64,000 nucleotides of DNA from Blautia sp. An81. GTDB taxonomy: Bacteria > Bacillota > Clostridia > Lachnospirales > Lachnospiraceae. Below, piece after piece: positions 1 to 64,000 of this stretch. The stretch spans positions 186,001-250,000 of the forward strand of contig NZ_NFHH01000003.1 in the NCBI RefSeq assembly GCF_002161285.1. The letters are read 5' to 3'. The notes beneath the pieces are model-generated. The model did not search any database and was not told the origin of the DNA. It worked only from the letters and a program-made list of their open reading frames with translations. Position 1 is the first letter of the stretch. Every line of letters starts with the position of its first letter. A program made the translations under genes and the position numbers.

Positions 1-593
1 TGGCAGTAGATGAAAAATACGCAGGCCATATCGTCATCTCCGATATTGTAAAGCCGCATTCAAAAGAAGCAGTTGCAGCCCTAAAAAGGGCAGGCGTAGA
101 AGAAATTGTTATGCTTACAGGAGATGACCATCGGGTGGCAGAAAGTGTAGGGGCTTCTCTGGACATCGACAGAATATATGCAGAGCTTCTTCCGGGAGAT
201 AAAGTGGAAAAAGTCGAAGAACTTCTGGGGGAAAAGAAAGGAAAAGGCAAAGTTGCTTTTGTAGGAGATGGGATCAATGATGCCCCGGTGCTTTCCAGAG
301 CTGATATCGGAATTGCCATGGGAGCTATGGGTTCAGACGCTGCCATTGAGGCGGCAGATGTGGTTCTCATGGACGATGATCCTTTAAAGATAGCTAAGGC
401 CATTAAAATTTCCAGAAAATGTTTGAAGATTGTCTATGAAAATATTTGGTTTGCCATTGGAATTAAAATTATCTGTCTATTCCTGGGGGCTGTGGGAATC
501 GCTAATATGTGGCTGGCCATATTTGCAGACGTAGGAGTCATGATTTTAGCTGTGCTCAACGCCATACGGGCATTATTTGTTAAAAAATTGTAA
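1..593 (+). CDS. Heavy-metal translocating P-type ATPase, C-terminal part (5' end outside window)
   Basis: ATP-driven export of divalent metal ions across the cytoplasmic membrane. The frame is open from base 3, so only the last ~196 residues are present. Visible are the P/ATP-binding domain motif MLTGDD and the hinge motif GDGINDAP, followed by the last two membrane helices. The final helix contains an Asp in FADVGVM, at the place where the Zn/Cd/Pb (P1B-2, CadA/ZntA-like) group has its metal-binding Asp, so Zn/Cd/Pb specificity is inferred; the N-terminal metal-binding domain and CPC motif are out of view. A strong hairpin terminator follows directly. Confidence 0.93.
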   Translation, partial: AVDEKYAGHIVISDIVKPHSKEAVAALKRAGVEEIVMLTGDDHRVAESVGASLDIDRIYAELLPGDKVEKVEELLGEKKGKGKVAFVGDGINDAPVLSRADIGIAMGAMGSDAAIEAADVVLMDDDPLKIAKAIKISRKCLKIVYENIWFAIGIKIICLFLGAVGIANMWLAIFADVGVMILAVLNAIRALFVKKL

Positions 594-616
594 ATCTGGT
601 GAACAACTTCTTTTAT

Positions 617-672
617 AAAAAAGGACCGATTTTCCATACAATAGATTTTGTATGGAAAATCGGTCCTTTTTT
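617..672 (+). terminator. Rho-independent terminator after the P-type ATPase
   Basis: A near-perfect ~23-bp inverted repeat (arms around 618-640 and 649-671) closes a short loop and ends in a T run. A-rich and T-rich flanks mean it could work on both strands. Confidence 0.9.
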
Positions 673-719
673 CAGGTGAAATGGGAAATTTTACTTGTAT
701 TTTTTTCTGTACAAAGAAA

Positions 720-748
720 TTGACATCTCTATATGTTTATGATAGACT
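720..748 (+). promoter_or_regulatory. Sigma-A type promoter for the 815-3370 operon
   Basis: TTGACA at 720-725, a 17-bp spacer and TAGACT at 743-748. It lies upstream of the small exported protein gene and is the only convincing promoter before ldh and malic enzyme. Confidence 0.6.
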
Positions 749-814
749 TATTTAAAAAGTGAATTTTTTAACAAATTGTAAAAACAGTGAAATACTCTAG
801 AGGTATAATTCTTT

Positions 815-1201
815 ATGAAAAATCATAAACGGATACTGTTATCCTTAGTATTTATGCTCTTATTTGTTCAAAGCACTCTGTATTTCAGCGGTTCACAACT
901 GTTACTAGGGGCCCCGGAAGGAAAGAGAACTGTCTGTTCTTCTCAGGAAAGAAAGAAGGTCCCTTCTGTGACGGTTCCAATGTCTGCAAAAGATACACGA
1001 GCGCTGTGGACCAGAGAAAAACAAGTAAGCATACACCTTACGGATTTCTCTCAGTGTACTTCTTATACAGAAGAATGCCCGGAAGAAAAAAGTTACAGAT
1101 GGAGAGATGAATCTTATCTGGAAAGGCAGGAGAAACAGAAACTGCCAGATGGTCTGCGGGCGCCGCCTGAGACAAATCATGTAACACTAAAGGCAATATA
1201 A
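815..1201 (+). CDS. Small exported protein of unknown function
   Basis: I do not recognise this 128-residue protein. It starts with a short basic stretch (MKNHKR) and a hydrophobic segment at residues ~7-24, followed by small residues, consistent with a signal peptide or N-terminal anchor. The rest is polar and charged with three cysteines (in TVCSS, SQCTS and EECPE) and no repeats. An AGAGG ribosome site lies 11 nt before the ATG. The gene is only ~30 bp upstream of the LDH-family gene and shares its promoter, so it is probably cotranscribed, though nothing links it functionally to that enzyme. Confidence 0.6.
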   Translation: MKNHKRILLSLVFMLLFVQSTLYFSGSQLLLGAPEGKRTVCSSQERKKVPSVTVPMSAKDTRALWTREKQVSIHLTDFSQCTSYTEECPEEKSYRWRDESYLERQEKQKLPDGLRAPPETNHVTLKAI

Positions 1202-1232
1202 ACAATATTACAAGCAAATAAGGAGTGCAGTG

Positions 1233-2177
1233 ATGAACAATTCAGGAAAAACGAAAATTGTAGTTGTAGGAGCCGGAAATGTAGGAGAAGCTATCGCCTA
1301 TACTCTCATGGTAAGAGAGCAGGCTACAGAAGTAGTAATGGTTGATTTAAATGAAGCCAGGGCAAAAGGCGCAGCTCTGGATGTTTTTCATGGTGCAGGA
1401 TTCCACTGTCCAGTAAGAGTAAAACAGGGCGGATATGAGGAATGCGCCGATGCAGATATTATTATTGTGACTGCGGGTATTGCAAGAAAGCCTGGACAGA
1501 CTCGGCTGGAACTGGCGAAGACCAATGTCTCTATTATTAAGAGTGTTACGGAAAGCATTATGAAATATGCAGAGAACCCGCTGATCATCGTAGTATCTAA
1601 TCCTGCAGATATCCTGACCATGGAAGTACAGAAGGTTTCGGGACTTCCTTCTCATAGGGTTATTGGAAGCGGAACATCTCTGGATACAGCCAGATTCAGA
1701 TGCAACATCAGTGAGCCCCTGAATGCCGATGTGGAAGACATTCAGGCATACATCTTAGGTGAGCATGGAGACAGCCAGGTGCCTGTATGGAGTTCTGCTA
1801 CAATTGCAGGTCTTCCTTTAGATGAATATTTAAAACAGACTGGAAAGGAACTTGACAGAGCTGAGATTTCAGAACATACTAAGACTGGCGGTGCAGAGGT
1901 TATCGAATTAAAAGGCGCTACCTTCTACGGCGTTGCAATGGCGGTTTCCGCTATTGTGGAAAGTATCCTGAAAGACAGCGGAGCCATCCTTCCGGTTGCC
2001 CATGTACTGGATGACAGTTTTGATAATTGGTCTGGAATTGCATTTTCTCTGCCATGCCGCATAGGAGGACAGGGAATACAGGGCGTTTTAAGAGTTCCTA
2101 TGAATGAGGAAGAGAAGGCCGCAATGGATAACTCAGCCAAAATCTTAAAAGATTTCTGGGCGCAGGTAAATGAATAA
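1233..2177 (+). CDS. L-lactate/malate dehydrogenase family protein (LDH-like fold, possible malate dehydrogenase)
   Basis: NAD-dependent 2-hydroxyacid dehydrogenase of 314 residues, cytoplasmic. The Rossmann motif GAGNVG is near residue 13; SNPADILT, the LDTAR segment and GEHGDS supply the substrate-binding Arg and the Asp-His catalytic pair. GSGTSLDTARFR and GEHGDS look like lactate dehydrogenase. The specificity loop reads ARKPGQTR: the Arg (codon 1485-1487) is where LDH has Gln102 and malate dehydrogenase has Arg. The next gene, 20 bp downstream, is malic enzyme, which fits an oxaloacetate/malate enzyme. ATG 1233 is preferred over GTG 1230 because of spacing from AAGGAG at 1219-1224. Family is certain; substrate is not. 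Confidence 0.9.
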   Translation: MNNSGKTKIVVVGAGNVGEAIAYTLMVREQATEVVMVDLNEARAKGAALDVFHGAGFHCPVRVKQGGYEECADADIIIVTAGIARKPGQTRLELAKTNVSIIKSVTESIMKYAENPLIIVVSNPADILTMEVQKVSGLPSHRVIGSGTSLDTARFRCNISEPLNADVEDIQAYILGEHGDSQVPVWSSATIAGLPLDEYLKQTGKELDRAEISEHTKTGGAEVIELKGATFYGVAMAVSAIVESILKDSGAILPVAHVLDDSFDNWSGIAFSLPCRIGGQGIQGVLRVPMNEEEKAAMDNSAKILKDFWAQVNE

Positions 2178-2197
2178 AATATAAAGGAGAGAAAAAA

Positions 2198-3370
2198 ATG
2201 GACAAGAGAGAATTTGCATTAAAGCAGCATGAAGAATGGGCTGGAAAAATTGAAGTAATCAGCAGAGCGAAGATTGAAACACCGGAAGATCTTTCTGTTG
2301 CTTACACACCAGGAGTTGCAGAGCCTTGTGTGGAGATTTCAAAAGATGTAGACCTGTCATATAAATATACACGCCGGGGAAACATGGTAGCGGTTGTTAC
2401 AGACGGAACAGCTGTATTAGGTCTTGGGGATATCGGACCAGAAGCAGGAATGCCTGTTATGGAAGGAAAATGCGCATTATTTAAAACTTTTGCAGATGTG
2501 GATGCTTTTCCTCTGTGCGTACGTTCTAAAGATGTAGACGACATCGTAAAGACTGTAAGTCTTCTGGCAGGAAGCTTTGGCGGTGTAAACCTGGAAGATA
2601 TTTCCGCTCCCAGATGCTTTGAAATTGAGAGAAAATTAAAAGAGTGCTGTGATATTCCGATTTTCCATGATGACCAGCATGGAACAGCAGTTGTTACAGC
2701 CGCTGCTCTGATCAATGCCTTAAAACTGGTAGGAAAGAACCTGGATGATATTAAAGTAGTTACTTCAGGAGCAGGAGCTGCAGGTATTGCCATCATCAAA
2801 CTGTTAGTAAGCCTGGGTCTGAAGAACGTGGTTATGTGTGACCGTCACGGAGCAATTTATAAAGGCCGTGAAAACCTGAATAAAGAAAAAGAAGAAATGG
2901 CAGAAATCTGCAATCAGAATATGGAGAAGGGAACTCTGGCAGAAGTACTGAAAGGCGCCGATGTATTTATTGGCGTTTCCGCGCCTGGTACAGTTACTGA
3001 GGAAATGGTACAGAATATGGCAGAAAAACCAATCCTTTTCCCAATGGCAAACCCAGTTCCGGAAATCATGCCAGACCTGGCTAAAAAAGCAGGCGCTGCT
3101 GTTGTAGGAACAGGAAGAAGCGATTTCCCGAACCAGATCAACAACGTACTGGCATTCCCAGGTATCTTCAGAGGTGCTCTGGATGTGCGTGCGAAAGATA
3201 TCAATGATGAGATGAAGGTAGCAGCAGCATATGCTATTGCTGGATTGGTAGAAGAAGACAAGCTGTCTCCAGACTACATCATTCCAAATGCATTTGACAA
3301 ACGTGTGGCTAAAGCCGTAGCGGAGGCAGTAGCCGAAGCAGCTCGCAAGACAGGCGTAGCAAGAATTTAA
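2198..3370 (+). CDS. NAD(P)-dependent malic enzyme
   Basis: Oxidative decarboxylation of malate to pyruvate and CO2, giving NAD(P)H. At 390 residues it is the short bacterial type without the phosphotransacetylase extension. The N-terminal domain has YTPGVAEPC with the catalytic Tyr, then GLGDIGPEAGMPVMEGK with the catalytic Lys, FHDDQHGTA with metal-binding Asp, and the NAD-binding motif SGAGAAGIA near residue 190. AAAGGAGAG precedes the ATG. It follows the LDH/MDH-like gene closely; together they would run oxaloacetate to malate to pyruvate, or the reverse. A terminator follows. Confidence 0.95.
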   Translation: MDKREFALKQHEEWAGKIEVISRAKIETPEDLSVAYTPGVAEPCVEISKDVDLSYKYTRRGNMVAVVTDGTAVLGLGDIGPEAGMPVMEGKCALFKTFADVDAFPLCVRSKDVDDIVKTVSLLAGSFGGVNLEDISAPRCFEIERKLKECCDIPIFHDDQHGTAVVTAAALINALKLVGKNLDDIKVVTSGAGAAGIAIIKLLVSLGLKNVVMCDRHGAIYKGRENLNKEKEEMAEICNQNMEKGTLAEVLKGADVFIGVSAPGTVTEEMVQNMAEKPILFPMANPVPEIMPDLAKKAGAAVVGTGRSDFPNQINNVLAFPGIFRGALDVRAKDINDEMKVAAAYAIAGLVEEDKLSPDYIIPNAFDKRVAKAVAEAVAEAARKTGVARI

Positions 3371-3430
3371 TTTTATAATTTGTTAGTTGTGAACCAGGTT
3401 AATGTTTGAAACCTAAACAAGTAAAAATAA

Positions 3431-3472
3431 AAAAGACATTTCGTATCGAAGAGGATACGGAATGTCTTTTTT
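3431..3472 (+). terminator. Rho-independent terminator after malic enzyme
   Basis: Inverted repeat AAAAGACATTTCGTATC with its complement around a short loop, ending in TTTTTT. Confidence 0.9.
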
Positions 3473-3582
3473 GCTAAGAAATTTTCTTTTTTATATTTTT
3501 CCTAAAAAAAGAATGATAAATGTTCGGGTATGTGTTAGAATACAAATGATGAATGTGTTTTTTTAACATGCTTTTGTAATGC

Positions 3583-3604
3583 GGAGGGGGGGGGGAACAG
3601 AGAA
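3583..3604 (+). promoter_or_regulatory. Ribosome-binding region containing a run of ten G
   Basis: GGAG at 3583-3586 leads into an uninterrupted G10 tract (3586-3595), then nine bases before ATG 3605. The first GGAGG is ~17 nt from the start, too far for good initiation, whereas the 3' end of the tract sits at normal distance and can pair with anti-SD C residues. Changing tract length would move the SD relative to the ATG, so translation could be phase-variable. The tract is seen; variability is inferred. Confidence 0.5.
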
Positions 3605-4432
3605 ATGGATCATGAACATGGAATCGGTCAGACAGCAGCTACTGTTCTACGGCTTCTGAATGTGACTCCCGGCCCCAAGATGGCGAAACCTCATGATAAA
3701 GTTCTGGATATGGCGGAACAGATATTGACCGGAGAGGGCAGGAGGCGGGCATTTTTTTATAACCCTGACGCAATCGGAATGTGGATTTACAGAAAATACC
3801 AGAAAAAGTTTGCAGGATTGGAGAATCGGGTGCAGCTTCGTATGAAAATCCATACAGCATATCCTCCGGTTACGCCGGTATGCTTTGGAAGTATGTATAC
3901 GGGACTTCCGCCAAAAGAACATGGGATTACAAAATATAGAAAGCCGGTCCTTCTGGTAGACACGGTATTTGACTATCTTGTGAGAGCAGGAAAAAAAGCA
4001 GCTATCATCTCTACAGAAGGAGACAGTATTTCTCGGATATTTCTGGGGAGAGATATTGATTATTTTATTTATCCTACCGTAGAGGAATGTAATGAGAAAG
4101 CGCTGGATCTGATAGAACGTGACAAATATGATTTTATGGTCCTGTATAACGGCAATTATGACTATATGATGCACCGGTTCGGACCGGAAGGGAGCCGGGC
4201 CCTGGAAGCTCTGGATCAAAATATAGAGACATTTCTGAATATTTATGACAGGATAAAAGAATATTGGAAAGATCATCCTACGGTTCTGGCTTTTGCACCG
4301 GATCACGGGTGTCATAAAAAGCTGATGTTTATGGGGAGTCATGGAATCCAGATACCTCAAGATATGGAGACTATACATTTTTACAGTTTTATAAATTCAA
4401 CAGACCAGTGCACCATACCGCAGCAAAAATAG
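3605..4432 (+). CDS. Alkaline phosphatase superfamily protein (nucleotide pyrophosphatase/phosphodiesterase-like)
   Basis: 275-residue metal-dependent hydrolase of the alkaline phosphatase fold; substrate unknown. A likely first metal-binding Asp lies in FYNPDAIG (~residue 56). The segment PPVTPVCFGSMYTGLPPKEHGI holds the Thr nucleophile position and the typical TG..P..HGI pattern; NYDYMMHRFGPEG and PDHGCH carry the later Asp/His ligands, and GSHGIQ gives the last His. No signal peptide or membrane segment is visible, so it is probably cytoplasmic, unlike secreted phosphatases. Translation may depend on the G10 tract just upstream. Confidence 0.8.
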   Translation: MDHEHGIGQTAATVLRLLNVTPGPKMAKPHDKVLDMAEQILTGEGRRRAFFYNPDAIGMWIYRKYQKKFAGLENRVQLRMKIHTAYPPVTPVCFGSMYTGLPPKEHGITKYRKPVLLVDTVFDYLVRAGKKAAIISTEGDSISRIFLGRDIDYFIYPTVEECNEKALDLIERDKYDFMVLYNGNYDYMMHRFGPEGSRALEALDQNIETFLNIYDRIKEYWKDHPTVLAFAPDHGCHKKLMFMGSHGIQIPQDMETIHFYSFINSTDQCTIPQQK

Positions 4433-4459
4433 GCAGGGTATGCTGGGAAAGGGAACTAA

Positions 4460-5059
4460 ATGGCAAAGAAGTTTTATGCAGTAAAGAAAGGCAGAAATAC
4501 GGGAATTTTTACTACATGGGAGGAATGTAAAGCCAGTGTGAGCAGATATTCCGGCGCCCAGTATAAAAGCTTTCCCACATTGGAAGAAGCCAGAGAGTAT
4601 CTGGAGGGAAGCCAGGGGCCTTCGCCGGGAGGTTCAGACCAGGAGGAGGATAGTTGTACAGCCTATGTGGACGGCAGTTTTGATCAGGAAAAAAATGCGT
4701 ATTCATACGGCTGTATCATTTTATACCGGGGAGAACGGACAGAAATGAGTCAGGCTTTCCAGGGGGGAGAGGACATTTCCATGAGGAATGTAGCGGGGGA
4801 ACTGGAAGGAGCCATGGCCGCTATGAAGTTTTGTGAAGAGAGGAAGATAAAGGTTCTTCATCTCTACTATGACTATCAGGGAATCGAATCCTGGGCTGTG
4901 GGAGACTGGAAAAGGAACCGGCCCGGAACCATCCGATACAAAAGTTTTTATGATGGCTTGAAAAATGTGAAGGTAGTATTTCATAAAGTAAAAGGGCACA
5001 GCGGCGTGGAACTAAACGAGGCGGTAGACCGTCTTGCCAAGGCTGCTTTGGGAATTTAA
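4460..5059 (+). CDS. rnhA: Ribonuclease H with N-terminal hybrid-binding (viroplasmin) domain
   Basis: Degrades RNA in RNA-DNA hybrids. 199 residues. Residues ~3-50 (KKFYAVKKGRNTGIF, then TWEEC) form the Caulimovirus VI/RNase H1 N-terminal hybrid-binding domain found in eukaryote-like RNases H1; the catalytic domain follows after a Gly/Ser-rich linker. Catalytic residues: Asp in AYVDGSFD, Glu in AGELEGA, Asp in YYDYQGIE, Asp in EAVDRLAK. It starts 27 bp after the phosphatase-like gene and is followed by the HPr gene at 19 bp, so the three probably share a transcript. Confidence 0.93.
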   Translation: MAKKFYAVKKGRNTGIFTTWEECKASVSRYSGAQYKSFPTLEEAREYLEGSQGPSPGGSDQEEDSCTAYVDGSFDQEKNAYSYGCIILYRGERTEMSQAFQGGEDISMRNVAGELEGAMAAMKFCEERKIKVLHLYYDYQGIESWAVGDWKRNRPGTIRYKSFYDGLKNVKVVFHKVKGHSGVELNEAVDRLAKAALGI

Positions 5060-5078
5060 AAAGGGAGAGAATAAGATT

Positions 5079-5375
5079 ATGGTCAGTAAAAAAGTAAAAA
5101 TCATAAATCCGTCCGGTCTTCATTTGAGAACGGCAACGGTATTGTCAAACAGCGTTCTGAAATATGACGCAAAGCTGCAGTTTGCATATGAAAAGAACAA
5201 TTTTAAAGGAGTTGTAAATCTGAAGAGTATCCTGAATATTGTGGCAGCAGGGGTGATCCAGGGACAGGAAATAGTGATTACCAGTGAAGGCCCTGAGGAA
5301 AGGGAGGCATTGGCAGCGGCTGTGGCGGCTATTGAAAATGGCCTGGGAGAGATGGATAAAAACAAAAATTTATGA
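5079..5375 (+). CDS. HPr-family phosphocarrier protein, divergent paralogue
   Basis: 98-residue PTS phosphocarrier-like protein. His15 (PEP-dependent phosphorylation by enzyme I) is kept in NPSGLHLRTA, and the regulatory Ser (HPr Ser46) is present as Ser50 in VNLKSIL. It departs from typical HPr: the Arg17-Pro18 pair after the active His is Arg-Thr, and about four residues are inserted before the Ser loop. It lies upstream of the fructose PTS operon but is cut off from it by a terminator. ATG 5079 was chosen over upstream codons because GGGAGAG lies 10 nt before it. It may be an HPr paralogue with its own partner rather than the main ptsH product. Confidence 0.85.
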   Translation: MVSKKVKIINPSGLHLRTATVLSNSVLKYDAKLQFAYEKNNFKGVVNLKSILNIVAAGVIQGQEIVITSEGPEEREALAAAVAAIENGLGEMDKNKNL

Positions 5376-5379
5376 AGAT

Positions 5380-5431
5380 ATGGAGCTGAAGTTCTTCTTA
5401 TGTCAAAGAAAAACTACAGCTCCATTTTTTT
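5380..5431 (+). terminator. Rho-independent terminator after the HPr gene
   Basis: ATGGAGCTG at 5380-5388 pairs with CAGCTCCAT ending near 5424, with a ~27-nt loop and a T run. The long loop makes it slightly less certain. Confidence 0.8.
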
Positions 5432-5505
5432 CTTTGAACGGCTGACATTATAGTATACTGTCTAAGAATCGGCAGTAAAGGTTGAAAACCAGATGAAATA
5501 AAATG

Positions 5506-5594
5506 AATGATTGTGAGCGGATATATGGAATTAAATGATTGTTTGTGAAAGATTGCTAAAAACAGATTTGAAATATTGTGAATTAATATGATTG
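5506..5594 (+). promoter_or_regulatory. Repeated ATGATTG motifs, candidate FruR operator
   Basis: ATGATTG occurs in the same orientation at 5507-5513, 5535-5541 and 5588-5594, the last overlapping the -35 box of the fru promoter. DeoR-family repressors often bind direct repeats, and such a regulator is encoded in this operon. Binding is inferred only from position and repetition. Confidence 0.4.
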
Positions 5595-5619
5595 AAAATG
5601 AATGAATATGATGTATAAT
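5592..5619 (+). promoter_or_regulatory. Promoter of the fructose operon
   Basis: TTGAAA at 5592-5597, 16-bp spacer, TATAAT at 5614-5619; a strong AAAGGAGG follows 12 nt later and precedes fruK. Confidence 0.75.
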
Positions 5620-5642
5620 ATAAGCATAAAGGAGGAAAAGAA

Positions 5643-6557
5643 ATGGTTTATACAGTTACATTCAATCCTTCTCTGGATTATATCGTTTCCGTGGAAGGCT
5701 TTCAGCTTGGAAAGACCAACCGGACTGCAAAAGAGCAGATGCTGCCAGGAGGCAAGGGGATCAATGTGTCCACGGTGTTGAAGAACCTGGGGATTCCCAA
5801 TATAGCTCTTGGTTTTTCAGCAGGATTTACCGGAGAGGAGATTAAAAGAAGAGTAGAAGAAATGGGACTGGCCAGTGATTTTATCAATCTGCAAAATGGC
5901 TATTCCAGGATCAACGTGAAAATGAAGGATTTTGACGGGACAGAGATCAACGGTCAGGGACCGGATATCAGCCCGGCAGAAACAGAAAAGCTTCTGGAAA
6001 AGCTGGATGGACTGAAAGAAGGAGATGTTCTGGTACTGGCAGGAAGTATTCCCAGAACCATGCCGGATTCCATTTACAGCGATATTCTGAGAAGGCTGGA
6101 TGGGAAAGGGATTCTGACAGTGGTAGACGCTACCGGAGAGCTCTTGCTCCATGTTCTGGAGTACAGCCCTTTCCTGATCAAGCCTAATAACCATGAACTT
6201 GGGGAGATTTTCCAGGTGAAGCTGGAGACCAGAGAGGATGTGGTCCCATATGCCAGAAAGCTGCAGGAAAAGGGAGCCAGGAACGTGCTGGTTTCCATGG
6301 CAGGCCAGGGAGCGGTGCTCCTGGATGAAATGGGACAGGTCCATATGCTCCCTGCGCCAAAGGGAAAACTGGTCAACGCCGTGGGGGCAGGAGATTCAAT
6401 GGTGGCTGGTTTTCTGGCAGGATGGCTTACGAAAAAGGATTATGAATATGCTTTCCGCATGGGGATCTCTGCAGGAAGTGCAAGTGCTTTTTCTGAAAAC
6501 CTGGCCACAAAAAAAGAAATAGAAGAAGTTTACAGGCAGGTCAGCCAGTCTGCCTGA
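5643..6557 (+). CDS. fruK: 1-phosphofructokinase
   Basis: Phosphorylates fructose 1-phosphate, delivered by the FruA PTS, to fructose 1,6-bisphosphate with ATP. 304 residues, PfkB/ribokinase fold. The start FNPSLDYIV and the PGGKGINVS signature near residue 36 are typical of FruK/LacC. The catalytic Asp lies in the C-terminal PfkB motif NAVGAGDSMVAGF (near residue 248). It is the first gene of fruK-fruA-fruR, 22 bp before fruA, with consensus promoter and AAGGAGG. Tagatose-6-phosphate kinase (LacC) is the main alternative, made unlikely by the neighbouring fructose PTS gene. Confidence 0.95.
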   Translation: MVYTVTFNPSLDYIVSVEGFQLGKTNRTAKEQMLPGGKGINVSTVLKNLGIPNIALGFSAGFTGEEIKRRVEEMGLASDFINLQNGYSRINVKMKDFDGTEINGQGPDISPAETEKLLEKLDGLKEGDVLVLAGSIPRTMPDSIYSDILRRLDGKGILTVVDATGELLLHVLEYSPFLIKPNNHELGEIFQVKLETREDVVPYARKLQEKGARNVLVSMAGQGAVLLDEMGQVHMLPAPKGKLVNAVGAGDSMVAGFLAGWLTKKDYEYAFRMGISAGSASAFSENLATKKEIEEVYRQVSQSA

Positions 6558-6579
6558 CAGATAGAAGGGAGAAAAAGAT

Positions 6580-8496
6580 ATGAGAATCACAGAATTGCTG
6601 GATCCCAGGAGCATTTCTCTGACCGGCGCTCCGGCATCCAAAAAAGAAGCCCTGGATCAGATGGTAGAACTGATGGCGAAAAGCGGAAAAATACGGGACA
6701 AAGAAGCTTACCGCCAGCAGGTGTATGCAAGAGAAGAAGAAAGTACCACAGGAGTAGGAGAGGGGATTGCTATCCCTCATGGAAAAGGAGATTCTGTTAT
6801 ACGTCCTGGCCTTGCTGCAATGGTAGTAAAGGATGGCGTAGACTTTGATTCCCTGGACGAAGAGCCGGTTCACCTGATTTTCCTTATTGCTGCTCCAAAC
6901 ACCAAGGATAATGTACATCTGGATGTGCTGAGCAAGCTTTCCACACTGCTGATGGACGAAGACTTTGTAAAGAACCTTCAGAATGCCTCCACTGTAGAAG
7001 AATTTCTGGACATTGTGGATAAGGCAGATGAGGAAAAGCCGGATCTGGACGAACAGCTGGCTTCCCAGACCTTAGAGGATCCTTCTGAAAAAGTCTGCCG
7101 GATCGTTGCCGTGACTTCCTGCCCTACAGGAATCGCTCATACTTATATGGCTGCGGAAGGACTGGAGAAGGCGGCAAAAAAGAAAAACTGCCGGATAAAA
7201 GTAGAGACCAGGGGATCAGGAGGTGCAAAAAATGTATTGACAGAAAAAGAAATCCAAGAGGCTGATTGCGTGATCATTGCTGCAGATGCAAATGTGCCCA
7301 TGGAGAGATTTGACGGAAAGCACCTGATCGAATGTCCTGTATCCGACGGCATCAGTAAGGGGGATCAGCTGATCGACAGAGCCATGAAGCAGGATGCCCC
7401 GGTTTATCATTCAGATAGTCCCAAAACAGAGAAAAAGACCAAAACTGCAGGGTGTGCAGGACATAAGGTATATACTCAGCTGATGAACGGTGTTTCTCAT
7501 ATGCTGCCTTTTGTAGTTGGAGGCGGTATCCTGATCGCTCTGGCATTCCTGATCGATGGCCTTAGCGTGGATGTGAATTCCCTTTCCCAGGAAGCCAGGG
7601 CAAATTTTGGTACCATTACCCCGGTAGCCGCTCAGTTCCGGCAGATCGGTAATGTGGCTTTTGGCTTCATGCTCCCTGTACTGGCTGGCTTTATTGCCAT
7701 GAGTATCGGAGATCGTCCAGGTCTGGCCGTAGGATTTGTAGGGGGTATGATCGCAGCCAATGGAAAATCAGGATTCTTAGGAGCTCTGGCGGCAGGTTTT
7801 ATCGCAGGTTATCTTATCGTTCTTCTGAGAAAAGTTTTTGACAGGCTTCCGGCGTCTATAGAAAAGATCGCCCCGGTGCTGTTATATCCTTTATTCGGTA
7901 TCCTTTTTATGGGACTGATCATGAACTTTATCATTGAGCCTCCTATCGGCGCTTTGAATACAGCTTTAAATACAGCACTGACAAACATGAGTGGAAGCAG
8001 TAAGATCCTTCTGGGGATCATTGTAGCCGGTATGATGTCTATTGATATGGGCGGTCCCTTTAATAAGGCGGCTTATGTATTCGGAACTGCGTCCATTGCC
8101 GCAGGCAACTACGATATTATGGCGGCAGTTATGATCGGCGGTATGGTTCCGCCCTGTGCCATTGCCCTGGCAACTCTGCTGTTTAAAAACAAATTCACAA
8201 AACAGGAGAGAGAATCCGGTCCTGTAAACTTTATCATGGGCCTGGCCTTTATTACAGAAGGGGCAATCCCTTTTGCAGCTTCCGATCCCCTTCATGTACT
8301 GCCTTCCTGCATTATCGGATCTGCAGTTTCAGGAGCATTGTCCATGGCCTTCGGCTGTACCCTTATGGCTCCTCATGGCGGGATTTTCGTATTCCCGGTA
8401 GTGGAACATCCACTAATGTATCTGGTATCCTTAGTAGTGGGTACAGTGATCGGCGCACTGCTTCTGGGTGTATTAAAGAAAAAGGTGGAAGCATAA
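6580..8496 (+). CDS. fruA: PTS fructose transporter subunit IIABC
   Basis: Takes up fructose and phosphorylates it to fructose 1-phosphate during transport. 638 residues with three domains in order: IIA (residues 1-150, active His67 in IPHGKG), IIB (about 172-275, active Cys181 in VTSCPTGIAH), and the membrane-embedded IIC (from about 297, multiple helices, starting LMNGVSHMLPFVVGGG). PTRGSGG-like and GPFNKAA segments are typical of the fructose family. Phosphate comes from HPr. It sits between fruK and fruR and is complete. Confidence 0.96.
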   Translation: MRITELLDPRSISLTGAPASKKEALDQMVELMAKSGKIRDKEAYRQQVYAREEESTTGVGEGIAIPHGKGDSVIRPGLAAMVVKDGVDFDSLDEEPVHLIFLIAAPNTKDNVHLDVLSKLSTLLMDEDFVKNLQNASTVEEFLDIVDKADEEKPDLDEQLASQTLEDPSEKVCRIVAVTSCPTGIAHTYMAAEGLEKAAKKKNCRIKVETRGSGGAKNVLTEKEIQEADCVIIAADANVPMERFDGKHLIECPVSDGISKGDQLIDRAMKQDAPVYHSDSPKTEKKTKTAGCAGHKVYTQLMNGVSHMLPFVVGGGILIALAFLIDGLSVDVNSLSQEARANFGTITPVAAQFRQIGNVAFGFMLPVLAGFIAMSIGDRPGLAVGFVGGMIAANGKSGFLGALAAGFIAGYLIVLLRKVFDRLPASIEKIAPVLLYPLFGILFMGLIMNFIIEPPIGALNTALNTALTNMSGSSKILLGIIVAGMMSIDMGGPFNKAAYVFGTASIAAGNYDIMAAVMIGGMVPPCAIALATLLFKNKFTKQERESGPVNFIMGLAFITEGAIPFAASDPLHVLPSCIIGSAVSGALSMAFGCTLMAPHGGIFVFPVVEHPLMYLVSLVVGTVIGALLLGVLKKKVEA

Positions 8497-8536
8497 CAGG
8501 AAGGATCCTGTTAAAACACGGAAATGAGGAAAATGG

Positions 8537-8565
8537 TTGCCCCGAAAAAGAAAGTTGTGTAGAAT
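8537..8565 (+). promoter_or_regulatory. Possible internal promoter before fruR
   Basis: TTGCCC at 8537-8542, 17-bp spacer, TAGAAT at 8560-8565, in the 115-bp gap between fruA and fruR. It would give separate expression of the regulator. Confidence 0.4.
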
Positions 8566-8611
8566 AAAAGACAGCAGGACGAACAACAGAATTTTCTAAG
8601 GGGGAAACCAT

Positions 8612-9358
8612 ATGCTGACGGAACAACGACAGGAAGAAATCCTTCGGCTCCTGAACCAGAAAGGGAGCGTTACTCTTCAGGAGCTGAAGGAGTATTTCCA
8701 TGCCTCAGAGTCCACTATACGGCGGGATCTGAATGCACTGGATAAAAGAGGCGCACTTACAAAAGTCTTTGGAGGGGCGGTGAGACCCGAAGGCCGGGTC
8801 ATGCTCAGAGAGGAACAGGTATCTCAGAGACAGGAACTTTATCGTGAAGAGAAAAACAGGATCGGCAGATATGCAGCTTCTCTTGTGGGGCCTGAGGATT
8901 TTGTCTATCTGGATGCAGGAACGACAACGGGAGCCATGATCCCTTATCTCACAGAGCATTCTGCGGCTTTTGTTACGAATGCCGTTTCCCATGCTCTTCA
9001 TCTGGCAGAGAATGGTTTCCGGGTAATCCTCATCGGCGGAGAGGTGAAAGCAGCTACAGAGGCTATTGTGGGAAATGAGGCCTATGTAAATCTGAAAAAA
9101 TTTAATTTTACAAAAGGTTTCTGGGGCACTAACGGAGTCAGCCCTTCGGCAGGATTTTCCACTCCGGATATTAATGAGGCTATGGTAAAGGAATGCGCTC
9201 TTTTACACACCCAGCAGGCTTACATTCTCTGTGACAGCAGTAAATTTTATCATACAAGTCCGGTAACCTTCGGAGAGTTTGAGGACGGGATCATACTTAC
9301 AGACCGTCTTCCAGATGAAAGTTTTCAGAAATATGAGAATATTGTGGTGGTTCCATAA
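8612..9358 (+). CDS. fruR: DeoR-family transcriptional regulator of the fructose operon
   Basis: 248-residue repressor. The N-terminal winged HTH (residues ~3-57) shows RQEEILRLLNQKG and the DeoR signature HASESTIRRDLNALDKRG. The C-terminal DeoRC sensor domain has YLDAGTTTGAMIPYL, LIGGEVK and GTNGVSP, which bind sugar phosphates, probably fructose 1-phosphate here. Located last in the operon, whereas many Firmicutes place fruR first, and it has its own possible promoter. Function in fructose control is inferred from its neighbours. Confidence 0.9.
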   Translation: MLTEQRQEEILRLLNQKGSVTLQELKEYFHASESTIRRDLNALDKRGALTKVFGGAVRPEGRVMLREEQVSQRQELYREEKNRIGRYAASLVGPEDFVYLDAGTTTGAMIPYLTEHSAAFVTNAVSHALHLAENGFRVILIGGEVKAATEAIVGNEAYVNLKKFNFTKGFWGTNGVSPSAGFSTPDINEAMVKECALLHTQQAYILCDSSKFYHTSPVTFGEFEDGIILTDRLPDESFQKYENIVVVP

Positions 9359-9367
9359 AGCCATTAC

Positions 9368-9413
9368 AAACAGCGGCAGCAGATGAGGATCTGTTATAGC
9401 CGCTGTTTTTTTA
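9368..9413 (+). terminator. Rho-independent terminator of the fru operon
   Basis: AAACAGCGGC (9368-9377) pairs with GCCGCTGTTT (9399-9408), followed by a T run. Confidence 0.92.
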
Positions 9414-9424
9414 GCCAAGGGTCT

Positions 9425-9474
9425 GTTTCCATTGAGGAGTTTTTCGTTGTTCCGAAAAACGGAACTTTGGAAAC
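9425..9474. repeat. Nested inverted repeats with two competing hairpins
   Basis: GTTTCCA (9425-9431) pairs with TGGAAAC (9468-9474) and encloses GTTTTTCG (9439-9446) / CGAAAAAC (9453-9460). A second perfect hairpin, GTTCCG (9449-9454) / CGGAAC (9460-9465), overlaps the inner one, so only one of them can form. No T run follows. It stands just after the fru terminator at the left edge of the AT-rich accessory stretch. Role unknown. Confidence 0.5.
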
Positions 9475-9560
9475 AAATAAACCATCTGCTATGTATAACA
9501 TCATAAACTTAAGAAAATCTGCTTTGAAATAGGCAGGTTTCCTTTTGTATCCCGGGATAA

Positions 9561-9716
9561 CTACCGCCGAGAACCTAAGAATTGGAATTTGAGGGGTATC
9601 TAAAAGTTAATGCTACGGTCAGGAATCCAAGAATCGCAAAATAAGCGGTAGCCTAGAGTGAATACTACGGTTAGGAATTTAAAAGTCAGAGGTATTTTAT
9701 ACTATAATTAGGTGAT
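9561..9716 (+). repeat. Three degenerate 52-bp tandem repeats upstream of the DUF3990 cassette
   Basis: Units begin CTACCGCCGAGAACC at 9561, CTACGGTCAGGAATCC at 9613 and CTACGGTTAGGAATTT at 9665, exactly 52 bp apart; each continues with an AAGAAT/AAAAGT-like stretch and then diverges. The third unit runs to the start of the first cassette gene. GCGGTAG at 9645-9651 is also an inverted copy of CTACCGC at 9561-9567. The repeats could be operator sites for autoregulation or traces of insertion. The rest of the 9414-9719 gap shows no other feature except the hairpins at 9425-9474. Confidence 0.6.
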
Positions 9717-9719
9717 AAT

Positions 9720-10028
9720 ATGAGCTTATTGGAAAATGCAGTTGCGCAAGAGCAACGGCGGATTGAGTATATGATAGAGAAATATGAGGCAGAACTTACT
9801 AATTTGCCGAAAGGCGCACTGATCGCAAAAATGATTAAAGGAAATCAATATTACTATTTACAGTATCGCAGCGGGAAAAAGACAATTTCGAAGTATGTTG
9901 GGAGAGCAGGCGATAAAGTTGAAAAACTACAGCAGCAGATTGAACGACGCAGGCATATCCAGTCCATGCTGAAAGCTTTGTCTGAAGAATATGCTACAGC
10001 ACAGAAAATGATGGAGGTTTGTATATGA
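9720..10028 (+). CDS. Hypothetical protein, first gene of the DUF3990/DUF3791 cassette
   Basis: 102 residues, highly charged. Long helical ends (residues ~1-27 and ~63-98, rich in Glu, Gln, Arg, Lys) flank a short central beta-like segment GNQYYYLQYRSGKKTISKYVG. That central motif is like small proteins I associate with DUF6788, but I cannot confirm this. No HTH is obvious. AGGTGA is 5-10 nt before the ATG. Its stop overlaps the next start (ATGA at 10025-10028), implying translational coupling to the DUF3990 gene. It could be an antitoxin or a DNA-binding component. Confidence 0.75.
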   Translation: MSLLENAVAQEQRRIEYMIEKYEAELTNLPKGALIAKMIKGNQYYYLQYRSGKKTISKYVGRAGDKVEKLQQQIERRRHIQSMLKALSEEYATAQKMMEVCI

Positions 10029-10528
10029 TTGTATATCATGGAAGCAATATGATAGTAGACCATCCAAGATTAGTCCGCCAAAATCGAACATTGGATTTTG
10101 GATATGGTTTTTATACAACGTTCAATAAAGATCAAGCAGTAAATTTCGCAGAAAAAGTAACGGCTCGAAGGGAAACAGGTATTCCTTGTGTCAGCATGTA
10201 TGAAACAGCAGAGTTAGAAGAACTGAAAAACAAATATAAACTCCTGTTTTTTTCAGAAGCAAATGAAGAATGGTTGGATTTCGTATTTGCAAATTGTAAT
10301 GGAAGTTATGAAGGGGTAAAGTTTGATATTATTTTCGGACCAGTAGCTAACGATACGATTTATCGGACGTTTATTGCTTATGAGGAAGGTATTTTAACAA
10401 AGGATGAGACGATTGCCAGACTGAAAGTTAAGAAGCTGTATAATCATATGACTTTTACAACAGAGAACTCCTTAAAAGAGTTAAAATATACTGGGCAGTT
10501 ACCGATAGGGAGGGATTGCAATGAGTGA
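10025..10528 (+). CDS. DUF3990 protein, predicted ADP-ribosyltransferase-like toxin
   Basis: 167 residues. The N-terminus reads IVYHGS (His5), then DFGYGFYTT (Tyr30) and DQAVNFA; later FDIIFGPVAND is a further conserved-looking block. HGS plus GxGFYxT followed by QA..FA resembles the NAD-binding core of PARP-like ADP-ribosyltransferases, and the family name DUF3990 fits this pattern from memory. No signal peptide or membrane segment, so it would act in the cytoplasm. ATG 10025 is preferred over TTG 10019 because GGAGG lies 8 nt before it. It overlaps its neighbours at both ends. Toxin activity is inferred, not shown. Confidence 0.8.
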   Translation: MIVYHGSNMIVDHPRLVRQNRTLDFGYGFYTTFNKDQAVNFAEKVTARRETGIPCVSMYETAELEELKNKYKLLFFSEANEEWLDFVFANCNGSYEGVKFDIIFGPVANDTIYRTFIAYEEGILTKDETIARLKVKKLYNHMTFTTENSLKELKYTGQLPIGRDCNE

Positions 10529-10760
10529 AAAGGGGATAAAAGGAATGCTGGAGCTTATTGTGCCGCGTCTGCTCCGGATGATAATGGAAAAACAGTCACT
10601 TACAGAAAAAGAAGCCTTGACACGGCTATATGCTTCTGAACTTTATCGCCAGTTAGAACGAGAGGAAACGAAGCTTTGGCATTTAAGTATTCCTACTTTA
10701 TATGAAATGTGGTTGGAAGAAAAAGAGAGCGGGCATATTACTTATCCAGAGGAGGTCTGA
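10521..10760 (+). CDS. Small hypothetical protein in the DUF3990 cassette
   Basis: 79 residues, mostly helical by composition: EKGIKGMLELIVPRLL, then KQSLTEKEALTRLYASELYRQL and a Trp-containing tail (KLWHLSIPTLYEMWLEEK). I do not recognise it with certainty. The start overlaps the end of the DUF3990 gene by 8 bp and GGAGGG is just upstream, so it is coupled to it. Small size and position suggest an antitoxin or accessory subunit. Confidence 0.75.
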   Translation: MSEKGIKGMLELIVPRLLRMIMEKQSLTEKEALTRLYASELYRQLEREETKLWHLSIPTLYEMWLEEKESGHITYPEEV

Positions 10761-10762
10761 GT

Positions 10763-10975
10763 ATGGATGAAAAAATGAATTTTATTGTATATTGTATAGA
10801 AGAATATAAAAATGAAAAAGGAATGAATGGAAAAAATGTCATTGATTTGTTTAATCGGTATCGTGTGATCGATTATATTCGGGATTATTACGAAGCGCTT
10901 CATACTACTGGCAGACAGTATATTGTTGATGATATTGACATGTATATTGAGGCAAGGCAGTCATCTATGAGGTAA
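10763..10975 (+). CDS. DUF3791 family protein, probable antitoxin partner
   Basis: 70 residues. FIVYCIEEYKNEKGMNGKNVIDLFNRY, IDYIRDYYEALHTTGRQYIVDDID are the features I associate with DUF3791, a small helical family often seen beside DUF3990 genes. ATG 10763 was chosen because GGAGG at 10751-10755 is 7 nt away; the previous gene stops at 10760, so there are only 2 bp between them. Antitoxin function is inferred from the neighbourhood. Confidence 0.78.
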   Translation: MDEKMNFIVYCIEEYKNEKGMNGKNVIDLFNRYRVIDYIRDYYEALHTTGRQYIVDDIDMYIEARQSSMR

Positions 10976-11008
10976 TGGGACTTCAGTGAAAAAGCATTGA
11001 AAGAATGT

Positions 11009-11030
11009 ATCCAGGGGGGAGCCCCTGGAT
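11009..11030 (+). repeat. Perfect 9-bp inverted repeat after the DUF3990 cassette
   Basis: ATCCAGGGG, four-base loop GGAG, CCCCTGGAT. Very stable hairpin 34 bp after the cassette's last stop. It lacks a good T run (ATTTCAAG follows), so it is either a weak terminator or an mRNA 3'-end stabiliser. Confidence 0.6.
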
Positions 11031-11042
11031 ATTTCAAGTTAT

Positions 11043-11174
11043 ATGAAGAAAATAAGAGAAAGATGTAGGGCAGAACTAAAAAGACTGGATGCAAGGATTG
11101 ACGAGAAATATTTGCTTGAAGTTCTTCCGAACAAGGTATATAATATCACGGATTATATCATCAAAATGGTTTAA
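11043..11174 (+). CDS. Possible 43-residue small protein or gene remnant
   Basis: An ATG-initiated frame with balanced, protein-like composition (MKKIRERCRAELKRLD, then EKYLLEVLPNKVYNITDYIIKMV). No good ribosome site is close to the ATG; the only G-rich stretch is locked in the hairpin 13 bp upstream. The frame is open back to 11001. It may be the tail of a lost gene. The remaining 11175-11410 contains only a minus-strand terminator-like hairpin. Confidence 0.3.
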   Translation: MKKIRERCRAELKRLDARIDEKYLLEVLPNKVYNITDYIIKMV

Positions 11175-11301
11175 TCCATGATGTATAATGCCAAACTCTT
11201 TTTTATCATAATGAATAGTTATGCATAATGTCCCAGAGTAGGAAAAAATGAAATTTGTTGTAAAGTAGTGATTTCGTAGTAAAAAAGAGACTGTTTGTGG
11301 C

Positions 11302-11347
11302 AAAAAAGAGGCTTGAAAATCCAGTGATCTTTCTGGATTTTCGCCTC
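11302..11347 (-). terminator. Terminator-like hairpin oriented on the minus strand
   Basis: GAGGC (11308-11312) and GAAAATCCAG (11315-11324) pair with CTGGATTTTC (11333-11342) and GCCTC (11343-11347). The A6 run at 11302-11307 is a T run on the minus strand. No minus-strand gene lies immediately to the right, so it may stop antisense transcription or have been brought in with the island. Confidence 0.5.
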
Positions 11348-11410
11348 TGAAGCCATTCAAAAACAGCAAAGCTTTTTTGTACATTATTCACAAAAAAAAG
11401 AGAGGTTTTT

Positions 11411-13276
11411 ATGAGAAAACTAGCTTTAAATGATGAAATATTACTAAATATCGAGAAGCCTGCCCGTTACATCGGGAATGAGGTGAACTCGGTGATGAAG
11501 GACAAGGATCAGGTGGACATCCGTTTCGCTATGTGTTTTCCCGATGTCTATGAGATCGGTATGTCTCATCTGGGGATCCAGATCCTCTACGATATGTTTA
11601 ACCAGAGAGAGGATACCTGGTGCGAGAGAGTTTATTCACCCTGGCCGGATCTGGACAAGATCATGAGGGGAGAAAAGCTTCCTCTTTTTGCCCTGGAGTC
11701 CCAGGACCCTATAAAGGATTTTGATTTTCTGGGTATTACGATCCAGTATGAAATGTGCTATACCAATATTCTCCAGGTGCTGGACTTAAGCCAGATCCCT
11801 CTTCGGGCGGCAGACAGGACCGAGGAGCATCCCTTTGTTATGGGCGGAGGCCCCTGCTCCTATAATCCGGAGCCCCTGGCCCCCTTTTTTGACATGTTTT
11901 ATATCGGAGAAGGAGAAACGGTGTTCAACGATCTCTTAGATGCCTATAAAGATTGGAAGAAGGCAGGAAAGAGCAGAAAAGAATTTCTGGAAATGGCGGC
12001 GGAGATACCTGGCATTTATGTACCGGCCTTTTATGATGTAGAGTATCATGAGGACGGGACCATTAAAGCCTTTACGCCCAATAATCCTCACGCCAAAGAG
12101 AAAATTGAGAAACAGGTGGTCATGGACGTGACCCACACCTATTATCCCAGAAAACCGGTAGTGCCCTTTATCAAAGCTACTCAGGACAGAGTTGTCCTGG
12201 AGATACAAAGAGGCTGTATCAGGGGCTGCAGGTTCTGTCAGGCAGGAATGCTGTACCGGCCTACCAGAGAGCGAGACCTGAAATTTTTAAAGGATACAGC
12301 CAGAGCTCTTATGGAGAGCACCGGCCATGAGGAGATTTCTTTAAGCTCATTAAGCTCCAGTGATTATTCACAGCTTCCAGAGCTGATTGATTATCTGATC
12401 GAAGAATGTTCTGCCCGGAAGGTGAACATTTCCCTTCCTTCTTTGCGTATAGATGCTTTTTCTCTGGACGTAATGAGCAAGGTTCAGGATATCAAGAAGA
12501 GCAGTCTTACCTTCGCGCCGGAGGCAGGATCCCAAAGACTCCGGGATGTGATCAACAAAGGCCTTACGGAAGAGGTGATTCTGGACGGAGCCTCAAAGGC
12601 TTTCCAGGGAGGCTGGACCAGGGTGAAGCTGTACTTTATGCTGGGTCTTCCAACAGAAACAGAAGAAGATATGAAAGGAATCGCCCATCTGGCAGAGGAG
12701 ATTGCCAAGAAATACTATGAAATCCCCAAAGACCAGAGACATGGCAGATGTCAGATCGTGGTGAGTACTTCCTTCTTTGTACCCAAGCCCTTTACTCCTT
12801 TCCAGTGGGCCGGCATGTTCCGGAAAGAGGATTATCTGGATAAGGCCAAGGTTGTAAAGGAAGAAATCCGGGCGCAGTTAAATCAGAAGAGTATTAAGTA
12901 TAATTACCATGAGGCTGACGTGACGGTCCTGGAAGGAATCCTGGCTAGAGGAGACCGGAAAGTGGCAGATGTGCTGGAGGCAGCTTACAAGAAAGGCGCT
13001 GTCTTTGACTCCTGGTCGGAATATTTCCGCTATGACCTTTGGATGGAAGCCTTTGAAGAACTGGGAATTGACCCAGAGTTCTATACTCTGAGAGAAAGAT
13101 CTTTGGAAGAGATTTTCCCCTGGGATTTTATTTCTATCGGCGTAACCAAAAATTTCCTGAAACGAGAATGGGAAAAGGCCATGAAAGGGGAAATTACCCC
13201 TAACTGCAGGCAGCAGTGTTCCGGCTGCGGCGCAGGAGCATATAAAGGAGGTGTCTGTGTTGAAGGTAAGAATTAA
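11411..13276 (+). CDS. TIGR03960 family B12-binding domain/radical SAM protein
   Basis: 621 residues. The N-terminal ~200 residues form a cobalamin-binding-like domain (FPDVYEIGMSHLG), followed by a radical SAM domain with CxxxCxxC in GCIRGCRFCQAG near residue 270; PEAGSQRLRDVINKG and LYFMLGLPTE are further radical SAM features. The C-terminus is Cys-rich (CRQQCSGCGAG). It overlaps the next gene, a DUF2344 protein, and the pair commonly occurs together in Clostridia; a role in RNA modification has been guessed from context but the reaction is unknown. AGAGG lies 7 nt before the ATG. Confidence 0.93.
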   Translation: MRKLALNDEILLNIEKPARYIGNEVNSVMKDKDQVDIRFAMCFPDVYEIGMSHLGIQILYDMFNQREDTWCERVYSPWPDLDKIMRGEKLPLFALESQDPIKDFDFLGITIQYEMCYTNILQVLDLSQIPLRAADRTEEHPFVMGGGPCSYNPEPLAPFFDMFYIGEGETVFNDLLDAYKDWKKAGKSRKEFLEMAAEIPGIYVPAFYDVEYHEDGTIKAFTPNNPHAKEKIEKQVVMDVTHTYYPRKPVVPFIKATQDRVVLEIQRGCIRGCRFCQAGMLYRPTRERDLKFLKDTARALMESTGHEEISLSSLSSSDYSQLPELIDYLIEECSARKVNISLPSLRIDAFSLDVMSKVQDIKKSSLTFAPEAGSQRLRDVINKGLTEEVILDGASKAFQGGWTRVKLYFMLGLPTETEEDMKGIAHLAEEIAKKYYEIPKDQRHGRCQIVVSTSFFVPKPFTPFQWAGMFRKEDYLDKAKVVKEEIRAQLNQKSIKYNYHEADVTVLEGILARGDRKVADVLEAAYKKGAVFDSWSEYFRYDLWMEAFEELGIDPEFYTLRERSLEEIFPWDFISIGVTKNFLKREWEKAMKGEITPNCRQQCSGCGAGAYKGGVCVEGKN

Positions 13277-13967
13277 ATTTGCAAAACAGGGAGCTATGAA
13301 GTTTATCGGACATCTGGACATTATGCGGTATTTTCAGAAAGCAGTGAAGAGAGCCGGACTGGATGCGGCCTATTCTGAAGGTTTCAGTCCCCATATGATC
13401 ATGTCCTTTGCAGCACCTCTGGGAGTAGGGATTACCAGTGAAGGAGAATATTTTGACCTGGAGCTGAAGACCCCGGTATCTTCTAAAGAAGCTGTGGAAC
13501 GCCTTAACCAGGTTATGGTAGAAGGCATGGAGGTTTTAAGTGTCCGGGAGGTCCCCGAAGGAAAAAAAGGAAAAGCTATGTCTTTAGTGGCTGCTGCAGA
13601 CTACCTGGTTTCTTTCCGGGAAGGAATGGAGCCTGGAGAAAACTGGCAGGAAAAAATCCGGACTTTTATGGAACAGCCGGAAATCCTTATCCTGAAAAAA
13701 ACCAAGAAAAATGAAAAAGAAGTGGACATTAAACCATATATTTATGAAATGGAGATACGGGGAGAAAGTATCTTCCTGAAACTGGCTGCAGGAAGTGTGA
13801 AAAATACCAAGCCGGAGCTGGTCATGGAAGCCTTTTTTGCCTTCTGCGGCCAGGAATTCCAGCCTCTGTCCCTTCTGATCCACAGAGTGGAAGTCTATGG
13901 CGACCTGGGAGAAGAGGGTGAGAGAAGACTGGTGTCTCTGGAAGATTTAGGTGAAGAAATTGAGTAA
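13257..13967 (+). CDS. TIGR03936 family radical SAM-associated protein (DUF2344)
   Basis: 236 residues. Start of the domain: RIKFAKQGAMKFIGHLDIMRYFQ and AYSEGFSPHM, typical of DUF2344, which is often fused to or beside TIGR03960 proteins. No catalytic motif is known. The start is one of GTG 13251, GTG 13257 or TTG 13260; AAGGAGG at 13245-13251 gives workable spacing only for the last two. It overlaps the upstream gene by ~20 bp and the RNase G gene by 17 bp, so the three are translationally coupled. Confidence 0.88.
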   Translation: MLKVRIKFAKQGAMKFIGHLDIMRYFQKAVKRAGLDAAYSEGFSPHMIMSFAAPLGVGITSEGEYFDLELKTPVSSKEAVERLNQVMVEGMEVLSVREVPEGKKGKAMSLVAAADYLVSFREGMEPGENWQEKIRTFMEQPEILILKKTKKNEKEVDIKPYIYEMEIRGESIFLKLAAGSVKNTKPELVMEAFFAFCGQEFQPLSLLIHRVEVYGDLGEEGERRLVSLEDLGEEIE

Positions 13968-15180
13968 ACTGATTATAACCCATATGGACTTCCAGGGAGA
14001 AAATCTTCTGATAAGTGCCAAAGAAGAAAAAGACCGTATCTGCCAGTTTAATATTGTCCGGGAGGGAGAAAAGAAACTCCTGGGCAATATTTATATAGGC
14101 AAAGTAAAGAATATCAAGAAAAATATTCATTGTGCTTTTATTGAGATCGCTCCCGGAGAGATGTGCTATTATTCCATGGATGAAAAGGAGCCTCCGATTT
14201 TTACTAATCCGAAAAAGGATTCGGTCATGAAAATAGGAGATGAAGTGGTAGTCCAGGTGTCCAGGGAGGGAATTAAATCAAAGCTGCCCTCTGTTACAGG
14301 AAACCTGAACTTTACAGGAAAATATCTGGTCCTTACCAGTCAGAGGAAAGAGCTGGGATTTTCTGCAAAACTGACAAAAGAAGAAAAGGCCCGTATCCGC
14401 CCTGTCCTGGAGGAACACTTAACCGGACAGGAGGGGATCATTGTACGGACCAATGCCAGAGATGCTTCCTCCCAGGAGCTTTTGGAAGAGCTGACCAGAC
14501 TGAAAAAAAGGTATGAAGAGCTGAGGGACCGGGCTATGTCACGAGTCTGTTACAGCCTTCTGGAGACAGGTCTGCCGGAACCTCTCCGTATCCTTCAGGG
14601 AGTCTATGTCCGGGATCTGGAAGAAATCCTTACAGATGATGGGGAGCTTTATTCCCGGATTTCTGAGGAAGTTTCTGCAGAGAAAGAGAAAAAGGTTCCG
14701 GTGCGGCTTTATAAAGATAAGCTTCTGCCTCTGCCTAAGCTGTACCGCCTGGAAAAAGCCCTGGAGGAAGCTTTGGACCGGAAGGTTTGGCTGAAATCCG
14801 GCGGATTTTTGGTCATTGAGCAGACAGAGGCTTTTGTGAGTATTGACGTAAACTCCGGGAAATTTTCAGAAAAGAAGGATACCAGAGAAACCTTTCGGAA
14901 GATTAATCTGGAAGCAGCCAGAGAGATTGCTTTTCAGCTTCGTCTCCGGAATCTTTCCGGCATCATTCTCATAGATTTTATCAACATGGAAGCAGAAGAA
15001 GACAAAAAGGAGTTGCTAAAGTTCCTTCAGGGCTGTCTGAAAGAGGATCCTGTTAAGGCTTCTGTGGTTGATATGACTCCTTTGAACATTGTGGAAGTGA
15101 CCAGGAAGAAAGTACAGAAATCTCTTGGAGAAGAGATGAAGAGTAGAAGGGATGTGGAAAAATGGGAAAAAAGTCTGTAA
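13951..15180 (+). CDS. rng: Ribonuclease E/G family protein
   Basis: 409-residue endoribonuclease for RNA processing. The S1-like domain spans about residues 40-120 (GNIYIGKVKNIKKNIHCAFI). The DNase I-like catalytic region has SIDVNSGKFS (~residue 299) and IILIDFINM (~residue 344) with the two metal-binding Asp. It is short and lacks the long C-terminal scaffold of RNase E; the CxxC zinc-link is not visible. It starts at GTG 13951 within the preceding gene and overlaps the Nudix gene by 19 bp. Confidence 0.93.
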   Translation: MKKLSKLIITHMDFQGENLLISAKEEKDRICQFNIVREGEKKLLGNIYIGKVKNIKKNIHCAFIEIAPGEMCYYSMDEKEPPIFTNPKKDSVMKIGDEVVVQVSREGIKSKLPSVTGNLNFTGKYLVLTSQRKELGFSAKLTKEEKARIRPVLEEHLTGQEGIIVRTNARDASSQELLEELTRLKKRYEELRDRAMSRVCYSLLETGLPEPLRILQGVYVRDLEEILTDDGELYSRISEEVSAEKEKKVPVRLYKDKLLPLPKLYRLEKALEEALDRKVWLKSGGFLVIEQTEAFVSIDVNSGKFSEKKDTRETFRKINLEAAREIAFQLRLRNLSGIILIDFINMEAEEDKKELLKFLQGCLKEDPVKASVVDMTPLNIVEVTRKKVQKSLGEEMKSRRDVEKWEKSL

Positions 15181-15665
15181 TGACCACCCTTTGCTATATT
15201 GAAAAGGATGACAGCTATCTGATGCTGCACCGTGTTGTGAAGGAAAATGACATAAATAAAGATAAGTGGATCGGTGTAGGCGGTCATTTTGAAGAAGGAG
15301 AAAGTCCTGAGGAATGTCTTCTCCGGGAAGTGAAAGAAGAGACAGGACTGACGCTGAAATCCTTTGATTTCCGCGGCCTTATTACTTTTAAACTTACAGA
15401 TTCCCAGACGGGAAAAACATTGACCGAATATATGTGCCTTTATACGGCATCAGAATATGAAGGAGAGCTTACTTCCTGTGATGAAGGGGTGCTGGAATGG
15501 GTGCCTAAGGAAAAGATTAAAGATCTGGATATCTGGGAGGGGGATAAAATTTTCTTCCGCCTTCTGAAAGAGGGGCGCCCTTTCTTTTCCCTGAAAGAGT
15601 GGTATGTAGATAATGAATTAAAAGAGGCGGTATTAGATGGAAAAGCAGTTGAATTGCCAGGATAA
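15162..15665 (+). CDS. Nudix hydrolase, MutT/8-oxo-dGTP diphosphatase-like
   Basis: 167 residues. The Nudix box GGHFEEGESPEECLLREVKE followed by ETGL is complete (G-x5-E-x7-REVxEExGL). The N-terminal TTLCYIEKDDSYLMLHR matches the MutT/NUDT1 type that cleans oxidised dNTPs, but exact substrate cannot be told. The start overlaps RNase G by 19 bp and the end overlaps the CPBP gene by 29 bp. Confidence 0.9.
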   Translation: MGKKSVMTTLCYIEKDDSYLMLHRVVKENDINKDKWIGVGGHFEEGESPEECLLREVKEETGLTLKSFDFRGLITFKLTDSQTGKTLTEYMCLYTASEYEGELTSCDEGVLEWVPKEKIKDLDIWEGDKIFFRLLKEGRPFFSLKEWYVDNELKEAVLDGKAVELPG

Positions 15666-16671
15666 AGAAGAAAATCCAAAAGAGAATAAACTGAAGCCGG
15701 TTCATGGAATCCTGCTTTTTGCAGTGGTAATGATTTCCTTTTTTACCATTATTGCCTGGGCACAGAGAAAATGGGGAATGTATGGACTGGCCCTGACAGA
15801 ACTTTATCTTTTGGCTCTGTCCCTGGGAGGGGCAAAGCTTCTGAAAGTACCTGTAAAAGAAGTTTTCCCGGTAAAAAGGCCAGAATGGCAGAAGATTTTT
15901 GCAGTGCTGTTCTGCTGGATCGGCTCTTACAGTGGGGTAATCCCTCTTTCAATGATCGTGGCCTACTTTTTTCCAAATGAGATATTTTCCGTCAGCAGCA
16001 GCTTAAATAACTTTATGGCTACAGTGCCTCTGGCAGTTTCTGTATTTATAAGCTGTGTCATGCCCGCAGTCTGTGAGGAAGCCCTTCACAGAGGGTTTAT
16101 CCTGAAAAGCTTCCAGTCCAGGATATCCAGAAAGTGGGTCCTGGTGGGGCTTATGGGGCTGCTCTTTGGACTTTTTCATGGAAACCTGTGGCGGTTTCTG
16201 CCTACGGCTCTTTTGGGAGCCGCCCTTACCTATCTGATGGTGGAGACGGAAAACATGATTTATCCGGCTCTGTTTCACTTTGTGAATAACTTTTTCCCTA
16301 CCCTGTTGTCAGGTCTGACAGGGCTTGCAGAGGGAAGCGCAGAAACCCAGGCAGTAACTCAGTCTCTAATGGAAAATGGCCTGCCCCTGTATTTCCTGGG
16401 AATTTATATTGCCATGGGCTGTGTGGCGCCATTCTGCTTTTACACAGCGTCCTATCTGCTCCGCCGGGGTGTGCCGGGAAAGGAACAGCGGTATTTTACC
16501 TCTAATAAAATATTGGTGCTGCTGGTCGTTCTGACAGTAATCCCTATACTTATAGGTTCGGCTTTGTTTTTCTGGGGAATTTTTGATATGGTAATAAACG
16601 GAGGCGACAATATTTTCTTCTACCAGAACGGATATCTTATCCAAATGATTTTAAGTAATTTCAGCCGATAA
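15637..16671 (+). CDS. CPBP family intramembrane glutamic endopeptidase
   Basis: 344 residues, about eight membrane helices. The CPBP/Abi motifs are present: motif 1 CEEALHRGF (~residue 147), motif 2 LFHGNLWRF (His), motif 3 HFVNNFF. These make a membrane-embedded protease related to CAAX prenyl protease 2; substrates of bacterial members are usually unknown (bacteriocin immunity or protein processing in studied cases). Coupled by overlap to the Nudix gene and separated from rplU by its own promoter. Confidence 0.9.
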   Translation: MEKQLNCQDKEENPKENKLKPVHGILLFAVVMISFFTIIAWAQRKWGMYGLALTELYLLALSLGGAKLLKVPVKEVFPVKRPEWQKIFAVLFCWIGSYSGVIPLSMIVAYFFPNEIFSVSSSLNNFMATVPLAVSVFISCVMPAVCEEALHRGFILKSFQSRISRKWVLVGLMGLLFGLFHGNLWRFLPTALLGAALTYLMVETENMIYPALFHFVNNFFPTLLSGLTGLAEGSAETQAVTQSLMENGLPLYFLGIYIAMGCVAPFCFYTASYLLRRGVPGKEQRYFTSNKILVLLVVLTVIPILIGSALFFWGIFDMVINGGDNIFFYQNGYLIQMILSNFSR

Positions 16672-16689
16672 AAAAATGAAATTTATGTA

Positions 16690-16718
16690 TTGACGGAACG
16701 AAGGAATGATGGTAATAT
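16690..16718 (+). promoter_or_regulatory. Promoter for rplU-prp-rpmA
   Basis: TTGACG at 16690-16695, 17-bp spacer, TAATAT at 16713-16718. Confidence 0.65.
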
Positions 16719-16798
16719 ACTAGCGTATGCCGCACAAAGAGGTCGAAGTGTCCATAGCGGACCACCATATTTGGCGAGTAATGATAATAGGAGGTGCC
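16719..16798 (+). ncRNA. Ribosomal protein L21 leader (autoregulatory mRNA element)
   Basis: The ~80 nt between promoter and L21 start contain GCCGCACAAAGAGGTCG, a GTGTCCATAGCGGAC hairpin-like stretch (GTCC/GGAC) and CACCATATTTGGCGAG before the ribosome site. Position and these features match, from memory, the Firmicute L21 leader class, in which L21 represses its own operon. A covariance search would settle it. Confidence 0.6.
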
Positions 16799-16800
16799 AT

Positions 16801-17106
16801 ATGTACGCAATTATTGCAACAGGTGGTAAACAGTACAAAGTAGCCGAAGGCGATGTTATCAGAGTAGAGAAGCTTGGAGCAGAAGCTGGTGAAACGGTTA
16901 CCTTTGACCAGGTACTTGCTGTAAGCAATGACGGTTTAAAAGTTGGTGAAGATGTTGCCAACGCAACAGTAACTGCATCTGTAGTTGAAAACGGTAAGGC
17001 AAAGAAAGTTATCGTTTACAAGTATAAGAGAAAAACCGGATACCACAAGAAAAACGGTCACAGACAGCAGTTTACTAAAGTAAAAATCGAAAAGATCAAT
17101 GCTTAA
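16801..17106 (+). CDS. rplU: 50S ribosomal protein L21
   Basis: 101 residues, full length. Begins [14 protein letters not shown], ends with the basic [17 protein letters not shown] region that binds 23S rRNA. ATG 16801 follows AGGAGGTGCCAT; a longer frame upstream is just the leader. Operon with prp and rpmA. Confidence 0.98.
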
Positions 17107-17111
17107 TCCCT

Positions 17112-17438
17112 ATGATTAAAGTAACGATTTATCAGAATTCAGAAGGAGAGATTACGGGAGTCTCCATACAGGGACATGCAGGTTATGCAGATAACGGCAG
17201 TGATATTGTATGTGCAGCCGTATCGGTCCTGACTCAGAATACAGTTAATTCCATCGAACAGTTTACAGAAGACAGATTTTCCGTTGATGTGGACGAAAAA
17301 GAAGGAGGTCTGTATCTCAAGATGAAGCCTGGATACTCCGGAAGATCAAAACTTCTGCTGGATTCCCTTATCCTCGGTTTACAGGGGATAGAAGAAGAAT
17401 ATATGGATTATTTGGATGTCATATTCGAGGAGGTGTAA
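17112..17438 (+). CDS. prp: Ribosomal-processing cysteine protease Prp
   Basis: 108 residues. Removes the N-terminal extension of L27 in Firmicutes. The catalytic His is in GHAGYA and the catalytic Cys in DIVCAAVS. It sits between rplU and rpmA, the standard location, and its substrate motif is visible at the start of the next gene. Confidence 0.96.
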   Translation: MIKVTIYQNSEGEITGVSIQGHAGYADNGSDIVCAAVSVLTQNTVNSIEQFTEDRFSVDVDEKEGGLYLKMKPGYSGRSKLLLDSLILGLQGIEEEYMDYLDVIFEEV

Positions 17439-17441
17439 GAC

Positions 17442-17732
17442 ATGTTAAAGATGAACCTTCAGTTATTTGCTCATAAAAAGGGAGTTGGTTCTACAAAGAA
17501 CGGACGTGATTCCGAGTCCAAAAGACTGGGCGCCAAGAGAGCTGACGGACAGTTTGTAAAAGCTGGAAACATCCTTTACAGACAGCGTGGAACAAAAATC
17601 CATCCAGGCGTAAATGTAGGCAGAGGCGGAGACGACACTTTGTTTGCATTAGTGGACGGTGTAGTACGTTTCGAGAGAAAAGGCAGAGACAAAAAACAGG
17701 TTTCTGTAGTTCCAGTAACTACTGCAGAGTAA
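17442..17732 (+). CDS. rpmA: 50S ribosomal protein L27 with Prp-cleavable N-terminus
   Basis: 96 residues. The N-terminus is [14 protein letters not shown]: cleavage by Prp after LQLF exposes the Ala-His-Lys-Lys end that reaches the peptidyl transferase centre. The body ([30 protein letters not shown]) is standard L27. A terminator follows. Confidence 0.98.
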
Positions 17733-17747
17733 TTACGATAACAGGGC

Positions 17748-17783
17748 GGCTTCAAATCATTATGGTTTGGAGCCACTTTTTTT
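17748..17783 (+). terminator. Rho-independent terminator after rpmA
   Basis: GGCTTCAAA (17748-17756) pairs with TTTGGAGCC (17766-17774), then a T7 run. Confidence 0.85.
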
Positions 17784-17810
17784 CATATGAAAGATCAGAC
17801 GGAGGATATT

Positions 17811-19103
17811 ATGTTTGCAGACAGAGCGAAAATCTATATCCGCTCAGGTAAGGGCGGCGACGGACATGTAAGCTTCAGGAGGGAGCTTTTTGTCCCCAGC
17901 GGCGGTCCTGACGGCGGAGACGGCGGAAAAGGCGGCGATGTTATTTTTGAAGTGGATAAAGGATTAAACGCCCTGAGCGATTACCGTCATAAAAGAAAAT
18001 ATGCCGCAGGAGACGGAGAGCCGGGAGGCAAAAGAAAATGCCACGGGGCGGATGGAAAAGATATTGTCCTGAAGGTTCCGGAGGGAACTGTGATCAAGGA
18101 TGCTGCCAGCGGTAAGGTGATTGCTGATATGTCAGGAGAGAATACCCGGCAGGTAGTCTTAAAAGGCGGCAGAGGTGGAAATGGAAACCAGCATTATGCA
18201 ACGTCTACCATGCAGGTGCCAAAATACGCTCAGCCGGGACAGGCTGCCCAGGAGCTGGAGGTACAGTTAGAGCTGAAAGTGATCGCAGACGTGGGACTGC
18301 TGGGATTCCCTAATGTGGGAAAATCTACCCTTCTTTCCCGGGTCAGCAATGCAAGACCGCAGATTGCCAATTATCACTTCACTACCATAAATCCTCACTT
18401 GGGTGTAGTGGATTTTGAGGGATGCCAGGGATTTGTCATTGCAGATATTCCGGGACTTATTGAAGGCGCTTCCCAGGGAGTAGGCCTGGGCCACCAGTTC
18501 CTGCGGCACATTGAGAGAACAAGAGTGCTGATCCATCTGGTGGATGCGGCGTCTACGGAAGGCCGTGATCCGGTGGAAGACATATACAAGATAAATAAAG
18601 AACTGGAAGCCTACGATCCGGAGATGATGAAGAAACCACAGGTCATAGCAGCCAATAAGATTGACGCAATCTATTCGGGAGATGAAGACCCGGTAGAGAA
18701 GCTGCGTCAGGAGTTTGAGCCTCAGGGTATCCGGGTTTTTGGAATTTCTGCAGTAAGCGGAAAAGGGCTGAAAGAACTGCTCTATTATGTAAAACAGCTT
18801 CTGGACTCTATAGACAAAGAGCCAGTTGTCTTTGAACAGGAATTTTTCCCGGAGGATATGATGATCCGTGAGAACCTTCCTTATACTGTGGAGCAGTCGG
18901 AAGAAGACGAGCATATCTTTATTGTAGAAGGTCCCAAGATTGAGAAAATGCTGGGTTATACTAACCTGGATTCCGAAAAGGGCTTCCTGTTTTTCCAGAA
19001 ATTTTTGAAGGATTCCGGAATTTTGGAGGACCTGGAAAAAGCAGGTATCCAGGAGGGGGATACGGTACGGATGTACGGATTCGATTTCGATTATTATAAA
19101 TAG
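17811..19103 (+). CDS. obgE: GTPase ObgE/CgtA
   Basis: 430-residue ribosome-associated GTPase needed for 50S maturation and growth control. The Obg domain (residues ~1-158) is glycine-rich: SGKGGDG, GGDGGKGGD. The G domain has G1 GFPNVGKS, G3 DIPGLIEGAS, G4 NKID and G5 ISAVSGKGL; a C-terminal OCT domain follows (from ~350). ATG 17811 fits GGAGG 5 nt upstream. Confidence 0.97.
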   Translation: MFADRAKIYIRSGKGGDGHVSFRRELFVPSGGPDGGDGGKGGDVIFEVDKGLNALSDYRHKRKYAAGDGEPGGKRKCHGADGKDIVLKVPEGTVIKDAASGKVIADMSGENTRQVVLKGGRGGNGNQHYATSTMQVPKYAQPGQAAQELEVQLELKVIADVGLLGFPNVGKSTLLSRVSNARPQIANYHFTTINPHLGVVDFEGCQGFVIADIPGLIEGASQGVGLGHQFLRHIERTRVLIHLVDAASTEGRDPVEDIYKINKELEAYDPEMMKKPQVIAANKIDAIYSGDEDPVEKLRQEFEPQGIRVFGISAVSGKGLKELLYYVKQLLDSIDKEPVVFEQEFFPEDMMIRENLPYTVEQSEEDEHIFIVEGPKIEKMLGYTNLDSEKGFLFFQKFLKDSGILEDLEKAGIQEGDTVRMYGFDFDYYK

Positions 19104-19112
19104 GAGTAGACT

Positions 19113-19403
19113 ATGACAAGCAAACAGAGAGCTTATTTAAAGAGTCTTGCAATGAAAATGGACCCCATTATTCAGATTGGGAAATCCAGCCTTACCCCGG
19201 AACTGACCAAGGCCGTGGAGGAGGCGCTGACTGCAAGAGAACTGATTAAGATCAGCGTGCTCCAGAACTGCTTGGATGACCCAAGAAGTCTGGCAGACAT
19301 GCTGGCAGAAAGAACCCATTCTCAGGTAGTTCAGGTTATCGGGAAGAAAATTGTTCTTTACAGAGAAGGAAAAGAAGATAAGAAAAAAATACTTCTTCCC
19401 TGA
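19113..19403 (+). CDS. yhbY: YhbY family RNA-binding (CRM domain) protein
   Basis: 96 residues, one CRM domain: TSKQRAYLKSLAMKMDP, IQIGKSSLT and the end QVIGKKIVLYR. Binds pre-ribosomal RNA, probably in 50S assembly. Located between obgE and nadD, which is common in Firmicutes. Confidence 0.93.
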   Translation: MTSKQRAYLKSLAMKMDPIIQIGKSSLTPELTKAVEEALTARELIKISVLQNCLDDPRSLADMLAERTHSQVVQVIGKKIVLYREGKEDKKKILLP

Positions 19404-19471
19404 TTTTTGCAGGGAGTTTCAATACAGGAATTTCGGCTGTCTGCCGGAGAGATGAAGAAAGAGGAGCAGTC

Positions 19472-20110
19472 ATGAGTGAAAAGAAGAAGCGCATAGGAAT
19501 CATGGGAGGAACCTTTGATCCTATCCATATCGGACATCTGATCCTGGGGGAGACTGCGTATCACCAGTTTCATCTGGACAGGATTTTATTCATGCCGGCT
19601 GGGAATCCTCCACATAAGAAGGTCAGAGAGAACCGGGCTACAGACCGTCAGAGGGTGGACATGGTCCGCTTGGCCATTGCCTCCAATCCTCATTTTTCTC
19701 TGTCTCTGGAGGAAATGCACAGGGAAGGATATACTTATACCTATCGGACACTGGAGCGGCTGAAAGATCAGAATCCAGATACAGAGTATTATTTTATTCT
19801 CGGAGCGGACTCTCTTTATACCTTTGATGAGTGGAGAGAGCCGGAAAGGATTTTGAGAGCCTGCACGATTCTGGTGGGAACCAGAAACCATACCAGTGAT
19901 GAAAAGCTTGACAGAGTCATAGGGGAGCTAGAGGATAAATATCAGGGAAATATTCAGAAGCTGGAATCCTTAAATATTGATATTTCTTCCGAGATGATAC
20001 GTTCCTGGATTGAAAAGGGAAGAAGTCTGGCTTATTATGTACCGGATCAGGTAATCGATTATATACAGAAGAATAATATTTACAAGGGTTGTGATGAAGA
20101 TGAAGTATAA
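19472..20110 (+). CDS. nadD: Nicotinate-nucleotide adenylyltransferase
   Basis: 212 residues. Makes deamido-NAD from nicotinate mononucleotide and ATP. Nucleotidyltransferase motif GGTFDPIHIGH is at residues ~11-21, GADSLYTFDEW in the middle and ISSEMIRSWI (ISSTxxR motif) near the end. Overlaps yqeK by 17 bp. Confidence 0.96.
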   Translation: MSEKKKRIGIMGGTFDPIHIGHLILGETAYHQFHLDRILFMPAGNPPHKKVRENRATDRQRVDMVRLAIASNPHFSLSLEEMHREGYTYTYRTLERLKDQNPDTEYYFILGADSLYTFDEWREPERILRACTILVGTRNHTSDEKLDRVIGELEDKYQGNIQKLESLNIDISSEMIRSWIEKGRSLAYYVPDQVIDYIQKNNIYKGCDEDEV

Positions 20111-20708
20111 TTTTGCAGAATACGAGAAAAAATTGAAAAAATATCTGGACAAAGACAGATATCGGCATACTCTTGGAGTGATGTATACTGCAGCGGCACT
20201 GGCCATGGCCCATGAGTATGATATGGAGCAGGCCCAGATGGCAGGACTTCTCCATGACTGTGCCAAATGCATTCCCAACAAAAAGAAGCTGAAGATCTGC
20301 AGAAAACAGAATATACGGATTTCATCTGTAGAACAGGCTAATCCTTTTCTTCTCCATGCAAAGCTGGGGGCTTATATTGCAGAGAAAAAATATCAGGTTG
20401 AAGATGAGGAAATCCTGTCCGCAATCCGCTGGCATACTACAGGAAAAGAAGCCATGAGCGACCTTGAGAAAATTGTATATATTGCAGATTATATTGAACC
20501 TGGAAGAAATAAGGCTCCCAGACTGCCCTGGATACGGAGAGTGGCTTTTGAAGATCTGGATGAAGGCATGTATTACATTCTGAAAGACAGCCTCTCTTAT
20601 CTGGGAAAAGGGAGTAAAGTCCTGGACCCTATGACACAGAAGGCTTTTGACTATTATGAAACTCTTCACCTGGAAAGAAAACAGAGAAAGGAAAAAAATG
20701 GAAAGTAG
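20094..20708 (+). CDS. yqeK: HD-domain bis(5'-nucleosyl)-tetraphosphatase YqeK
   Basis: 204 residues. Symmetric Ap4A hydrolysis. HD motif residues: RYRHTLGV (His), AGLLHDCAK (His-Asp), IRWHTTG (His) and VYIADYIEPGR (Asp), the usual YqeK pattern. GTG 20091, ATG 20094 and ATG 20100 are possible starts; ATG 20094 fits the upstream AAGGG. Between nadD and rsfS, the common order. Confidence 0.92.
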   Translation: MKMKYNFAEYEKKLKKYLDKDRYRHTLGVMYTAAALAMAHEYDMEQAQMAGLLHDCAKCIPNKKKLKICRKQNIRISSVEQANPFLLHAKLGAYIAEKKYQVEDEEILSAIRWHTTGKEAMSDLEKIVYIADYIEPGRNKAPRLPWIRRVAFEDLDEGMYYILKDSLSYLGKGSKVLDPMTQKAFDYYETLHLERKQRKEKNGK

Positions 20709-21054
20709 AGAAATGGTGCGTCTTGCCTGTGAGGCTATGGAAGATAAAAAAGCACAGGACATTAAGATCATTGATATTGAAAAAGTTTCCACACTGGCGG
20801 ATTATTTCATTATCGCCAGCGGAAGCAACCGGAATCAGGTACAGGCTATGGCGGACAGCGTCAGTGAAACTTTGGGAAGAGCCGGAGTAGAGCCAAAACA
20901 GATGGAAGGTTACCAGACCGCAAACTGGATCCTGTTAGATTACAGAGATGTGGTCATCCATATCTTTGATGAGGAAAACCGTCTGTTCTATGACCTGGAG
21001 CGTATCTGGAGAGACGGCATTCTGGTAGAGCGGGAAAGCTTTGATAAAGAATAG
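20698..21054 (+). CDS. rsfS: Ribosome silencing factor RsfS
   Basis: 118 residues. Binds L14 and blocks subunit joining in slow growth. KKAQDIKIIDI, DYFIIASGSNRNQVQA and WILLDYRDVVIHIF followed by YDLERIW are family features. ATG 20698 overlaps the end of yqeK by 11 bp and has AAAGGAAA upstream. Confidence 0.95.
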   Translation: MESREMVRLACEAMEDKKAQDIKIIDIEKVSTLADYFIIASGSNRNQVQAMADSVSETLGRAGVEPKQMEGYQTANWILLDYRDVVIHIFDEENRLFYDLERIWRDGILVERESFDKE

Positions 21055-21072
21055 ATAACAGAAATGTGAGAA

Positions 21073-21132
21073 CAAAGACCGCAGAAAGCTTTTGAAAGTT
21101 TCATGACTTTTCAGAGCTCTCTGCGGTCTTTT
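21073..21132. terminator. Bidirectional terminator between rsfS and lexA
   Basis: AAAGACCGCAGA at the left pairs with TCTGCGGTCTTT at the right, with further pairing inside; A and T runs flank both sides. It serves the convergent rsfS and lexA transcripts. Confidence 0.85.
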
Positions 21133-21147
21133 GTGATAGAGGAGACT

Positions 21148-21774
21148 TCAGTGCATAAAACGGAAAACGCCAATGACTCTTCCCAGGATCTGGAAAGTCT
21201 GGTCTGGCTCTACGATAATCGGCTCCATAGCATCGTTTTCCGGCTGAAGGCGGATGTATCCGTCTTCTTTATAAAAAGTCTTTACAGTGGCAGAATCATC
21301 TACCAGAGCAACTACTTTCTGACCGTTTTCCGCAGTAGGCTGTTGTTCTACAACAACATAGTCGCCGTTGAAAATGCCGGCATTGACCATGCTGTCCCCC
21401 TGGACTACCAGCATAAAGGTTTTGTTATTAGGCATATACTCTGAAGGAATAGGGAAATATCCCTCTACATTTTCCACTGCCAGAAGAGGCTGGCCGGCAG
21501 CCACTTTGCCGATAATAGGAACATTGACGGTTTCACGTCTCACCAGATTGAAATTATCATCTACGATCTCTATAGCCCGGGGCTTTGTAGGGTCCCTGCG
21601 GATATAACCGTTTTTCTCCAGAGTTTCCAGATGGGAGTGTACGGAAGATGTGGATTTTAAATTTACAGCTTCACATATTTCCCGGACAGAGGGAGGAAAA
21701 CCACGGTTCAGGATTTCATTTTTTATATATTCTAAAATTTCAGATTGTTTCTTACTGATCTTTCCATAGGACAT
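21148..21774 (-). CDS. lexA: SOS repressor LexA
   Basis: 208 residues. N-terminal winged HTH (residues 1-65; NRGFPPSVREIC, STSSVHSHLETLEKNGYI). Peptidase S24 domain with the self-cleavage site Ala93-Gly94 in KVAAGQPLL, nucleophile Ser128 in GDSMVNAGI and Lys165 in ATVKTF, all intact. Cleavage is triggered by RecA filaments after DNA damage. Transcribed divergently from the LysM gene across LexA-box-like sites, so it is likely autoregulated. Confidence 0.97.
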   Translation of the reverse strand: MSYGKISKKQSEILEYIKNEILNRGFPPSVREICEAVNLKSTSSVHSHLETLEKNGYIRRDPTKPRAIEIVDDNFNLVRRETVNVPIIGKVAAGQPLLAVENVEGYFPIPSEYMPNNKTFMLVVQGDSMVNAGIFNGDYVVVEQQPTAENGQKVVALVDDSATVKTFYKEDGYIRLQPENDAMEPIIVEPDQTFQILGRVIGVFRFMH

Positions 21775-21803
21775 AACAGATATACCTCCGATTAATTTAA
21801 ATA

Positions 21804-21832
21804 ATCATAACATAAAATCCTGATAAATGCAA
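21804..21832 (-). promoter_or_regulatory. lexA: lexA promoter
   Basis: On the minus strand TTGCAT (21827-21832), 17-bp spacer, TATGAT (21804-21809), ~30 bp before the start codon. The box at 21843-21856 lies just upstream. Confidence 0.7.
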
Positions 21833-21842
21833 ACAGATATTC

Positions 21843-21856
21843 CGAAAGTTTGTTCG
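21843..21856. promoter_or_regulatory. LexA box 1
   Basis: CGAAAGTTTGTTCG, one mismatch from the palindrome CGAAC-N4-GTTCG; placed upstream of the lexA -35. Confidence 0.7.
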
Positions 21857-21865
21857 AAAAAACTG

Positions 21866-21894
21866 TTGACAAACATTTGTTCTTGTATTATGAT
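21866..21894 (+). promoter_or_regulatory. Promoter of the SOS LysM gene
   Basis: TTGACA 21866-21871, 17-bp spacer, TATGAT 21889-21894; overlapped by LexA box 2. Confidence 0.75.
21870..21883. promoter_or_regulatory. LexA box 2
   Basis: CAAACATTTGTTCT, two mismatches from CGAAC-N4-GTTCG, lying across the -35 and spacer of the rightward promoter. Confidence 0.55.
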
Positions 21895-21908
21895 GGTCTC
21901 AAGAAAAA

Positions 21909-21936
21909 AGAACGTATGTTTGCGAATAAGTGTTCG
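21909..21936. promoter_or_regulatory. LexA boxes 3 and 4, directly abutting
   Basis: AGAACGTATGTTTG (21909-21922) is followed without a gap by CGAATAAGTGTTCG (21923-21936). Both keep the GAAC/T-N4-GTT core. They lie just after the predicted start of transcription of the LysM gene. Confidence 0.7.
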
Positions 21937-21959
21937 TGTAAGCTTCAGGAGGTATATAA

Positions 21960-22283
21960 ATGAAAAGAAGAAGAAAACAGAAAAGATTATCTTTGGCAGC
22001 TTTGTTATGCTTTGCAGTTTTTACGGCTTTCGCTGTAAGCTTTACTATGGTCAGCACCGCTGAGGCAGGAACCCAGGAATCCTGCCGCTATAAATATTAT
22101 ACAAGCGTTCAGATAGAGCCTGGAAGCAGTCTCTGGGATATAGCCCAGGAGTATGCCTCCAGCGAGTACGAAGATTTAAATGACTATATTCAGGAAGTAC
22201 GCCGGATCAATCATCTGGACGAAGACACGATCTATGCAGGGTCATATCTGTGCGTTCCCTATTATTCTTCAGAGTATAAGTAA
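21960..22283 (+). CDS. LysM-domain protein, YneA-like SOS cell-division inhibitor
   Basis: 107 residues. Basic N-terminus (KRRRKQKR), one hydrophobic segment (residues ~10-30) ending in small residues (AEAG), then a LysM domain (residues ~47-100: VQIEPGSSLWDIAQEY, VRRINHLDED, AGSYLCVPYY). This plan and the position divergent to lexA match YneA of Bacillus, which halts septation during SOS. LexA sites and a strong promoter precede it. AGGAGG is 8 nt upstream of ATG. YneA function is inferred from context; sequence similarity outside LysM is low. Confidence 0.8.
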   Translation: MKRRRKQKRLSLAALLCFAVFTAFAVSFTMVSTAEAGTQESCRYKYYTSVQIEPGSSLWDIAQEYASSEYEDLNDYIQEVRRINHLDEDTIYAGSYLCVPYYSSEYK

Positions 22284-22404
22284 GATATAAGAGTTCAGTT
22301 ATGAGAGGAACTGTCACAATAAGAACAGTGACTGACAGGAGAAGGGCTTGTGGGAAGAGAAGTTCAATGCTACAATATTTTAAAAATGTATTGAGGTATA
22401 CCCC

Positions 22405-23487
22405 ATGAACCGAAAAAAAGTAACATCTACAGATGTAGCCAGAAGAGCTGGAGTTTCACAGCCTACAGTATCCATGATCCTGAATAAAAAATACAATGTA
22501 TCTTTTTCCAGAGAGACCATTTTGAAAGTAGAAGAGGCTGCCAGAGAACTGGGATATTCAAATGAGAAAAAACAGAATAAACACAGGATCCAGATGAGTG
22601 GAACTGTTTTCGTAATGTGTCCTAATCTGACAAATCCCTATTATTTTTCCCTCCTTCAGGGAATCGAGAAGACAGCCAAGAAAAACCGATATGATGTTTT
22701 TCTGTGCAATACAGGAAGAGATTATCAGACTGAGGAAAAATATCTGAGAAAAATTGAGAAGCTGAATCCTTCAGGGATTATCTTTACCTTTACGCCTAGT
22801 TTTCCAGAGTTGATCCAGGTGATTTCAAAAAAAATACCTGTAATACTTATTGGCGAAAAAGATGCAGTAAAGGGGATGGACATGGTAGAACTGAATAGTG
22901 AGAGAATGGGAAGGATTCTGGCAGAACATCTGCTGGAGCTTGGTCATAGAAAGGTGGCTTTTCTTTCCACTCCTCTTACTCAGAGACAGTCAGCCAGGAG
23001 GGCCCGGGTTCGCGGATTTTGTCAGGCTTTTGAAGAAGCGGGGTATGGGGACAGCGTTTATGTAAAAAGTCTTCCAGAAGAAATGGATGTTATGTTTCAG
23101 GAAATGGATATGGAGTATAAGACTGGTTATGAGCTGGCCTCTGCTCTTGTTATGGAAGTCCCCGATATTACAGCGGCAGCAGGGACCAATGATATGGTTG
23201 CCCTTGGTATCCGGGATGCACTGCTGGACAAGCATTACCGCATACCGGAAGATATTTCGGTATTAGGATGCGATAATCTGTTGTTTTCAGGACTCAGAGG
23301 GATTGACCTGACAACAGTGGAACATTTTACTTCTAAAAAAGGAGAAAATGCCTGTGAAATCCTACTGAGAAAAATAGAAGAACAACGTCAGAAACAGGAT
23401 AAAAGAGAACAGGGAATGATTTATCACATTGAATATGAACCTCGACTGATTCTCAGAGGAAGCACATCCTATCCCCGGCAGCTGTAG
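22405..23487 (+). CDS. LacI-family transcriptional regulator
   Basis: 360 residues. N-terminal HTH (residues ~5-55: TSTDVARRAGVSQPTVSMILN), hinge helix, then a periplasmic-binding-like sensor domain (FVMCPNLTNPYYFSLLQGIE; GTNDMVALGI; DISVLGCDNL; LTTVEHF). No ligand can be named: the genes downstream are not sugar transport genes. It stands alone, with a promoter region and a separate promoter for the next operon. Confidence 0.92.
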   Translation: MNRKKVTSTDVARRAGVSQPTVSMILNKKYNVSFSRETILKVEEAARELGYSNEKKQNKHRIQMSGTVFVMCPNLTNPYYFSLLQGIEKTAKKNRYDVFLCNTGRDYQTEEKYLRKIEKLNPSGIIFTFTPSFPELIQVISKKIPVILIGEKDAVKGMDMVELNSERMGRILAEHLLELGHRKVAFLSTPLTQRQSARRARVRGFCQAFEEAGYGDSVYVKSLPEEMDVMFQEMDMEYKTGYELASALVMEVPDITAAAGTNDMVALGIRDALLDKHYRIPEDISVLGCDNLLFSGLRGIDLTTVEHFTSKKGENACEILLRKIEEQRQKQDKREQGMIYHIEYEPRLILRGSTSYPRQL

Positions 23488-23536
23488 ATAGGAACAGTAA
23501 AATTTATCGACTTATGTCTGTATATGAAATTTTTCT

Positions 23537-23564
23537 TTGCATAACAAAAATCCAGTGGTATAAT
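23537..23564 (+). promoter_or_regulatory. Promoter of the dehydratase-like operon
   Basis: TTGCAT 23537-23542, 16-bp spacer, TATAAT 23559-23564. Confidence 0.65.
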
Positions 23565-23576
23565 AATTATAATTTT

Positions 23577-23610
23577 CCGGTTCGTTCTTATTGGGCGAAC
23601 CGGTTTGTTT
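23577..23610 (+). promoter_or_regulatory. Hairpin at the start of the dehydratase-like operon mRNA
   Basis: CCGGTTCG (23577-23584) and CGAACCGG (23596-23603) form a perfect 8-bp stem, followed by TTTGTTT. It begins only ~6 nt after the predicted transcription start, so it may be a 5' stabiliser, an attenuator, or a terminator of an upstream transcript. Confidence 0.5.
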
Positions 23611-23645
23611 ACTAATTATTCCATTGCAGAAGAGAGGAAAGAGAT

Positions 23646-24578
23646 ATGGCGATTCAAAAAATTGGAATCCCCAGAGGATTAATGATATACCGGGATGGGA
23701 TATTGTGGAAATCCTTTTTTGAAAACTTGGGATACCAAAGTGTAGTCAGCGGAAAAAGTGACAGGCAGATACTGGACGAAGGAATCCAGCTTGCCATTGA
23801 TGAAACCTGCCTTCCTTTTAAAGTATATCTGGGACATGTAAAAGAGCTGATCGGAAAATGTGATGCAGTATTTGCGCCCCGTATGGGAGGATTTGAGTCA
23901 AAAGAACGGATGTGTACGCGATATCAGTCTCTGCCGGATCTGGTGGAAAATATCTTCAAGGGAACACAGCTGCAGATTTTAACAGTTAGCTATGACTGGT
24001 ATGACCACACAAAGGAAGAAAAGGTTTATATGGAGCTGGGACTTTGTCTGGGCAAAACCAAAAAAGAAGTGAAAAAGGCATATAACCTGGCAAAAAAGGA
24101 GCAGGAGAGCTGGTTTAAGTCTCAGGAAAAGAAACAAGGAAAAATCTTAGAAGGAACAAAGACAAAAATTCTGTTGGCCGGTCATCCTTATGTGTTACAT
24201 GATGGATATATGGGCGGTGAGATTGCAGAAATCCTGAAAAGAATGGGACATGAAGTTTTATATACGGATTACGTAAACAGAGAAAACGCTTTAAAGAGAA
24301 GTTACCATTTTTCAAAGGTAATGCCCTGGATCATTAACAGAGAAATGACTGGTGCGATCATGCTGCTGAAAGATAAGGTTGACGGTATTGTGCTGATCAG
24401 CGCATATCCCTGCGGGCCGGATGCGCTGGTTAATGACATGCTCATAAGAAAAATTAATGGCATTCCGGTCCTCCAGCTTACTTTGGACGCCCAGGAGGGG
24501 ACGGCGGGTGTAGAAACACGAATTGAAAGTTTTATAGATATTATTCAATATCAGAAAGCAGGAGGCTATGGAAATTAA
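23646..24578 (+). CDS. Acyl-CoA dehydratase activase-related protein (DUF2229)
   Basis: 310 residues. Starts IGIPRGLMIYRDGILWKSFF, then DETCLPFKVYLGHVKEL, FAPRMGGFESKERMCTRY and SAYPCGPDALVND: the conserved Cys positions of DUF2229, a domain otherwise found inside very large activase-dehydratase fusion proteins. Those Cys probably bind an iron-sulfur cluster. Its end overlaps the next gene by 11 bp. Here the big fusion is split into three genes (this one, 24568-25650, 25647-26621). Substrate unknown. Confidence 0.8.
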   Translation: MAIQKIGIPRGLMIYRDGILWKSFFENLGYQSVVSGKSDRQILDEGIQLAIDETCLPFKVYLGHVKELIGKCDAVFAPRMGGFESKERMCTRYQSLPDLVENIFKGTQLQILTVSYDWYDHTKEEKVYMELGLCLGKTKKEVKKAYNLAKKEQESWFKSQEKKQGKILEGTKTKILLAGHPYVLHDGYMGGEIAEILKRMGHEVLYTDYVNRENALKRSYHFSKVMPWIINREMTGAIMLLKDKVDGIVLISAYPCGPDALVNDMLIRKINGIPVLQLTLDAQEGTAGVETRIESFIDIIQYQKAGGYGN

Positions 24579-25650
24579 TTTTGACGACAGAAAAAAGATT
24601 GCTTTTCCACGGTTTCATCATTATGATTATGCGATACGCTATATTGCAGAGCAGGCTCTGGGATTGTGCTATATTCAGCTTCCGCCAGCTACCAGAGCCA
24701 CAGTGGAGCTGGGAAGCAAGTACAGCCCAGATTATGCCTGTGCGCCATTTAAACATACTCTGGGCAGTCTGATCGAGGCACTGGAGGCAGGAGCAGATGT
24801 TGTTGTGGAGACAGGAGGCCTTTGCAGACTTGATTATTACGGAGAGCTTCAAAAAGAAATCCTGAAGGAACTAGGGTATCACTTTGAATTTATTAACCTT
24901 GCCGAATACATGGGGGGAAAGAAAAAAGAATGGCTGAAGCTTGCAAAGGAGCTAAATCCCCGTCTGAAACCTGCAAAATTTGTGTCCGGAGTCCTGGATG
25001 GAATTAAGATGGCAGAATATATGGACGAGCTGGAGGCCTTTTATTATAAGAATGCAGGATATGAGGCAGAGAAAGGCAGTTTCCGGAAGGTCATGGACCA
25101 GTTTTATCTGGATATGCAGATAGCAGAGACGAAAGAAGAGATCAGAAATGGCTATCAAAAAGCAAAATCAGAAATGAGCCGTCTGGAAATCCGGATGCCG
25201 GAAAGGCCTATTCGGATTGGCATAGTGGGAGAATATTTTACAGTAATGGATGCCCACGCCAATCATCACCTTCAGGATAAATTGAGCGGCCTTGGAGCGG
25301 CGGTGTATCGATACATGAGCGTGACAAACTGTCATTTCAGAGCAAAGGAAAGGGCTCTGCGTCCCAAAATCCGGGAGTATGTAAAATTTAATATGGGTCC
25401 TACCACTACCTGGACGGTAAATTCTGCTTTAGACTATGCCAGACAGGGATTTGACGGAATTGTTCATGTGAAATCTTTCGGATGCACGCCGGAGATTGAT
25501 GCAGTTCCTGTGCTGCAGAACATAAGCAGGGATTATCATATTCCGGTTTTATACCTGAGTTATGATACACAGAACAGCGATACGGGTCTTGATACGAGAC
25601 TGGAGGCATTTTACGATATGTTAGAAAGGAAGAAGAAAGTACTGCGATGA
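24568..25650 (+). CDS. 2-hydroxyacyl-CoA dehydratase/double-cubane-like family protein
   Basis: 360 residues. Cys-bearing blocks IAEQALGLCYIQLP, YACAPFKHTLG, ETGGLCRLDYYGE, NCHFR and VKSFGCTPEID; LSYDTQNSDTGLDTRLEAF near the end resembles LSxDxxxxxxgxxTRlEAF of HgdB-type subunits and DUF2229 relatives. Proteins of this fold hold [4Fe-4S] or double-cubane clusters and receive electrons from an ATPase activator. Overlaps both neighbours (11 bp and 4 bp). It probably forms a complex with the 23646 product; the reaction is not known. Confidence 0.8.
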   Translation: MEINFDDRKKIAFPRFHHYDYAIRYIAEQALGLCYIQLPPATRATVELGSKYSPDYACAPFKHTLGSLIEALEAGADVVVETGGLCRLDYYGELQKEILKELGYHFEFINLAEYMGGKKKEWLKLAKELNPRLKPAKFVSGVLDGIKMAEYMDELEAFYYKNAGYEAEKGSFRKVMDQFYLDMQIAETKEEIRNGYQKAKSEMSRLEIRMPERPIRIGIVGEYFTVMDAHANHHLQDKLSGLGAAVYRYMSVTNCHFRAKERALRPKIREYVKFNMGPTTTWTVNSALDYARQGFDGIVHVKSFGCTPEIDAVPVLQNISRDYHIPVLYLSYDTQNSDTGLDTRLEAFYDMLERKKKVLR

Positions 25651-26621
25651 AGAAGAAAGCATATTTGGGAATTGATATAGGTTCTATCTCCACAAAAGGT
25701 GTGATCATTAATGAAAATAAAGACTTTCTGGCGGAATGTTATCTGTGGACAGAGGGAAACCCTACGGAAGCAACAAAAAAAGTACTGACTGAACTGCAGA
25801 AAAATTTTGACGGGGAGCAGTATGAGATCGTGGCTTCTGGTACAACAGGCAGTGCCAGAAAATTAGTGGGAAGCATGATCGGGGCCCAGGTGGTGAAAAA
25901 TGAGATTACTGCCCATGCAGTGGGAACGACTTCCATTCATCCGGATGTGCGTACGATTTTGGAAATCGGCGGCCAGGATTCTAAGATCATTTGTGTGGAG
26001 AATGGTGTAGCAGTAGACTATGCTATGAATACTCTCTGCGCCGCAGGAACAGGAGCTTTTCTTTCCAGCCAGGCTCACAGACTTGGAGTGGAAGTGGAAG
26101 ATTTCGGCAGGATTGCCTTGTCAGCCAAAAGAGCAGCGCCGGTGGCGGCCAGATGTACAGTTTTTGCAGAATCTGACCTGGTCCATAAACTCCAGGTTGG
26201 ATATCCCAGAGAAGAGATCATAGCGGGACTATGTAAAGCCGTAGTTGGCAACTATCTGAACAATGTGGCAAAAGGAAAGAAAATTATTTCCCCTGTAGTG
26301 TTCCAGGGCGGCGTCAGCAAAAATGAAGGCGTTGTAAAAATGTTTGAAGAAGAGCTGGGGATGCCTGTACTGGTAGATGAAAAAGGTCATCTCATGGGAG
26401 CTTTCGGTATTGCAATTCTGGCAAAGGAATCCAGACAAGAGGGAGCTTTTGATTTTCATGTGGCAGACATGGAATTTAAAACAAGAGAAATCACCTGTGG
26501 CAAGTGTGCGAACCATTGTGAGATTATCTGTGTCTACAGAGATGGAAAATTAATTGATTCCTGGGGAAACCGTTGTCCAAATGGAGAAATAACAGCCAAA
26601 AATCAAGGGGAAACATACTAA
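25647..26621 (+). CDS. BadF/BadG/BcrA/BcrD-type ATPase, acyl-CoA dehydratase activase
   Basis: 324 residues, ASKHA fold. ATP-driven electron donor to a dehydratase-like partner. IDIGSISTKGV (phosphate 1), GGQDSK (phosphate 2), NTLCAAGTGAFL with a cluster-ligating Cys, and FQGGVSKNEGVV are present. Members of the HgdC group have two cluster Cys per subunit; here one is in NTLCAAGTG and the other in AARCTVFAESD. An extra C-terminal Cys block CGKCANHCEI and RCPNGE is not in simple HgdC and could bind another cluster. Third gene of the operon, overlapping its neighbour by ATGA. Confidence 0.88.
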   Translation: MKKKAYLGIDIGSISTKGVIINENKDFLAECYLWTEGNPTEATKKVLTELQKNFDGEQYEIVASGTTGSARKLVGSMIGAQVVKNEITAHAVGTTSIHPDVRTILEIGGQDSKIICVENGVAVDYAMNTLCAAGTGAFLSSQAHRLGVEVEDFGRIALSAKRAAPVAARCTVFAESDLVHKLQVGYPREEIIAGLCKAVVGNYLNNVAKGKKIISPVVFQGGVSKNEGVVKMFEEELGMPVLVDEKGHLMGAFGIAILAKESRQEGAFDFHVADMEFKTREITCGKCANHCEIICVYRDGKLIDSWGNRCPNGEITAKNQGETY

Positions 26622-26669
26622 TAAATTAAAATATTAATAATATGATTAGTTAATATTTTAAATCTCTCT

Positions 26670-26697
26670 TTGACATAGATAAATACCGTGTTATAGT
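26670..26697 (+). promoter_or_regulatory. Promoter of the glycerol-1-phosphate dehydrogenase gene
   Basis: TTGACA 26670-26675, 16-bp spacer, TATAGT 26692-26697. Confidence 0.65.
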
Positions 26698-26774
26698 TAT
26701 AGCAGAAATAAAGGTGGCATGGCCTGAAATGGTCATCTGTGGACCAGCCTGTACAAGAGAGGTTATGGTGAAAA

Positions 26775-28103
26775 ATGGATTGGAAAGAATATTTACAAAA
26801 AGAAAAACACTGCAGCTGCGGAAAAAATCATGTCTGCGATATTGAGGAGATCATTATTGAGGACGGTGCGATAAAACGTCTTCCCCAGGTTTTGGGCAAA
26901 CATAAGTATCAGAAACTGTGTGTGGTCAGCGATCTCCATACAGAGCAGGCAGCGGGCCTGATGGTTTATGAAGAACTTGAGAAGGCGGGATATGCTTTTG
27001 AAAAGGTTGTTTATCAGGACGAAGAGCTGGTGCCTGATGAGGATGCACTGATTTACCTTTTTACCAGGGTTCCCAATGACTGCGACCTGATCATTGCAGT
27101 GGGAAGCGGAACGATTAACGACCTGTGCCGTTACGTCAGCTACAAGATGAAAATGGATTATTATATTGTGGGAACTGCTCCTTCTATGGATGGATATGCA
27201 TCTAATGTTTCTCCGCTGATCATCCGTCATTTAAAGACAACCTATGAGGCCAGACCGGCCAGAGTGATCATTGGAGACCTGGATATTATTTCCCAAGCTC
27301 CTCTTCATATGATAGCAGCTGGAGCTGGAGACATTCTGGGCAAATATGTCTGCCTTACAGACTGGCAGCTGGCTCATATCGTAAATGGAGAATATATTTG
27401 TCCGGAGATTATGGAACTGGTCCGGGAATCTATTAAAAAAGTAGCTGAGAATGCGGAAAAGGCAGCTCACAGAGACAAGGAAGCTATTGGGGCTATTATG
27501 GAGGGACTGGTGCTGAGCGGTATTGCCATGAGCTATATCGGAAATTCCAGGCCTGCCTCTGGAAGTGAACATCATATGTCTCATTACTGGGAGATGATGT
27601 TTCTTTTAGACCAGCAGCCAGATCCACTTCACGGCACAAAGGTGGGGATTGGCACGGTAGTGGCTATCCGCCTTTATGAAATGCTGAAAGAAAAGAGAGA
27701 GATTCTGTTTCCTCTGGAGGAGCCTTCCTTTGACCAGGAGCTGTGGACTGAGAAAATCAAAGAAGCTTACGGACCGGCAGCTCCCGGCGTCTTGGAGTTG
27801 GAGAAAAAAATCGGAAAAAATTCTGACGGAGAGGTTCTCAGAAGAAGATCAGTTTTTCAAGAGCATATAGAAGAAATCTTCAAAGTGGTAAATGAACTTC
27901 CAAAAGCAGAAGAAATCATAGAAATCCTGAAATCGATGGAGGCGCCTTATTATCCGAATCAGATCAATGTTTCAGAGGAAGTATTTGCCAGAGGAATCTA
28001 TTATGCAAAGGATTTGAGGAATCGCTTTGGACTCCTTCAGATTTTGTTTGACCTGGATCTCCAGGAAGAATTTATCCAGAGCCTTATTCAAGAAATTTAT
28101 TGA
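26775..28103 (+). CDS. sn-glycerol-1-phosphate dehydrogenase (AraM/EgsA family)
   Basis: 442 residues. Reduces dihydroxyacetone phosphate to sn-glycerol 1-phosphate with NAD(P)H in characterised relatives. N-terminal CSCGKNH motif, NAD-binding VGSGTINDLCRYVS, PSMDGYAS, and metal-binding residues in AAGAGDILGK (Asp), SGSEHHMSHYWE (His) and LHGTKVGIGT (His). AraM was first named beside arabinose genes; here the neighbour is a mutarotase gene 15 bp downstream, so they likely share a transcript. The product pathway in this organism is unknown. Confidence 0.88.
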   Translation: MDWKEYLQKEKHCSCGKNHVCDIEEIIIEDGAIKRLPQVLGKHKYQKLCVVSDLHTEQAAGLMVYEELEKAGYAFEKVVYQDEELVPDEDALIYLFTRVPNDCDLIIAVGSGTINDLCRYVSYKMKMDYYIVGTAPSMDGYASNVSPLIIRHLKTTYEARPARVIIGDLDIISQAPLHMIAAGAGDILGKYVCLTDWQLAHIVNGEYICPEIMELVRESIKKVAENAEKAAHRDKEAIGAIMEGLVLSGIAMSYIGNSRPASGSEHHMSHYWEMMFLLDQQPDPLHGTKVGIGTVVAIRLYEMLKEKREILFPLEEPSFDQELWTEKIKEAYGPAAPGVLELEKKIGKNSDGEVLRRRSVFQEHIEEIFKVVNELPKAEEIIEILKSMEAPYYPNQINVSEEVFARGIYYAKDLRNRFGLLQILFDLDLQEEFIQSLIQEIY

Positions 28104-28118
28104 AAGAAGGGAATACAA

Positions 28119-29021
28119 ATGTATCGTATAGAAAACCCATATTTAAAAGTGGAAGTATCTTCTCATGGAGCTGAGCTTCAGAGTATTTATGACAAGGAGA
28201 CAGAGAAAGAAGTTCTCTGGCAGGGAGACCCTAAATACTGGGGAAGACGCTCCCCGATACTTTTCCCTAATGTAGGGAGACACAGCGGAGATTTTTATAT
28301 CTGGAAGGAAAAGAAATTTTCTACAAAGCAGCATGGATTTGCAAGGGATATGGAATTTTCCTGTATAGAGGAAAAGGAGAATGAGCTGGTCTTTTCTCTG
28401 CAGGATACAGAAAAGACTAAAGAATATTTCCCCTTTTCCTTTGAACTCCGTATTACCTACAGTCTTTCGGATAGAGAACTGCAGGTAAAGTGGGAAGTAA
28501 AAAACCGGGATCAGGAAACCATGTTTTTTACTATAGGAGGTCATCCGGCTTTTCGTGTGCCGGTTCTGGAGGAAACAGTTCAGACGGATTACAAGCTGCT
28601 GTTTAAGGGCAATAAAGAGCTGGAATACAAGCTTATCTGCCCTGGAGAAGGTACAGCAGACGCCTCCCATTGCTATAAGCTTTCCCTGGAAAAATATGGA
28701 GAATATGATGGCTGCAGAATTACAGAGAATATGTTTGACCGGGATGCTTTGATCTTTGACAAGGGACAGGTGCAGTGGGCGGCAATCGGCTATCCGGATG
28801 GAAAGCCCTATCTTTCTCTGGAATGTGAGGGATTTACCCATTTTGGCATCTGGTCCGTTCCAGGGGCTCCTTTTGTCTGTCTGGAGCCTTGGATGGGAAG
28901 GTGCGATGATCATGGATTTGCCGGTGAAATTTCAGAAAAACCGGGTATACTGAAAGTGGAGCCTTCAGGTACTTTCCAAAAATCCTATAGGATTAAAGTT
29001 TTCACTCCTCAGAGTGACTAA
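28119..29021 (+). CDS. Aldose 1-epimerase family protein (LacX-like)
   Basis: 300 residues. Galactose-mutarotase fold: SSHGAELQSIYDK, FPNVGRHSGDFY, KQHGFARDMEF with the likely catalytic His, TIGGHPAFRVP with a second His, and CLEPWMGRCDD. Interconverts alpha and beta anomers of a sugar or sugar phosphate; the LacX/YeaD-type substrate is not settled. Starts 15 bp after the AraM-family gene. Confidence 0.88.
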   Translation: MYRIENPYLKVEVSSHGAELQSIYDKETEKEVLWQGDPKYWGRRSPILFPNVGRHSGDFYIWKEKKFSTKQHGFARDMEFSCIEEKENELVFSLQDTEKTKEYFPFSFELRITYSLSDRELQVKWEVKNRDQETMFFTIGGHPAFRVPVLEETVQTDYKLLFKGNKELEYKLICPGEGTADASHCYKLSLEKYGEYDGCRITENMFDRDALIFDKGQVQWAAIGYPDGKPYLSLECEGFTHFGIWSVPGAPFVCLEPWMGRCDDHGFAGEISEKPGILKVEPSGTFQKSYRIKVFTPQSD

Positions 29022-29043
29022 TGAATTTTAGAGAAGAAATAGG

Positions 29044-29073
29044 TTGACATACCGAGAAAGGATATGTTATAAA
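29044..29073 (+). promoter_or_regulatory. Promoter of the T-box/trpB2 unit
   Basis: TTGACA 29044-29049, 18-bp spacer, TATAAA 29068-29073 with an extended -10 TG at 29065-29066. Confidence 0.7.
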
Positions 29074-29077
29074 GTAT

Positions 29078-29361
29078 TTATCATGTTAAACCGTTGAAGA
29101 AGAGTGAGTACTTTCTGAGAATAGTCTGAATACAGAGAACTGCAGGGGGTGGAAATGCAGTATCAGCGTCAGAGAGGAATGGGCTTCTGAGGGCAAGCAG
29201 AAATTACAGTATGTGAGCCGGAGAGGAAACTCCGTTACGAAACCCAGCATATGAAGTATGCATTAAGCGGATATGTAAATATCAATTTGGGTGGCACCGC
29301 AGGATTTAAACTCTTGTCCCAAGGAACAGAAATTGTTTCCTGGGCAGGAGTTTTTCTTTTG
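29078..29361 (+). ncRNA. T-box riboswitch, predicted tRNA-Trp specific
   Basis: Canonical T-box core TGGGTGGCACCGCAGG at 29288-29303 precedes a strong terminator (ACTC...GGAACA at ~29310-29328 pairing with TGTTTCC...GAGT up to ~29352, T run after). Stem I base AGAAG (~29098-29102) pairs with CTTCT (~29184-29188); AGTGAGTA is on its 5' side, facing GGAATGGGC. In that loop the specifier codon is most likely UGG (29180-29182), Trp, agreeing with the TrpB gene downstream. Uncharged tRNA-Trp would stabilise the antiterminator and turn on the gene. Confidence 0.92.
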
Positions 29362-29427
29362 TATAGATGCCTGCCGAAATACGGAGTTCCGCTGACAAGA
29401 AGCAAACAAGTGAAAGGAGAATAGACA

Positions 29428-30816
29428 ATGGCAAGAAACAAAGAGATCCCTTATAAAATCTATCTTGAAGAAAGCGAGATGCCAAAACAGTGGTATAATC
29501 TCAGAGCGGATATGAAAAATAAACCTGCGCCTCTGCTGAATCCGGCTACTATGAAACCTATGACGGCAGAAGAGCTGGGACAGGTCTTCTGTAAAGAACT
29601 GGTAGAGCAGGAACTTGACAATACAACTGCTTACATTGATATTCCTCAGGAAATCCAGGACTTTTATAAAATGTACCGTCCCTCACCTCTTGTAAGAGCC
29701 TACTGTCTGGAGAAGAAACTGGATACGCCGGCGAAAATCTACTATAAGTTTGAGGGGAATAATACCAGCGGAAGCCATAAATTAAACTCTGCAATTGCTC
29801 AGGCTTATTATGCTAAGAAACAGGGGTTAAAAGGTGTAACTACGGAGACAGGAGCCGGACAGTGGGGAACAGCTCTTTCCATGGCCTGCGCTTACCTTGA
29901 CCTTGACTGCCAGGTATATATGGTGAAGTGCTCTTATGAACAGAAGCCATTCAGAAGAGAAGTTATGAGGACATACGGCGCTTCCGTGACACCTTCTCCT
30001 TCTGAAACAACAGAAATTGGAAGAAAGATTCTGAAAGAACATCCGGGAACTTCTGGAAGCCTTGGCTGCGCTATTTCTGAAGCAGTAGAGAAAGCCACTC
30101 ATCAAGAGGGTTACCGCTATGTACTGGGAAGCGTACTGAACCAGGTACTTCTTCATCAGACGGTTATTGGTCTTGAAACAAAAACTGCCCTGGATAAATA
30201 TGGAATTGTTCCGGATATGATCATCGGCTGTGCCGGAGGCGGTTCTAATCTGGGAGGATTGATCTCACCATTTATGGGAGAAAAAATCAAAGGAGAAAGA
30301 GATTATCAGATTATTGCAGTAGAGCCTGCTTCCTGCCCAAGTTTTACCAGAGGAAAGTTTGCCTATGACTTCTGCGATACAGGTATGGCAACGCCTCTTC
30401 AGAAGATGTATACCCTGGGCAGTAACTTTATTCCTTCTGCAAATCATGCAGGTGGTCTCCGCTATCATGGAATGAGTTCTATTCTGTCACAGCTTTACCA
30501 TGACGGACTGATGGAAGCAAGGTCTGTAGAGCAGACTTCTGTATTTGCTGCTGCCGAGGAGTTTGCAAGGGTAGAAGGCATCCTTCCGGCCCCTGAGAGT
30601 GCTCATGCCATTAAAGTTGCCATGGATGAGGCAAAGAAATGTAAAGAAACCGGGGAGGAAAAGACCATTGTCTTTGGGCTGACCGGTACCGGATACTTTG
30701 ATATGTATGCTTACGAAAGCTTTAATGACGGAAAGATGACAGACTATATTCCTACAGATGAAGACCTGGAAGCTGGCTTCGCAGGACTTCCAAAAGTGCC
30801 GGAAGATCTGGCATAA
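29428..30816 (+). CDS. trpB: Tryptophan synthase beta-like protein, TrpB2 type
   Basis: 462 residues, PLP enzyme joining indole and serine to make tryptophan. PLP Lys in NTSGSHKLNSA (~residue 117), ETGAGQWGTALS, phosphate loop GCAGGGSNLGG. The N-terminal extension (YKIYLEESEMPKQWYNLRAD) and length mark the TrpB2 subgroup, which works without an alpha subunit. No other trp genes are nearby, so it may salvage indole. A Trp T-box controls it. AAAGGAG lies before ATG. Confidence 0.94.
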   Translation: MARNKEIPYKIYLEESEMPKQWYNLRADMKNKPAPLLNPATMKPMTAEELGQVFCKELVEQELDNTTAYIDIPQEIQDFYKMYRPSPLVRAYCLEKKLDTPAKIYYKFEGNNTSGSHKLNSAIAQAYYAKKQGLKGVTTETGAGQWGTALSMACAYLDLDCQVYMVKCSYEQKPFRREVMRTYGASVTPSPSETTEIGRKILKEHPGTSGSLGCAISEAVEKATHQEGYRYVLGSVLNQVLLHQTVIGLETKTALDKYGIVPDMIIGCAGGGSNLGGLISPFMGEKIKGERDYQIIAVEPASCPSFTRGKFAYDFCDTGMATPLQKMYTLGSNFIPSANHAGGLRYHGMSSILSQLYHDGLMEARSVEQTSVFAAAEEFARVEGILPAPESAHAIKVAMDEAKKCKETGEEKTIVFGLTGTGYFDMYAYESFNDGKMTDYIPTDEDLEAGFAGLPKVPEDLA

Positions 30817-30900
30817 GCAGAGAAAAAGCATATGGAAGCAGAAATGTAGAATAAAAAAGGATTTACTTTTTCTGCAAGGATATGATATACTGAACCTCAT

Positions 30901-31254
30901 GTGATAAGTAGAATAAATAATCGCGGCTGACAGTACCGAAAGGGGTCAGGTGAGGAAAGTCCGGGCTTCACAGGGCAGGATGCCAGATAACGTCTGGTGG
31001 AGGTGACTCCAAGGACAGTGCAACAGAAATGTACCGCCGGAGAAATCCGGTAAGGGTGGAAGGGCAGTGTAAGAGACTACCGCTTTCCTGGTAACAGGAA
31101 GGGCATATGTAAACCCCATCCGAAGCAAGACCGAATAGAAAACAATGTGGCTGCCCGTCACGTTTTCAGGTGGGTCGCTTGAGCCTGCCGGCGACGGCAG
31201 GACTGGATAGATGATTATTCACGACATAACCCGGCTTATCGTTCTGCTTATCAC
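30901..31254 (+). ncRNA. rnpB: RNase P RNA (M1-like ribozyme)
   Basis: 354 nt. The ends pair as helix P1: GTGATAAGTAGAA with TTCTGCTTATCAC. Conserved blocks GAGGAAAGTCCGGGCT, ACAGAAATGTACC, GAAGCAAGACCGAATAG, GTGGGTCGCTTGAGCC and CTGGATAGATGATTATTC are all in order. It cleaves 5' leaders from pre-tRNA. Translated frames across it on either strand are not genes. Confidence 0.97.
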
Positions 31255-31257
31255 ATA

Positions 31258-31310
31258 AAAAAAGCGTATCCCATAATTCCTATTCCAGGAAGAAGGGGTA
31301 CGCTTTTTTT
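31258..31310. terminator. Bidirectional terminator between rnpB and the DUF815 gene
   Basis: AAAAGCGTATCCC at 31260-31272 pairs with GGGGTACGCTTTT near 31296-31308, with A and T runs on the two sides. Confidence 0.85.
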
Positions 31311-31347
31311 ATTCTATAGGAGCCCTTAGGCTCCCCTGCAGAATCTT

Positions 31348-32652
31348 TTATGCCTGTTGACCTAAAAGATAATCAATAAACTGCTGGGCAGTTCTTCCGG
31401 ACAGGCCGCCATGGCGCAGTTCCCAGGCATTGGCCTGCTGGAGAAGTTCCTCCTGGTCCATATGCAGACCATGCTTTTGGGCCAGGGTCAGTACAATCTG
31501 CTGGAACTCTTTCTTACTGGGTGAACCAAAGTAGATGGTTACGCCGAAACGATAAACCAGGGAGAGTTTTTCCTGCACAGTATCATTTGTATGAAGGTCA
31601 TCATCCCGGTCAGCCTTGTCGCTGAATTTTTCCCGGACCAGATGCCGGCGGTTGGAGGTAGCATAGATTAGGATATTATCTGGTTTTCGTTCCAGACCTC
31701 CTTCAATTACAGCTTTCAGATATTTATATTCAATTTCAAAATCCTCAAAGGACAGGTCATCCATGTAGATAATAAATTTGTAATGCCGGTTTTTAATCTG
31801 GGCGATCACATCATTCAGGTCCTTGAATTGGTGTTTGTATACTTCAATAATACGCAGGCCTCTGTCATAATACTGATTAAGGATTGCTTTGATACATGAG
31901 GACTTTCCAGTTCCTGCATCTCCAAAAAGAAGACAGTTATTGGCCGGCTTTCCATTTAAGAAGGCCTCTGTATTGTCAATCAGTTTTTTCTTGGCAATTT
32001 CGTAACCCACCAGGTCATCCAGATGCACATGGGCAATCTTAGTAATGGGAACGATTTTTACCCGCTGGTCATTGGGGCCGTGTTCCAGACGAAAGGCTTT
32101 GTGGAGACCAAGTTTTCCTACACCGTAATCTTTGTAAAAGTCTACCATATGTTTCATGAATTCTTCCGGAGAGTTGGAAGCGGCCAAAAGATTGCTTAAA
32201 GTGTTCAGACGGCTGCTGATCCGTTCATTAAACTGTTTGCTCCCATGGCTGTCATTTTCATATTCATTGATCAGATGGCAGCAGGAGGATGAGCCGTAAA
32301 AATTTTCAAAAGCTGAAAAATCCAGGTTAAAAAGGTCCTTGAAAATCTCAAAATCATGGAGAGCAAGCTGGTTAATGGTGCCTTCCACTGGGCCGGTGAT
32401 CTCACAGGCAGTACTGAAAGCATTTTCATGATTGGCAAGGAGATAGGTAAGATAGCTGTGCCACAGATTTCCCGTAAAACCATAGGTGCTGGCCATTTCT
32501 ACCAGCCGGTTCATGCAGCTGTAAAACAAAGATTTGGACTTGCCAGGCTCTTCTGGCTCAAGACAGCAGATTTCCAAGGCTCTGGACATGTCTTCCAGGA
32601 TATCTCCCTGCTGAAAATTTCGGTATAAGATACATTCGTCAATATTAAACAT
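31348..32652 (-). CDS. DUF815 family AAA+ ATP-binding protein
   Basis: 434 residues. The N-terminal half is a helical domain of unknown role; the C-terminal half is an AAA+ module with Walker A LFGDAGTGKSS (~residue 245), Walker B FIIYMDDLSFED and sensor IYATSNRRHL. DUF815 proteins are widespread in bacteria and their target is not established. 15 bp downstream of pheA on the same strand. Confidence 0.88.
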   Translation of the reverse strand: MFNIDECILYRNFQQGDILEDMSRALEICCLEPEEPGKSKSLFYSCMNRLVEMASTYGFTGNLWHSYLTYLLANHENAFSTACEITGPVEGTINQLALHDFEIFKDLFNLDFSAFENFYGSSSCCHLINEYENDSHGSKQFNERISSRLNTLSNLLAASNSPEEFMKHMVDFYKDYGVGKLGLHKAFRLEHGPNDQRVKIVPITKIAHVHLDDLVGYEIAKKKLIDNTEAFLNGKPANNCLLFGDAGTGKSSCIKAILNQYYDRGLRIIEVYKHQFKDLNDVIAQIKNRHYKFIIYMDDLSFEDFEIEYKYLKAVIEGGLERKPDNILIYATSNRRHLVREKFSDKADRDDDLHTNDTVQEKLSLVYRFGVTIYFGSPSKKEFQQIVLTLAQKHGLHMDQEELLQQANAWELRHGGLSGRTAQQFIDYLLGQQA

Positions 32653-32667
32653 CCTTCTGATTCCTTT

Positions 32668-33798
32668 CTAATAATTGCCGTGGATACGGAAATTCTGAGT
32701 TTCAGCCTCCAGACCCCGGAGGGCATTCTTTACAGCACTGTCACTTAAATTCCCCTCAAAATCCACAAAAAAGCGGTATTCCCAGTTGCGCCCATGAATA
32801 GGCCGGGATTCAATCTTGGTCATATTCAGTCCATTATAGATGAAATGAGACAAGCTGTTGTAAAGACTTCCGCTTTCATGGGGCAGTTCATAGCTGACAC
32901 TGATTTTACCTGCATTTCGGCAATAGATTTTATCTCTGGTAACAATAATAAATCTGGTAGAGTTTCCAGCGTTAGTATATATATTCTCTTTCAGCACGGA
33001 AAGACCGAAAAATTCAGCAGCATAGGGACTGGAGATAGCTGCCTGGGTATGGTCTCCTTCTTCTGCGATTTTCTTGGCTGCAGCAGCTGTGTTTCCAAAT
33101 TCATGAGTTACCCACTCTTTGTGAGACTCCAGGAAGACTCTGCATTGCATAAGGGCCTGAGGATGGGAATAGACATCTGTAATTTCTTCCATGGAAGTTC
33201 CAGGAAGACCTACCAGAGCATGCTGACAGGGGATGATCTGTTCCCCTACGATTACATGGTCATACTTGGTCAGCAGGTCATAATTGTCCTGGACAATGCC
33301 TGCAGTAGAATTTTCTATAGGCAGAACAGCAAAATCAGCGTCATAGTTTTTGATTGCTTCCATGGCATCTTTCCAGGTATCTACATGAAAACTTTTGATG
33401 TTTTTTCCAAAAAAAGTATTCATGGCGGCATAGCTGTAAGCACCTTCTACTCCCTGGAACACTACAGTGACGTCTTCTTTTTTCAGAGCATCTACAGGGG
33501 AAAAAAGCGGATCCCATGTGCCTTTATGTTCCTCCATAAGCTGATACTGGCGCTTTCTGCTGATAGACATGATCTGCCGGTAGAGTTCATAAATTCCTCT
33601 GCTGTTAAACTCTCCGGAAGCCTGACTGCTGAGGGTCTCCAATTTTGCCTTCTCTCTGCTGGCATCAAAAACAGGTTTCTTTGTCTCTATTTTAAACCGG
33701 GCCACCTTTTCCGCCACGGCCATTCTCTCTTCAAAAAGCCTGACGATCTGATCGTCGATATGGTCGATTTCATCTCTGAGCTGGGTCAGATCTAACAT
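32668..33798 (-). CDS. pheA: Bifunctional chorismate mutase/prephenate dehydratase
   Basis: 376 residues. Phenylalanine pathway: chorismate to prephenate to phenylpyruvate. Chorismate mutase type II domain (1-90: LRDEIDHIDDQIVRLFEER), prephenate dehydratase (about 108-285: VVFQGVEGAYSYAA, ENSTAGIVQDNYDLL), ACT domain (about 297-370). The ACT segment keeps HALVGLP and KIESRPIHGRNWEYRF, the Phe-binding motifs, so feedback inhibition is expected. It has its own promoter region; no riboswitch was seen. Confidence 0.96.
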   Translation of the reverse strand: MLDLTQLRDEIDHIDDQIVRLFEERMAVAEKVARFKIETKKPVFDASREKAKLETLSSQASGEFNSRGIYELYRQIMSISRKRQYQLMEEHKGTWDPLFSPVDALKKEDVTVVFQGVEGAYSYAAMNTFFGKNIKSFHVDTWKDAMEAIKNYDADFAVLPIENSTAGIVQDNYDLLTKYDHVIVGEQIIPCQHALVGLPGTSMEEITDVYSHPQALMQCRVFLESHKEWVTHEFGNTAAAAKKIAEEGDHTQAAISSPYAAEFFGLSVLKENIYTNAGNSTRFIIVTRDKIYCRNAGKISVSYELPHESGSLYNSLSHFIYNGLNMTKIESRPIHGRNWEYRFFVDFEGNLSDSAVKNALRGLEAETQNFRIHGNY

Positions 33799-33985
33799 TT
33801 GTATCTTCCTTCCTTTTTCATAAAGTTATTATGCTTATGATACACCGACAGATTTTCTCCCGCAAGTCTTTTGTTCCGGAAATTAGAAGAAAACCTGAAA
33901 CCTTCTGCTCTTCAGCATGTATGAAGCATCTGGGACAGAGACATAATAAAGAAAAACTATAATCATTAAAAGAGGAGAAGAAGAT

Positions 33986-34372
33986 ATGAAAGGTGATTTT
34001 CTGCGGTGCGGAGCCACAGGCTGGTGCCTTGAGATCTTCTGGACAGGCCTTCATGCAGCAGGAAGAAAGGAATGGAAAATGATGGGACAGTCTTCTTTGT
34101 GGATGTTTCCCATATATGGTATGGCTGCCTGTATAGGTCCACTATCCAGATATCTGAAAAAGATTCCTGCCATATTGCGGGGGAGCCTGTATATGACGGG
34201 AATCTTTGCGGCAGAATTCAGTACGGGACTCCTCCTGAAACATTATAATGTGTGTCCCTGGGATTATAGCCGTTATCCCCTGAATTATAAAGGTGTGATC
34301 CGACTTGACTATGCGCCCCTGTGGTTCTGTACGGGACTGCTTTTTGAAAAAATATTGTCTCATGAAAAGTGA
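33986..34372 (+). CDS. Small membrane protein, putative ABC-transporter type IV family (PF06541-like)
   Basis: 128 residues, three or four hydrophobic segments. LEIFWTGL, SSLWMFPIYGMAA and CPWDYSRYPLNYKGVIRLDYAP are the features of this DUF-like membrane family (CmpB). Function unproven. AGAGGAGAAG precedes the ATG. Upstream of pyrB but with pyrB having its own promoter. Confidence 0.8.
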   Translation: MKGDFLRCGATGWCLEIFWTGLHAAGRKEWKMMGQSSLWMFPIYGMAACIGPLSRYLKKIPAILRGSLYMTGIFAAEFSTGLLLKHYNVCPWDYSRYPLNYKGVIRLDYAPLWFCTGLLFEKILSHEK

Positions 34373-34378
34373 AAATTC

Positions 34379-34407
34379 TTGAAATACCCCTGGAAGTAGT
34401 ATATGAT
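34379..34407 (+). promoter_or_regulatory. pyrBI promoter
   Basis: TTGAAA 34379-34384, 17-bp spacer, TATGAT 34402-34407. The leader is under 30 nt, so there is no room for a PyrR or pyrL-type attenuator. Confidence 0.65.
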
Positions 34408-34441
34408 AGTAAAAAAGTCAAACATATACAGGAGGTAATCT

Positions 34442-35368
34442 ATGAGACACTTAATGAGTCCGTTGGATTTATCCGTAGAGGAATTGGACAAGGTTTTAGA
34501 TCTGGCCAATGATATTGAAAATAATCCGGAGAAATACGCTCATAAATGTGACGGAAAAATTCTTGCAACTTTGTTTTATGAGCCAAGTACACGTACACGT
34601 CTCAGCTTTGAGTCGGCAATGCTTCGTTTGGGAGGAAAGGTCCTGGGTTTTTCCAGCGCTAATTCCAGTTCAGCGGCAAAAGGCGAGAGTGTGGCAGATA
34701 CTCTCCGGATGATTTCATGTTATGCGGACATCTGCGCCATGCGCCATCCAAAGGAGGGTGCGCCTCTGGTAGGCTCCATGGCATCCCAGATTCCGGTGAT
34801 CAATGCAGGCGACGGAGGACATCAGCATCCTACTCAGACATTGACAGATTTACTTACCATTCGTTCTATGAAAGGGCGGCTGGATAATATTACCATTGGT
34901 CTTTGCGGAGATCTGAAGTTTGGCAGGACCGTACATTCTCTTATTGAAGCGTTGGTGAGATACGAAGGCGTAAAATTTGTGCTGATTTCTCCAGAAGAAC
35001 TGAAGATACCGGATTATATCCGGGAGGATGTACTAAAGGCCAGCGGTCATGAATTTCAGGAAGTAGAAAGACTGGAAGACGCTCTCCCCAAACTGGATCT
35101 GTTATACATGACCAGGGTGCAGAAAGAAAGATTCTTCAACGAAGAAGATTATGTGAGAATGAAGGATTTCTATATTCTGGACAAGGCAAAAATGGAGCTT
35201 GCCGGCCCAGATATGCTGGTGCTTCATCCGCTGCCAAGAGTAAATGAAATTTCCATAGAGGTGGACTCAGATCCCAGAGCAGCTTATTTTAAACAGGCAA
35301 GATACGGGGTTTATGTCCGCATGGCGCTGATCCTGAGTCTGCTGGGAATGGGGGTAGAATTATGTTAA
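34442..35368 (+). CDS. pyrB: Aspartate carbamoyltransferase catalytic subunit
   Basis: 308 residues. Second step of de novo pyrimidine synthesis. Carbamoyl-phosphate loop [10 protein letters not shown] (~residue 53), [12 protein letters not shown], and aspartate-binding segment VLHPLPR near residue 264. Overlaps pyrI by 7 bp, the Enterobacteria- and Clostridia-type holoenzyme arrangement. Confidence 0.97.
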
Positions 35369-35799
35369 ATGTAGGACAATTAAGTGAAGGTGTGGTTCTG
35401 GACCATATCAAAGCCGGTAAGAGCATGACCATTTATCATGATCTGGAGCTGGATAAACTGGATTGTTGTGTGGCAATTATTAAAAATGCCAGAAGCAACA
35501 AAATGGGAAGAAAAGACATCATCAAGGTGGAATGCCCCATTGATACCCTGGATCTGGATATTCTGGGATTTATCGATCACAATATTACAGTGAACATCAT
35601 CAAGGACGGAGAAATCGTAGAGAAGAAAAAACTAAGCCTTCCTAAAGAGGTCCACAATGTGATCAAGTGTAAAAACCCCCGGTGTATTACTTCCATTGAA
35701 CAGGAACTGGAACAGATTTTTATCCTGGCAGATCCTAAAAAGGAAATCTACCGCTGCAAATACTGTGAAGAAAAATACAGAGGAAGCAGAAACAAATAA
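35362..35799 (+). CDS. pyrI: Aspartate carbamoyltransferase regulatory subunit
   Basis: 145 residues. Binds CTP/ATP for allosteric control of PyrB. N-terminal nucleotide-binding domain ([12 protein letters not shown]) and C-terminal zinc domain with the Cys set KCKNPRC and RCKYC. Overlaps pyrB. Confidence 0.96.
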
Positions 35800-35806
35800 A
35801 AATATA

Positions 35807-35855
35807 TGAAAAGAGGCTGTTCTTGAAGGATATTTTCAGAACAGCCTCTTTTCAT
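35807..35855 (+). terminator. Rho-independent terminator after pyrI
   Basis: GAAAAGAGGCTGTTCT at 35808-35823 pairs with AGAACAGCCTCTTTTC ending at 35853; near-perfect stem of 16 bp. Confidence 0.92.
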
Positions 35856-35922
35856 CAAGGTACGGTGCTAAAAAGGCAAAAGAGGACAGAAATATAGAAA
35901 ATCCAAAGAAAACACTGGACAT

Positions 35923-35951
35923 TTGACAGGGAAAAAGCTATTATTTATACA
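35923..35951 (+). promoter_or_regulatory. Aspartate kinase promoter
   Basis: TTGACA 35923-35928, 17-bp spacer, TATACA 35946-35951. The ~60-nt leader is too short for a lysine riboswitch. Confidence 0.65.
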
Positions 35952-36013
35952 ATGCGGAAAAGCATTCTGTCATAGGAAAGCAGATTAGAAAGCCCCTAAG
36001 GAGGATATATGAA

Positions 36014-37333
36014 ATGAAGAAAGTTGTAAAATTCGGAGGAAGTTCTCTGGCCAGTGCAGCACAGTTTGAGAAAGTGGGAGCTATTATCCGGGGAGATGAA
36101 AGCAGAAGATATGTGGTGCCTTCAGCTCCTGGAAAACGTTTTTCTGAAGATACAAAGGTTACAGACTTATTATATGCCTGCTACCGCAGTGCCGGAGACG
36201 AAGAGAGATTTCCAAAAATCTTAAAAGAAATCAAAAGCCGTTATCAGGAGATCATAGACGGACTTGGACTGTCTTTATCCCTGGAGGAGGATTTTGCTTT
36301 GCTGGAAGAAAATTTCAATAAGCAGATCGGAGAGGAATATGCGGCTTCCAGAGGGGAATATTTAAATGGAAAGATTATGGCGGCTTATCTGGGATTTGCC
36401 TTTGTGGACCCGGCAGAGATGATCCGTTTTGACGGAAATGGCCAGTTTGACGGCGAAATAACGGAAAAACTGGTGGCTAAAAAACTGGGAGACCTGGAGC
36501 GGGCAGTAATTCCGGGATTTTATGGCGCGAAGGAAGACGGAACGATTAAAACCTTCTCAAGAGGAGGATCTGATATTACAGGTTCTATTGTAGCAGGAGC
36601 TGTTGATGCAGATCTATATGAGAACTGGACAGATGTGTCAGGCTTTCTGGTAACAGATCCCAGGATTATCCAGAATCCGAAACCTATCGATACCATTACA
36701 TACCGTGAGCTGAGAGAGCTGTCCTATATGGGAGCCACGGTTCTTCATGAAGATGCGATTTTCCCTGTGCGTAAAGCCGGTATCCCTATTAACATCCGCA
36801 ACACCAATGCTCCGGAAGATCCAGGTACGATGATCGTAGAAGATACCTGCAAAAAGCCCCCCTATACCATTACCGGTATTGCAGGAAAAAAGGGCTTCTG
36901 TGCTCTGAACATCGAAAAATCTATGATGAACTCAGAAATCGGATTTGGCAGAAAAGTGCTGCAGGTACTGGAAGAACAGGGGATTGCTTTTGAGCATATT
37001 CCATCGGGGATCGATACAATGACAATTTTCATCCACCAGGATGAATTTGCCCAGAAAGAGCAGCAGGTAATTTCAGGAATTCACCGGGTAGTGAAACCAG
37101 ATTATATGGAACTGGAGACAGATCTTTCTCTTATTGCAGTCGTGGGCAGAGGCATGCGTTCCAACAGAGGCACAGCTGCCAGAATTTTTGCGGCTCTGGC
37201 TCATGCCAATGTAAACGTTAAGATGATCGACCAGGGCTCCAGTGAGCTGAATGTAATTGTAGGAGTCCGTGACGAGGACTTTGAACCGGCAATCCGGGCG
37301 ATATATGATATTTTTGTGGAGACTCAGATTTAA
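36014..37333 (+). CDS. lysC: Aspartate kinase
   Basis: 439 residues. Phosphorylates aspartate for Lys/Thr/Met synthesis. KFGGSSLA at residues ~6-13, RGGSDITGS (~190) and two C-terminal ACT domains (from ~310; IEKSMMNSEIGFGRKV; LIAVVGRGM), so amino-acid feedback is expected. The VPSAPGKRF segment is typical of the Clostridial monofunctional enzyme. GGAGG is 9 nt upstream of the ATG. Confidence 0.94.
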   Translation: MKKVVKFGGSSLASAAQFEKVGAIIRGDESRRYVVPSAPGKRFSEDTKVTDLLYACYRSAGDEERFPKILKEIKSRYQEIIDGLGLSLSLEEDFALLEENFNKQIGEEYAASRGEYLNGKIMAAYLGFAFVDPAEMIRFDGNGQFDGEITEKLVAKKLGDLERAVIPGFYGAKEDGTIKTFSRGGSDITGSIVAGAVDADLYENWTDVSGFLVTDPRIIQNPKPIDTITYRELRELSYMGATVLHEDAIFPVRKAGIPINIRNTNAPEDPGTMIVEDTCKKPPYTITGIAGKKGFCALNIEKSMMNSEIGFGRKVLQVLEEQGIAFEHIPSGIDTMTIFIHQDEFAQKEQQVISGIHRVVKPDYMELETDLSLIAVVGRGMRSNRGTAARIFAALAHANVNVKMIDQGSSELNVIVGVRDEDFEPAIRAIYDIFVETQI

Positions 37334-37360
37334 GAAGGACGGAAAATAGGAGAAGATAGT

Positions 37361-37801
37361 ATGAAAACCAGAAAAAATTCATTGCTTCGATGGGTAGCCA
37401 TGATTGAACTGGTCTTGGGTGCCTATGACTTGATGAATGGACTGATGTCTGCATTTGTACTGATTACGGATTTGGAAGGAGTTACAGCTTCTTTTACAGA
37501 GAGTGGAGTGGAATTTTCTGTTCCGATTCTGGTAATTTCTGTAGCGATCACCTGTATAGGGGGTCTTATTATGGTTTTGGCAGGAGCCATGGGCATGATT
37601 TTTGCATCTATTCCAGGAAAGCAGAAACTTCCTCTTTACTGCGGTTACGGTCTCTTTGCTTTTGTAATCTTGTCAGCGGTTATACAGATCGCATTTATGG
37701 GAGCTGGTCTTCCTTTGTCCATGCTTCTCTCCTTAGTTCTCCATGGACTTTATATGTGGGGAGCTGTAAAGAATAAAAAAGAACTGGAAGCAGGAGTATA
37801 A
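37361..37801 (+). CDS. Four-helix membrane protein of unknown function
   Basis: 146 residues. Hydrophobic segments about residues 12-33, 50-80, 90-110 and 112-132, charged C-terminus. I recognise no family. It lies between aspartokinase (27 bp upstream) and the thioesterase gene (13 bp downstream) on one transcript. Confidence 0.75.
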   Translation: MKTRKNSLLRWVAMIELVLGAYDLMNGLMSAFVLITDLEGVTASFTESGVEFSVPILVISVAITCIGGLIMVLAGAMGMIFASIPGKQKLPLYCGYGLFAFVILSAVIQIAFMGAGLPLSMLLSLVLHGLYMWGAVKNKKELEAGV

Positions 37802-37814
37802 GAGGCGTCAGATT

Positions 37815-38225
37815 ATGAAATATGAACATAAAACTCAGTATTATGAGACAGATCAGATGGGGATCATTCATCATTCCAATTACATCCGGTGGTTTGAAGA
37901 GGCCAGGGTGGACTTTATGGAGGGATGCGGCTTCTCTTATGCCCAGATGGAAAAAGATGGACTGATCAGTCCGGTGCTTTCTGTGTCCTGTGAATATAAG
38001 ACTATGACTCATTTTGGAGATACTGTTGAGATAGAAACAGAAATTGTAAAGTATAACGGTATAAAACTGGAGCTGTCCTATACAGTCAGAGATAAGGAAA
38101 CAGGAGAGGTGCGGTGTCTTGGAAAAAGCAGCCACTGTTTCCTGGACAGAGAAGGAAGACCGGTTTCACTAAAAAGAGGCTGGGACAAATACCATCAGGG
38201 CTTTTCGAAAGAAAGTGTTAAATAA
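37815..38225 (+). CDS. Acyl-CoA thioesterase, YbgC/4-hydroxybenzoyl-CoA thioesterase family
   Basis: 136 residues, hot-dog fold. YETDQMGIIHHSNYIRWFEEAR has the active-site Asp of the 4HBT motif (D-x-x-G-x-x-HxxxY). Substrate unknown. Cotranscribed with the membrane protein upstream and ended by a terminator whose loop holds the next -35 box. Confidence 0.9.
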   Translation: MKYEHKTQYYETDQMGIIHHSNYIRWFEEARVDFMEGCGFSYAQMEKDGLISPVLSVSCEYKTMTHFGDTVEIETEIVKYNGIKLELSYTVRDKETGEVRCLGKSSHCFLDREGRPVSLKRGWDKYHQGFSKESVK

Positions 38226-38232
38226 GTATTAC

Positions 38233-38271
38233 AATCCGGATTTCTTGTTGACAAAGAAGTCCGGATTTTTT
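38233..38271 (+). terminator. Terminator overlapping the next promoter
   Basis: AATCCGGATTTCTT (38233-38246) pairs with AAGAAGTCCGGATT (38254-38267), 14 bp with one G-T, then T6. The 7-nt loop holds the TTGACA of the following promoter. Confidence 0.85.
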
Positions 38272-38276
38272 ATACT
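38248..38276 (+). promoter_or_regulatory. Promoter of the GntR-ABC operon
   Basis: TTGACA 38248-38253, 17-bp spacer, TATACT 38271-38276, both near consensus. Confidence 0.8.
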
Positions 38277-38278
38277 AC

Positions 38279-38305
38279 AAGTGTACTAAGACACATAGTA
38301 CACTT
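38279..38305. promoter_or_regulatory. Operator palindrome for the GntR (YtrA-type) regulator
   Basis: AAGTGTACTA (38279-38288), 7-bp spacer, TAGTACACTT (38296-38305): a perfect 10+10 inverted repeat covering the predicted transcription start. It is in front of the gntR gene, so autoregulation is likely. Confidence 0.75.
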
Positions 38306-38376
38306 GATACGCAGTGAAATTATCAACTCCGCTGCTTGCGGAAATAAGACATGACTGATGGAAAGGAGGAGCCGGA

Positions 38377-38748
38377 TTGATTGTTATTGATTATCAGAAT
38401 CGGAAACCTATCTATGAACAGATCGTGGAAAGATTTCAGATGCTGATCGTAAAAGGTATTCTGGAGGCAGATTCCCAGATGCCATCTGTCAGGACTCTGG
38501 CCAGTGAGCTTTCGATTAATCCAAATACAATCCAGAAAGCCTATACGATCCTGGAGCAGCAGGGATATATCTATCCTGTAAAAGGCAGGGGGAATTTTGT
38601 GTCAGGAAATCAGACCCTGAAAGAAAAAAAGGAGGAAGTTTTTTTCCAGAAGCTGCGGGACGTTATTCAGGAAGGAAAAGAGCTGGGAATTGAAAAAGAA
38701 AGATGTATTGCCAAAACGTCTGAATTTTATGAGGAGGATAAAGTATGA
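38377..38748 (+). CDS. GntR-family regulator, YtrA subfamily
   Basis: 123 residues. Winged HTH (residues ~10-75: PIYEQIVERFQ, QMPSVRTLASELSINPNTIQKAY, GYIYPVKGRGNFV) and a short C-terminal tail, as in YtrA-type regulators of ABC transporter operons. TTG start at 38377 is set by AAGGAGGA 6 nt upstream. Overlaps the ABC ATPase gene by 4 bp. The palindrome at 38279-38305 is the likely operator. Confidence 0.93.
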   Translation: MIVIDYQNRKPIYEQIVERFQMLIVKGILEADSQMPSVRTLASELSINPNTIQKAYTILEQQGYIYPVKGRGNFVSGNQTLKEKKEEVFFQKLRDVIQEGKELGIEKERCIAKTSEFYEEDKV

Positions 38749-39647
38749 TAAAAACAGAGGGGCTGTGTAAGAGATTCGGCTCTCTTCAGGCTGTGGATCA
38801 CATATCTCTCACAATAGAGGACAACAGCATCTTTGGTTTGGCAGGGACCAATGGAGCGGGAAAGAGTACTTTCCTCAGAATGCTGGCCGGTGTGCTGAAA
38901 CCGGACGAGGGAAAGATTTCAGTAGACGGAGAGCCGGTTTTTGAAAATCCTGCAGTTAAGGAAGAAATTTTTTTCCTGCCGGATACCGCCTACTTTTTTC
39001 CAAATGCGTCTATTGCAGATATGGAGGAATATTACGCTGCCTACTATCCACGGTATGACAGGAAGAAAGTAAAAAGCCTGACTGAAAAGGTAGGATTAGA
39101 ATATAAGAGAAAAATCAGTACTTTTTCCAAAGGGATGAAAAGACAGGCAGCTTTAATATTGGGAATCAGCGCAGGAACAAAATATCTTTTCTGCGATGAG
39201 ACTTTTGACGGTCTGGACCCGGTGATGCGTCAGGCGGCAAAGAGCCTGCTGGCCTATGAGGTGGCCAACCGCTCTTTTTCCCCGATTATTGCATCACATA
39301 ACTTAAGAGAACTGGAAGATATCTGTGATCATGTGGGACTTCTTCACAAAGGAGGCGTGCTTCTCTCCAAAGATATTGAAGAAATGAAAGAAAACATCCA
39401 TAAGGTTCAATGTGTGATACCAGATGAAAAGGATGAAGAGGAACTGCTGAAAGAATTACAGGTGGTCAAATCGGAAAAAAGACTTTCCCTGCTGACTATG
39501 GTAGTCCGGGGAGACAGGGAGGAAATCATGAGAAAGATCCAGAGGCGGAATCCTCTTTTTGCAGAGGCCATTCCTCTGACATTGGAAGAAATATTTATCA
39601 GTGAAACGGAGGTGGCAGGTTATGACATCAAGAAATTATTTACTTAA
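38745..39647 (+). CDS. ABC transporter ATP-binding protein
   Basis: 300 residues. Walker A GTNGAGKST (~residue 37), signature STFSKGMKRQ, Walker B YLFCDETFDGLDP and H-loop IASHN. Drives the membrane protein encoded next (overlap 26 bp). YtrB-like exporters respond to cell-wall stress in Bacillus; here the substrate is unknown. The ATG overlaps the gntR stop. Confidence 0.94.
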   Translation: MIKTEGLCKRFGSLQAVDHISLTIEDNSIFGLAGTNGAGKSTFLRMLAGVLKPDEGKISVDGEPVFENPAVKEEIFFLPDTAYFFPNASIADMEEYYAAYYPRYDRKKVKSLTEKVGLEYKRKISTFSKGMKRQAALILGISAGTKYLFCDETFDGLDPVMRQAAKSLLAYEVANRSFSPIIASHNLRELEDICDHVGLLHKGGVLLSKDIEEMKENIHKVQCVIPDEKDEEELLKELQVVKSEKRLSLLTMVVRGDREEIMRKIQRRNPLFAEAIPLTLEEIFISETEVAGYDIKKLFT

Positions 39648-41721
39648 AACTATCGGGGGAAATATCCGGAGGAATTTCTGGCTGATGATTTTATTCTTCC
39701 TTGCCTTTCTGGTAGTTATGCCGGCCAGTACCCTGACGGCATTGGATGGGGCAAAATATATCGATACCACAAACTTTACTGTTAACATGACAAATACTTT
39801 TATCCAATGTATCAGAAGCTCTCTGGTTCAGGTTATAGTGGCCGGCTGCGGAGCTCTGGCGGCTCTTTCGGTCTTCTTTTACCTTTATTCCCAGGAGAAG
39901 ACAGATTTTTACCACAGTCTTCCCATGAGAAGAGAAGGATTGTTTATGGCACAGTTTTTAAGCGGATTCAGTCTGTTTCTGATCCCTTATGTATTAAACC
40001 TGCTGCTGACTCTTGCTATAGGGTTGGTTTACGGTGCAGTGAACCAGACAGCCCTGAGTATTTTGGTAATACATACCCTTCTGGCGGTGATTTATTTTCT
40101 GGCAATCTATGGAGCGGCGGTCCTTGCCATCCTGCTCACAGGAAACCTTTTTACAGGTACGCTGGGATTTATGACACTGATGTTTTACGGGCCAATCCTC
40201 TATATGACTTTTACCAGACTTAATGCCAGATTTTTTGAAACAATCGTACAGGAGATGGACTATGATTTTGGGATTTTTCTAAGCCCTCTTATTGCCTATA
40301 TCAGCGGGGGAACAGTGGATTGGACCTGGAAATCTTTGTGTATATATTTCCTTTACGGAGTTGTTCTGGCCCTGGTTGTGATCCTGGCGGACATATTGGT
40401 TTACCGGATACGTCCTTCAGAAAGCTTCCATAAAGCCATTGCATTTAAAAAGCTGGAGCCAGTGATCAAGGTCTGCGGGATACTTCCTCTTTCCCTGCTC
40501 TGTGCTCTGTATTTCAGCGGTTACATGTATAACCAATTTTTCTGGATGGTCATCGGCGCAGTAGTGCTCACTCTGATCTTTTCCATGATCTTCGATTTCC
40601 TCTGTAATATGGATATCCGTATGGCTCTGAAGCCTAAGGTATCAACAGGGGTGATTCTGGCAGTTTTGATACTGATTCTTGGAGGATACCGGACAGATAT
40701 CACAGGAGTGGATACTTTTTTACCAGATGAAGAGAAGGTTGCTTCTATGTCTCTGTATCTTCCCAGTGTCAGCGGTCAGTTCCAGTATCCGGAAAGCAGT
40801 GTGACGGAAAGCCCTACATATACCACATTCTCGCTGAAGCAGTGGGTAGAGGATTTCCAGGAGATTTACGCGCTGGCAGAAAAGAGTGTGGAATATGTCA
40901 GGAACCATGAGGCCTATGCATCAGATGTGCAGAGTCTCCGGGAAAACGGTGATCCAGAGCAGACGATGGTTATGATCTATATAGGCTATCACATGAAATC
41001 CGGACAGGATGTATACCGAATGTACTATATACCGGAGACCGAGGAACTGGTAGAAAATATCGGACGGGTATATGACACCTGGGAATACAGAGAAAAGATT
41101 TTGCCTACCAGCTATATCGATACAGAAAAAATTGAAAATATTTATACCTACAGTTTTACAGAATCAGGAAAGGCTTTAACTTTATCTGATGAAAATCAGG
41201 AAAGGCTGCTAAAAACCTACCAGGAAGAACTGGAAAATATGACCTTTGACCAGAGCCGCAGGGAGAAGCAGGTAGGATGGCTGGAACTTCAGGAAAAGGC
41301 AGAACCGGAGATCAGTGCTATGGGATACAGCGTGAATAGTACCTATACTTATAGCTATAACCTTCCAGTATATGCGAGCTTCGAGAAGACCAGAGCTATG
41401 CTGGAAAAGCTGGGGAATCCTATGGCTGACAGTATTGAGCCAGACCAGGTAGAATCTATCTTATTGAGCAGGTATTCCTATGAAAGCGGGGAAGAACAGT
41501 ACCTGGAAAAAGAATACCGCACGGAAGAAGACATTGAGAAGCTCCTGGCCCAGGCTACTTTCCGTGACGAGCGCTTTACTGTAGGAAGCCATGTAAACTA
41601 CCAGGTTTCCTGTGAGATTACCTGGAAGGACAGTAAAAAAGATAAGATAGCATTTTATATTTTTGAAGACAGCAGTCTGACAGATATTTTAGAACAATTA
41701 AATCAAGGGAATACTGACTAA
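39622..41721 (+). CDS. ABC transporter permease with large extracytoplasmic domain
   Basis: 699 residues. N-terminal half has about eight membrane helices (residues ~20-350); the C-terminal ~340 residues are polar (many Tyr, Glu, Ser) and probably outside the membrane, after a helix near residues 345-360. Looks like a fusion of ABC-2 permease with a sensor or substrate domain. ATG 39622 preferred over GTG 39601 because GGAGG is 9 nt before it. Ends in a terminator. Confidence 0.85.
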   Translation: MTSRNYLLKTIGGNIRRNFWLMILFFLAFLVVMPASTLTALDGAKYIDTTNFTVNMTNTFIQCIRSSLVQVIVAGCGALAALSVFFYLYSQEKTDFYHSLPMRREGLFMAQFLSGFSLFLIPYVLNLLLTLAIGLVYGAVNQTALSILVIHTLLAVIYFLAIYGAAVLAILLTGNLFTGTLGFMTLMFYGPILYMTFTRLNARFFETIVQEMDYDFGIFLSPLIAYISGGTVDWTWKSLCIYFLYGVVLALVVILADILVYRIRPSESFHKAIAFKKLEPVIKVCGILPLSLLCALYFSGYMYNQFFWMVIGAVVLTLIFSMIFDFLCNMDIRMALKPKVSTGVILAVLILILGGYRTDITGVDTFLPDEEKVASMSLYLPSVSGQFQYPESSVTESPTYTTFSLKQWVEDFQEIYALAEKSVEYVRNHEAYASDVQSLRENGDPEQTMVMIYIGYHMKSGQDVYRMYYIPETEELVENIGRVYDTWEYREKILPTSYIDTEKIENIYTYSFTESGKALTLSDENQERLLKTYQEELENMTFDQSRREKQVGWLELQEKAEPEISAMGYSVNSTYTYSYNLPVYASFEKTRAMLEKLGNPMADSIEPDQVESILLSRYSYESGEEQYLEKEYRTEEDIEKLLAQATFRDERFTVGSHVNYQVSCEITWKDSKKDKIAFYIFEDSSLTDILEQLNQGNTD

Positions 41722-41736
41722 CAGATTTGCATAGAG

Positions 41737-41785
41737 AAAGGATCAGAGCAGAATACCTGAAAACAGGCTGCTTTGGTCCCTTTTT
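41737..41785 (+). terminator. Terminator of the GntR-ABC operon
   Basis: AAAGGATCAGAGCAG...CCTG pairs imperfectly with CAGGCTGCTTTGGTCCCTTT around AAAA; T run ends the hairpin. Confidence 0.75.
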
Positions 41786-41787
41786 CG

Positions 41788-41817
41788 TTGACAAGTAAGA
41801 GGAGAGAAGGGTAAAAT
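41788..41817 (+). promoter_or_regulatory. Promoter of the ArsR-family gene
   Basis: TTGACA 41788-41793, 18-bp spacer, TAAAAT 41812-41817. Confidence 0.6.
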
Positions 41818-41857
41818 AGAATAAAATATTTGTTTTAAAACAGCGGAGATATTGCAA

Positions 41858-42769
41858 ATGGACAGAGAATTAAATTTAGAGAACGAAAAAGAACTGACAG
41901 CATTGGGCAAGGCCCTTTCCTCAGAAGCCCGGATCAGAATTCTCAGTTTATTGGGAAACGGTCCTCTGTGTGTAAATGAGATTGCAGAAATGCTGGACAT
42001 ACCGGCTTCTTCTGCAGCCTTGAATATCCGTGTTCTGGAAGAGGCAGGCCTGATCCGCACAGAATTGAAACCAGCGGCAAGAGGTTCCATGAAAATGTGT
42101 ATTCCCCAAGAAGGAAAAGTAATCCTGGATCTTCAGAAACAGGAGGAGAAAAAGAAAGAAGAGATAATTTCCATGCCGGTGGGAAACTATGTGGACTATC
42201 GGATCACCCCTACCTGCGGAATGGTAAACGAGGAAGGCTATATTGATGGAGAAGATGAACCCAGATGCTTCTATGACCCTAAGCGGACAACGGCAAAACT
42301 GATCTGGTTTTCTTCCGGATATCTGGAATACCGGTTCCCTAATGCGGCTCTTCAGGAGGAACCGGCCAGAGTCTTAGAGTTTTCGGCAGAACTGTGTTCA
42401 GAGGCACCGGACTATAATCTGGACTATCCTTCAGACATCACTTTATGGATTAACGGAAAAGAAGCGGGAACCTGGATCTGTCCTTCGGACTTTGGAGGAA
42501 GAAGGGGAAAACTGAACCCTGACTGGTGGGAGGACAGCAAGAGCCAGTATGGAAATCTGAAAACCTGGAGACTGGACCGTTCCGGAACTTATCTGGATGG
42601 AGAGAGAAGCGCTCCTTTTAAGATAGAGGATTATGATCTGGAAAAAGGCCCTTATATTTCTGTGATCATAGGAATCAAAGAACAGGCAGAACACATAGGA
42701 GGGGTGAATATATTTGGAAACTGCTTCGGCGACTATCCTCAGGACCTGGTTATGAAAGTAAAATTTTAA
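41858..42769 (+). CDS. ArsR-type regulator with a large C-terminal domain
   Basis: 303 residues. Winged HTH at residues ~15-85 (LSSEARIRILSLLGNGPLCV, NEIAEMLDIPASSAALNIRVLEEAGLI). The C-terminal ~190 residues are beta-rich with many aromatic residues (WINGKEAGTWICPSDFGGRRG, NPDWWEDS) and look like a ligand-binding (perhaps carbohydrate-binding) jelly-roll; no metal-binding Cys of classic ArsR is seen. Since galK-galT starts ~100 bp downstream, sugar sensing is possible. ATG 41858 has GGAG 9 nt upstream. Confidence 0.8.
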   Translation: MDRELNLENEKELTALGKALSSEARIRILSLLGNGPLCVNEIAEMLDIPASSAALNIRVLEEAGLIRTELKPAARGSMKMCIPQEGKVILDLQKQEEKKKEEIISMPVGNYVDYRITPTCGMVNEEGYIDGEDEPRCFYDPKRTTAKLIWFSSGYLEYRFPNAALQEEPARVLEFSAELCSEAPDYNLDYPSDITLWINGKEAGTWICPSDFGGRRGKLNPDWWEDSKSQYGNLKTWRLDRSGTYLDGERSAPFKIEDYDLEKGPYISVIIGIKEQAEHIGGVNIFGNCFGDYPQDLVMKVKF

Positions 42770-42777
42770 AAAAGGGG

Positions 42778-42805
42778 TTTACAAACAGGTAATCTGTGCT
42801 ATAAT
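42778..42805 (+). promoter_or_regulatory. galK-galT promoter
   Basis: TTTACA 42778-42783, 16-bp spacer, TATAAT 42800-42805. Confidence 0.7.
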
Positions 42806-42873
42806 TGCGATAGAAACATAAAAAATGAAATGAAACATAAAAAATGTTTTAAATGCAAAGCATGGAGGTAGAA

Positions 42874-44043
42874 ATGATGCTGCAATTGATGGAAAAGTTT
42901 CAGAAGCTTTTTGGAGAAGGAGGAGATATTCGCTCTTACTTCTCGCCGGGACGTGTAAATCTTATCGGCGAGCACACAGATTATAACGGAGGACATGTTT
43001 TTCCCTGCGCGCTGACTATTGGCACCTATGGCGTGGCAAGAAAGAGAGGGGATAGGAAAATCCGTCTTTACTCTGAAAATTTCAGCAAAATGGGCGTTAT
43101 AGAAACCAGTCTGGACGACCTGGTATATCAGGACAGTGCAGGATGGACCAATTATCCCAAAGGGATTGTCTGGACCTTTCGTGAAAAAGGCTATCCCATT
43201 GATAAAGGTTTTGACATGCTGATGTATGGAAATATTCCTAATGGCTCAGGTCTTTCTTCTTCTGCCTCTGTGGAGCTTCTTATGGGAATTATCCTGAAAG
43301 ATCTGTTCGGATATGAAGACCTGACCATGATAAACCTGGCTCTGATGGGACAGTATGGGGAAAATAATTTTAACGGTATGAACTGCGGGATCATGGATCA
43401 GTTTGCCATAGCAATGGGGAAAAAAGACCATGCGATTTTCCTGGATACCCAGAATCTTCAGTACGAATATGCGCCAATCCATATGGAAGGCTGCAAAATT
43501 GTTATTGCTGCAAGCAACAAGAAGAGAAAACTGACAGATTCTAAATATAACGAGAGAAGAGCGGAATGTGAAGAAGCCCTGAAAGATATCCAGAGTGTGA
43601 AGAATGTTCAGGCTCTTGGGGAATTGTCTGAGGAAGAGTTTGAGGAGATAAAAGACGTTATAAAAAATCCGGTCTGCAGGAAAAGAGCAAAGCACGCAGT
43701 CTATGAAAATCAGAGAACAGTTCGGGCGGTTAAGGCTCTGAAAAATAATGAACTGGAAACTTTCGGAAGACTGATGAACGAATCCCATATATCTCTGAGA
43801 GATGATTACGAAGTTACGGGGAAAGAGCTGGATACCCTGGTAGAAGCAGCCTGGAAACAGGAAGGCGTTATCGGTTCAAGAATGACAGGGGCAGGCTTTG
43901 GAGGCTGTACAGTCAGTATTGTAAAAGAGGATAAGGTAGAGGATTTTGTTAAAAATGTAGGCGGAATTTACGAAAAGACCATAGGTTATGCAGCAGACTT
44001 TTATGTAGTGGAGATTGGTGACGGAACAAGAAGGATTTCTTAA
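42874..44043 (+). CDS. galK: Galactokinase
   Basis: 389 residues, GHMP kinase. Galactose to galactose 1-phosphate. GRVNLIGEHTDYNGG (substrate site), NGSGLSSSASVE (ATP loop) and TGAGFGGC near the C-terminus. ATG 42874 has GGAGG 5 nt upstream; the in-frame ATG at 42853 is less likely. First gene of the Leloir pair. Confidence 0.96.
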   Translation: MMLQLMEKFQKLFGEGGDIRSYFSPGRVNLIGEHTDYNGGHVFPCALTIGTYGVARKRGDRKIRLYSENFSKMGVIETSLDDLVYQDSAGWTNYPKGIVWTFREKGYPIDKGFDMLMYGNIPNGSGLSSSASVELLMGIILKDLFGYEDLTMINLALMGQYGENNFNGMNCGIMDQFAIAMGKKDHAIFLDTQNLQYEYAPIHMEGCKIVIAASNKKRKLTDSKYNERRAECEEALKDIQSVKNVQALGELSEEEFEEIKDVIKNPVCRKRAKHAVYENQRTVRAVKALKNNELETFGRLMNESHISLRDDYEVTGKELDTLVEAAWKQEGVIGSRMTGAGFGGCTVSIVKEDKVEDFVKNVGGIYEKTIGYAADFYVVEIGDGTRRIS

Positions 44044-44074
44044 AGAAGCAATAGAAAGGAGAAGGGTGAAAGAT

Positions 44075-45565
44075 ATGTTGAACAAGAATATCAGAGATCT
44101 GGTACAGTATGGGATTGATACAGGGCTGGTGCCTGAGTGTGAGAGGGTTTATACTACGAATCTTCTGCTGGATGTATTTCATGAAGACGAATACACAGAG
44201 CCGGAGGACCAGGAAGTATGCAAAGACCTGGAGACCATTCTGGGAGAACTTCTAAATGAGGCAGTAAAAAGAGGGATTATTGAAGATAGTATTGGCTACC
44301 GGGATCTGTTTGACACCAAAATCATGAACTGCCTGGTTCCCCGTCCGGCCCAGGTTCAGGAAAAATTCTGGAAAGAGTACGAGAAAAGCCCTGAAGCGGC
44401 TACAGAATTTTTCTATAAATTCAGTCAGGATACGGATTATATCCGCCGTTACCGCATAAAGAAAGACAGGCGCTGGACTGTGGAAAGCCCCTATGGAACC
44501 ATAGATATCACCATTAACCTTTCCAAGCCGGAAAAAGATCCAAAGGCTATTGCCGCTGCAAAGAATGCAAAACAGAGCAGTTATCCAAAATGCCAGCTCT
44601 GCATGGAAAATGAGGGATATGCAGGAAGACTGAATCACCCTGCAAGAGAAAACCACCGGATCATTCCCATCACTATTAATGACAGCCAGTGGGGATTCCA
44701 GTATTCTCCATATGTTTACTATAACGAACATTGTATTGTCTTCAATGGACAGCACATTCCTATGAAGATTGAGAGAAATACCTTTGTAAAACTTTTTGAT
44801 TTTATCAAGCTGTTTCCTCATTATTTCCTGGGGTCTAATGCAGACCTGCCCATTGTAGGAGGCTCTATTTTAAGCCACGACCACTTCCAGGGAGGACATT
44901 ATACTTTTGCCATGGCCAAGGCTCCTATGGAAGAAAAAGTTGTCATTCCAGGCTATGAAGATGTAGAAGCAGGCATCGTAAAATGGCCTCTTTCCGTGCT
45001 GAGAATCCGGAGCAAAGATGAGAAAAGGCTTATTGACCTGGCAAGCCATGTACTGGAAGTATGGAGAGGATACACAGACGAAGCTGCCTTTGTCTTTGCG
45101 GAAACAGATGGAGAGCCCCACAATACTATTACTCCTATCGCCAGAAAGAAAGGGGATATGTTCGAGCTGGATCTGACCCTTAGAAATAATATCACTACGG
45201 AGGAAAATCCTTTAGGAGTGTACCATCCCCATGCAGAGTACCACCATATCAAGAAAGAAAATATTGGTCTTATTGAGGTTATGGGTCTGGCTGTCCTTCC
45301 TGCAAGACTGAAGGAAGAACTGGAACTTCTGGCAGAATACATATTGGAAGGAAAAGATCCTGCAGAAAATGAAATGCTGGAAAAACACAGTGTCTGGGTA
45401 AAGGAATTCCTTCCAAAATATCCTGAGATCACAAAGGAGAATGTAATGGACATCCTTCAGGAAGAAGTGGGGCAGGTATTCGTTCATGTACTGGAGGACG
45501 CAGGAGTTTATAAGTGTACACCTGAGGGAAGGGAAGCCTTCCGCCGCTTTATAAAGGTTTTATAA
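44075..45565 (+). CDS. galT: UDP-glucose-hexose-1-phosphate uridylyltransferase (type 2)
   Basis: 496 residues. Moves UMP between glucose 1-phosphate and galactose 1-phosphate. The Firmicute GalT family: VYTTNLLLDVF, SSYPKCQLCMENEGYAG, and ILSHDHFQGGHY with the active His region. ATG 44075 has AAGGAGAAGGG upstream. Follows galK by 31 bp; galE is not in the window. Confidence 0.95.
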   Translation: MLNKNIRDLVQYGIDTGLVPECERVYTTNLLLDVFHEDEYTEPEDQEVCKDLETILGELLNEAVKRGIIEDSIGYRDLFDTKIMNCLVPRPAQVQEKFWKEYEKSPEAATEFFYKFSQDTDYIRRYRIKKDRRWTVESPYGTIDITINLSKPEKDPKAIAAAKNAKQSSYPKCQLCMENEGYAGRLNHPARENHRIIPITINDSQWGFQYSPYVYYNEHCIVFNGQHIPMKIERNTFVKLFDFIKLFPHYFLGSNADLPIVGGSILSHDHFQGGHYTFAMAKAPMEEKVVIPGYEDVEAGIVKWPLSVLRIRSKDEKRLIDLASHVLEVWRGYTDEAAFVFAETDGEPHNTITPIARKKGDMFELDLTLRNNITTEENPLGVYHPHAEYHHIKKENIGLIEVMGLAVLPARLKEELELLAEYILEGKDPAENEMLEKHSVWVKEFLPKYPEITKENVMDILQEEVGQVFVHVLEDAGVYKCTPEGREAFRRFIKVL

Positions 45566-45578
45566 GAACAAATGCAGA

Positions 45579-45622
45579 GGAAACAAAAAAGATAGGCGCT
45601 CCTGCCTGTCTTTTTTGTTTCC
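45579..45622 (+). terminator. Terminator after galT
   Basis: GGAAACAAAAAAGATAGGCG pairs with the CCTGTCTTTTTTGTTTCC arm ending at 45622. Confidence 0.88.
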
Positions 45623-45678
45623 TTTATGCTATACTACAAGAATAAGATAGAAATTATCCAACAACAAGGAGAACAGAC

Positions 45679-48324
45679 ATGAAGGAAAAAATCCTGCTGA
45701 TAGACGGGCACAGTATCTTGAACAGAACTTATTACGGGCTTCCGGACCTGACAAATTCCGAAGGCCTTCATACCAACGCCATATACGGGTTTCTCAATAT
45801 CCTATTTAAAATGCTGGAGGAGGAGAATCCCGATTACCTTACAGTAGCCTTTGACCTTCCTGCCCCTACCTTCCGCCATAAAATGTATGATGCCTATAAA
45901 GGGACCAGAAAGCCTATGCCGGGAGAGCTGCGGGAACAGGTGCCGGTGATGAAAGACGTGCTGGAAGCCATGGGAGTAAATATTGTATCTAAAGAAGGGT
46001 ATGAGGCAGATGACGTCCTGGGAACTCTGGCAAAGAAAAGCGAAACTCAGGGAATGGATGTGACCATTCTTTCCGGTGACAGGGATCTCCTTCAGCTGGC
46101 CACAGAAAATATCTGTATCCGGATTCCCAAGACAAAGGGAGGAAAGACTACTATTGAGGACTATTATGCAAAAGATGTAAAAGAGGCTTACCAGCTTACG
46201 CCGCCTCAGATCATAGAGCTGAAAGCCCTGATGGGAGATTCTGCCGACAATATTCCCGGACTTCCGGGAGTAGGTGAGAAAACTGCCACAAAGCTCCTTC
46301 TGGAATACGGTACTGCAGAAAATGCCTATGCTCATGTGGAGGAAATCAAGCCCAAGAAAGCCCAGAACGCCTTTCTGGAGCATTATGATCTGGCAGTGCT
46401 GAGCCGAAAGCTGGCGACTATCAATACCGACAGTCCTGTGGAACTGGACCGGGAGAAGGCAAGGGTCCATGATTTCTATACCCAGGAGGCCTATGAATTT
46501 TTCAAGGAGCTGGAGTTTAAAAACTTCCTTTCCAGATTCCAGGATAAGGGAGAACAGGTAAAGGCAGAAGAGTATTTCCAGACAGTGACGGATCTTGCCC
46601 TTGCAGAAGAAATCTTCAAAAAAGCAGAAGAAAAAGAAGGCATCGGTCTGGAACTTTTGGAAGAGGGAGATAGTTTCCTTGGCCTGGGGCTGTCCTATGA
46701 GGAGGAAGAGAAGTTTCAGGTGTACTGTTTTCTGCCTCAGGGATTTTTGACCAGGGATTATCTCATGGAGAAGGCTGACCGTCTCTGCGGACATGGCAGA
46801 CTGGTTGCTTCTCTGGATATTAAGACTATGCTCCGTCACATGGATATCCAGGAGCATACAGCTATGTTTGACGCAGGGATCGCTGCCTATCTTCTGAATC
46901 CTCTGAAGTCCCAGTATACTTATGATGATATTGCCAAGGAATACCTGGGAGAAATCCTTCCTGCTAAAGAAGACCTTATAGGAAAGCTTTCCTATGTGAA
47001 GGCTTCTGATGAAAAAGAACAGGAAGTTGCCAAAAGTATCTGCTACATGGCTTATGTGGCGCTGAAGTCTCAAAAGCCCCTTCTGGGAGCTCTGGAAAGC
47101 ACAGGAATGAAAGCTTTATTTACAGACATTGAAATGCCTCTGCTTTTTACTCTTTCCGATATGGAAAAGGAAGGCATCCGGGTCAATGGAGAAGAGTTGA
47201 AGGAGTATGGAGAAAAACTTCAGGTTCGTATCGAAGAGCTGGAGAAAACCATCTGGGAAGAGGCAGGAGAGGAATTTAATATCAATTCGCCCAAGCAGCT
47301 GGGAGTGATTCTTTTTGAAAAGATGGGGCTGCCGGGGGGGAAAAAGACCAAGACCGGATATTCTACAGCAGCAGATGTGCTGGAGAAGCTGGCGCCGGAT
47401 CATCAGATTGTAGCGGATATCCTGGAATACCGGCAGCTTGCAAAGCTGAAGTCTACTTACGCAGACGGACTGGCCAACTATATAGATGAAGGAGGAAGGA
47501 TCCATTCCACCTTTAATCAGACCATTACTGCCACTGGAAGGATCAGCAGTACAGAACCAAACCTTCAGAACATCCCTGTCCGGACAGAGCTGGGAAGAAT
47601 GCTCAGGAAGGTCTTTATCCCTAAAGAGGGTTATGTATTTCTGGATGCAGATTATTCCCAGATCGAGCTTCGCGTGCTGGCCCATATGTCCGGAGATGAG
47701 AAGCTGATCCAGGCATACCGGGAGGCCCAGGATATCCACAGGATCACAGCTTCCCAGGTCTTCCATGTTCCCTTTGAACAGGTGACACCTCTTCAGAGAA
47801 GAAATGCCAAGGCAGTAAACTTTGGGATTGTCTATGGCATCAGCTCCTTTGGATTGAGCCAGGATCTGAGTATTACCAGAAAAGAGGCTGCTCAGTATAT
47901 TGAGGATTATTTCAAGACCTATCCAAAGATCAAAGGATTTCTGGACGGACTGGTGAAACAGGCAAAGGAACAAGGATATGTGTCTACTATGTTTGGAAGA
48001 AGACGTCCGGTGCCGGAACTGAAATCCAGCAACTTTATGCAGCGTTCTTTCGGAGAAAGGGTAGCTATGAATTCTCCCATTCAGGGAACCGCTGCTGACA
48101 TCATAAAAATTGCCATGAACCGGGTAAGCAGAAGACTCAGAGAAGAAAATCTGAAGTCAAAGCTGATCCTTCAGGTTCATGATGAGCTGCTCATTGAGAC
48201 AGCCAGAGAGGAAGAGCCCAGGGTGGCCGCTATCCTGGAGGAAGAGATGAAAGGAGCAGCAGAGCTGTCTGTGGCTTTGGAAGTGGATATGCATACCGGA
48301 GAAAACTGGTATGAAGCTAAATAG
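45679..48324 (+). CDS. polA: DNA polymerase I
   Basis: 881 residues. Fills gaps and removes RNA primers. 5'-3' exonuclease (residues 1-290: LLIDGHSILNRTYYG, EADDVLGTLAKK, GDRDLLQL), a middle domain, and the A-family polymerase with motif A DADYSQIELRVLAH, motif B RRNAKAVNFGIVYG and motif C VHDELLIE. The proofreading domain lacks the DxE motif (its place reads GLELLEE), so 3'-5' exonuclease is probably inactive, as in Bacillus relatives. A G7-A5 run at 47334-47345 codes Gly-Gly-Lys-Lys. Confidence 0.96.
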   Translation: MKEKILLIDGHSILNRTYYGLPDLTNSEGLHTNAIYGFLNILFKMLEEENPDYLTVAFDLPAPTFRHKMYDAYKGTRKPMPGELREQVPVMKDVLEAMGVNIVSKEGYEADDVLGTLAKKSETQGMDVTILSGDRDLLQLATENICIRIPKTKGGKTTIEDYYAKDVKEAYQLTPPQIIELKALMGDSADNIPGLPGVGEKTATKLLLEYGTAENAYAHVEEIKPKKAQNAFLEHYDLAVLSRKLATINTDSPVELDREKARVHDFYTQEAYEFFKELEFKNFLSRFQDKGEQVKAEEYFQTVTDLALAEEIFKKAEEKEGIGLELLEEGDSFLGLGLSYEEEEKFQVYCFLPQGFLTRDYLMEKADRLCGHGRLVASLDIKTMLRHMDIQEHTAMFDAGIAAYLLNPLKSQYTYDDIAKEYLGEILPAKEDLIGKLSYVKASDEKEQEVAKSICYMAYVALKSQKPLLGALESTGMKALFTDIEMPLLFTLSDMEKEGIRVNGEELKEYGEKLQVRIEELEKTIWEEAGEEFNINSPKQLGVILFEKMGLPGGKKTKTGYSTAADVLEKLAPDHQIVADILEYRQLAKLKSTYADGLANYIDEGGRIHSTFNQTITATGRISSTEPNLQNIPVRTELGRMLRKVFIPKEGYVFLDADYSQIELRVLAHMSGDEKLIQAYREAQDIHRITASQVFHVPFEQVTPLQRRNAKAVNFGIVYGISSFGLSQDLSITRKEAAQYIEDYFKTYPKIKGFLDGLVKQAKEQGYVSTMFGRRRPVPELKSSNFMQRSFGERVAMNSPIQGTAADIIKIAMNRVSRRLREENLKSKLILQVHDELLIETAREEEPRVAAILEEEMKGAAELSVALEVDMHTGENWYEAK

Positions 48325-48350
48325 CGGATTTTTACGAAGGAGGGAAAAGT

Positions 48351-48953
48351 ATGAGAGTAATCGGTGTGACAGGGGGCGTAGGCTCAGGGAAAAGCGCGGT
48401 TTTAAATTATATTGAGGCCCATTTTGACGCCAGGATCGTAAAGGCAGACGAAGTAGGACATATGCTGATGATGCCCTGGGGAAAATGCTATGAGCCGGTG
48501 GTGAAGCTTTTTGGAGACTGGGTCGTAAAGGAGGACGGCTCTCTGGACCGTCAGGCCATTGCCCAGATCGTATTTAAGGATTCCGAAATGCTGAAAAAGC
48601 TCAATGGGATTATCCACCCTGAAGTGAAAAAATACATTGTGAATGAGATAGAAAGATCCAGAAAAGAAGAGACAGAATTCTTCTTTTTGGAAGCTGCCCT
48701 TCTTCTGGAAGAAAAATATGATGAAATCTGTGACGAGATATGGTATATTTATTGCGAAAAAGAAGTCCGGATGGAGCGCCTTCGCCGGGACCGGGGATAT
48801 TCAGATGAACGGATCCGCCAGGTAATGGAAAATCAGCTTCCCGATGAGGAGTATGAGGCTCACTGTGACTTCCAATTATATAACGATGAAGATGTGGCCC
48901 ACACCTATCTTCAGATCGAGCGAAGGATGAGAACATATTATGAATCTGTGTAG
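48351..48953 (+). CDS. coaE: Dephospho-CoA kinase
   Basis: 200 residues. Last step of CoA synthesis. P-loop GGVGSGKSAVL (residues ~7-17), KADEVGH, HPEV and RLRRDRGYSDERI. 26 bp after polA; overlaps the next gene by 14 bp. Confidence 0.95.
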   Translation: MRVIGVTGGVGSGKSAVLNYIEAHFDARIVKADEVGHMLMMPWGKCYEPVVKLFGDWVVKEDGSLDRQAIAQIVFKDSEMLKKLNGIIHPEVKKYIVNEIERSRKEETEFFFLEAALLLEEKYDEICDEIWYIYCEKEVRMERLRRDRGYSDERIRQVMENQLPDEEYEAHCDFQLYNDEDVAHTYLQIERRMRTYYESV

Positions 48954-49737
48954 TATAGCCAGCGGAAGCAGCGGCAACTGTATTTACGTGGGAAGTGAGC
49001 ACACCAGCCTGCTGGTAGACGTTGGGATCAGCAAAAAGCGCATTGAGGAAGGACTGCGCAGCATTGACCGGAGCTGTCAGGAGTGTGACGGAATCCTGAT
49101 CACCCATGAACACTCCGATCACATTAAAGGTCTGGGAGTGATTTCCAGAAAGCATGGGATACCGGTTTATTGTACAAAAGGGACCATGGAGGCGATCCAG
49201 AGGATGAACAGTCTGGGGAAACTGCCTCCTGATCTTTTTCACGTCATCGAGGCTGACCGCCCTTTTCAGATCGGAGACCTTCAGGTAAACCCTTTCGCCA
49301 TCTCCCATGATGCGGCGGAACCGGTAGGGTACCGGATCAACCAGGGAGAAAAGTCTGTGGGGATTGCCACAGACCTGGGGTATTATGATGAGTACATAGT
49401 CCAGAATCTTTCAGGACTGGATGTGCTTCTCCTGGAGGCCAATCATGACGTGAACATGCTTCAGGTGGGAAGGTATCCCTATTATCTGAAGCAGCGTATC
49501 CTGGGAAATAAGGGGCACTTGTCCAATGAGACGGCGGGAAGACTGCTTTGCAGGCTTCTCCATGACCGCCTCCAGGCGGTTTTTCTGGGACATCTGAGCC
49601 AGGAAAACAATTACGAGGCACTGGCCTATGAGACCGTGTGCTCAGAGGTGACTATGGGAGAAAATCCCTGGACTTCCTCAGATTTTAAGATTACCGTGGC
49701 CCACAGGGACAGAATATCCGACCTGGTCACCATTTAG
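48940..49737 (+). CDS. MBL-fold metallohydrolase, YycJ/WalJ family
   Basis: 265 residues. IASGSSGNCIYVG at the start and ILITHEHSDHIKGL with the HxHxDH zinc site; DVLLLEANHD near the middle. YycJ-type proteins have been tied to DNA repair and cell-wall regulation in Bacillus. Overlaps coaE. Confidence 0.9.
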   Translation: MNLCSIASGSSGNCIYVGSEHTSLLVDVGISKKRIEEGLRSIDRSCQECDGILITHEHSDHIKGLGVISRKHGIPVYCTKGTMEAIQRMNSLGKLPPDLFHVIEADRPFQIGDLQVNPFAISHDAAEPVGYRINQGEKSVGIATDLGYYDEYIVQNLSGLDVLLLEANHDVNMLQVGRYPYYLKQRILGNKGHLSNETAGRLLCRLLHDRLQAVFLGHLSQENNYEALAYETVCSEVTMGENPWTSSDFKITVAHRDRISDLVTI

Positions 49738-49752
49738 AAAAGGAGCAGAATC

Positions 49753-50025
49753 ATGAAAAAGACAATTATTACTGTAGTGGGAAAAGATACTGTAGGCATT
49801 ATCGCAAAGGTATGTACTTATCTGGCAGAGAACAGGGTGAATATCCTGGATATTTCCCAGACCATTGTAGATGGATATTTCAATATGATGATGATCACAG
49901 ATACCAGCCTGTCCCCGAAAAAGCTGGATGTACTTTCCAAGGAACTGGAAGAAGTGGGGAAAGAAATCGGCGTGGCGGTCCATGTGCAGCATGAGGATAT
50001 CTTTACCAAGATGCACCGCATCTGA
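49753..50025 (+). CDS. ACT domain protein (UPF0237)
   Basis: 90 residues, a lone ACT domain: VVGKDTVGIIAKVCTYLAENRVNILDISQ. Probably senses an amino acid. Immediately upstream of the UPF0210 (PFL-like) gene, a pair seen in many Clostridia and Archaea. Confidence 0.93.
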   Translation: MKKTIITVVGKDTVGIIAKVCTYLAENRVNILDISQTIVDGYFNMMMITDTSLSPKKLDVLSKELEEVGKEIGVAVHVQHEDIFTKMHRI

Positions 50026-50058
50026 GACACCAGGGAGAAAGGACAGGTAAGACAGATT

Positions 50059-51423
50059 ATGATAAATATGTATGAGGTCAATGAGACCAATAAAATGATC
50101 GAGCAGGAAAATCTGGATGTGCGTACCATTACTTTGGGTATCAGCCTTCTGGACTGTATTGATTCGGACCTGCAGCAGGTAAACCGGAAAGTTTATGAGA
50201 AGATCACCACCCTTGCCGGACATCTGGTGGAAACGGGAGATGAGATCTCCAGGGAATTCGGAGTTCCTGTAGTAAACAAAAGAATCTCTGTTACACCCAT
50301 TGCTCTTGTAGGGGGAGCAGCCTGCAAATCCTCTGAAGACTTTGTAACCCTGGCTCAGACCCTGGACAAAGCAGCAAAAGAAGTAGGTGTAAATTTCATC
50401 GGCGGCTACAGCGCTACCGTGGCAAAGGGAATGACAAAGGCAGACGAGCTGCTGATCCGTTCTATTCCTGAAGCCCTGGCCTGTACAGAGCGGGTATGCA
50501 GTTCTGTAAATCTGGGCTCTACAAAAACCGGTATTAACATGGACGCTGTGCGCCTTATGGGAGATATTGTCCTGGAAACCGCCAAGGCTACTGCAGACCA
50601 GGATTCTCTGGGCTGTGCCAAGCTGGTAGTATTCTGTAACGCTCCGGACGACAATCCATTTATGGCAGGAGCTTTCCACGGGGTCACAGAAGCAGATGCA
50701 GTTATTAACGTAGGTGTTTCCGGTCCAGGTGTTGTAAAGACTGCTCTGGAAAGAGTCCGGGGAAAAGATTTTGAGGTACTGTGCGAGACTATTAAGAAAA
50801 CCGCCTTTAAGGTGACCAGAGTAGGACAGCTGGTGGCTCAGGAAGCCTCCAAACGTTTGGGAATTCCTTTCGGCATCGTAGACTTGTCTCTGGCTCCTAC
50901 ACCGGCCATTGGCGACAGTGTGGCGGATATTCTCCACGAGATCGGAGTGGAATACGCAGGAGCGCCGGGAACTACAGCAGCTCTGGCCCTCCTTAACGAC
51001 CAGGTAAAGAAGGGCGGAGTTATGGCCTCTTCCTATGTAGGAGGATTAAGCGGAGCCTTTATTCCTGTCAGTGAAGACCAGGGTATGATCGATGCTGTCC
51101 GTGCCAATGCCCTGACCATAGAGAAGCTGGAGGCTATGACCTGTGTCTGCTCTGTGGGACTGGATATGATCGCTATTCCGGGAGATACCAAGGCCACTAC
51201 CATTGCAGGAATCATTGCAGATGAATGTGCCATCGGTATGGTAAACCAGAAGACTACCGCTGTCCGTCTGATCCCGGTAATCGGAAAAGGAGTGGGAGAG
51301 ACCGTAGAGTTCGGCGGCCTGTTAGGCTATGCGCCTATCATGCCTGTAAATCCCTACTCCTGTGATAATTTCGTAAACCGTGGAGGAAGGATTCCGGCAC
51401 CTATACACAGTTTCAAGAACTGA
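50059..51423 (+). CDS. UPF0210/DUF711 family protein (PFL-like)
   Basis: 454 residues. Starts [44 protein letters not shown] and a Gly/Ala-rich body with GVSGPGVV. Related to the pyruvate formate-lyase superfamily by fold annotation, yet no glycyl-radical loop is visible, so function stays unknown. The partner ACT gene is 33 bp upstream. Confidence 0.9.
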
Positions 51424-51447
51424 TGCTGTAAAAAGGAGAGATTTTCT

Positions 51448-51774
51448 ATGATACAGGGGCTGCTTGCAGCAGTGGCTGTGATTCTCCGCTTTGCCTTTCT
51501 TTTTGGGATTTATTATCTGATAAAGGGCCTGCTTCTGCTGTCAGGCAGAAGACTGCCTTTGAGAGGAATGGGAGACATGAGTAAAGAAGACTGGGAGAAA
51601 TGGGCTTCCGGAGAAGGCAGAGTATGCCTTTATTGGGCGGGAGTCCTGCTTCTTGCTTCTGCCTGCTTCTTTCTTTTAAAGACGATATCTTATATTCTGG
51701 TACTTGCAGTTTGCGTGCTGCTGGTGCTGGGATATGTGAAAAGAGTGAGAAATAATATAAAATATAGAAAGTAA
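51448..51774 (+). CDS. Small membrane protein of unknown function
   Basis: 108 residues. Helices about residues 5-30, 58-80 and 80-98, basic tail. The middle MGDMSKEDWEKWASGEG is a cytoplasmic loop. No family recognised. Follows the UPF0210 gene by 24 bp with AAAAGGAGAG before ATG. Confidence 0.7.
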   Translation: MIQGLLAAVAVILRFAFLFGIYYLIKGLLLLSGRRLPLRGMGDMSKEDWEKWASGEGRVCLYWAGVLLLASACFFLLKTISYILVLAVCVLLVLGYVKRVRNNIKYRK

Positions 51775-51820
51775 AACGAAGAATGAACTTTCAGCCAATG
51801 CTGATTCAGGCCTTTTGACG

Positions 51821-51888
51821 AAAAAGAGACCATCCCGTAAAATCCAGGCTTTTGTAAAGCCTCAGATTTTGTGGGATGGTCTCTTTTC
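51821..51888 (+). terminator. Terminator after the UPF0210 operon
   Basis: AAAAGAGACCATCCC (~51822-51836) pairs with GGGATGGTCTCTTTT (~51873-51887) over a long internal loop; works on both strands in principle. Confidence 0.85.
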
Positions 51889-51993
51889 TCTTTAAAGAAG
51901 AGGATTGCCCAGCTATTACGGCCCAGAATAAGGAGACCGGGAACTGGGCGACAGGAATAACCAGGTTACTGTGGCCCAAAATAAGAAAAACCC

Positions 51994-52040
51994 TTGACAT
52001 ATATCGGCTTCCGATATACTATATAGTTAATCTATATATA
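51994..52040 (+). promoter_or_regulatory. Promoter and palindromes before the PadR gene
   Basis: TTGACA 51994-51999 followed by the 17-nt palindrome ATATCGG-CTT-CCGATAT (52001-52017) in the spacer; -10 is TATACT 52015-52020 or TACTAT 52017-52022. Two further palindromes CTATATAG (52019-52026) and CTATATATAG (52031-52040) follow. PadR proteins often bind such sites in their own promoters; this is inferred. Confidence 0.65.
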
Positions 52041-52066
52041 GATAACCAATATAAGGAGTGATGTAC

Positions 52067-52396
52067 ATGGCGGCAAATAAGGCATGGATATCAGGCAGCG
52101 TAAAAATGCTGTTATTAAAGCTGTTGTCAGAAAAAGATATGTACGGCTATGAGATGATTACTACACTGCGAAAGCGTTCCCAGAACGTATTTGAATTGAA
52201 AGCAGGGACTCTTTACCCTCTCCTTCACACCATGGAGGAAGAGGAACTTCTGACTTCTTATGAGGAAGAATTTCTGGGGAAGACAAGGAAGTATTACCGG
52301 ATTACGAAAAACGGGGAGAAACTTCTGAAATGTAAGGAAGAGGAATGGGAGGAATATTCTTCTGCCGTAACTGCTGTACTGAAATGGGAGGGCTAG
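52067..52396 (+). CDS. PadR-family transcriptional regulator
   Basis: 109 residues. Winged HTH with KMLLLKLLSEKDMYGYEMI, FELKAGTLYPLLHTMEEEELL and KTRKYYRITKNGEKLL, the PadR N-terminal domain. ATG 52067 has AAGGAG 8 nt away; GTG 52058 and ATG 52061 are weaker choices. The next gene begins 3 bp after its stop, with an N-terminal domain typical of PadR partners. Confidence 0.94.
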   Translation: MAANKAWISGSVKMLLLKLLSEKDMYGYEMITTLRKRSQNVFELKAGTLYPLLHTMEEEELLTSYEEEFLGKTRKYYRITKNGEKLLKCKEEEWEEYSSAVTAVLKWEG

Positions 52397-52399
52397 GAC

Positions 52400-53710
52400 A
52401 TGGAAGAATATTTAAAGACGCTGTTGGAGCAGATCCGGTGTAAAAAAGCCAGAAGTCTCATAGAGGAAGAACTGAGAGGCCATCTGGAAGAACAGATAGA
52501 AGAAAACCGGATGTCAGGTATGGAACCGGAAGAAGCGGAAAAAGCCGCTGTCCTGGATATGGGAGATCCGGTCCAGACGGGAATCTCTCTGGATGGAATC
52601 CACCGGCCCCAGATATCCTGGAGACTGGTGATTCTTGTAGGTGCAGTCAGTCTTCTGAGTATTGTCCTTCAGATGGCAGCAGGACTCAGCCAGAATCCTG
52701 CTGGAGGAATAGCTGGAGGACTGGACCACAGCCTGTATGTAATTTTTGGTTTTGCCCTTATGCTCGTAATTTATCGGATGGATTACAGTTTTCTTGGAAA
52801 AAACGCTCTGTGGGTGACTTTGGGTTTCTTCCTGATGCTGCTTTTCTTTAGAATATTGTCCATGCCGATTAACGGAACTTATATATGGCTATCCATCGGG
52901 AATGTCAGTATTTCACTGGGAGCTTTGCTATATTTATGGCCTCCTTTATATGGAGCTCTTCTTTATAGATATTATGGCCAGGGATATAAAGGAGTTGCCA
53001 AGTGCTTTCTGTGGACCTTATTTCCTCTATGGTATGCCTGGACTTTCCCTGATATAGGCCTGGCTTTCGTTATTTTTTTTGCAAGTATGATCCTTTTGTC
53101 TCTTGGGATTATTCAGGGATGGTTCCGGATCAAGAAGGGAAGGACTCTGGCTGTTATATGGGGAGCGGCTATTTTTCTGCCGGCTTTTTACCTTTTGTGG
53201 GGAGTGTTTTTTCATGGATTTGAAGCTTATCAAATGGAACGCCTGACTGTGTATTTAAGGGGAGAAAACAGAGCAGTCAGCATGCTGGCAGGCAGCCGCT
53301 GGTTTGGAAAAGGTGCAGAAATGGATGTTGCAAAAGCAGTTGAGTATAACAGTGACTATATACTGAGCTATTTATGCTCCTGTTATGGAATCCTAGCGGC
53401 TGTTTTTATTGCGGTTTTAGTTCTCGGACTGATTTTCGCAGCAATAAAAATTGCAGGGAAAGGGAAAAACCGTTTTGGGAAAATGATTGGCTTTGCCAGC
53501 GGACTGTCTCTGCTTCTGCCGGCAGGAATCAATGTCCTGGTGAATCTTGGGCTGATCCCTGGGATGAACACCTTTCTGCCTTTTCTGTCTAAGGGAAATT
53601 CCTACCTGTTGGTATCCTATATTCTGCTTGGGCTGATGTTAAGTGTATACCGGTATAAAAACATCCTTTCAGAAAAGGCATGCCGGAAGGCAAAGCCGGC
53701 GGTAAAATAA
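52400..53710 (+). CDS. SEDS (FtsW/RodA/SpoVE)-like membrane protein with permease-prefix domain
   Basis: 436 residues. N-terminal soluble helical domain (residues 1-70: RSLIEEELRGHLEEQIEE, ILDMGDP-like LDMGDPVQTG), as found in PadR-linked membrane proteins, then about ten helices. The C-terminal end PFLSKGNSYLLVSY matches FtsW/RodA PFLSYGGS..., and YNSDYILSYLCSCYG corresponds to the TDFIF...E segment whose Asp is catalytic; that Asp is present but the following Glu pair is not. Probably a stress-inducible glycan polymerase relative or an inactive homologue. Controlled by the PadR gene 3 bp upstream. Confidence 0.85.
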   Translation: MEEYLKTLLEQIRCKKARSLIEEELRGHLEEQIEENRMSGMEPEEAEKAAVLDMGDPVQTGISLDGIHRPQISWRLVILVGAVSLLSIVLQMAAGLSQNPAGGIAGGLDHSLYVIFGFALMLVIYRMDYSFLGKNALWVTLGFFLMLLFFRILSMPINGTYIWLSIGNVSISLGALLYLWPPLYGALLYRYYGQGYKGVAKCFLWTLFPLWYAWTFPDIGLAFVIFFASMILLSLGIIQGWFRIKKGRTLAVIWGAAIFLPAFYLLWGVFFHGFEAYQMERLTVYLRGENRAVSMLAGSRWFGKGAEMDVAKAVEYNSDYILSYLCSCYGILAAVFIAVLVLGLIFAAIKIAGKGKNRFGKMIGFASGLSLLLPAGINVLVNLGLIPGMNTFLPFLSKGNSYLLVSYILLGLMLSVYRYKNILSEKACRKAKPAVK

Positions 53711-53797
53711 GAAAATCAGAGAATTACAGGAGATTTTTGCAGATCGCTGACAAAGGTCTTCTGTGATTTTTCTGCTTTTATGGTTTTACAGATCTGC
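53708..53797. repeat. Copy A of the duplicated tmcAL 3' end
   Basis: Matches 54531-54622 with four substitutions in the first 76 bp and a 2-bp gap after. It starts at the stop codon of the SEDS-like gene. In the minus-strand reading frame the differences are three synonymous third-position changes (Val, Ser, Thr codons) plus one Val-Ile. Still contains AATTACAG...CTGTGATTTTT, so it also acts as a terminator for the SEDS gene. Confidence 0.85.
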
Positions 53798-53889
53798 TAA
53801 TTGACGCAGATACTTTAAAGGACTACAATATTATTAAAGCAGATGACATGAATGGAAGTGATGGTGAAAAATACATTCATTGTTCATGA
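53791..53889 (+). pseudogene. Possible gene fragment inside the TA cassette
   Basis: An open stretch without start codon reads LIDADTLKDYNIIKADD then MNGSDGEKYIHCS and stops. It looks like a protein tail, not random sequence. The promoter 53801-53829 lies within it. Family not recognised. Confidence 0.3.
53801..53829 (+). promoter_or_regulatory. Promoter of the DUF4258/YgiT cassette
   Basis: TTGACG 53801-53806, 17-bp spacer, TACAAT 53824-53829, immediately after copy A of the repeat. Confidence 0.6.
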
Positions 53890-53910
53890 TATAAGCTAAG
53901 GAGTGGTTAA

Positions 53911-54225
53911 ATGGATTTAAAAATATTCCAGACACTATGTGCAGAATCTAAAATCATCTGGACGCAACACGGATTGGAACGAATGCAGGAACGTGATATC
54001 AGTCGAGCAGATGTTAAAAATGGAATTGCAAGTGGAGAAATCATTGAAGAATATCCGGACGATTATCCTCACCCAAGCTGTTTGATTTTTGGGTATACTG
54101 TTAACGGCAGGATTTTGCATATTGTAGCTGGATGTGATAGTATAAATGTATATATCATAACAGCATACTATCCAGACAGCAGAAAATTTGAAGATGATCT
54201 GAAAACCAGAAGAAAGGGGAAATAA
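53911..54225 (+). CDS. DUF4258 protein, probable toxin of a type II toxin-antitoxin pair
   Basis: 104 residues. WTQHGLERMQERDISRADVKNGIASGEIIEEYPDDYPHPSCLIFG, then LHIVAGCD and IITAYYPD make a typical DUF4258 pattern; the family resembles RelE/MqsR-type RNase toxins. The gene next to it encodes a YgiT-type zinc-finger antitoxin (2 bp gap). AAGGAG precedes the ATG by 8 nt. RNase activity is inferred. Confidence 0.88.
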   Translation: MDLKIFQTLCAESKIIWTQHGLERMQERDISRADVKNGIASGEIIEEYPDDYPHPSCLIFGYTVNGRILHIVAGCDSINVYIITAYYPDSRKFEDDLKTRRKGK

Positions 54226-54227
54226 TT

Positions 54228-54455
54228 ATGTGTATGTTTTGCAAGAATGCGACAACTGTTCAAAGCACTACAACTCATGTGGTAAACTATAAAAACTGTA
54301 TTATTGTAATTAAAAATGTTCCCTGTCTTGAATGTGATCAGTGCGGCGAGAAATATTATACAGATGAAGTGGCTGAAAAACTGGAAGTAATTGTAAATAT
54401 GGCTAAAAAGCTGATGCAGGAGATTGCAGTCATTGATTATCAGCAGGCAGCATAA
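54228..54455 (+). CDS. YgiT-type zinc-finger antitoxin
   Basis: 75 residues. Zinc site MCMFCKN...PCLECDQCGEKYYTDEVAEKL (CxxC and CxxC), as in the N-terminal domain of MqsA. No C-terminal HTH domain, so DNA-binding autoregulation as in MqsA is not obvious. Paired with the DUF4258 gene. Confidence 0.88.
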   Translation: MCMFCKNATTVQSTTTHVVNYKNCIIVIKNVPCLECDQCGEKYYTDEVAEKLEVIVNMAKKLMQEIAVIDYQQAA

Positions 54456-54480
54456 ATAAGAGACAGCAATTCCCCAGCAA

Positions 54481-54527
54481 CCGCCCAGCATGTATGATGA
54501 CATACTTGCTTGACTAGCTGCTGGCGG
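54481..54527. repeat. Palindromic hairpin at the right edge of the TA cassette
   Basis: CCGCCCAGCA (54481-54490) pairs with TGCTGGCGG (54519-54527) with one bulge, and GTATG/CATAC (54492-54505) form an inner stem around ATGA. It stops 3 bp before copy B of the flanking repeat. A weaker inverted repeat ATCTGC/GCAGAT (53792-53811) marks the left edge. Confidence 0.55.
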
Positions 54528-54530
54528 AAT

Positions 54531-54622
54531 TAAGAAAATCAGAGAATCACAGGAGATTTTTGCAGATCACTGACAAAAGTCTTCTGTGATTTTTCTGCTT
54601 TTACGGACTCATACAGGTCTGC
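54531..54622. repeat. Copy B of the duplicated tmcAL 3' end
   Basis: The functional coding copy: codes the last ~27 residues of TmcAL on the minus strand. AATCACAG...CTGTGATTTTT in it also forms a plus-strand terminator. Confidence 0.85.
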
Positions 54623-55810
54623 ACAGAACAGATCTTTTTCAAAAGCTTTTCTGCAATCTTCCGGAAGCATTTTCCGATAATCGGCAGCTTTGGTGATCAC
54701 AGGGATCCGGCTGCTGTCCTGAAGCATGCGCAGAAGAGAGGAACTTTCCTTTCGGAAGCCCAGGAGCCGTACATAGCCGGGAGTTTCTGACATATCCTCC
54801 TTGGTGATGGACAGAAGGATATGGAGGAGAGCACGGCTGATCCGGGTATAAGTCATTTCTCTGGTTTTTAAAAGAGAAATAAACTGAGAAAAGGAAGCAA
54901 AATGATTTCGTTCCCTGATGATCCTTCTGGCCAGGTCTAAAGACACATCGGCAAAACCAGCAAGCTCTTCCGGAGTATGGAGCAAAAGCCGGTATTTCAG
55001 AAGAAGAGAAAAATCATCTTCCGTTACAGGAAGGTCCCAGGACAGTAAATCTTTTGTAAAAGCAGCCACAGAATCCGGCTGGGTATAGGCCAGAAGTTTT
55101 TCTAAAGGCATATCCTCGTATTTTGGACCAGTAAGGAGCCGACGGACAGCGGTGGCGCTGGAAAGGGGCTGAGAGAGGCTTTCGTCGTGATATCCGGCCC
55201 CTTCTCTTTTTACAGTAACAGGAGATATCCGGCTGTTCAGCCGGGAAAGGGCTTTGCAGTATTCAATTCCCAGAAGATTGTTAGGACTGTCCAATAAATT
55301 TTCGATTCCGGAAAAAAGGGCATCTCCGGAGAAACTTTGGTCGTGACGGGCTTCCAGATATTTTTTTAATGCTGATTTTCTTGCAGCAGGAAAGGGAAGT
55401 CCTTCTTTTAATGAATCCCGCAGGAAGTTTTGAAATTCTTCAGGCTCCTTGTCTAGGACTTGTCCCAGCTTCTGACAGGAAACAACGTCTCCGGATTCGC
55501 TGCCAAAGCACAGGTGATCCACGCAATCCAAAGCGTCCAGGATTCCTACGGCCCCCTTGGAGAAATATTCGGCACTTCCGCAGGCCCAACAGGAGGGCAG
55601 CTCCAGTACTGCGTCAGCCCCTCCCAGAAGAGCCATTCGGGTTCTGGCATATTTATCAAAGACAGCAGGAGCTCCTCTCTGAACAAAGTCTCCGCTCATG
55701 ATCACAAGGACATACCGGTCACCGGTGAGTTTCCGGGCTTGCTTTATCTGATAGCCGTGGCCTTTGTGAAAGGGGTTGTATTCTGCAATGATTCCTGTAA
55801 TAGCTTCCAT
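54539..55810 (-). CDS. tmcAL: tRNA(Met) cytidine acetate ligase TmcAL
   Basis: 423 residues (formerly YlbM). Uses ATP and acetate to make N4-acetylcytidine at the elongator tRNA-Met wobble base. Nucleotidyltransferase motifs GIIAEYNPFHKGHGYQI at the start and GDFVQRG, LPSCWACGSAEYFS; C-terminal helical domain. The 3' end is repeated 0.8 kb away, with a TA cassette between. It is transcribed convergently to the cassette. Confidence 0.95.
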   Translation of the reverse strand: MEAITGIIAEYNPFHKGHGYQIKQARKLTGDRYVLVIMSGDFVQRGAPAVFDKYARTRMALLGGADAVLELPSCWACGSAEYFSKGAVGILDALDCVDHLCFGSESGDVVSCQKLGQVLDKEPEEFQNFLRDSLKEGLPFPAARKSALKKYLEARHDQSFSGDALFSGIENLLDSPNNLLGIEYCKALSRLNSRISPVTVKREGAGYHDESLSQPLSSATAVRRLLTGPKYEDMPLEKLLAYTQPDSVAAFTKDLLSWDLPVTEDDFSLLLKYRLLLHTPEELAGFADVSLDLARRIIRERNHFASFSQFISLLKTREMTYTRISRALLHILLSITKEDMSETPGYVRLLGFRKESSSLLRMLQDSSRIPVITKAADYRKMLPEDCRKAFEKDLFCADLYESVKAEKSQKTFVSDLQKSPVIL

Positions 55811-55958
55811 AAGAAACTTCCTTCCTTAACATTTCATACATTTTCACAGAAAGTGATTTGAATTGTGATACCACCCAGTATACAGGAACAGCCGGGAATT
55901 TGGCAACGGCTTGTTTGGAAAAGAATACAATTTTCCCGGGAAAATCCCCAACACGCTC

Positions 55959-55987
55959 TTGTATGGCCTTTTAAAACGTTGTATAAT
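55959..55987 (+). promoter_or_regulatory. ackA: ackA promoter
   Basis: TTGTAT 55959-55964, 17-bp spacer, TATAAT 55982-55987. The leader to ackA is then ~220 nt. Confidence 0.65.
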
Positions 55988-55993
55988 ATCACT

Positions 55994-56213
55994 AAATGTG
56001 GGGTCTTTTTTAAAGGAGCTGCCCCAAGAACCCCTATGTCAGGAATATTTATACATTTTATGCGAATTTGTCGAGCACAGCTTTGAGACCATAGGCTCAA
56101 AGTTGTGCGGACTGAGCAATAAAATGTATAAATATTCTCGATACAGGTAAATTGGGCGGTTTTTTCGAGAAGTCCTCACCTGAGATTATCTAATGATAGC
56201 GGAGGAAGAAAAA
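55994..56213 (+). promoter_or_regulatory. Long structured mRNA leader of ackA
   Basis: A very long hairpin occupies 56043-56137: GAATATTTATACATTTTAT (56043-56061) pairs perfectly with its complement at 56119-56137, and GCACAGCTTTGAG (56075-56087) pairs with CTCAAAGTTGTGC (56096-56108). Outside it AGCTGCCC (56017-56024) can pair with GGGCGGTT (56154-56161), followed by T's, forming a possible terminator. This looks like a regulatory leader, yet I cannot assign a known riboswitch class; a MITE-like insert with 19-bp terminal inverted repeats is the other option. No gene in 55811-56213. Confidence 0.55.
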
Positions 56214-57416
56214 ATGAACGTATTAGTAGTAAACTGCGGAAGTTCATCACTGAAATTCCAGTTGATCAATTCTGAGACAGAAGCCGTTGCAGCTAAAGGC
56301 TTATGCGAGCGTATCGGACTTGACGGGAGACTGGTATACCAGCCTACAGGCGGAGAAAAAGAAGTTACAGAGGCAGCTATGCCTACTCACACAGAGGCTA
56401 TTAAGATGGTACTGGACGCTCTGGTAAATCCTAAGACAGGCGTATTAAAGAGCCTGGACGAGGTAGAGGCTATCGGTCATCGTGTTCTTCACGGCGGAGC
56501 AAAGATCTCTGACTCCTGTATTATCAATGATGAAGTAATTTCTGTTATTGAAGAGTGCTGCGACCTGGGACCACTTCACAATCCTGCAAACCTTATGGGT
56601 ATCCGGGCATGTATGGAGCTGATGCCGGGAAAACCAAACGTAGCTGTATTCGACACAGCTTTCCATCAGACTATGCCTGAGAAAGCATATATGTATGCTA
56701 TCCCATATAAATACTATGACAAATACAAAGTTCGTAAATACGGTTTCCACGGAACTTCTCACAGATTCGTTTCTAAAGAGACTATCAAATTCCTGGGCCT
56801 GGATCCGGAAAACTCTAAAGTGATCGTTGCTCACTTAGGAAACGGTTCTTCTATCAGTGCAGTAGTAAACGGCAAATGTGTAGATACTTCCATGGGCCTT
56901 ACACCTCTGGAAGGTCTGGTAATGGGTACACGTTCCGGCGACCTGGATCCTGCTGTTCTGGAATACATCTGCAACAAAGAAAATATCAGCGTATCTGAGA
57001 TGGTAAGGATCCTGAACAAAGAGTCTGGCTTACTGGGACTTTCTCAGGGACTTTCCAGCGACTTCCGTGACCTGAGCGAAGCTATGGAAAACGGAAATCC
57101 TGATGCAAAACGTGCTATTGACTGCCTGTGCTACAGAATCATCAAATATATCGGTTCCTATGTGGCAGCTATGAACGGTGTAGACGCTATTGCCTTTACA
57201 GGCGGTATCGGTGAGAATGCAGCCCTTGTCCGCAAAACTGTTGTTGACAATCTGTCCTATCTGGGAATCACTCTGGATGAGGAAGCAAATAAGGCAAGAG
57301 GAGAGGACAAAGTAATCTCTACTCCTGACTCAAAAGTAACAGTTGCTGTTATTCCTACTAACGAAGAACTGGCTATCTGCCAGGAGACAGCAGAACTGGT
57401 AAAAAATCAGAAATAA
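56214..57416 (+). CDS. ackA: Acetate kinase
   Basis: 400 residues. Acetyl phosphate + ADP to acetate + ATP in fermentation. VNCGSSSLKFQL at the start, GHRVLHGG, KYGFHGTSHRFVSK, AHLGNGSSISAV and FTGGIGENAA. ATG 56214 has GGAGGAAG 7 nt before. pta is not adjacent. It also supplies acetyl phosphate balance, and TmcAL next door consumes acetate for tRNA modification, though a functional link is speculation. Confidence 0.97.
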   Translation: MNVLVVNCGSSSLKFQLINSETEAVAAKGLCERIGLDGRLVYQPTGGEKEVTEAAMPTHTEAIKMVLDALVNPKTGVLKSLDEVEAIGHRVLHGGAKISDSCIINDEVISVIEECCDLGPLHNPANLMGIRACMELMPGKPNVAVFDTAFHQTMPEKAYMYAIPYKYYDKYKVRKYGFHGTSHRFVSKETIKFLGLDPENSKVIVAHLGNGSSISAVVNGKCVDTSMGLTPLEGLVMGTRSGDLDPAVLEYICNKENISVSEMVRILNKESGLLGLSQGLSSDFRDLSEAMENGNPDAKRAIDCLCYRIIKYIGSYVAAMNGVDAIAFTGGIGENAALVRKTVVDNLSYLGITLDEEANKARGEDKVISTPDSKVTVAVIPTNEELAICQETAELVKNQK

Positions 57417-57419
57417 TGG

Positions 57420-57448
57420 TTGACAAACCTGGGATACCTATGTATAAT
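57420..57448 (+). promoter_or_regulatory. yceD-rpmF promoter
   Basis: TTGACA 57420-57425, 17-bp spacer, TATAAT 57443-57448: both boxes are exact consensus. It lies right at the end of ackA with no terminator between. Confidence 0.85.
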
Positions 57449-57474
57449 TGACAAGGTGTGATTAGGAGACTATT

Positions 57475-58002
57475 ATGCTAATTGATTTATCAGAAATTTT
57501 ATCCCTGGAAGGAAAGACACAGGTTGTGGAAGCGCCTGTTTCCATGGATTCCTTTCAAAGCAGACTGGGAGAATTCCCGGTAGCCGAGAAGGAGCCTTTG
57601 ACTGTGACTATTACAAACACAGGAAATAAGGTTCTCAAGATAGAAGTCCAAGGTCATATTACAGTAAAGATTCCCTGCGATAAGTGCCTGAAGGAGGTTC
57701 CTACAGAATTTTCCATAGACATGGAGCAGGAAGTAGATATGAAGGCTTCTGGAGAAGACAGGATAAAAGACTTAGATGAAATTAATTATGTCACAGGTTG
57801 CAGCCTGGACGTAGAGCAGTTAGTGCATAATGAGATTTTAATCCATTGGCCTTTAAGGGTTCTATGTAGAGAGGACTGCCGTGGTCTCTGTCCGGTATGC
57901 GGCAAAGATCTGAACGAAGGTTCTTGTAACTGTGATCAGTCAAGTCCTGATCCACGAATGGCGGCAATCCGTGATATATTTAGCAAATTTAAGGAGGTGT
58001 AA
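57475..58002 (+). CDS. yceD: YceD/DUF177 family protein
   Basis: 175 residues. C-terminal Cys cluster (LCREDCRGLCPVCGKDLNEGSC) is the DUF177 zinc-like motif; linked to 23S rRNA/ribosome assembly in other organisms. Just upstream of rpmF, the usual position, with 3 bp between. Confidence 0.94.
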   Translation: MLIDLSEILSLEGKTQVVEAPVSMDSFQSRLGEFPVAEKEPLTVTITNTGNKVLKIEVQGHITVKIPCDKCLKEVPTEFSIDMEQEVDMKASGEDRIKDLDEINYVTGCSLDVEQLVHNEILIHWPLRVLCREDCRGLCPVCGKDLNEGSCNCDQSSPDPRMAAIRDIFSKFKEV

Positions 58003-58005
58003 CCT

Positions 58006-58191
58006 ATGTCCATCTGTCCAAAGAATAAATCTTCTAAAGCTAGAAGAGATAAAAGAAGAGCAAACTGGAAAATGAGCGCTCCCAATTTGGTAAAATGCAG
58101 CAAGTGCGGCGCATTAATGATGCCACACAGAGTTTGCCGTGCATGCGGAAGCTACAACAAGAGAGAGATTATCAAAATGGAAGAAGCATAA
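58006..58191 (+). CDS. rpmF: 50S ribosomal protein L32
   Basis: 61 residues. ICPKNKSSKARRDKRRANWK and the zinc ribbon KCSKCGALM...RVCRACG with four Cys (zinc-binding form). Confidence 0.98.
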   Translation: MSICPKNKSSKARRDKRRANWKMSAPNLVKCSKCGALMMPHRVCRACGSYNKREIIKMEEA

Positions 58192-58205
58192 AACATGCAG
58201 CTTGC

Positions 58206-58243
58206 AGGTCCTGGGGCGTATGCCTCAGGACCTTATTTGTTTT
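58206..58243 (+). terminator. Terminator after rpmF
   Basis: AGGTCCTGGGGC (58206-58217) pairs with GCCTCAGGACCT (58222-58233), followed by TATTTGTTTT. Confidence 0.85.
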
Positions 58244-58359
58244 ATAAAAAAGACTTTCGGACTGCCTATAGAATATATGCCCTTCAGGCGGAAATATCTA
58301 CCGTAACATGGATATAGAAATAATTATTTAATAAAATCGTAATATTTTCAGGAAAAACC

Positions 58360-58388
58360 TTGCAGACAGTTGAAAAATAAGTTAATAT
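58360..58388 (+). promoter_or_regulatory. Promoter of the lipoprotein gene
   Basis: TTGCAG 58360-58365, 17-bp spacer, TAATAT 58383-58388. The ~85-nt leader has a small hairpin TATAGG/CCTATA (about 58403-58427). Confidence 0.5.
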
Positions 58389-58474
58389 GTTGTCAGGACT
58401 GTATAGGCGGAATGCCTGGAAACCTATAGTATTACATTGCTAAAGGGAGTATTGCTATAAGGAGGAATGTTATA

Positions 58475-59065
58475 GTGAAAAATAAATGGGTAAAAAAAGG
58501 TCTGGTTCTTTTTAGTGCAGGATGTCTTGCTTTTGCAATGACAGGATGCAGTCAGATACAGGAACAGGCCCAGGAAATTGTAAATCAGGTGACAAATAGT
58601 GGAGATAGTACTGAGGAAGAAGAAACTCAGGAAGAAGAAACAGTAACAGAGCCGGAAGTAGAAGTTGCAAAACCGGAACTGACAACTGACTTGAGCGGAT
58701 CCGTTACCTATAAAACAGGTGACACTGCAAAAGCACTGACAGTAGAAGCGGCTACATCAGATGAAGGCACCATCACATATCAGTGGTATCAGTCCTCCAC
58801 AAATAAAAATGGCGGGGGTACCCTTATTGAAGGAGCTACAGAAAACAGTTATGTTCCTTCCACAGAGGAGGCAGGAACCACCTATTATTATGTTGTGGCT
58901 ACCAGCACTATAGAAAATTCCAGCAATGGAGTTACCAGTGCTACTGCAGAAGTGATTGTTACGGCTGATGACAGCCAGGAAGGACAGGAGCAGACAGAAA
59001 CCTCAGAGGGAGAAACACAGGAAGCAGGAAGTACGGAAAACAGCGATCAGGAGAATCAGGGCTGA
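58475..59065 (+). CDS. Lipoprotein with an Ig-like domain and acidic linkers
   Basis: 196 residues. Signal peptide with lipobox AMTGCS (Cys ~25), then an acidic Glu-rich linker (residues ~46-67), an Ig-like fold (about 72-163: ITYQWYQSSTN, TTYYYVVAT) and a Glu/Ser/Gln-rich tail. Would be membrane-anchored and surface exposed. GTG start with GGAGG 9 nt before. Not part of the usual rpmF-plsX pair, which it interrupts. Confidence 0.8.
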   Translation: MKNKWVKKGLVLFSAGCLAFAMTGCSQIQEQAQEIVNQVTNSGDSTEEEETQEEETVTEPEVEVAKPELTTDLSGSVTYKTGDTAKALTVEAATSDEGTITYQWYQSSTNKNGGGTLIEGATENSYVPSTEEAGTTYYYVVATSTIENSSNGVTSATAEVIVTADDSQEGQEQTETSEGETQEAGSTENSDQENQG

Positions 59066-59082
59066 TTTTATAGATAGTTTTC

Positions 59083-59130
59083 AGAGGCTGGCGTCTAAAG
59101 TGAAACAGACGGCGGCCTCTTGCATTTTTT
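59083..59130 (+). terminator. Terminator after the lipoprotein gene
   Basis: AGAGGCTGGCGTCT pairs with AGACGGCGGCCTCT around AAAGTGAAAC, then TGCATTTTTT. Confidence 0.8.
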
Positions 59131-59175
59131 ACAGATGTCTAGTACAATCATTGTTAGTATGACAGGAGGATTGAC

Positions 59176-60204
59176 ATGGAGAATTTGATCAGAGTGGCAG
59201 TAGATGCTATGGGAGGAGATTATGCTCCCACAGAGGCTGTAAAAGGTGCAGTAGCTGCCGTAAAGGAAAAAGAAAATGTGGAAGTGCTGCTGGTAGGAAA
59301 ACAGGAAGTGATAGAAAAAGAACTGTCAGCCTGTTCTTACCCCAAAGAAAGGATTCGGGTGATCAACGCCAGTCAGGTGATCGAAACAGGAGAGCCGCCG
59401 GTGGCAGCTATCAGAGGGAAAAAAGACTCTTCCATTGTAGTGGCTATGAAGATGGTAAAGAAAGGAGAAGCGGATGCTTTTGTATCTGCAGGAAGCTCCG
59501 GAGCTATTTTGGTAGGAGGTACAACCATCGTGGGAAGGATCCGGGGAGTAGAAAGAGCCCCTCTTGCCCCTCTTATCCCTACAAAGAATGGAGTATCCCT
59601 TCTCATTGACTGTGGCGCCAACGTAGATGCCAGAGCTTCTCATCTGGTTCAGTTTGCTAAAATGGGCTCAATTTATATGGAGCATGTGGTAGGAGTAAAA
59701 AATCCCCGGGTAGGTATCGTAAACATCGGAGTGGAAGAGGAGAAAGGAAACGCCCTGGTAAAGGAAACCTATCCTTTGCTGAGAGAATGTAAAGATATTA
59801 ATTTTGTCGGCAGCATTGAAGCAAGAGAAATCCCTTCAGGAGCAGCTGATGTTATTGTTACAGAGGCCTTTGTGGGAAATGTGATCCTGAAACTGTATGA
59901 AGGGCTGGGGGCCACCCTTCTTTCCAAGGTAAAAGAAGGGCTGATGTCTTCCCTTCGCAGTAAGATCGGAGCGCTTCTGATCAAACCGGCTTTAAAGAGC
60001 ACTCTGAAAAGCTTTGATGCGAGTCACTATGGCGGAGCGCCTCTTCTGGGGCTTCGGGGCCTGGTGGTGAAATGCCATGGAAATTCCAAAGAGACCGAAT
60101 TTAAAAATTCCATCATCCAGTGTATCTCTTTTAAAGAACAGCAGATCAATGAGAGAATTGGAGAAAACCTTTCGGTTTCTAAAGAAGAGAAAAAAGAAGG
60201 ATAA
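59176..60204 (+). CDS. plsX: Phosphate acyltransferase PlsX
   Basis: 342 residues. Makes acyl phosphate from acyl-ACP for phospholipid synthesis. VAVDAMGGDYAP, FVSAGSSGAILVGG, LIDCGANVDA and the C-terminal GLRGLVVKCHGNS. AGGAGG is 6 nt before ATG. First of plsX-acpP-rnc-smc. Confidence 0.96.
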   Translation: MENLIRVAVDAMGGDYAPTEAVKGAVAAVKEKENVEVLLVGKQEVIEKELSACSYPKERIRVINASQVIETGEPPVAAIRGKKDSSIVVAMKMVKKGEADAFVSAGSSGAILVGGTTIVGRIRGVERAPLAPLIPTKNGVSLLIDCGANVDARASHLVQFAKMGSIYMEHVVGVKNPRVGIVNIGVEEEKGNALVKETYPLLRECKDINFVGSIEAREIPSGAADVIVTEAFVGNVILKLYEGLGATLLSKVKEGLMSSLRSKIGALLIKPALKSTLKSFDASHYGGAPLLGLRGLVVKCHGNSKETEFKNSIIQCISFKEQQINERIGENLSVSKEEKKEG

Positions 60205-60216
60205 GGAGGGCATGTC

Positions 60217-60447
60217 ATGGAATTGGAAAAATTACAGAAGATAATTGCTGAAGTTTTAAATGTTGATACTGCGGAGGTGGCTTTGGACACCACTTTTGTA
60301 GATGACTTGGGAGCGGATTCTCTGGATGTTTTCCAAATTATGATGGGCATTGAAGAAGAATTTGACATTGAAATTCCCACAGAGGAGGTAGAACAGATTG
60401 TTTCTGTGGGAGATGCAGTAGAAAAGATCAAGAAATTAGTAGGCTAA
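60217..60447 (+). CDS. acpP: Acyl carrier protein
   Basis: 76 residues. Carries acyl groups on phosphopantetheine at Ser35 in LGADSLDVFQIM. 12 bp after plsX. Confidence 0.96.
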   Translation: MELEKLQKIIAEVLNVDTAEVALDTTFVDDLGADSLDVFQIMMGIEEEFDIEIPTEEVEQIVSVGDAVEKIKKLVG

Positions 60448-60524
60448 GGATCAGGGATGTCTTCGGAGCTGGGGGAATCTTGAATACAGCAGAAGGCATC
60501 CCATTTCCTTGCGAAGGAGAGCGT

Positions 60525-61235
60525 ATGAAAGATACAAGAAAATTTTTGGAGTTGGAAAAGAAGATTGGATATGAGTTTGAGAACTTTCAGCTTCTCATTA
60601 ACGCCATGACCCACAGTTCTTATGCCAACGAACACCATATTCCTTACAGCGGGAATAATGAGAGACTGGAATTTCTGGGAGATGCGGTACTGGAGGTTAC
60701 ATCCAGTGAATTTCTGTTCCATAAATTTCAGGATATGCCGGAAGGCGAACTGACAAAGAAAAGAGCCAGCATGGTCTGTGAGCCTACGTTGGCCCTGTGC
60801 GCCAGGGAGATTCCACTGGGAGATTATCTTCTTCTGGGAAAAGGGGAAGAGGCTACGGGAGGAAGAAAACGGGACTCTATCGTATCAGATGCTATGGAAG
60901 CACTGATAGGCGCCATTTATCTGGATGGTGGTTTTGCTAATGCAAAAGAGTTTATTCACAGGTTTATTTTAAATGATATTGAGAATAAGGAGCTCTTTTA
61001 TGATAGCAAGACTACACTTCAGGAGATTGTCCAGGGACAGTATGAGGAAGACGTCCACTATGTACTTGTAAAAGAGGAAGGACCGGATCACAACAAGTCC
61101 TTCTATGTGGAAGCCGTGCTGGGAAACCGGGTTCTGGGAGAGGGATGCGGCCATACCAAGAAAGGAGCAGAGCAGCAGGCAGCATACTGTGCCATTAAAA
61201 AACTGAAGAGCAAAAAGGGTGACTTATGTATCTAA
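60525..61235 (+). CDS. rnc: Ribonuclease III
   Basis: 236 residues. Cuts double-stranded RNA (rRNA processing). Catalytic signature ERLEFLGDAVLE (~residue 45) and DAMEALIGAIYLD; double-stranded RNA-binding domain from ~160 (SKTTLQEIVQGQ, GAEQQAAYCAIKKL). ATG 60525 has AAGGAG 5 nt before. Overlaps smc by 10 bp. Confidence 0.96.
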   Translation: MKDTRKFLELEKKIGYEFENFQLLINAMTHSSYANEHHIPYSGNNERLEFLGDAVLEVTSSEFLFHKFQDMPEGELTKKRASMVCEPTLALCAREIPLGDYLLLGKGEEATGGRKRDSIVSDAMEALIGAIYLDGGFANAKEFIHRFILNDIENKELFYDSKTTLQEIVQGQYEEDVHYVLVKEEGPDHNKSFYVEAVLGNRVLGEGCGHTKKGAEQQAAYCAIKKLKSKKGDLCI

Positions 61236-64000
61236 AAAGTATTGACGTGCAGGGGTTTAAGTCCTTTGCCAATAAAATTACCTTTGAATTTCATAATGGC
61301 ATCACAGCGATAGTAGGCCCCAATGGAAGTGGAAAAAGCAACGTAGCAGATGCAGTGCGCTGGGTTCTGGGAGAGCAGAGTGCCAAGCAGCTCCGTGGAG
61401 GAAATATGCAGGACGTTATTTTTTCCGGCACAGAGACCAGAAAACCTCTGGGCTTTGCCTATGTGGCCATTACCTTGGATAACAGTGACCACAAACTGCC
61501 CATTGATTATCAGGAAGTGACCATAGCCAGAAGGCTTTACCGTTCAGGGGAAAGTGAATACCTGCTTAATGGTACTGCCTGCCGGCTGAAAGATGTAAAT
61601 GAACTGTTTTACGATACAGGTATTGGCAAAGAAGGATACTCTATCATCGGACAGGGACAGATTGATAAGATTTTAAGCGGAAAGCCTGAAGAGCGTCGGG
61701 AACTTTTTGACGAAGCGGCAGGAATCGTAAAGTTTAAAAGAAGAAAGAATACTGCACTGAAAAAGCTGGAAGAAGAGCAGCAGAATCTCACAAGAGTCCG
61801 GGATATCCTGGGAGAGCTGTCCAGACAGCTTGTACCCCTGGAGAAGCAGTCTGAGACGGCCAGGGTCTATCTGAAGAAAAAGGAGACTCTGAAACAGCTG
61901 GATATCCAGATGTTCTTGGCAGAGATGGAACGTATCCGCAGCCAAATGAAGGAGACGGAAGGAAAATATCAGATTGTTCAGTCGGATCTGGAAGAGACAG
62001 CAAAGGATTTTGAGACCACCAGGACAGAATATGACAGGCTGGAAAAAGAGCTGGAAAAACTGGAGGAAGAAATCCAGGCAGCAAGAGAGGAATCTACAGA
62101 GAAGACTTTAAAGAAACAGCAGCTGGAAAACCAGATACATATCCTGCAGGAACAGATAAACTCTGGCCGCCAGAGGGATATCCAGTATGAAGACCGTATG
62201 AAAAATCTGGAAGAGGATCTGGAAAAACGGAGAGAAGAAGCGGAAAAATGCCAGGCAGAAAAGGCAGAACTGGCGGAAAAAATCAAAGCCTTCCAGAAGT
62301 CTCTGGAAGAAACCCAGGGAACTTTTAAAGACACTGCAATGGAAATCCACAGCCTGGAAGAAAAGGTGGAGAGAGATAAAAATGAGATCATAGAAATCCT
62401 GAACCTGCGGGCTTCCACCAAAGGAAAGCTTCAGCGTTACGATACGATGATGGAACAGAATTCTCTGCGCAGAACAGAGCTGAACCAGAAATATCTTACG
62501 TTAAAGAGTGAGGCGGCAAAGCTCCAGGATTCCGGGGAAAAGTATCTGGAAGAGAAGAAGGAAATCGAAGAGACTATTGAAAAGCTGATACGCCAGGGAA
62601 ACCGGTGTGAAGATCAGATCAAAAAGTATCAGGCGGAGATATCCAGGGGAAACCAGCAGCTGGAAGTAGGGCAGACTGCTTACCACAGAGAGGCTTCCAG
62701 GCTGGAATCCCTGCGGAATATTACAGAACGCTATGATGGATATGGAAACAGCATCCGAAGAGTCATGGAACAGAAAAAGAGGGTGCCGGGAATCCGCGGA
62801 GTAGTAGCAGATATCCTCAAAGTGGAAAAGGAGTATGAAACAGCTATTGAGACAGCCTTGGGGGGCAGTATCCAGAATATTGTTACAGATAATGAGGAAA
62901 CAGCAAAAGAGCTGATCAGTTTCCTGAAGAAAAATAAATACGGAAGAGCCACATTCCTGCCCCTTACCAGTATGAATAATAAGAAGCCCCTGAATAATCC
63001 TCAGGCTTTGGGGGAGCCTGGGGTAATAGGGATTGCCAGTGACCTGGTCAAAGTCGCCCAGGAATATCAGGGTCTTGCCGTATATCTTCTGGGAAGGACT
63101 CTGGTAGTGGACCATATTGACCATGGAATCGCTATAGCCAGAAAATATCACTACAGCATCCGTATGGTGACTCTGGAGGGAGAATCCTTAAATCCGGGAG
63201 GCTCCCTTACCGGAGGTTCCTTTAAAAACAACAGCAATCTTCTGGGAAGACGCAGAGAGATTGAAGAACTTCAGGATGCAGTGGAAAAACTGAAAAAAGA
63301 TATGGAGGATATGCAGAAAAAACTGGAGGAGTACCGGAATAAGAGAAACCAGTGCAGAGACCAGGCAGCCTCCATTCAGGAGCAGCTCCAGGAGCAGTAT
63401 ATCCGGGAGAATACCGTTCAGGTCAATCTGGATTCTATGGGTGGAAAGAAAGAAGAAATCCGTAAGGAATATGAAAGCCTGAAACTGGAGAAGGAAGACC
63501 TGGAGAAACAGATCAGAGAAATCCGGGAAAATACAGCGTCTATCCAGTTAGAACTGGAGACCAGCGACAGTCAGGAAAAACATCTGGAAGAGGAAATCAA
63601 TAAAAATCAGACCCTTTTGGAAGAAAAGAAGAAAAAAGAGGCCGAGATTTCCGCAAGTCTGGAAAAAATCCATCTGGAATCTGCAGGCTTTACCTCCAGA
63701 CAGGGATTTGTCCTGGAAAACCTGAACCGTATCCGGGAAGAAATTATGAATTTTGAGAGACAGAAGGATAGTCTGAGAGCCAGCATGGAACAGGGCAAAG
63801 AAGATATCCTTCAAAAAGAAAAAGAAATCTCCCAGCTCAAGGAGACCATAAAGGCCGGAGAAGAGGAAACCAGGAGAGACCAGGAAAAGATGAAAGAAGC
63901 CCTGGGCAGGAAAGAGGAGATGACCAGAGAACACAAAGGGTTCTTTGCCAGAAGGGATGAACTGTCATCCAGAATGAATCTTCTTGATAAGGAGAGTTAC
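61226..64000 (+). CDS. smc: Chromosome segregation protein SMC, N-terminal 925 residues (3' end outside window)
   Basis: Condensin ATPase. Walker [10 protein letters not shown] (residues ~32-40), Q-loop region, [27 protein letters not shown], then a long coiled coil from ~170 to 500 and the hinge domain (about 510-670; [10 protein letters not shown] and [10 protein letters not shown]) followed by the returning coiled coil. Frame open to the last base. ATG 61226 lies within rnc's stop; typical Firmicute rnc-smc-ftsY order. Confidence 0.97.

What the first reader, a model, noticed from the sequence alone, without database searches (positions are those of the whole stretch)
53708..54622. TA cassette bracketed by two copies of the tmcAL 3' end
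The DUF4258/YgiT pair, its promoter and edge palindromes occupy ~730 bp between copy A (53708-53797) and copy B (54531-54622). Copy B is the real end of tmcAL; copy A is 72 of 76 identical over its best part. Read in the tmcAL frame, copy A differs by three synonymous third-position changes and a Val-Ile, so it evolved as a coding tail before being stranded. This is what is expected when a mobile cassette inserts in a gene's 3' end and brings a replacement tail (attL/attR-like), yet no integrase is present. It may be a non-autonomous cassette moved in trans.
Basis: partly seen in the sequence, partly recalled or inferred. Interest (0 to 1): 0.75.

Follow-up and report, generated by a model that had tools for sequence, protein, structure and literature searches.

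The report
Toxin-antitoxin cassette inserted with duplicated target
A 0.7-kilobase toxin-antitoxin gene pair has inserted between two gene ends and is bracketed by two roughly 95-base copies of its landing site; the same kind of pair lies between such repeats in other gut bacteria, which hints at a way for addiction genes to move without a recombinase of their own.

Summary
Copies A and B are a direct repeat (53705-53797 / 54528-54622, 89% over 95 columns). Of eight relatives fetched, the six readable on both sides have the empty site with one tail, so the 730 bp between the copies (GC 0.37; flanking genes 0.45-0.48) is an insertion with a promoter-like site, a DUF4258 toxin gene and a YgiT-type antitoxin gene. 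The repeat is best read as duplicated target: both copies share states absent from those six relatives, and A has lost the tmcAL frame.

It recurs. Of 106 other unique DUF4258/YgiT modules with usable flanks, 20 lie between direct repeats, against 3 of 246 control genes; toxin-centred, 10 of 27 against 1 of 29 (YafQ) and 2 of 29 (HicA). Targets vary (rubrerythrin, tRNA-Gly, a gene start and others; about 20-274 nt). Searches with three recombinases hit none of the 21 repeat-flanked loci. Closest known: insertion with long target duplication, described for restriction-modification genes. I call this a new variant of that kind. The recombination step is unknown, and some loci, above all tRNA and rubrerythrin ones, may work otherwise.

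The parts
52400..53710 (+). FtsW/RodA/SpoVE-type (SEDS) gene, left neighbour; its stop codon is the left edge of copy A
   Evidence: PF01098 E = 8e-21
53705..53797 (+). copy A: duplicated target (SEDS stop plus stranded tmcAL tail), a strong hairpin that could end the SEDS transcript (inference)
   Evidence: direct repeat; empty site in six relatives; fold of 53705-53800 -31.1 kcal/mol, z -4.3
53798..54527 (+). inserted cassette, 730 bp, GC 0.368 (tmcAL 0.477, SEDS gene 0.448)
   Evidence: absent from the six readable relatives; composition
53801..53829 (+). promoter-like site TTGACG-17-TACAAT, starting 3 nt inside the left junction
   Evidence: 10 of 12 consensus positions, best of 7 sites in the stretch scanned, shuffles give 3.7; consensus match only
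53911..54225 (+). DUF4258 toxin gene, 104 aa
   Evidence: PF14076 E = 7e-28; PMC11980606 lists the family among BECR-fold toxins (passages)
54228..54455 (+). YgiT/MqsA-N-type antitoxin gene, 75 aa (zinc-finger half only)
   Evidence: TIGR03831 E = 7e-16; PF15731 E = 3e-5, below its cut-off
54468..54531 (+). hairpin between antitoxin stop and copy B
   Evidence: fold of 54453-54533 -25.5 kcal/mol, z -4.2, 0 of 200 shuffles as low
54528..54622 (+). copy B: live 3' end of tmcAL with stop, same palindrome; left edge fuzzy (54520-54528)
   Evidence: fold of 54528-54625 -39.2 kcal/mol, z -6.9
54539..55810 (-). tmcAL (HIGH nucleotidyltransferase family), intact, 423 aa
   Evidence: PF05636 E = 1e-132; match in 20 of 20 genus genomes

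Best explanation
A small integrase-free DNA segment holding a promoter, a DUF4258 toxin gene, its YgiT-type antitoxin gene and a closing hairpin inserted between the convergent SEDS and tmcAL genes, and about 95-105 bp of target was duplicated. One copy (B) keeps tmcAL complete; the other (A) keeps the palindromic end behind the SEDS gene and decays. This is insertion with long, variable target duplication, as reported for restriction-modification genes, here for a toxin-antitoxin pair. Shown: insertion, empty site, direct repeat, recurrence of the pattern, no recombinase gene in the cassette. Inferred: that the duplication came with the insertion itself (staggered break with fill-in, or illegitimate or homology-assisted joining of a small linear or circular DNA), and that addiction helps such insertions persist. 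The repeats could then let the unit loop out with one target copy and re-enter the same gene end elsewhere; this is the least certain step.
For: Empty site with one tail in the six relatives readable on both sides, of eight fetched. Cassette GC 0.368; one of 19 other genus genomes has a DUF4258 relative, 45% identical. A and B share states not seen in the six relatives. Recurrence: 20 of 106 other unique modules against 3 of 246 control genes at E <= 1e-4, Fisher p = 7e-9; toxin-centred 10 of 27 (window included) against 1 of 29 YafQ and 2 of 29 HicA. Second clean case: G414 has the module between two copies of a 38-nt target (RBS and first codons of a metallo-beta-lactamase-like gene, name by eye), G415 has the site once and no DUF4258 hit, and the G414 cassette begins TTGACA. 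Third: in G384 a 274-nt stretch with the rubrerythrin tail is doubled; five relatives have one forward tail and no DUF4258 hit in the stretch fetched; 7 of 7 decidable differences are in the stranded copy, 23 undecided. In many listed pairs, related modules in different places share little beyond the genes. Hits to three recombinase queries in 11 of 105 loci, in none of the 21 repeat-flanked ones.
Against: No strain-level comparison was possible, so insertion and duplication are not shown to be one event. The A-B difference is uneven (few in the core, many in the last 16 columns), which uniform decay does not predict. tRNA-Gly(GCC) cases (L087, L091, L096) look like ordinary att cores. Not all 20 are clean: L056 has two tRNA-Lys genes, L105 is a repeat-rich array, L075 is a 71% match, L101 holds IS200/IS605-like ORFs (by eye); L139 among the 10 of 27 has rubrerythrin paralogues on both sides. 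In G238 the upstream flank differs from G414 and G415. The recombinase absence is not significant (0 of 21 against 11 of 84, p = 0.12; without the three query loci p = 0.20).
Confidence: 0.68

Rival explanations
1. Site-specific integration in trans: the tail copies are attL/attR of a tyrosine integrase whose attB is the tmcAL 3' end; the cassette is a minimal cis-mobilisable element.
For: Long direct repeat of a gene 3' end with the gene restored. tRNA-Gly(GCC) cases have a 22-25-nt core at the tRNA 3' end. A tail possibly moving with the module at L060/L065.
Against: Targets are diverse, one a gene start (G238/G414), and repeat length varies from about 20 to 274 nt. No tmcAL or tail-pattern match in viral contigs and no cassette match in phage or plasmid records. 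No hit to three recombinase queries in the 21 repeat-flanked loci; other recombinase kinds were not searched.
Confidence: 0.16
2. Relic of a larger integrative element: an ICE or prophage sat between the att repeats and everything but the addiction module was deleted.
For: The genome's two other DUF4258/YgiT pairs lie beside serine-recombinase-like ORFs of 506 and 532 aa; close relatives L041, L043, L046, L048 have serine-recombinase hits within 3 kb.
Against: 22 of the 26 repeat-flanked units span 616-1075 bp in unrelated places (the method sees only units up to about 1.7 kb, so this is weak); a compact promoter-to-hairpin unit begins at the junction here and in G414. Serine recombinases are not known to leave long repeats (recalled).
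Confidence: 0.08
3. The tail was duplicated first (the palindromic end invites slippage or template switching) and the module entered between the copies later.
For: The repeat is a strong palindrome; 8 of 19 upstream copies examined are among the most stable tenth of same-length segments nearby; rubrerythrin flanks hold inverted tail pieces, in G422 even without a module.
Against: None of the eight relatives fetched shows a second tail copy. It would need two events at each locus. The 397-genome tail search is uninformative: only this genome and G016 gave tail-length matches.
Confidence: 0.08

Closest known systems
Insertion with long target duplication of restriction-modification genes (Nobusato et al. 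2000; Furuta et al. 2010; not read, seen as cited in passages of PMC3874152 and PMC3031569)
   Same: An addiction gene pair inserts without a known mobile element and leaves direct target repeats of variable length in the order of 100 bp; the form is said to allow later amplification between the repeats.
   Different: Toxin-antitoxin instead of restriction-modification genes; Lachnospiraceae; seen with one toxin family far more than with two others; recurrent gene ends (rubrerythrin, tRNA-Gly).
CIME / non-autonomous integrative elements (recalled)
   Same: No own integrase, bracketed by direct repeats of a gene's 3' end.
   Different: No cognate integrase found, no common att core, varied targets including a gene start.
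Integron toxin-antitoxin cassettes (recalled)
   Same: Small promoter-bearing toxin-antitoxin cassettes, sometimes in arrays.
   Different: No pair of attC core motifs in the cassette; the repeats are host gene ends.
Transposed genes with flanking repeats in Arabidopsis (PMC2869330, passages read)
   Same: Moved genes flanked by direct repeats matching the target site; loop-out and re-insertion of a circle proposed; 17.5% (14.3% for repeats over 30 bp) of moved genes against 5.9% (2.0%) of others.
   Different: Eukaryote, ordinary genes.

Membership tests
Insertion with long target duplication | Relatives carry the uninterrupted target once | tested here: met
   Six relatives readable on both sides, of eight fetched; also G415 for G414, and five relatives of G384
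Insertion with long target duplication | Direct repeat of target sequence, long and variable in length | tested here: met
   93-105 bp here; about 20 to 274 nt at other loci
Insertion with long target duplication | Inserted unit is not linked to a known mobile element | tested here: met
   Cassette holds only the gene pair; neighbours are housekeeping-like (five proteins Pfam-scanned, the rest read by eye). At the other repeat-flanked loci only three recombinase queries were used, and L101 has IS200/IS605-like ORFs
Insertion with long target duplication | Inserted genes are a restriction-modification system, the only kind described in the passages read | tested here: not met
   Toxin-antitoxin pair; it works like that kind with another gene class
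Insertion with long target duplication | Duplication arose in the same event as the insertion | not testable with these tools
   Needs strains of the same species or an experiment
Cis-mobilisable integrative element (att sites, integrase in trans) | An integrase elsewhere uses the same att site | tested here: inconclusive
   No match in viral contigs, phages, plasmids; host genomes not searched for such integrases
Integron gene cassette | attC with paired RYYYAAC / GTTRRRY core sites | tested here: not met
   One GTTRRRY on the plus strand of the cassette, near the toxin start, no RYYYAAC partner on that strand
DNA transposon or MITE | Terminal inverted repeats and short constant target duplication | tested here: not met
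   The cassette's 40-nt ends show no inverted similarity by eye; duplication about 95 bp
Type II toxin-antitoxin module | Adjacent genes of known toxin and antitoxin families | tested here: met
   PF14076 and TIGR03831
Type II toxin-antitoxin module | Toxicity and neutralisation | not testable with these tools
   PMC11980606 lists the DUF4258 activity as unknown

The most novel reading that the evidence does not exclude
DUF4258/YgiT modules are themselves very small mobile elements of Lachnospiraceae: naked addiction cassettes of about 0.6-1 kb that enter chromosomes with long target duplication, can leave as circles carrying one target copy, and re-enter the same gene ends (rubrerythrin, tRNA-Gly) in other genera by homology, with addiction rather than a transposase driving their spread.
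Probability: 0.27. Interest if true: 0.85.

Novelty: new variant of a known kind. Interest (0 to 1): 0.62.

Why it matters
How chromosomal toxin-antitoxin modules spread without a visible vehicle is an old open question. Here one toxin family carries a repeated footprint (direct target repeats on both sides, a compact unit, empty sites in relatives) that two other toxin families sampled in the same bacterial family rarely show. That gives concrete loci, junctions and empty-site relatives with which to test the movement.

Tried and rejected
Phage or plasmid carriage: blastn of the cassette against 72,556 plasmid and 50,697 phage records gave no match; tblastn of the toxin gave 2 distant plasmid records and no phage; one viral contig holds a 67% relative. 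Integron cassette: rejected on missing core sites. Ordinary transposon: rejected on missing terminal repeats and the length of the duplication. A conserved terminator that merely looks like a copy: rejected, relatives have one copy. Reading the A/B difference as a foreign tail: not supported after comparison with relatives, though not excluded. A travelling tail at rubrerythrin sites: neither shown nor rejected. Solved-structure search of the toxin by sequence: nothing credible.

First controls were looser: 9 of 75 modules against 2 of 320 random segments and 8 of 434 genes at E <= 1e-4; several control hits lay in loci with further repeats or modules, so one search kept controls at least 600 bp from any module. 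Controls were not matched for lying in intergenic 3' regions. Dropped before counts: 4 toxin hits without antitoxin, 13 duplicate modules (124 to 111), the window module and 4 modules with short flanks, 3 of 30 DUF4258, 1 of 30 YafQ and 1 of 30 HicA loci with short flanks (these are the best-scoring 30 of each family search), the two short tRNA-tail loci L087 and L091 in the hairpin test. cast a wider net (1.5-kb flanks, E <= 0.05) and found more, weaker repeats.

For these I lowered the best explanation from 0.70 to 0.68 and the novel case from 0.30 to 0.27, and raised two rivals by 0.01.

Full report
OBSERVATION. The repeat is real. Ungapped, 53705-53783 and 54528-54606 are 94% identical; with one 2-nt gap the match is 89.5% over 95 columns, 53705-53797 / 54528-54622; weaker similarity continues to 53695 / 54520. 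Nothing else in the window comes near. Between the copies lie 730 bp (53798-54527) of GC 0.368, against 0.477 for tmcAL and 0.448 for the SEDS gene, with a DUF4258 gene and a YgiT-type gene, a promoter-like site that starts 3 nt inside the left junction and a closing hairpin, z -4.2. Both copies are strong palindromes (z -4.3 and -6.9): the last codons of tmcAL double as a hairpin between two convergent genes.

EMPTY SITE. tmcAL is found in 20 of 20 genus genomes. I fetched the tail region of the eight relatives with a tail match. Six (G016, G009, G019, G006, G002, G018) match on both sides, and there the SEDS stop TAAG is followed at once by a single tmcAL tail; in G015 the contig ends in the tail and G014 has no SEDS match; each of the eight shows one tail match. 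So copy A stands at the original junction and the gene pair is an insertion. A DUF4258 relative is found in one of the 19 other genus genomes, at 45% identity.

WHICH COPY CHANGED. From, by eye: A and B share TCAGAGAAT and GATTTTTG, absent from the six relatives. The more distant G014 has similar codons there, so these states may be old rather than new; either way both copies belong to this lineage or one near it, not to that of the six. A alone differs from the six at the GTG-GTA site, the Val-Ile site and the 2-nt deletion near 53784. B alone differs at ACAGG. Two sites (ATCG/ATCA and AAAGG/AAAAG) are mixed among relatives. The view that A evolved as a coding tail is thus not supported; A looks like a stranded duplicate that lost its frame. 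A sister strain as source of one copy cannot be excluded.

IT RECURS. A protein search of genome contigs gave 80 DUF4258 loci (best 80 of 186), and PF14076 found a match in 44 of 397 Lachnospiraceae genomes, from which 40 stretches were fetched. Among 124 modules with both genes, 26 have flanking direct repeats at E <= 1e-4 within 600 bp; 111 modules are unique. Without the window: 20 of 106 against 3 of 246 genes lying at least 600 bp from any module, Fisher p = 7e-9. Toxin-centred, on the best-scoring loci of each family search: DUF4258 10 of 27 (window included), YafQ 1 of 29, HicA 2 of 29; without the window 9 of 26 against 3 of 58, p = 0.0009. Not all hits are clean: L056 has two tRNA-Lys genes, L105 is a repeat-rich array, L075 is weak, L101 holds IS200/IS605-like ORFs (by eye), and L139 has rubrerythrin paralogues on both sides.

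WHAT IS DUPLICATED. Targets differ: the rubrerythrin tail (L061/L175), the tRNA-Gly(GCC) 3' end (L087, L091, L096), an rpsI-like tail with terminator (L182), an oadA-like tail (L106/L181), terminator-like sequences (L078, L079) and a gene start (L172); the rpsI, oadA and metallo-beta-lactamase names come from reading peptides. The gene start is the cleanest: G415 has GAGGTGCCCTTATGTACGAACTGATACAGATTACCGAC once and no DUF4258 hit; G414 has it on both sides of the module (one base different in the right copy), the left copy continuous with the native upstream region, and the cassette begins TTGACA; G238 shares module and repeat but its upstream flank differs and its contig ends there. In G384 a 274-nt stretch is doubled (91.6%), while five relatives have one forward rubrerythrin tail and no DUF4258 hit in the stretch fetched; 7 of 7 decidable differences are in the stranded copy, most of them at its left edge, and 23 could not be decided, most for lack of relatives' sequence. 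For L181 the relatives align only up to the gene end.

THE UNIT. In many listed pairs, related modules in different surroundings share little beyond the genes, for example -60 to +4 at 93.9% (L062/L067) and -12 to +3 at 91.9% (L041/L042); other pairs share longer flanks, for example -227 to +163 (L089/L101) (output partly cut). I saw no common terminal sequence, by eye only. 22 of the 26 units span 616-1075 bp. Hits to two serine and one tyrosine recombinase occur in 11 of 105 loci (three are the queries' own) and in none of the 21 repeat-flanked ones; p = 0.12, or 0.20 without the query loci, so not significant.

TENSION. A rubrerythrin gene or tail lies within 1.5 kb of 22 of 111 unique modules. 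In L060, L061 and L065 the module is followed by a short forward, an inverted and a longer forward piece of a rubrerythrin tail, and in L060 and L065 no rubrerythrin gene is within 3 kb upstream (the inverted piece read by eye). There a tail may move with the module, as if a circle of module plus one target copy had re-entered elsewhere. But G422, which has no DUF4258 hit in the fetched stretch, carries a like 54-nt piece (81%) behind its rubrerythrin gene, so the piece may be resident at such loci.

KNOWN. Passages of PMC3874152 and PMC3031569 state that restriction-modification systems insert with long and variable target duplications, in the order of 100 bp, and PMC3031569 suggests that post-segregational killing may promote transfer for toxin-antitoxin systems too. 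Passages of PMC2869330 describe the like for moved plant genes. Passages of PMC11980606 list DUF4258 as a BECR-fold toxin family of unknown activity with MqsA fusions. Six literature searches (listings and starts of abstracts) showed me no report of long target duplication for a toxin-antitoxin family; most subscription papers are not held.

VERDICT. A toxin-antitoxin cassette inserted with long target duplication: a new variant of a known kind. The event that makes the duplication is not shown.

Noticed in passing
L162 (2496-4676) and L163 (542-2787), own genome contigs C1 and C41: The genome's two other DUF4258/YgiT pairs each lie next to a serine-recombinase-like ORF (506 and 532 aa), so the same toxin family also rides on recombinase-bearing elements.
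   Followed up: partly
L060, L061, L065, right of the module; L217 about 2128-2181: Short forward, inverted and longer forward pieces of a rubrerythrin tail follow the antitoxin stop; G422 (L217) has a like inverted piece behind rubrerythrin without a module.
   Followed up: partly
L087, L091, L096; L080, L101, L166: Modules sit behind tRNA-Gly(GCC) with a stranded tRNA 3' end downstream; in L080, L101 and L166 two modules and two tRNA tail copies lie close together.
   Followed up: partly
L182, about 2694-3500: Behind the stranded rpsI-like tail follows another small gene pair that looks like DUF4160/DUF2442 (recalled, not searched); no third tail copy was found.
   Followed up: partly
window 56033-56147: Two 29-nt inverted arms, 86% complementary, 57 nt apart, between tmcAL and an acetate-kinase-like gene (name recalled); possibly a regulatory structure.
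   Followed up: no
window 54528-54622: The last codons of tmcAL form a very stable hairpin (-39 kcal/mol), a coding sequence that may double as a terminator for both convergent genes.
   Followed up: partly
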